A stretch of DNA of 8,594 nucleotides, taken from NCBI GenBank assembly GCA_031275035.1, contig JAISPH010000186.1, forward strand, positions 1 to 8,594, given 5' to 3'. Source of the DNA: Treponema sp. (GTDB lineage Bacteria > Spirochaetota > Spirochaetia > Treponematales > Breznakiellaceae). Positions within the stretch are counted from its first letter, which is position 1; the number at the start of each line of letters is the position of its first letter. The translations under genes were made by a program, and so were the position numbers. Below, piece after piece: positions 1 through 8,594 of this stretch. Below the pieces are notes generated by a model. That model saw nothing but the letters and a program-made list of their open reading frames with translations, searched no databases and had not been told where the DNA came from.

Positions 1-1
1 A

Positions 2-196
2 ACCGACGCCCCCTACCAGCCCCTGCGGGGCCGGTCCTTTTCCCGCTGGGAAGACCTCCGGGCGGTTCTTGCCGGGGCGGCGGCCCTGCGGCGGGAAGCC
101 GGAACCGGCGGGGGCGTCCCGGCGGAGCTTGAGGCAGTTACCGATGATAATTTTTCCGCAGTCTTTGGAACCGGCCCTTATTCTGCCGCTTCCTGA
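2..196 (+). CDS. 3' end of an unidentified protein gene (5' end outside the window)
   Basis: An open frame enters from the left edge and ends at a TGA at 194-196, giving about 64 C-terminal residues. The codons use C or G at most third positions, as the firm genes here do, and the peptide is mixed and soluble-looking (it includes SFSRWEDLRAVLAGAAAL), with no membrane segment. I do not recognise the family, and too little is present to name a function. The gene converges on the PilZ-like gene, and their ends overlap over 178-196. No terminator hairpin is visible between them. Alternative forward frames here, including an ATG-initiated one from 69, have poorer composition and run deep into the opposite gene, so I take this frame as the real one. 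Confidence 0.5.
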   Translation, partial: TDAPYQPLRGRSFSRWEDLRAVLAGAAALRREAGTGGGVPAELEAVTDDNFSAVFGTGPYSAAS

Positions 197-912
197 GCGA
201 CCTCTTCCTGAACCGGCAGGGCGTCAAGGTAGGATTCCAGGATCTTACGTTCATTTCCGGGGAAGGAGATAAATTCCATGGAGATGGACTCTCCCGTGCG
301 TACCACCCTGCATACAGGAGACAGAATAACGTCTCCGGTTCTGAGGGAACAGCCGGGCAGTTCCAGATCCGCGGCGATATCCTTTGCCGATTCCGGGTAG
401 AAGGGGGTAAAGGATATGCCCGATTTTGAGATGGTTTTTATCTCTCCGGGGACAAGGTATTTATGAAGGGGGTTTGATATGATTAGCCCCAGGCGGTTTC
501 CAAGGTTTACGTGGAAACGGCGGGCCCTGCGTTTTTCAACAACCCCGCCGCCGGAGAGGAGGCTCTTCAGCTTTTCAACCTCCGCCGGATCGCTTAGATC
601 CTCGGAGACCATGCCGTTTACTTCCAGAAAGTAGGCTTTGGCCATTTCCTCCACGGGGAAGCTGTTCCCCTTGAGGATGATAATAGGACAGGCGTCCTTG
701 TTCCGCTCAAAGCGGACAAACTGAACCAGGGTTTTCCAGTGCCGGGGAAAATCTTCGGCGCTGACAACAATGCCCGCCGGGTCCACCTCATCCACATTAT
801 CCATAGCTTTAAGTACATGCCGGTAACGTATCAGTTCAAGACCCAAAGGTTTTATATGATAAGAAATGAGTTGGTAGGCATCGTCGGAACCCATTATCAG
901 CAATAATTTCAT
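178..912 (-). CDS. Receiver-like/PilZ two-domain protein, probable c-di-GMP effector
   Basis: The 244-residue product has two parts. Residues 1-118 look like a receiver (CheY-like) fold: a hydrophobic beta strand at the start (MKLLLIMGSDD), a second strand ending IVVSAEDFP, and a third, CPIIILKG, with an acidic helical tail. The canonical phospho-acceptor pattern is unclear, so it may be a pseudo-receiver. Residues 125-225 resemble PilZ. A basic RRARRF stretch (R128 and R132 fit RxxxR) is followed by TISKSGISF at 160-168, which fits the [D/N]xSxxG motif except that Thr160 replaces Asp/Asn. PilZ domains bind cyclic di-GMP and control motility or envelope functions, and spirochaetes use them widely. 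Binding here is inferred and uncertain because of Thr160. There is no signal peptide, so it should be cytoplasmic. Its ATG overlaps the stop of the upstream secreted-protein gene (ATGA, 909-912), which suggests translational coupling. Confidence 0.75.
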   Translation of the reverse strand: MKLLLIMGSDDAYQLISYHIKPLGLELIRYRHVLKAMDNVDEVDPAGIVVSAEDFPRHWKTLVQFVRFERNKDACPIIILKGNSFPVEEMAKAYFLEVNGMVSEDLSDPAEVEKLKSLLSGGGVVEKRRARRFHVNLGNRLGLIISNPLHKYLVPGEIKTISKSGISFTPFYPESAKDIAADLELPGCSLRTGDVILSPVCRVVRTGESISMEFISFPGNERKILESYLDALPVQEEVAQEAAE

Positions 913-1901
913 TCAGTCCCCAAGTTCACCACCGAATAGTCCGCCACGGTCCAGATGTCGTCCCTGCGGCGAAGATAGTAGGTATACCTCCTTCTTTCAG
1001 TATAGTTGCCTATTCGGAATTTTTCTAATACAATAACCGTACCTTCTTCATTGTTATACGTGGTCCGTTCAATTTCAAATTCCATGGGTATGGCGGCGAT
1101 ATCCCCGTCTATGACGGAGCCCTGCAGTTCCGTCCTGTAACGGGCCAGCATCCGCTGCCGGCCTTCCTCGGACTCCGCCAGCCACTGCCGGCGCCGGACC
1201 GGGTCCCGGGAGATCATGGACTCCAAATCAAGGTAGAGGAAGTACTTTTCCCACTGGGATTTCTGCCGCGCCGTCAACATATAGCCGATTACCTGGTCCG
1301 GGGGCAGTTTTTCCCGGACCAGAAGGGCGTTGGTGGCGGTGTCCATCTCCAGGGGGATGCCGCCGGGGCCAGGCAGGACCGGGGGCCGCAGGCTAAGGCT
1401 GAGGCGGTTGGATTCCAGGACTTCGGCGGCGTCTTCTCCGGGACGGATCAGTTCCGGGTAGAGCTTCGCCTGGACAACAAAAGAGCCGCTCCGGTTCAAA
1501 TTGGCATAATCCCGGATATCCTCCACAAAGGAGAAGGATTCTCCGCTTTCCACCGCCACTTCCCGGAAAAATACCTGCCTGTTTTCGGTACGTTTCCGAA
1601 TCAGCCGTTCCGCCGCCTCCACCGCCCGGTTTGTCATGGTCCTGACGTCAAAATCAACGGAAAAAGCCCGCTCGTCGGCCAGCTTAAAACGGTAGGCGGA
1701 GGGGCTGTTGTTGGCAATAGTTACCTGTACATAAATGGGATCAACGTTTCCGCCGGAAGCTGCACTGCCGGAAGTTTCCTGAATATAATAGATCCGTTTG
1801 TCGAAATACCGGATGGTAACGGTAATGTCTCCGGCCCGGAGGGTGGAGAGAGCTCCCCAAAAGAGGATCAGAGCCAGGATCGCTTTAGGTTGATATTTCA
1901 C
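909..1901 (-). CDS. Secreted protein of unknown function, conserved-hypothetical type
   Basis: The 330-residue product starts with a classical signal peptide: MKYQPK, then a hydrophobic core (AILALILFWGALSTL) and a plausible cleavage after LRA at residue 23. There is no lipobox cysteine, so it is probably periplasmic or outer-surface rather than a lipoprotein. Residues 24-175 are rich in predicted beta strands (for example IYVQVTIANNSPSAYRFKL, and a later GSFVVQAKLYPEL), suggesting an Ig- or BsuPI-like sandwich. After a Pro/Gly-rich linker, residues about 198-330 mix charged helices with a strand-rich end carrying many Arg and Tyr residues. I do not recognise a family. The start is GTG at 1901, chosen because GGAG (1909-1912) lies 7 bases upstream and the signal peptide begins there. 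It is the first gene of a two-gene unit with the PilZ-like gene, so a shared envelope or motility role is possible but not shown. Confidence 0.75.
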   Translation of the reverse strand: MKYQPKAILALILFWGALSTLRAGDITVTIRYFDKRIYYIQETSGSAASGGNVDPIYVQVTIANNSPSAYRFKLADERAFSVDFDVRTMTNRAVEAAERLIRKRTENRQVFFREVAVESGESFSFVEDIRDYANLNRSGSFVVQAKLYPELIRPGEDAAEVLESNRLSLSLRPPVLPGPGGIPLEMDTATNALLVREKLPPDQVIGYMLTARQKSQWEKYFLYLDLESMISRDPVRRRQWLAESEEGRQRMLARYRTELQGSVIDGDIAAIPMEFEIERTTYNNEEGTVIVLEKFRIGNYTERRRYTYYLRRRDDIWTVADYSVVNLGTE

Positions 1902-1937
1902 GGCAGAACTCCATATTATAGTAATCGGTAGACTGGA
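1902..1937. promoter_or_regulatory. Compact divergent promoter region between the secreted-protein gene and mfd
   Basis: Only 36 bases separate the GTG of the minus-strand gene from the ATG of mfd, and the segment is clearly AT-richer than its surroundings. On the minus strand a perfect TATAAT lies at 1915-1920, and GGAG (1909-1912) sits 7 bases before the GTG. The -35 would fall inside the mfd start region (about 1937-1943) and is weak. On the plus strand TATTAT at 1914-1919 could be a -10 for mfd, which would leave a leader of only about a dozen bases. mfd has no strong Shine-Dalgarno, only GGA directly before the ATG. The two -10 boxes overlap, so the promoters may compete. This is inferred from motifs only. 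Confidence 0.45.
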
Positions 1938-4900
1938 ATGAATACCTTATCTTTTCCTGAATTTCTGAAGCGTATGACCCCCTCGGAGGGGATTTCCGGC
2001 TTTATTTCGGCCGTTTGCGGAACCGGCGGCCGGGCCGGCAATGCCCGGAATTCCGGCGCGGAAGGCTTTCCCCTGGAAGTAGAAGGAGCCGAGGGGGCCT
2101 TTACGGCTCTGCTTTTGGCCGTCCTTTACAGGCGCCGTCCCGGCTCCTATCTGGCGGTGGTCGCCACCGAGCGGGAGGCCCAGGATCTGGCCTCGGATCT
2201 GGCCGCCGCGGAGCTTCCGGCGGCCCTTTTTCCCTGGTGGGGGACTATGCCCTACCGGGAAATGGCCCCCCTTTCGGCGGTTTTTGGCGAGCGGTCCAAG
2301 GTCCTCAGCGCCCTTGCCGCGGGAAGCCCCGGAATCACCGTGGTCCCGGAACGGGCCCTCCTGACTCCCCTGCCGCCCCCCGCTTATATCCGTTCCCTTC
2401 TCCTCCCCCTGTATCCCGGCGGGGCCATCGATCCTGCGGCCCTGGCGAAAACCCTCACCGGTTACGGCTATACCAGGGTTCCCAGGGTCCAGCTCCACGG
2501 CGAATTCGCCCTCCGGGGGGAGGTGCTGGACATTTTTATGGGGGGAGACGACGATGCCTGCCGTATCCTCTTTGATTTTAATGTGATTGAACATATCAAA
2601 CGTTTCGATCCCGGGGATCAGAGTACCGGCCGTGAAAAGATTGACCGGCTGATAATCCGGCCCTTAAAGGAAGTGATCTGGTCCGATGAACGTATCGAGG
2701 TTTTAAGCCGCCGCCTTGAGGAATGCGCCGAATTTACCCCCCGGGGCAGGACCGCGGCGCTGGAAGAGCTTATTGCCCGGAGAAGCGCCGCCGGGGAGGA
2801 ACTTTTCTTTCCCCTGGCCTTTGAAACTCCCGCGGTCCTGCCGGATTACCTGAACGCGGGTCCGGCTGCGGGGGAACGGGGCGGCGCTTCCCCGGAGGCC
2901 GTGATCTTCTATATTGACCGGGAACGGCTGGAAAACGCCCAGGAAAGCCTGGAACGGGAATACCGGGGACTTTACAACAGGGCCCGCCGCAGTACGGACG
3001 ATGCGGGCAGCGCCATCCATGGCAGCGCCGTCCGTAGCGGCGTTATCCGCCGCGGCGCCATCCACGGCGGCGTTCCTTTCCCGGACCGGGAATTTCCCGC
3101 CCCGGAACGGATACTGCTTAACTTTAATGAAGTGGCGGACCGTTTTCCCCGGAGCGTCTCCTTTATGACCATCAAGAAGGACGGGGAGAGCCGCCGTCTG
3201 CGCCTTCCCTGCGATCCCCCCCGGAGCTTTTTCGGCAATATCGATTACCTCAAGGAGGAATTCGCCTCCCTTGCCGCGCAGGGCTGGGAAATTACGGTGG
3301 CCGCCGAATCGGAGATGCAGGCGGAGCGGATTGGCCTGCTGCTCCAGGATCTGTCCGCCGAAGCGCCATCCATGGCGGCGCCATCCGTGGCGGCGGCGGG
3401 GAAGCCGGGGGCCGGGGTAAAAGCCGCGGGGGTATCGGTTATGGCGGTTCCCCTCTCCGCGGGCTTTGCCCTGCCGGACGTCAAATTCATGGTGGTCCAG
3501 GAAAACGAGATTTTTAGCCGGCGCAGACGGCCTCCCCGTTCCCTGAAGCAGATACGGAGCAGTCCCATCGACACCTTTGTAGAGCTTAATCCCGGAGATT
3601 ATGTGGTTCATGTCAATTACGGCATAGGCCTTTTTAAGGGGATTGAACGGATCCGGACCCTGGGGCACGAACGGGATTATGTCAAGCTGGAGTATCTGGG
3701 GGAGGAGGTGGTCTTTGTCCCGATTGAGCAGGTTAATCTGGTTCAGCGTTATATCGGGAACGAGGGCTCTCCGCCCCGGCTGGACAAGCTGGGGTCCAAG
3801 AGCTGGGAAAACCGGAAGGGCCGGGTCCGGCAGTCCGTGGAAGAGATTGCCGAAAAGCTCATCCTCCTCTACTCCAAGCGGAAACAGGCTCGGGGCTTTG
3901 CCTTTCCCCAGGACACCGAATGGCAGACCGTTTTTGAGGCAAACTTTCCCTTTGAGGAAACCGGGGATCAGCTTCGCTGCGTGGAGGAGATCAAGGCGGA
4001 CATGGAAAGCCCCCATCCCATGGACCGGCTGGTCTGCGGGGACGTAGGCTACGGTAAAACCGAGGTAGCGGTCCGGGCCTGTTTCAAGGCGGTCATGGGG
4101 GGAAAGCAGGTCGCCTTTCTGGCCCCCACCACGATCCTGGCGGAACAGCACTACGAAAATTTCCAGGAACGGTTTTCCCAGTTTCCGGTATGCCTGGGGA
4201 TGCTCTCCCGTTTTGTGGACCGTAAAACGGCGAAGCGGACCCTGGAGCAGGCGAGGCGGGGCGAAATCGACATCCTGGTGGGAACCCACCGGATCATCCA
4301 GAAGGACGTGGTCTTTAAGGATCTGGGCCTCATGGTGATCGACGAAGAGCAGCGTTTTGGCGTTAAGGACAAGGAACGGCTCAAGGAGATGAAGACCAAC
4401 GTGGACTGCCTTACCCTCAGCGCCACCCCCATACCCCGGACCCTCCACATGAGCCTCCTTAAAATCCGGGACATGAGCCTCCTCGCCACCCCTCCCCAGA
4501 ACCGCCATCCCATCGAAACAGTTATTGAAGAGTGGAACGAGGAACGGCTTGCCGCGGCCATCCGGGCCGAGGCGGAACGGGGGGGCCAGGTCTTCTTTCT
4601 CCATAACCGGGTGGAGAGCCTTAACGAAACCCGGATTAAGATTGAACGCCTGGTCCCGGAGATGCTGGTAGACACTGCCCACGGCCAGATGGACGGCCGG
4701 GATCTGGAGGATGTGATGCACCGCTTTATCCATGGGGGGTTCCATGTGCTGGTTTCTACCACTATCATCGAGAACGGCATCGACATCCCCAATGTAAATA
4801 CCATCATCATTGACCGGGCGGATATGTACGGGGTGTCCCAGCTCTACCAGCTCCGGGGACGGGTGGGGCGTTCCGACCGGGTGGCCTATGCGTACCTCTT

Positions 4901-5579
4901 TTATCCCCGGGAACGGGCCCTTTCGGAGCTGGCCATAAAGCGGCTTCAGGTTATTTCGGACTTTACCGAGCTGGGATCGGGGTTTAAAATCGCTATGAAG
5001 GATATGGAGATCCGGGGAGCGGGGAATCTTCTGGGGCGGGAGCAGTCCGGGGACATCTACTCGGTGGGCTTCGACCTTTACCTGCGCCTCCTGGACGACG
5101 CTGTACGGCGGCTGGAGGATGAACATTACGAGGCGGATATCGAGACCCTCCTGGAACTGGAATATTCCGGGTTTATCCCGGAGGGCTATATCGATTCGGC
5201 CCAGGAAAAGATGGAGTTCTACAAGAAGATAGCCTCCATCAGGGACAAGGAGAAGCTGGAGCGGGTCTACGGGGAACTGCTGGACCGTTTCGGCCCCCTG
5301 CCGGACGAGGCCGCTTCCCTTTTGTCCCTGGCGGAGATCCGCATTATTTGCCGGGAGATCGCCGTTTCCTCCTTGAAAGAACGGGGCGGAGTCGTTAGGG
5401 TGGAATTTGGAAAGCTGTCCAGGGTGAATGTGGATCGTCTGGTCAGGCTGATACAGGAGAGCAGCGGCAGGGTAAAGCTTGATCCCCGGCGGCCCAATAT
5501 CTTGATCCTGGAGACGGGCAGCATCGGCCTGAAGGAAAAGAGCGAATTTATCAGAGAGAAACTGGCGGCTTTAGTATAA
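1938..5579 (+). CDS. mfd: Transcription-repair coupling factor Mfd
   Basis: Mfd is the DNA translocase that removes RNA polymerase stalled at lesions and recruits UvrA for nucleotide excision repair. All parts are visible in 1213 residues (about 1150 is usual). The UvrB-like N-terminal module covers about 1-345, with FPWWGTMPYREM at 99-110 and LRGEVLDIF at 192-200. The RNA polymerase interaction domain covers about 550-610, with PGDYVVHVNYGIG from 552. The superfamily 2 motor follows: Walker A GDVGYGKTE at 701-709, the DEEQ box at 802-805, SATPIPRT from 828, and QLRGRVGR around 971-978. The C-terminal TRCF domain begins near 1075. All key motor residues are present, so the protein looks functional. 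The extra length lies largely between 350 and 510, where two patches of a 15-bp repeat occur (3010-3069 and 3363-3392). It is the first gene of an operon with a HAD phosphatase and PlsC. The ATG lacks a strong Shine-Dalgarno. Confidence 0.98.
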   Translation: MNTLSFPEFLKRMTPSEGISGFISAVCGTGGRAGNARNSGAEGFPLEVEGAEGAFTALLLAVLYRRRPGSYLAVVATEREAQDLASDLAAAELPAALFPWWGTMPYREMAPLSAVFGERSKVLSALAAGSPGITVVPERALLTPLPPPAYIRSLLLPLYPGGAIDPAALAKTLTGYGYTRVPRVQLHGEFALRGEVLDIFMGGDDDACRILFDFNVIEHIKRFDPGDQSTGREKIDRLIIRPLKEVIWSDERIEVLSRRLEECAEFTPRGRTAALEELIARRSAAGEELFFPLAFETPAVLPDYLNAGPAAGERGGASPEAVIFYIDRERLENAQESLEREYRGLYNRARRSTDDAGSAIHGSAVRSGVIRRGAIHGGVPFPDREFPAPERILLNFNEVADRFPRSVSFMTIKKDGESRRLRLPCDPPRSFFGNIDYLKEEFASLAAQGWEITVAAESEMQAERIGLLLQDLSAEAPSMAAPSVAAAGKPGAGVKAAGVSVMAVPLSAGFALPDVKFMVVQENEIFSRRRRPPRSLKQIRSSPIDTFVELNPGDYVVHVNYGIGLFKGIERIRTLGHERDYVKLEYLGEEVVFVPIEQVNLVQRYIGNEGSPPRLDKLGSKSWENRKGRVRQSVEEIAEKLILLYSKRKQARGFAFPQDTEWQTVFEANFPFEETGDQLRCVEEIKADMESPHPMDRLVCGDVGYGKTEVAVRACFKAVMGGKQVAFLAPTTILAEQHYENFQERFSQFPVCLGMLSRFVDRKTAKRTLEQARRGEIDILVGTHRIIQKDVVFKDLGLMVIDEEQRFGVKDKERLKEMKTNVDCLTLSATPIPRTLHMSLLKIRDMSLLATPPQNRHPIETVIEEWNEERLAAAIRAEAERGGQVFFLHNRVESLNETRIKIERLVPEMLVDTAHGQMDGRDLEDVMHRFIHGGFHVLVSTTIIENGIDIPNVNTIIIDRADMYGVSQLYQLRGRVGRSDRVAYAYLFYPRERALSELAIKRLQVISDFTELGSGFKIAMKDMEIRGAGNLLGREQSGDIYSVGFDLYLRLLDDAVRRLEDEHYEADIETLLELEYSGFIPEGYIDSAQEKMEFYKKIASIRDKEKLERVYGELLDRFGPLPDEAASLLSLAEIRIICREIAVSSLKERGGVVRVEFGKLSRVNVDRLVRLIQESSGRVKLDPRRPNILILETGSIGLKEKSEFIREKLAALV
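3010..3069 (+). repeat. Four tandem copies of a 15-bp near-palindromic unit inside mfd
   Basis: The four units start at 3010, 3025, 3040 and 3055 and fit the consensus GCGCCATCCRYGGCG, the third being the most diverged. The best unit holds 6-bp inverted arms (CGCCAT and ATGGCG) around a CC centre. Fifteen bases equal five codons, so the array keeps the mfd frame. Here it is read in the phase giving AIHG-, AVRS-, VIRR- and AIHG-type repeats (residues 358-378), in the variable stretch between the UvrB-like module and the next domain. Mfd proteins normally have no such repeat here, so this is probably a lineage-specific expansion in a tolerant loop. Confidence 0.75.
3363..3392 (+). repeat. Second patch of the same 15-bp unit in mfd, read in another codon phase
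   Basis: Two tandem units (3363-3377 and 3378-3392) match the first two units of the 3010 patch closely: over about 34 bases that include the flanking AG, only three positions differ. Unlike the first patch, the units here align with codon boundaries and encode APSMA-APSVA (residues 476-485), followed by an Ala/Gly-rich loop to about residue 500. The same DNA therefore yields unrelated peptides at the two sites, which points to spread or selection at the DNA level rather than a conserved peptide. Confidence 0.7.
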
Positions 5580-5590
5580 GGAGCAGTTAC

Positions 5591-6229
5591 ATGAGTGAAG
5601 AATGGGGAACCGGGGGCAAGATCAAGGCGGCGGCGTTTGATTATGGAAAGGTTATTTCCTTTCCGCCCGAAGACAAGGCCAGGGAGGAAATAGCCGCCCT
5701 GGGAGGGATAGAGCTTTCCGTTCTGGACGAACTGGACGGCCGGTACCGGGGGGAGCATGACCGGGGCGTTCTCTCCGGGGTGGATTTCTATAAAACCATC
5801 CTTACCAAGGCGGGCAGGGACGGGGACGAGGTCGCCGCCAGGCGGATGCTGGAGGCGGATCTGCAGAGCTGGACCCGTATCAATCCCGCTACGGTAAAGC
5901 TGATGGAGGATCTGAAAGCCGCGGGACTCAAGCTGGGGATACTCTCCAATATGCCCCATGAATTTTTGGCCATGGCCCGGAAGCAGTTTCCGGTCTTTAA
6001 GATCCCCGATGCGGGAATCTACTCCTGCGAGGCCGGTTTTATAAAGCCCGAGGACGGAATCTACGAGGCCCTCTTCGCCGCCCTGGGCTGTTCCCCCTAT
6101 GAGATTATTTTTGTGGATGATATACGCGCCAATGTGGAAGCGGCCCGGATCCTCGGCATGAACGCCTTTGTCTGGAAGGATGCGGAGGCCGCCCGGGAGT
6201 TGTTCATCAAACTGGAGATCCCCCTGTAG
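5591..6229 (+). CDS. HAD-superfamily (subfamily IA, YihX-like) phosphatase
   Basis: This 212-residue cytoplasmic hydrolase carries the HAD signature motifs in order. Motif I is FDYGKV with nucleophile Asp17; position 19 is Gly rather than the usual second Asp, as in YihX-type members with DxGxV. A small cap follows at about residues 22-95. Motif II is LGILSN with Ser119, motif III is the lysine of GFIKPEDGIY (Lys152), and motif IV is IFVDD with Asp176 and Asp177. The C-terminal half resembles YihX/sugar-phosphate phosphatases most, so dephosphorylation of a small phosphorylated metabolite via an aspartyl-phosphate is likely; the substrate cannot be read from sequence. The ATG lies 11 bases after the mfd stop, and its Shine-Dalgarno AAGGAG (5578-5583) overlaps that stop codon, so it is probably co-transcribed and coupled with mfd. 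Confidence 0.88.
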   Translation: MSEEWGTGGKIKAAAFDYGKVISFPPEDKAREEIAALGGIELSVLDELDGRYRGEHDRGVLSGVDFYKTILTKAGRDGDEVAARRMLEADLQSWTRINPATVKLMEDLKAAGLKLGILSNMPHEFLAMARKQFPVFKIPDAGIYSCEAGFIKPEDGIYEALFAALGCSPYEIIFVDDIRANVEAARILGMNAFVWKDAEAARELFIKLEIPL

Positions 6230-6250
6230 GTTTTTTGAGGAAGGCTGTTT

Positions 6251-6988
6251 ATGTTTAAGACCGTGGTTCTCTTTTCAATCCTGGGATTGAGTATGGTAAT
6301 CTGTATCCCCCTGGGGCTGGCGGCCCTTCTGCTGAGCCTTTTGGGCCTGGGAAGACCCATGGGCTTTATTATTTACAAGGTGGCCCAGGGCTGGGCTTGG
6401 CTCCTGATATGGGGAACCGGCTGTTCCCTCTCCGCAGAGGGCATGGAGCGCATCCCCCGGAAGGGCAGTCTCTGTATCGCCGCAAACCATCAGAGTATTT
6501 TTGACATACTCCTGGCCCTGGCCCTGGTGGGCCGGCCCTTCGGATTTATCGCCAAAAAAGAACTGGCCCTGATCCCCCTTCTTAATATATGGATACTGCT
6601 TTTGGGGGGGCTCTTTATAGACCGGAAGAATACCCGCAGGGCCCTGGCCACCATCAACAAAGGCATAGAACGTATACGGAAGGGGGGCGCCATGATCGTC
6701 TTCCCCGAAGGAACCCGGAGTAAAGGCCGGGGGCTGCTGCCCTTTAAGCCGGGCTCCCTGAAACTGGCCGCCAGGTCCGGCGCCCGGGTGGTGCCCATGG
6801 CGATTGCGGGAAGCTACGATGTTTTTGAAAAGACCTACCGGGTCCGGGCGGCGCCGGTCCGGGTGGTTTTTTTACCGGCCATCGACACCGCCGCCCTGTC
6901 TGCGGAGGACAGGAAGCGGAACCTGGCGGATCAGGTATGCCGGGTAATTGCGGAGACCCTGGGCGAAAAGCCGTCCGGCCCTGTTTGA
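6251..6988 (+). CDS. plsC: 1-acyl-sn-glycerol-3-phosphate acyltransferase (PlsC family)
   Basis: PlsC enzymes transfer a fatty acyl group to the sn-2 position of lysophosphatidic acid, giving phosphatidic acid for membrane lipids. The 245-residue protein has a strongly hydrophobic N-terminus (about residues 5-32) that should anchor it in the inner membrane. The acyltransferase motifs follow: NHQSIFD with the catalytic His80-x4-Asp85 pair, GGLFIDR at 119-125, the substrate-binding FPEGTRS at 151-157, and VPMAI at 181-185. Length and motif spacing are normal for the family. A good Shine-Dalgarno GAGGAAGG (6237-6244) precedes the ATG, which is 21 bases beyond the HAD gene stop, so it is the last gene of the mfd operon. 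A relative using another lysophospholipid acceptor is possible. Confidence 0.92.
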   Translation: MFKTVVLFSILGLSMVICIPLGLAALLLSLLGLGRPMGFIIYKVAQGWAWLLIWGTGCSLSAEGMERIPRKGSLCIAANHQSIFDILLALALVGRPFGFIAKKELALIPLLNIWILLLGGLFIDRKNTRRALATINKGIERIRKGGAMIVFPEGTRSKGRGLLPFKPGSLKLAARSGARVVPMAIAGSYDVFEKTYRVRAAPVRVVFLPAIDTAALSAEDRKRNLADQVCRVIAETLGEKPSGPV

Positions 6989-7024
6989 AAGAAGAATCTA
7001 ACCACGAACGGCGGGGATGACGCC

Positions 7025-7048
7025 GGGCGCGATAGCGCCCATTTTAAT
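7025..7048 (+). terminator. Rho-independent terminator of the mfd-HAD-plsC operon
   Basis: A perfect 6-bp GC stem (GGGCGC at 7025-7030, GCGCCC at 7035-7040) closes a GATA loop and is followed directly by ATTTTAAT. It lies 36 bases after the plsC stop, where an operon terminator is expected. The T tract is short, so strength is uncertain. Confidence 0.65.
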
Positions 7049-7107
7049 CCATACCTTTCGGAAAACGACCCGAAGGATCGTATGCCGCCGGCACGAACAG
7101 GAGAAGG

Positions 7108-7572
7108 ATGAGGCGTTTACCGGCGGGTCCGGCCTTTACCGGGGAAGAGGGGCGATATATACGCATTATGTCTATATGCGGGCGGGTGGTGATATATACG
7201 CAATGCGTCTATTTCCGGGGTTGGGCCGATATATACGAACTGCGTTTATACGCCGGGCAGGCGGATGTAACACGTATTCGTTTTATTTCCGGGGAAGAGT
7301 GGGGAGTGGCGGGTCCGGGACGATATATACGCAATACGTCTATAGGCGGGACGGGCGAATGTAACACGTATTCGCTTTACTTCCGGGCAGGGCCAGTTAA
7401 ACGAACTGCGGCTATATGCGGCGGGGCGGCGATATATACGAACTGCGTTTATAGGCGGTGTTGGGGGGATATATACGAAGTGCGTATACATACCGGGGCG
7501 GGGGTGATTATACGCAATACGTCTATACGCCGGACAGACGGGATATATACGAACTGCGTCTATATGCGCTGA
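7108..7572 (+). CDS. Doubtful open frame of 154 codons running through the tandem repeat array
   Basis: An ATG at 7108 has AGGAG 4 bases upstream and opens a 154-codon frame, most of which is the 36-37-bp repeat array. The peptide is rich in Tyr, Ile, Arg and Cys and cycles through three unrelated repeat motifs (types like RYIRIMSI, VIYTQCVY and DIYELRLY), because 37-bp units shift the phase by one base each time. No one peptide motif is maintained, base composition differs from the neighbouring genes, and no family is recognisable. It is therefore probably an accident of repeats that carry few stops in forward frames. I list it because the frame is intact and has a possible ribosome binding site. 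Confidence 0.15.
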   Translation: MRRLPAGPAFTGEEGRYIRIMSICGRVVIYTQCVYFRGWADIYELRLYAGQADVTRIRFISGEEWGVAGPGRYIRNTSIGGTGECNTYSLYFRAGPVKRTAAICGGAAIYTNCVYRRCWGDIYEVRIHTGAGVIIRNTSIRRTDGIYTNCVYMR

Positions 7573-7696
7573 GGTGGTGATATATACGCAATGCGTCTAT
7601 TTCCGGGGCAGGGCCGATTATACGAATTACGTCTATATGCGTTGAAACGGCGATTATACGAATTGCGTATATATACCGGCAGGGCGCGGGGCGGGT
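7154..7696 (+). repeat. Tandem array of about 14 degenerate 36-37-bp dyad units
   Basis: Units begin at 7154, 7191, 7228, 7264, 7322, 7358, 7395, 7431, 7468, 7506, 7542, 7579, 7616 and 7652. Most are 36-38 bp; the fourth is 58 bp. A typical unit opens with GATATATACGCAATGCGTCT and continues into TATA, forming an imperfect dyad whose centre ACGCAATGCGT is palindromic apart from its middle base. A G-rich tail of about 12-15 bases on the plus strand follows (such as GCGGGCGGGTGGT). Units 4 and 6 carry a variant head, GTAACACGTATTCG. There are no unique spacers, so this is not a CRISPR array. It fills the gap between two convergent terminators. Function is unknown; candidates are a protein-binding array, a structural DNA element, or a satellite-like expansion. 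Confidence 0.85.
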
Positions 7697-7710
7697 AGAT
7701 GCGCAGGCGC

Positions 7711-7736
7711 AAAAGCCCCCGGCCAATGCCGGGGGC
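7711..7736 (-). terminator. Rho-independent terminator of the BspA-like gene
   Basis: A perfect 9-bp stem (GCCCCCGGC at 7715-7723 and GCCGGGGGC at 7728-7736) closes a 4-base loop. On the minus strand it is followed by TTTT (7714-7711). It starts 9 bases after the TAG of the minus-strand repeat-protein gene. The plus-strand tail is CGCTTTG, so weak bidirectional action is possible. Confidence 0.8.
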
Positions 7737-7745
7737 CGCTTTGCT

Positions 7746-8279
7746 CTACTCCCGCCAGTTCGCGTCTATCGATGTATAGTCGCTCCATACCCCGCCGCTG
7801 GGGCCGAAGGTATCCATGTCGCTGCCTGGCGCGGTGTTGCCGTTAATGATGTTTGTTGCGGTCCTGGTCTGCGAAGCCGCGCCGCTTCCCAGCTTGAAGG
7901 TGTATTGAAACGCATTGCTCCCCAAAGAAGCGGGTCTTGGAAACGTAAAGACCCCATTAACCAGGAACGCTGCGCCATCGCAGCCGGAGAACATACCGGA
8001 GGCGAAGCTGTCGCCCGCTGCCGTAATGTTCCGGGGCAGATTAAAGACATTATTCATGGTGAACGCTGCGCCGTTGCAGCCGATGAACATAGCGTCGGCG
8101 AAGCGGTCGCCCCCCGCGGCGACGCTGTCCCAGGCGGGGGAAAACCCGAAGCGTGGCCCCATGGTAAACGCGGGGTTTTGGCTGCCGGAAAACGTATAGG
8201 CCCATTCCCAGTCCGGCGCCGTGCCGCCGTTTAGCTGGGCCCGGGTACGGGTCATCAGGGGCTCCAGCGGCGAATCCAC
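7746..8279 (-). pseudogene. C-terminal part of a BspA/DUF285-like repeat surface protein (frameshifted gene)
   Basis: The frame gives 177 residues from a GTG at 8279 to a TAG at 7746. It contains about three repeats of 32-34 residues: a diverged one near 25-58, then 59-90 (FADAMFIGCNGAAFTMNNVF) and 91-122 (FASGMFSGCDGAAFLVNGVF). Each has an aromatic-x-x-x-MF-x-GC core followed by a hydrophobic strand and Pro. These resemble the MFxxC-type repeats of BspA/DUF285 surface proteins, used by host-associated bacteria for adhesion or surface display. A non-repeat tail ends in WRE. The GTG is not a convincing start: there is no signal peptide, and protein-like sequence continues upstream in another frame. 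I read this as the 3' part of a longer gene broken by a frameshift near 8283-8288. It ends 9 bases before a strong terminator. Confidence 0.6.
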
Positions 8280-8443
8280 GGAAACTTATTAGCCTGGGCG
8301 TTTGCCCCATTGGTATTATCACTAAACCCAAAGGCCCCAAGCCACGCATCCTCGGACCCGGCGGGCTTGATGGTGATCCTATAGGTCCCGGCGGCAGTAT
8401 AGGTATGGCCGATACCATTGTCATTCTCCCCGCCATTCCGGCT
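8280..8443 (-). pseudogene. Upstream fragment of the same BspA-like gene, in a shifted frame
   Basis: In the frame offset by one base from the 3' part, the minus strand encodes a Gly/Asn-rich linker (SRNGGENDNGIG) followed by a beta-like module with HTYTAAGTYRITIKPAGSED and then AWLGAFGFSDNTNGANAQ. This reads as ordinary protein and ends around NKF at 8282-8290, where the downstream frame takes over with VSVDSPLEPLMTRTRAQL. Adding one base in AATAAGTTTCC would join the two into one protein. An in-frame TAA at 8444-8446 cuts this segment off from anything upstream. Either the gene is decaying or the sequence has errors; the 5' end lies beyond the window. Confidence 0.5.
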
Positions 8444-8512
8444 TTAGCCCCTGTTGTTCCGGCCTTGCCCCCCGGCGTCCGGCAAGCGGAAGCAAAACGG
8501 CCCCGGCAGAAC

Positions 8513-8565
8513 ATCTGAAAGCGGTCCGCCCCTTGGGGGCTTCGGTCAAGTGTCCGCTTTCAGAT
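8513..8565. repeat. 53-bp inverted-repeat structure with a nested hairpin
   Basis: Perfect 12-bp terminal arms, ATCTGAAAGCGG (8513-8524) and CCGCTTTCAGAT (8554-8565), enclose 29 bases that contain a second hairpin, GCCCC-TTG-GGGGC (8528-8540). The rest of 8444-8594 holds no intact gene. On the minus strand a Gly-rich frame (SRNGSGPGG) enters from the right edge, and every frame that continues the BspA-like gene is interrupted here. It could be a small palindromic (REP- or MITE-like) insertion or a structured RNA element. No target duplication is evident. Confidence 0.55.
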
Positions 8566-8594
8566 AACCCGCCCGGGCCGCTGCCGTTCCGGCT

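Follow-up and report, generated by a model that had tools for sequence, protein, structure and literature searches.

What is the regular run of dyads that occupies the space between two genes in a contig of Treponema sp. (JAISPH010000186.1), and what has kept its sequence? The window, by which we mean the whole stretch of DNA analysed, is 8,594 nucleotides long. A first-pass annotation had described about 14 dyad-containing units of 36-37 bp between convergent terminators, and had proposed a nucleoid-protein or segregation site, a topological buffer between convergent operons, or a satellite. The genes and hairpins that frame the array are the following.

1938-5579, + strand: mfd (TIGR00580, above cut-off).
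5591-6229, + strand: gene of a HAD-type hydrolase.
6251..6988, + strand: acyltransferase gene, the upstream neighbour of the array (PF01553; TIGR00530, 1-acylglycerol-3-phosphate O-acyltransferase).
7025..7040, + strand: terminator-like hairpin followed by ATTTT, 3' of the acyltransferase gene (terminator scan).
7715..7736, minus strand: GC-rich hairpin and four T on the minus strand, a possible terminator of the minus-strand ORF (by eye).
7746..8279, minus strand: convergent ORF downstream of the array, surface-protein-like by eye (ORF list).

The convergent arrangement stands by ORF order, the + strand gene ending at 6988 and the minus-strand ORF covering 7746-8279. The flanking terminators do not fare as well: a terminator scan of 6900-7800 returned a single call (7025-7040, + strand) against a shuffle average of 0.9, hence not above expectation, and made no call at the right-hand hairpin. 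The ORF at 7746..8279 gave no Pfam or NCBIfam match; the surface-protein-like reading (7746-8500, minus strand) seemingly extends upstream in another frame, and the gene may be broken. A protein-coding array was rejected, as units of 36-37 bases (one of 58) shift the frame and the ORF at 7108-7572, which has no Pfam match, stops inside the array. Rfam returned two matches in the window at E <= 1 (8490-8586 and 4020-4200), neither in the array and both attributed to chance (they score 38 and 33 bits, where the gathering thresholds are 80 and 196).

Several familiar kinds of array were set aside on these surroundings. As the first-pass annotation had stated, no cas or initiator gene was found nearby, among the seven distinct ORFs scanned of the 31 listed (Pfam or NCBIfam). 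A CRISPR is further disfavoured by the divergence of the units and by their G-rich tails; matches to the Cas3 helicase inside Mfd fell below cut-offs. Plasmid or phage iterons and centromere arrays were discarded in view of the chromosome-type order mfd-HAD-acyltransferase and because no similar DNA turned up among 50,697 records of phages and 72,556 of plasmids. The earlier judgement that CRISPR and iteron explanations lack support therefore agrees with the scanned ORFs, the phage and plasmid records and the gene order. Two stretches in viral contigs were both AT-rich runs of TACGTA type, unrelated by eye.

The array itself is a real run of 14 homologous, near-palindromic units between two genes, the number previously claimed being recovered by cutting at the core. 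Its parts read as follows.

7149..7690, + strand: tandem array of 14 dyad units, 12 of type A and 2 of type B (TRF, cutting by core, direct reading).
7152..7258, + strand: type A units 1-3, anchors 7155, 7192 and 7229.
7262..7295, + strand: type B unit, anchor 7265; the G-rich tail after it is longer.
7320..7352, + strand: type A unit, anchor 7323.
7356..7389, + strand: type B unit, anchor 7359.
7392..7681, + strand: eight type A units, anchors 7395, 7432, 7469, 7506, 7543, 7580, 7616 and 7652.

TRF reported periods of 36, 37, 74 and 111. Among the 13 unit spacings, seven are of 37 bases and five of 36, so the period of 36-37 bp given in the first-pass annotation applies to 12 of them and fails for one spacing of 58. 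That annotation had also treated all units as one type, which suits 12 of them. These type A units read ATATATACG-n5-CGTCTATAT, while the two at 7265 and 7359 form a distinct type B, ATGTAACACG-n4-CGTTTTAT or CGCTTTAC, which has the GAT start and the CCGGG end in common with type A and differs in the dyad. The core pattern TA.ACG.A.T.CG..TA occurs 11 times in the array, against a mean of 0.0 in 2000 mononucleotide shuffles. Units 7192 and 7580 are identical at 32 of 33 positions, which points to a block duplication inside the array.

Sequence is not kept evenly along the unit. Across the 12 type A units, the 23-base dyad carries 1.19 bits of information per column and the flanks 0.74, and the mean pairwise identity, corrected for composition, falls from 0.77 in the core to 0.20 in the 3' tail and 0.08 on the 5' side. 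The dyad head is thus indeed better kept than the G-rich tails, as had been noticed at first reading; part of this contrast could stem from faster mutation or gene conversion of the tails. The reported G-rich strand asymmetry is equally real (180 G against 104 C in 547 bases). A G-quadruplex reading was abandoned, since the scan found one non-overlapping G3 motif, on the + strand (mean of 0.06 in mononucleotide shuffles), too few to build on.

The same A and B units recur at unrelated loci of a second genome, the draft of Treponema sp. Im510_bin16 (hereafter the congener, G001), a metagenome-assembled genome which, from its name series, we take to be of termite gut origin. A scan of genome contigs for two dyads 8-25 bases apart returned 15 stretches, one of which, from the congener (L015), carries an array of 13 units with A and B mixed; the other 14 were dropped as unrelated by eye. 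The Mfd of the congener is 89% identical to that of the window over its full length, the best score of 195 family genomes (next, 76%), and the order mfd-HAD-acyltransferase is common to both. From 4855 to window base 6971 the two share 88.7% DNA identity; there the alignment ends, and the 6001 bases examined at the orthologous place showed no unit. Apart from that place, type A units lie at six loci of the congener, accompanied by type B units at three, and a seventh dyad follows a looser pattern. These loci, with contig handles and gene order, are listed here.

C17: 13 units, four of type B, in a divergent gap and 56 bases ahead of a gene start (ORF order).
C95: 6 units, including one degenerate and one of type B, in contact with an RlmM-like methyltransferase gene at its 3' end and bounded on the other side by the contig edge.
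C97: four units in the order A B A B, some 15 bases past the stop codon of a dehydrogenase-like gene and ahead of another + strand gene (co-directional).
C144: 3 units between a + strand ORF and a minus-strand DNA polymerase III alpha gene (convergent).
C51: one unit, upstream of a DUF5362 gene.
C92: one unit, upstream of an L-fucose mutarotase gene.
C122 (L145 947-1599): looser dyad, 54 bases upstream of an 82-aa ORF that is followed by a PemK/MazF-family gene (PF02452).

The C122 dyad was seen with the looser pattern only, and is absent from the listed matches of the covariance model described below. Its 82-aa ORF, which has no family match, and the PemK/MazF-family gene are arranged like a type II toxin-antitoxin pair. 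We also observed an imperfect long palindrome, ATCTGAAAGCGG ... CCGCTTTCAGAT, at 8479-8576 of the window, 86% identical in C97 (L059 2411-2513); the only exact-arm copy in the congener directly adjoins the C97 array. Other short tandem repeats of that genome, partly coding-like, are unrelated to the dyad (L057 1573-2025, L145 1-200, L015 7469-7617).

The recurrence of the dyad beyond this contig takes ground from both the idea that the array is unique to it and that of an assembly artefact. Two other suggestions made from the window did not survive the comparison. The first-pass annotation had pointed to a phasing of about 3.5 helical turns, which is not kept in the congener, where spacings are mostly 39-41 bases, nearly four turns. 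It had also raised a tie between arrays and convergent genes; the settings in the congener are co-directional (C97), divergent (C17), convergent (C144) or at a contig edge (C95). With no fixed gene setting there, a special role between convergent operons is left without support. The arrays at C17, C95, C97 and C144 are direct repeats at several, mostly intergenic, loci, as expected of STAR-type elements.

Beyond this pair of genomes, the unit is rare. A covariance model of the unit matched, at E <= 0.001, 4 of the 195 family genomes (G001, G090, G121 and G031). The congener accounts for 35 matches, or 27 distinct places once the reverse-strand matches of the palindrome are left out, and 3 of the 194 other family genomes have one match each, that of G031 showing no dyad by eye. 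In an order-wide sample of 390 genomes, two matched at E <= 1e-4, G001 and G090; the filters of both scans were strict, so that weak relatives can be missed. R1 at E <= 0.01 matched eight genomes in a chosen 40 of the 195; G001, G121, G090 and perhaps G142 look related by eye, and G031, G165, G115 and G122 were set aside by eye. Outside the congener, the family shows no enrichment of the looser pattern TANRCGNANTNCGYCTA (24 of 195 genomes, against about 78 for the reversed control), and the 12 matches of G003 are one identical word; operator-like single sites in other genomes can therefore not be claimed. Candidates in C188, G028, G156 and G177 were set aside as chance.

Some dyads of similar type were noted elsewhere. 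Two Candidatus Symbiothrix genomes (L006, L011) carry pairs of near-perfect GTATACGCANTGCGTATAC-type dyads about 35 bases apart. Six records from Blautia, Fusibacillus, Butyrivibrio and three named Lachnospiraceae (L003, L004, L005, L009, L013, L014) have paired dyads of the type TATACG.A.TCCGTATA around a promoter-like TTGAC...TATAAT stretch just before an ATG, and each of these pairs is perhaps an operator pair. A search of the open-access literature found no description of such repeats in termite-gut treponemes, and no paper on operator arrays.

Metagenome relatives bear on the number of units. Using read-through ORFs of arrays solely as protein-search probes for further arrays, we found five JGI metagenome ORFs with array motifs (P0001-P0005): P0001 has A motifs, and P0002, P0004 and P0005 have B as well as A. 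P0003 has flanks in common with the window read-through, by eye, both before the array (AAG.NRRR..RLPAGPAFTGEEG) and after it (GRARGG.MRR.KSPRPMPGAALL.YSRQ). From GEEG to GRARGG it measures 219 nt, with about 6 A motifs, against 525 nt in the window, so that the locus looks variable in unit number, as judged at the protein level from one relative. The comparison of unit number between relatives, suggested at the outset, thus gives apparently 14 against about 6 in this protein-level reading of P0003. The apparent difference in unit number, together with the absence of an array at the orthologous place of the congener, speaks against an essential segregation site.

The same observations would suit a neutral minisatellite, a slipped G-rich intergenic stretch whose dyad has no role. 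Copy number seemingly differs, a block has been duplicated inside the array, the congener has no array at the orthologous place, and nearly all of the 194 other family genomes are without the unit. Against it stand an excess identity of 0.77 in the core against 0.20 in the tail and the recurrence of that core in a second species, at unrelated loci and in single copies too. We regard this explanation as improbable.

If the core is constrained, the constraint could act on a folded strand or on the double helix. The unit is an imperfect palindrome, some 29 bp long and with a loop of 5 bases, and its 23-bp core is AT-rich; in the 12 type A units, 94 of 132 cells (71%) are complementary at the best axis and 65 of 144 (45%) at the next-best one. 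Covariation between the arms, the check proposed in the first-pass annotation, offered no support for conserved pairing. It was no better than shuffles in a MAFFT alignment of 34 units (31 distinct), which sets the type B units one base out of stem register. When the type B units were brought into register and G121 and G090 contributed further units (30 distinct rows), pairing between the arms came to 71.1%, a value reached by 2 of 1000 half-shuffles, the rows being related to each other. Pair changes on both sides numbered 7 among these 30 related rows, against a shuffled mean of 6.6, showing no excess. The re-registered test thus lends weak support to kept symmetry and none to compensating change, and the pairing fits a hairpin constraint as well as a dimeric protein.

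We considered on this basis an array of RNA or single-stranded DNA hairpins that would affect the flanking transcripts at their 3' ends, as terminator, stability element or roadblock. The window array does lie between the 3' ends of two genes, none of 100 shuffles equals the fold of its minus-strand RNA (z -2.84), and two units of the congener reach z -2.0 and -1.7 as single-stranded DNA. Against this, the + strand RNA folds no better than shuffles (z -0.93), two window units reach only z -1.3 and -0.9 as single-stranded DNA, the arms do not covary, and the C17 array is upstream of a gene start. This makes the hairpin explanation very unlikely.

A miniature mobile element of REP/REPIN or MITE kind is a different matter. 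Here a transposase would recognise the dyad as a single-stranded DNA hairpin or as inverted ends, and tandem arrays would be by-products of repeated insertion. A palindrome of this size and loop, present at six or seven mostly intergenic loci of the congener, is consistent with such an element. CCCTGTGGGG immediately precedes the first C97 unit and also occurs ahead of the second one of C17, and a CCCTGTGGGG-like start heads 25-bp inverted repeats in G142 (3 mismatches, 135 bp end to end). G121 has A-like dyads next to B-like half-arms at two loci, at one of which the next ORF start is that of a lipoprotein-like gene by eye. The G142 stretch is MITE-like (C88; L134 1563-1697) and starts CCCTGTGG.GAGATATA.

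Other observations argue the other way. The 2423 bases around the sole Y1 transposase found in the congener (C126, 163 aa, IS200-like by eye) contain no array dyad. No target-site duplication or clean empty site could be demonstrated, window and congener being unalignable at the insertion place. About 28 units in total are few for a REP family, and the units follow one another in direct order, an arrangement negligible for CGTC REPs and under-represented for GTAG REPs as they are described (PMC3733652). We therefore give this explanation a low probability, and retain it because the REPIN clusters of Pseudomonas fluorescens show palindromic mobile units in tandem (PMC3116915).

Taken together, these results indicate that the array is probably one locus of a lineage-specific, STAR-like interspersed repeat, non-coding and intergenic, which expands and contracts locally and whose constrained dyad is most likely a protein-binding site. 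Types A and B occur at differing positions in the congener, in direct tandem, with a dyad core that is kept and G-rich flanks that are kept much less. The family looks confined to a narrow group of Treponema-type spirochetes, and appears to belong to a known kind, that of interspersed, copy-variable intergenic repeats. Single dyad elements would reach new intergenic places by some dispersal step, and would then be multiplied and lost locally via replication slippage or unequal recombination. The core may be kept by a dimeric DNA-binding protein that recognises the dyad, rather than by an RNA hairpin, since the sequence is kept, asymmetric positions included, and compensating changes do not maintain the pairing. 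Neither a protein that binds the dyad nor a transposase or dispersal enzyme for it was identified.

A more specific proposal makes the dyad the operator or docking site of a dimeric DNA-binding protein of these spirochetes, with single sites acting near gene starts, arrays as multi-operator clusters serving as decoys or chromosome-organising sites, and A and B read by two related proteins; we put it forward tentatively, as an unlikely reading. The STAR-like interspersed repeat would add to the Treponema-type spirochetes a scattered family, apparently variable in copy number, and could be used to type uncultured strains. From the marked difference in conservation between dyad and tail follows a concrete, testable prediction, that of a binding protein; should it fail, the array would be an ordinary bacterial minisatellite.

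How does this family compare with described systems? In P. fluorescens SBW25, tandem REPIN/REP clusters accompany three RAYT genes and many REPs in the genome (PMC3116915). The array resembles these clusters in its ordered, tandem palindromic units at several places, and differs in that the search of the congener draft revealed no dyad-linked RAYT, its single Y1_Tnp match having no array dyad around it; a REPIN/RAYT system was accordingly rejected. CGTC and GTAG REPs are extragenic palindromes of 20-40 bp, and CGTC REPs are reported in five phyla including Spirochaetes, without a dedicated transposase (PMC3733652). Both kinds carry an unpaired tag outside the stem and mostly form head-to-head dimers; in CGTC REPs the stem measures 8-9 bp and the loop 4-5 bases (PMC3733652). 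The units of the array are likewise palindromic and extragenic; unlike these REPs, compared here by their description, they are in direct order with CGTC inside the right arm. A CGTC REP was dismissed by eye on that position, which, taken as the tag, leaves an 11-base loop.

The closest parallel is offered by the STAR elements of Staphylococcus, direct intergenic repeats in which a short conserved core alternates with a spacer, whose loci expand and contract at species-specific positions and whose function and dispersal are given as unknown (PMC3532100). Their core is a GC-rich 14-mer, T(G/A/T)TGTTG(G/T)GGCCC(C/A), and spacers are often nearly identical within a locus (PMC3532100). The array is not made of STAR elements proper, the unit consensus departing by eye from the 14-bp consensus: it has an AT-rich dyad of 23 bp as its core and the G-rich part as its variable spacer, there are two unit types, and it belongs to another phylum, with no sequence relation seen to the elements as described there (PMC3532100). 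As in STAR, the units are direct and tandem, the core is constrained, the loci differ between species and the number of units is apparently variable (PMC3532100).
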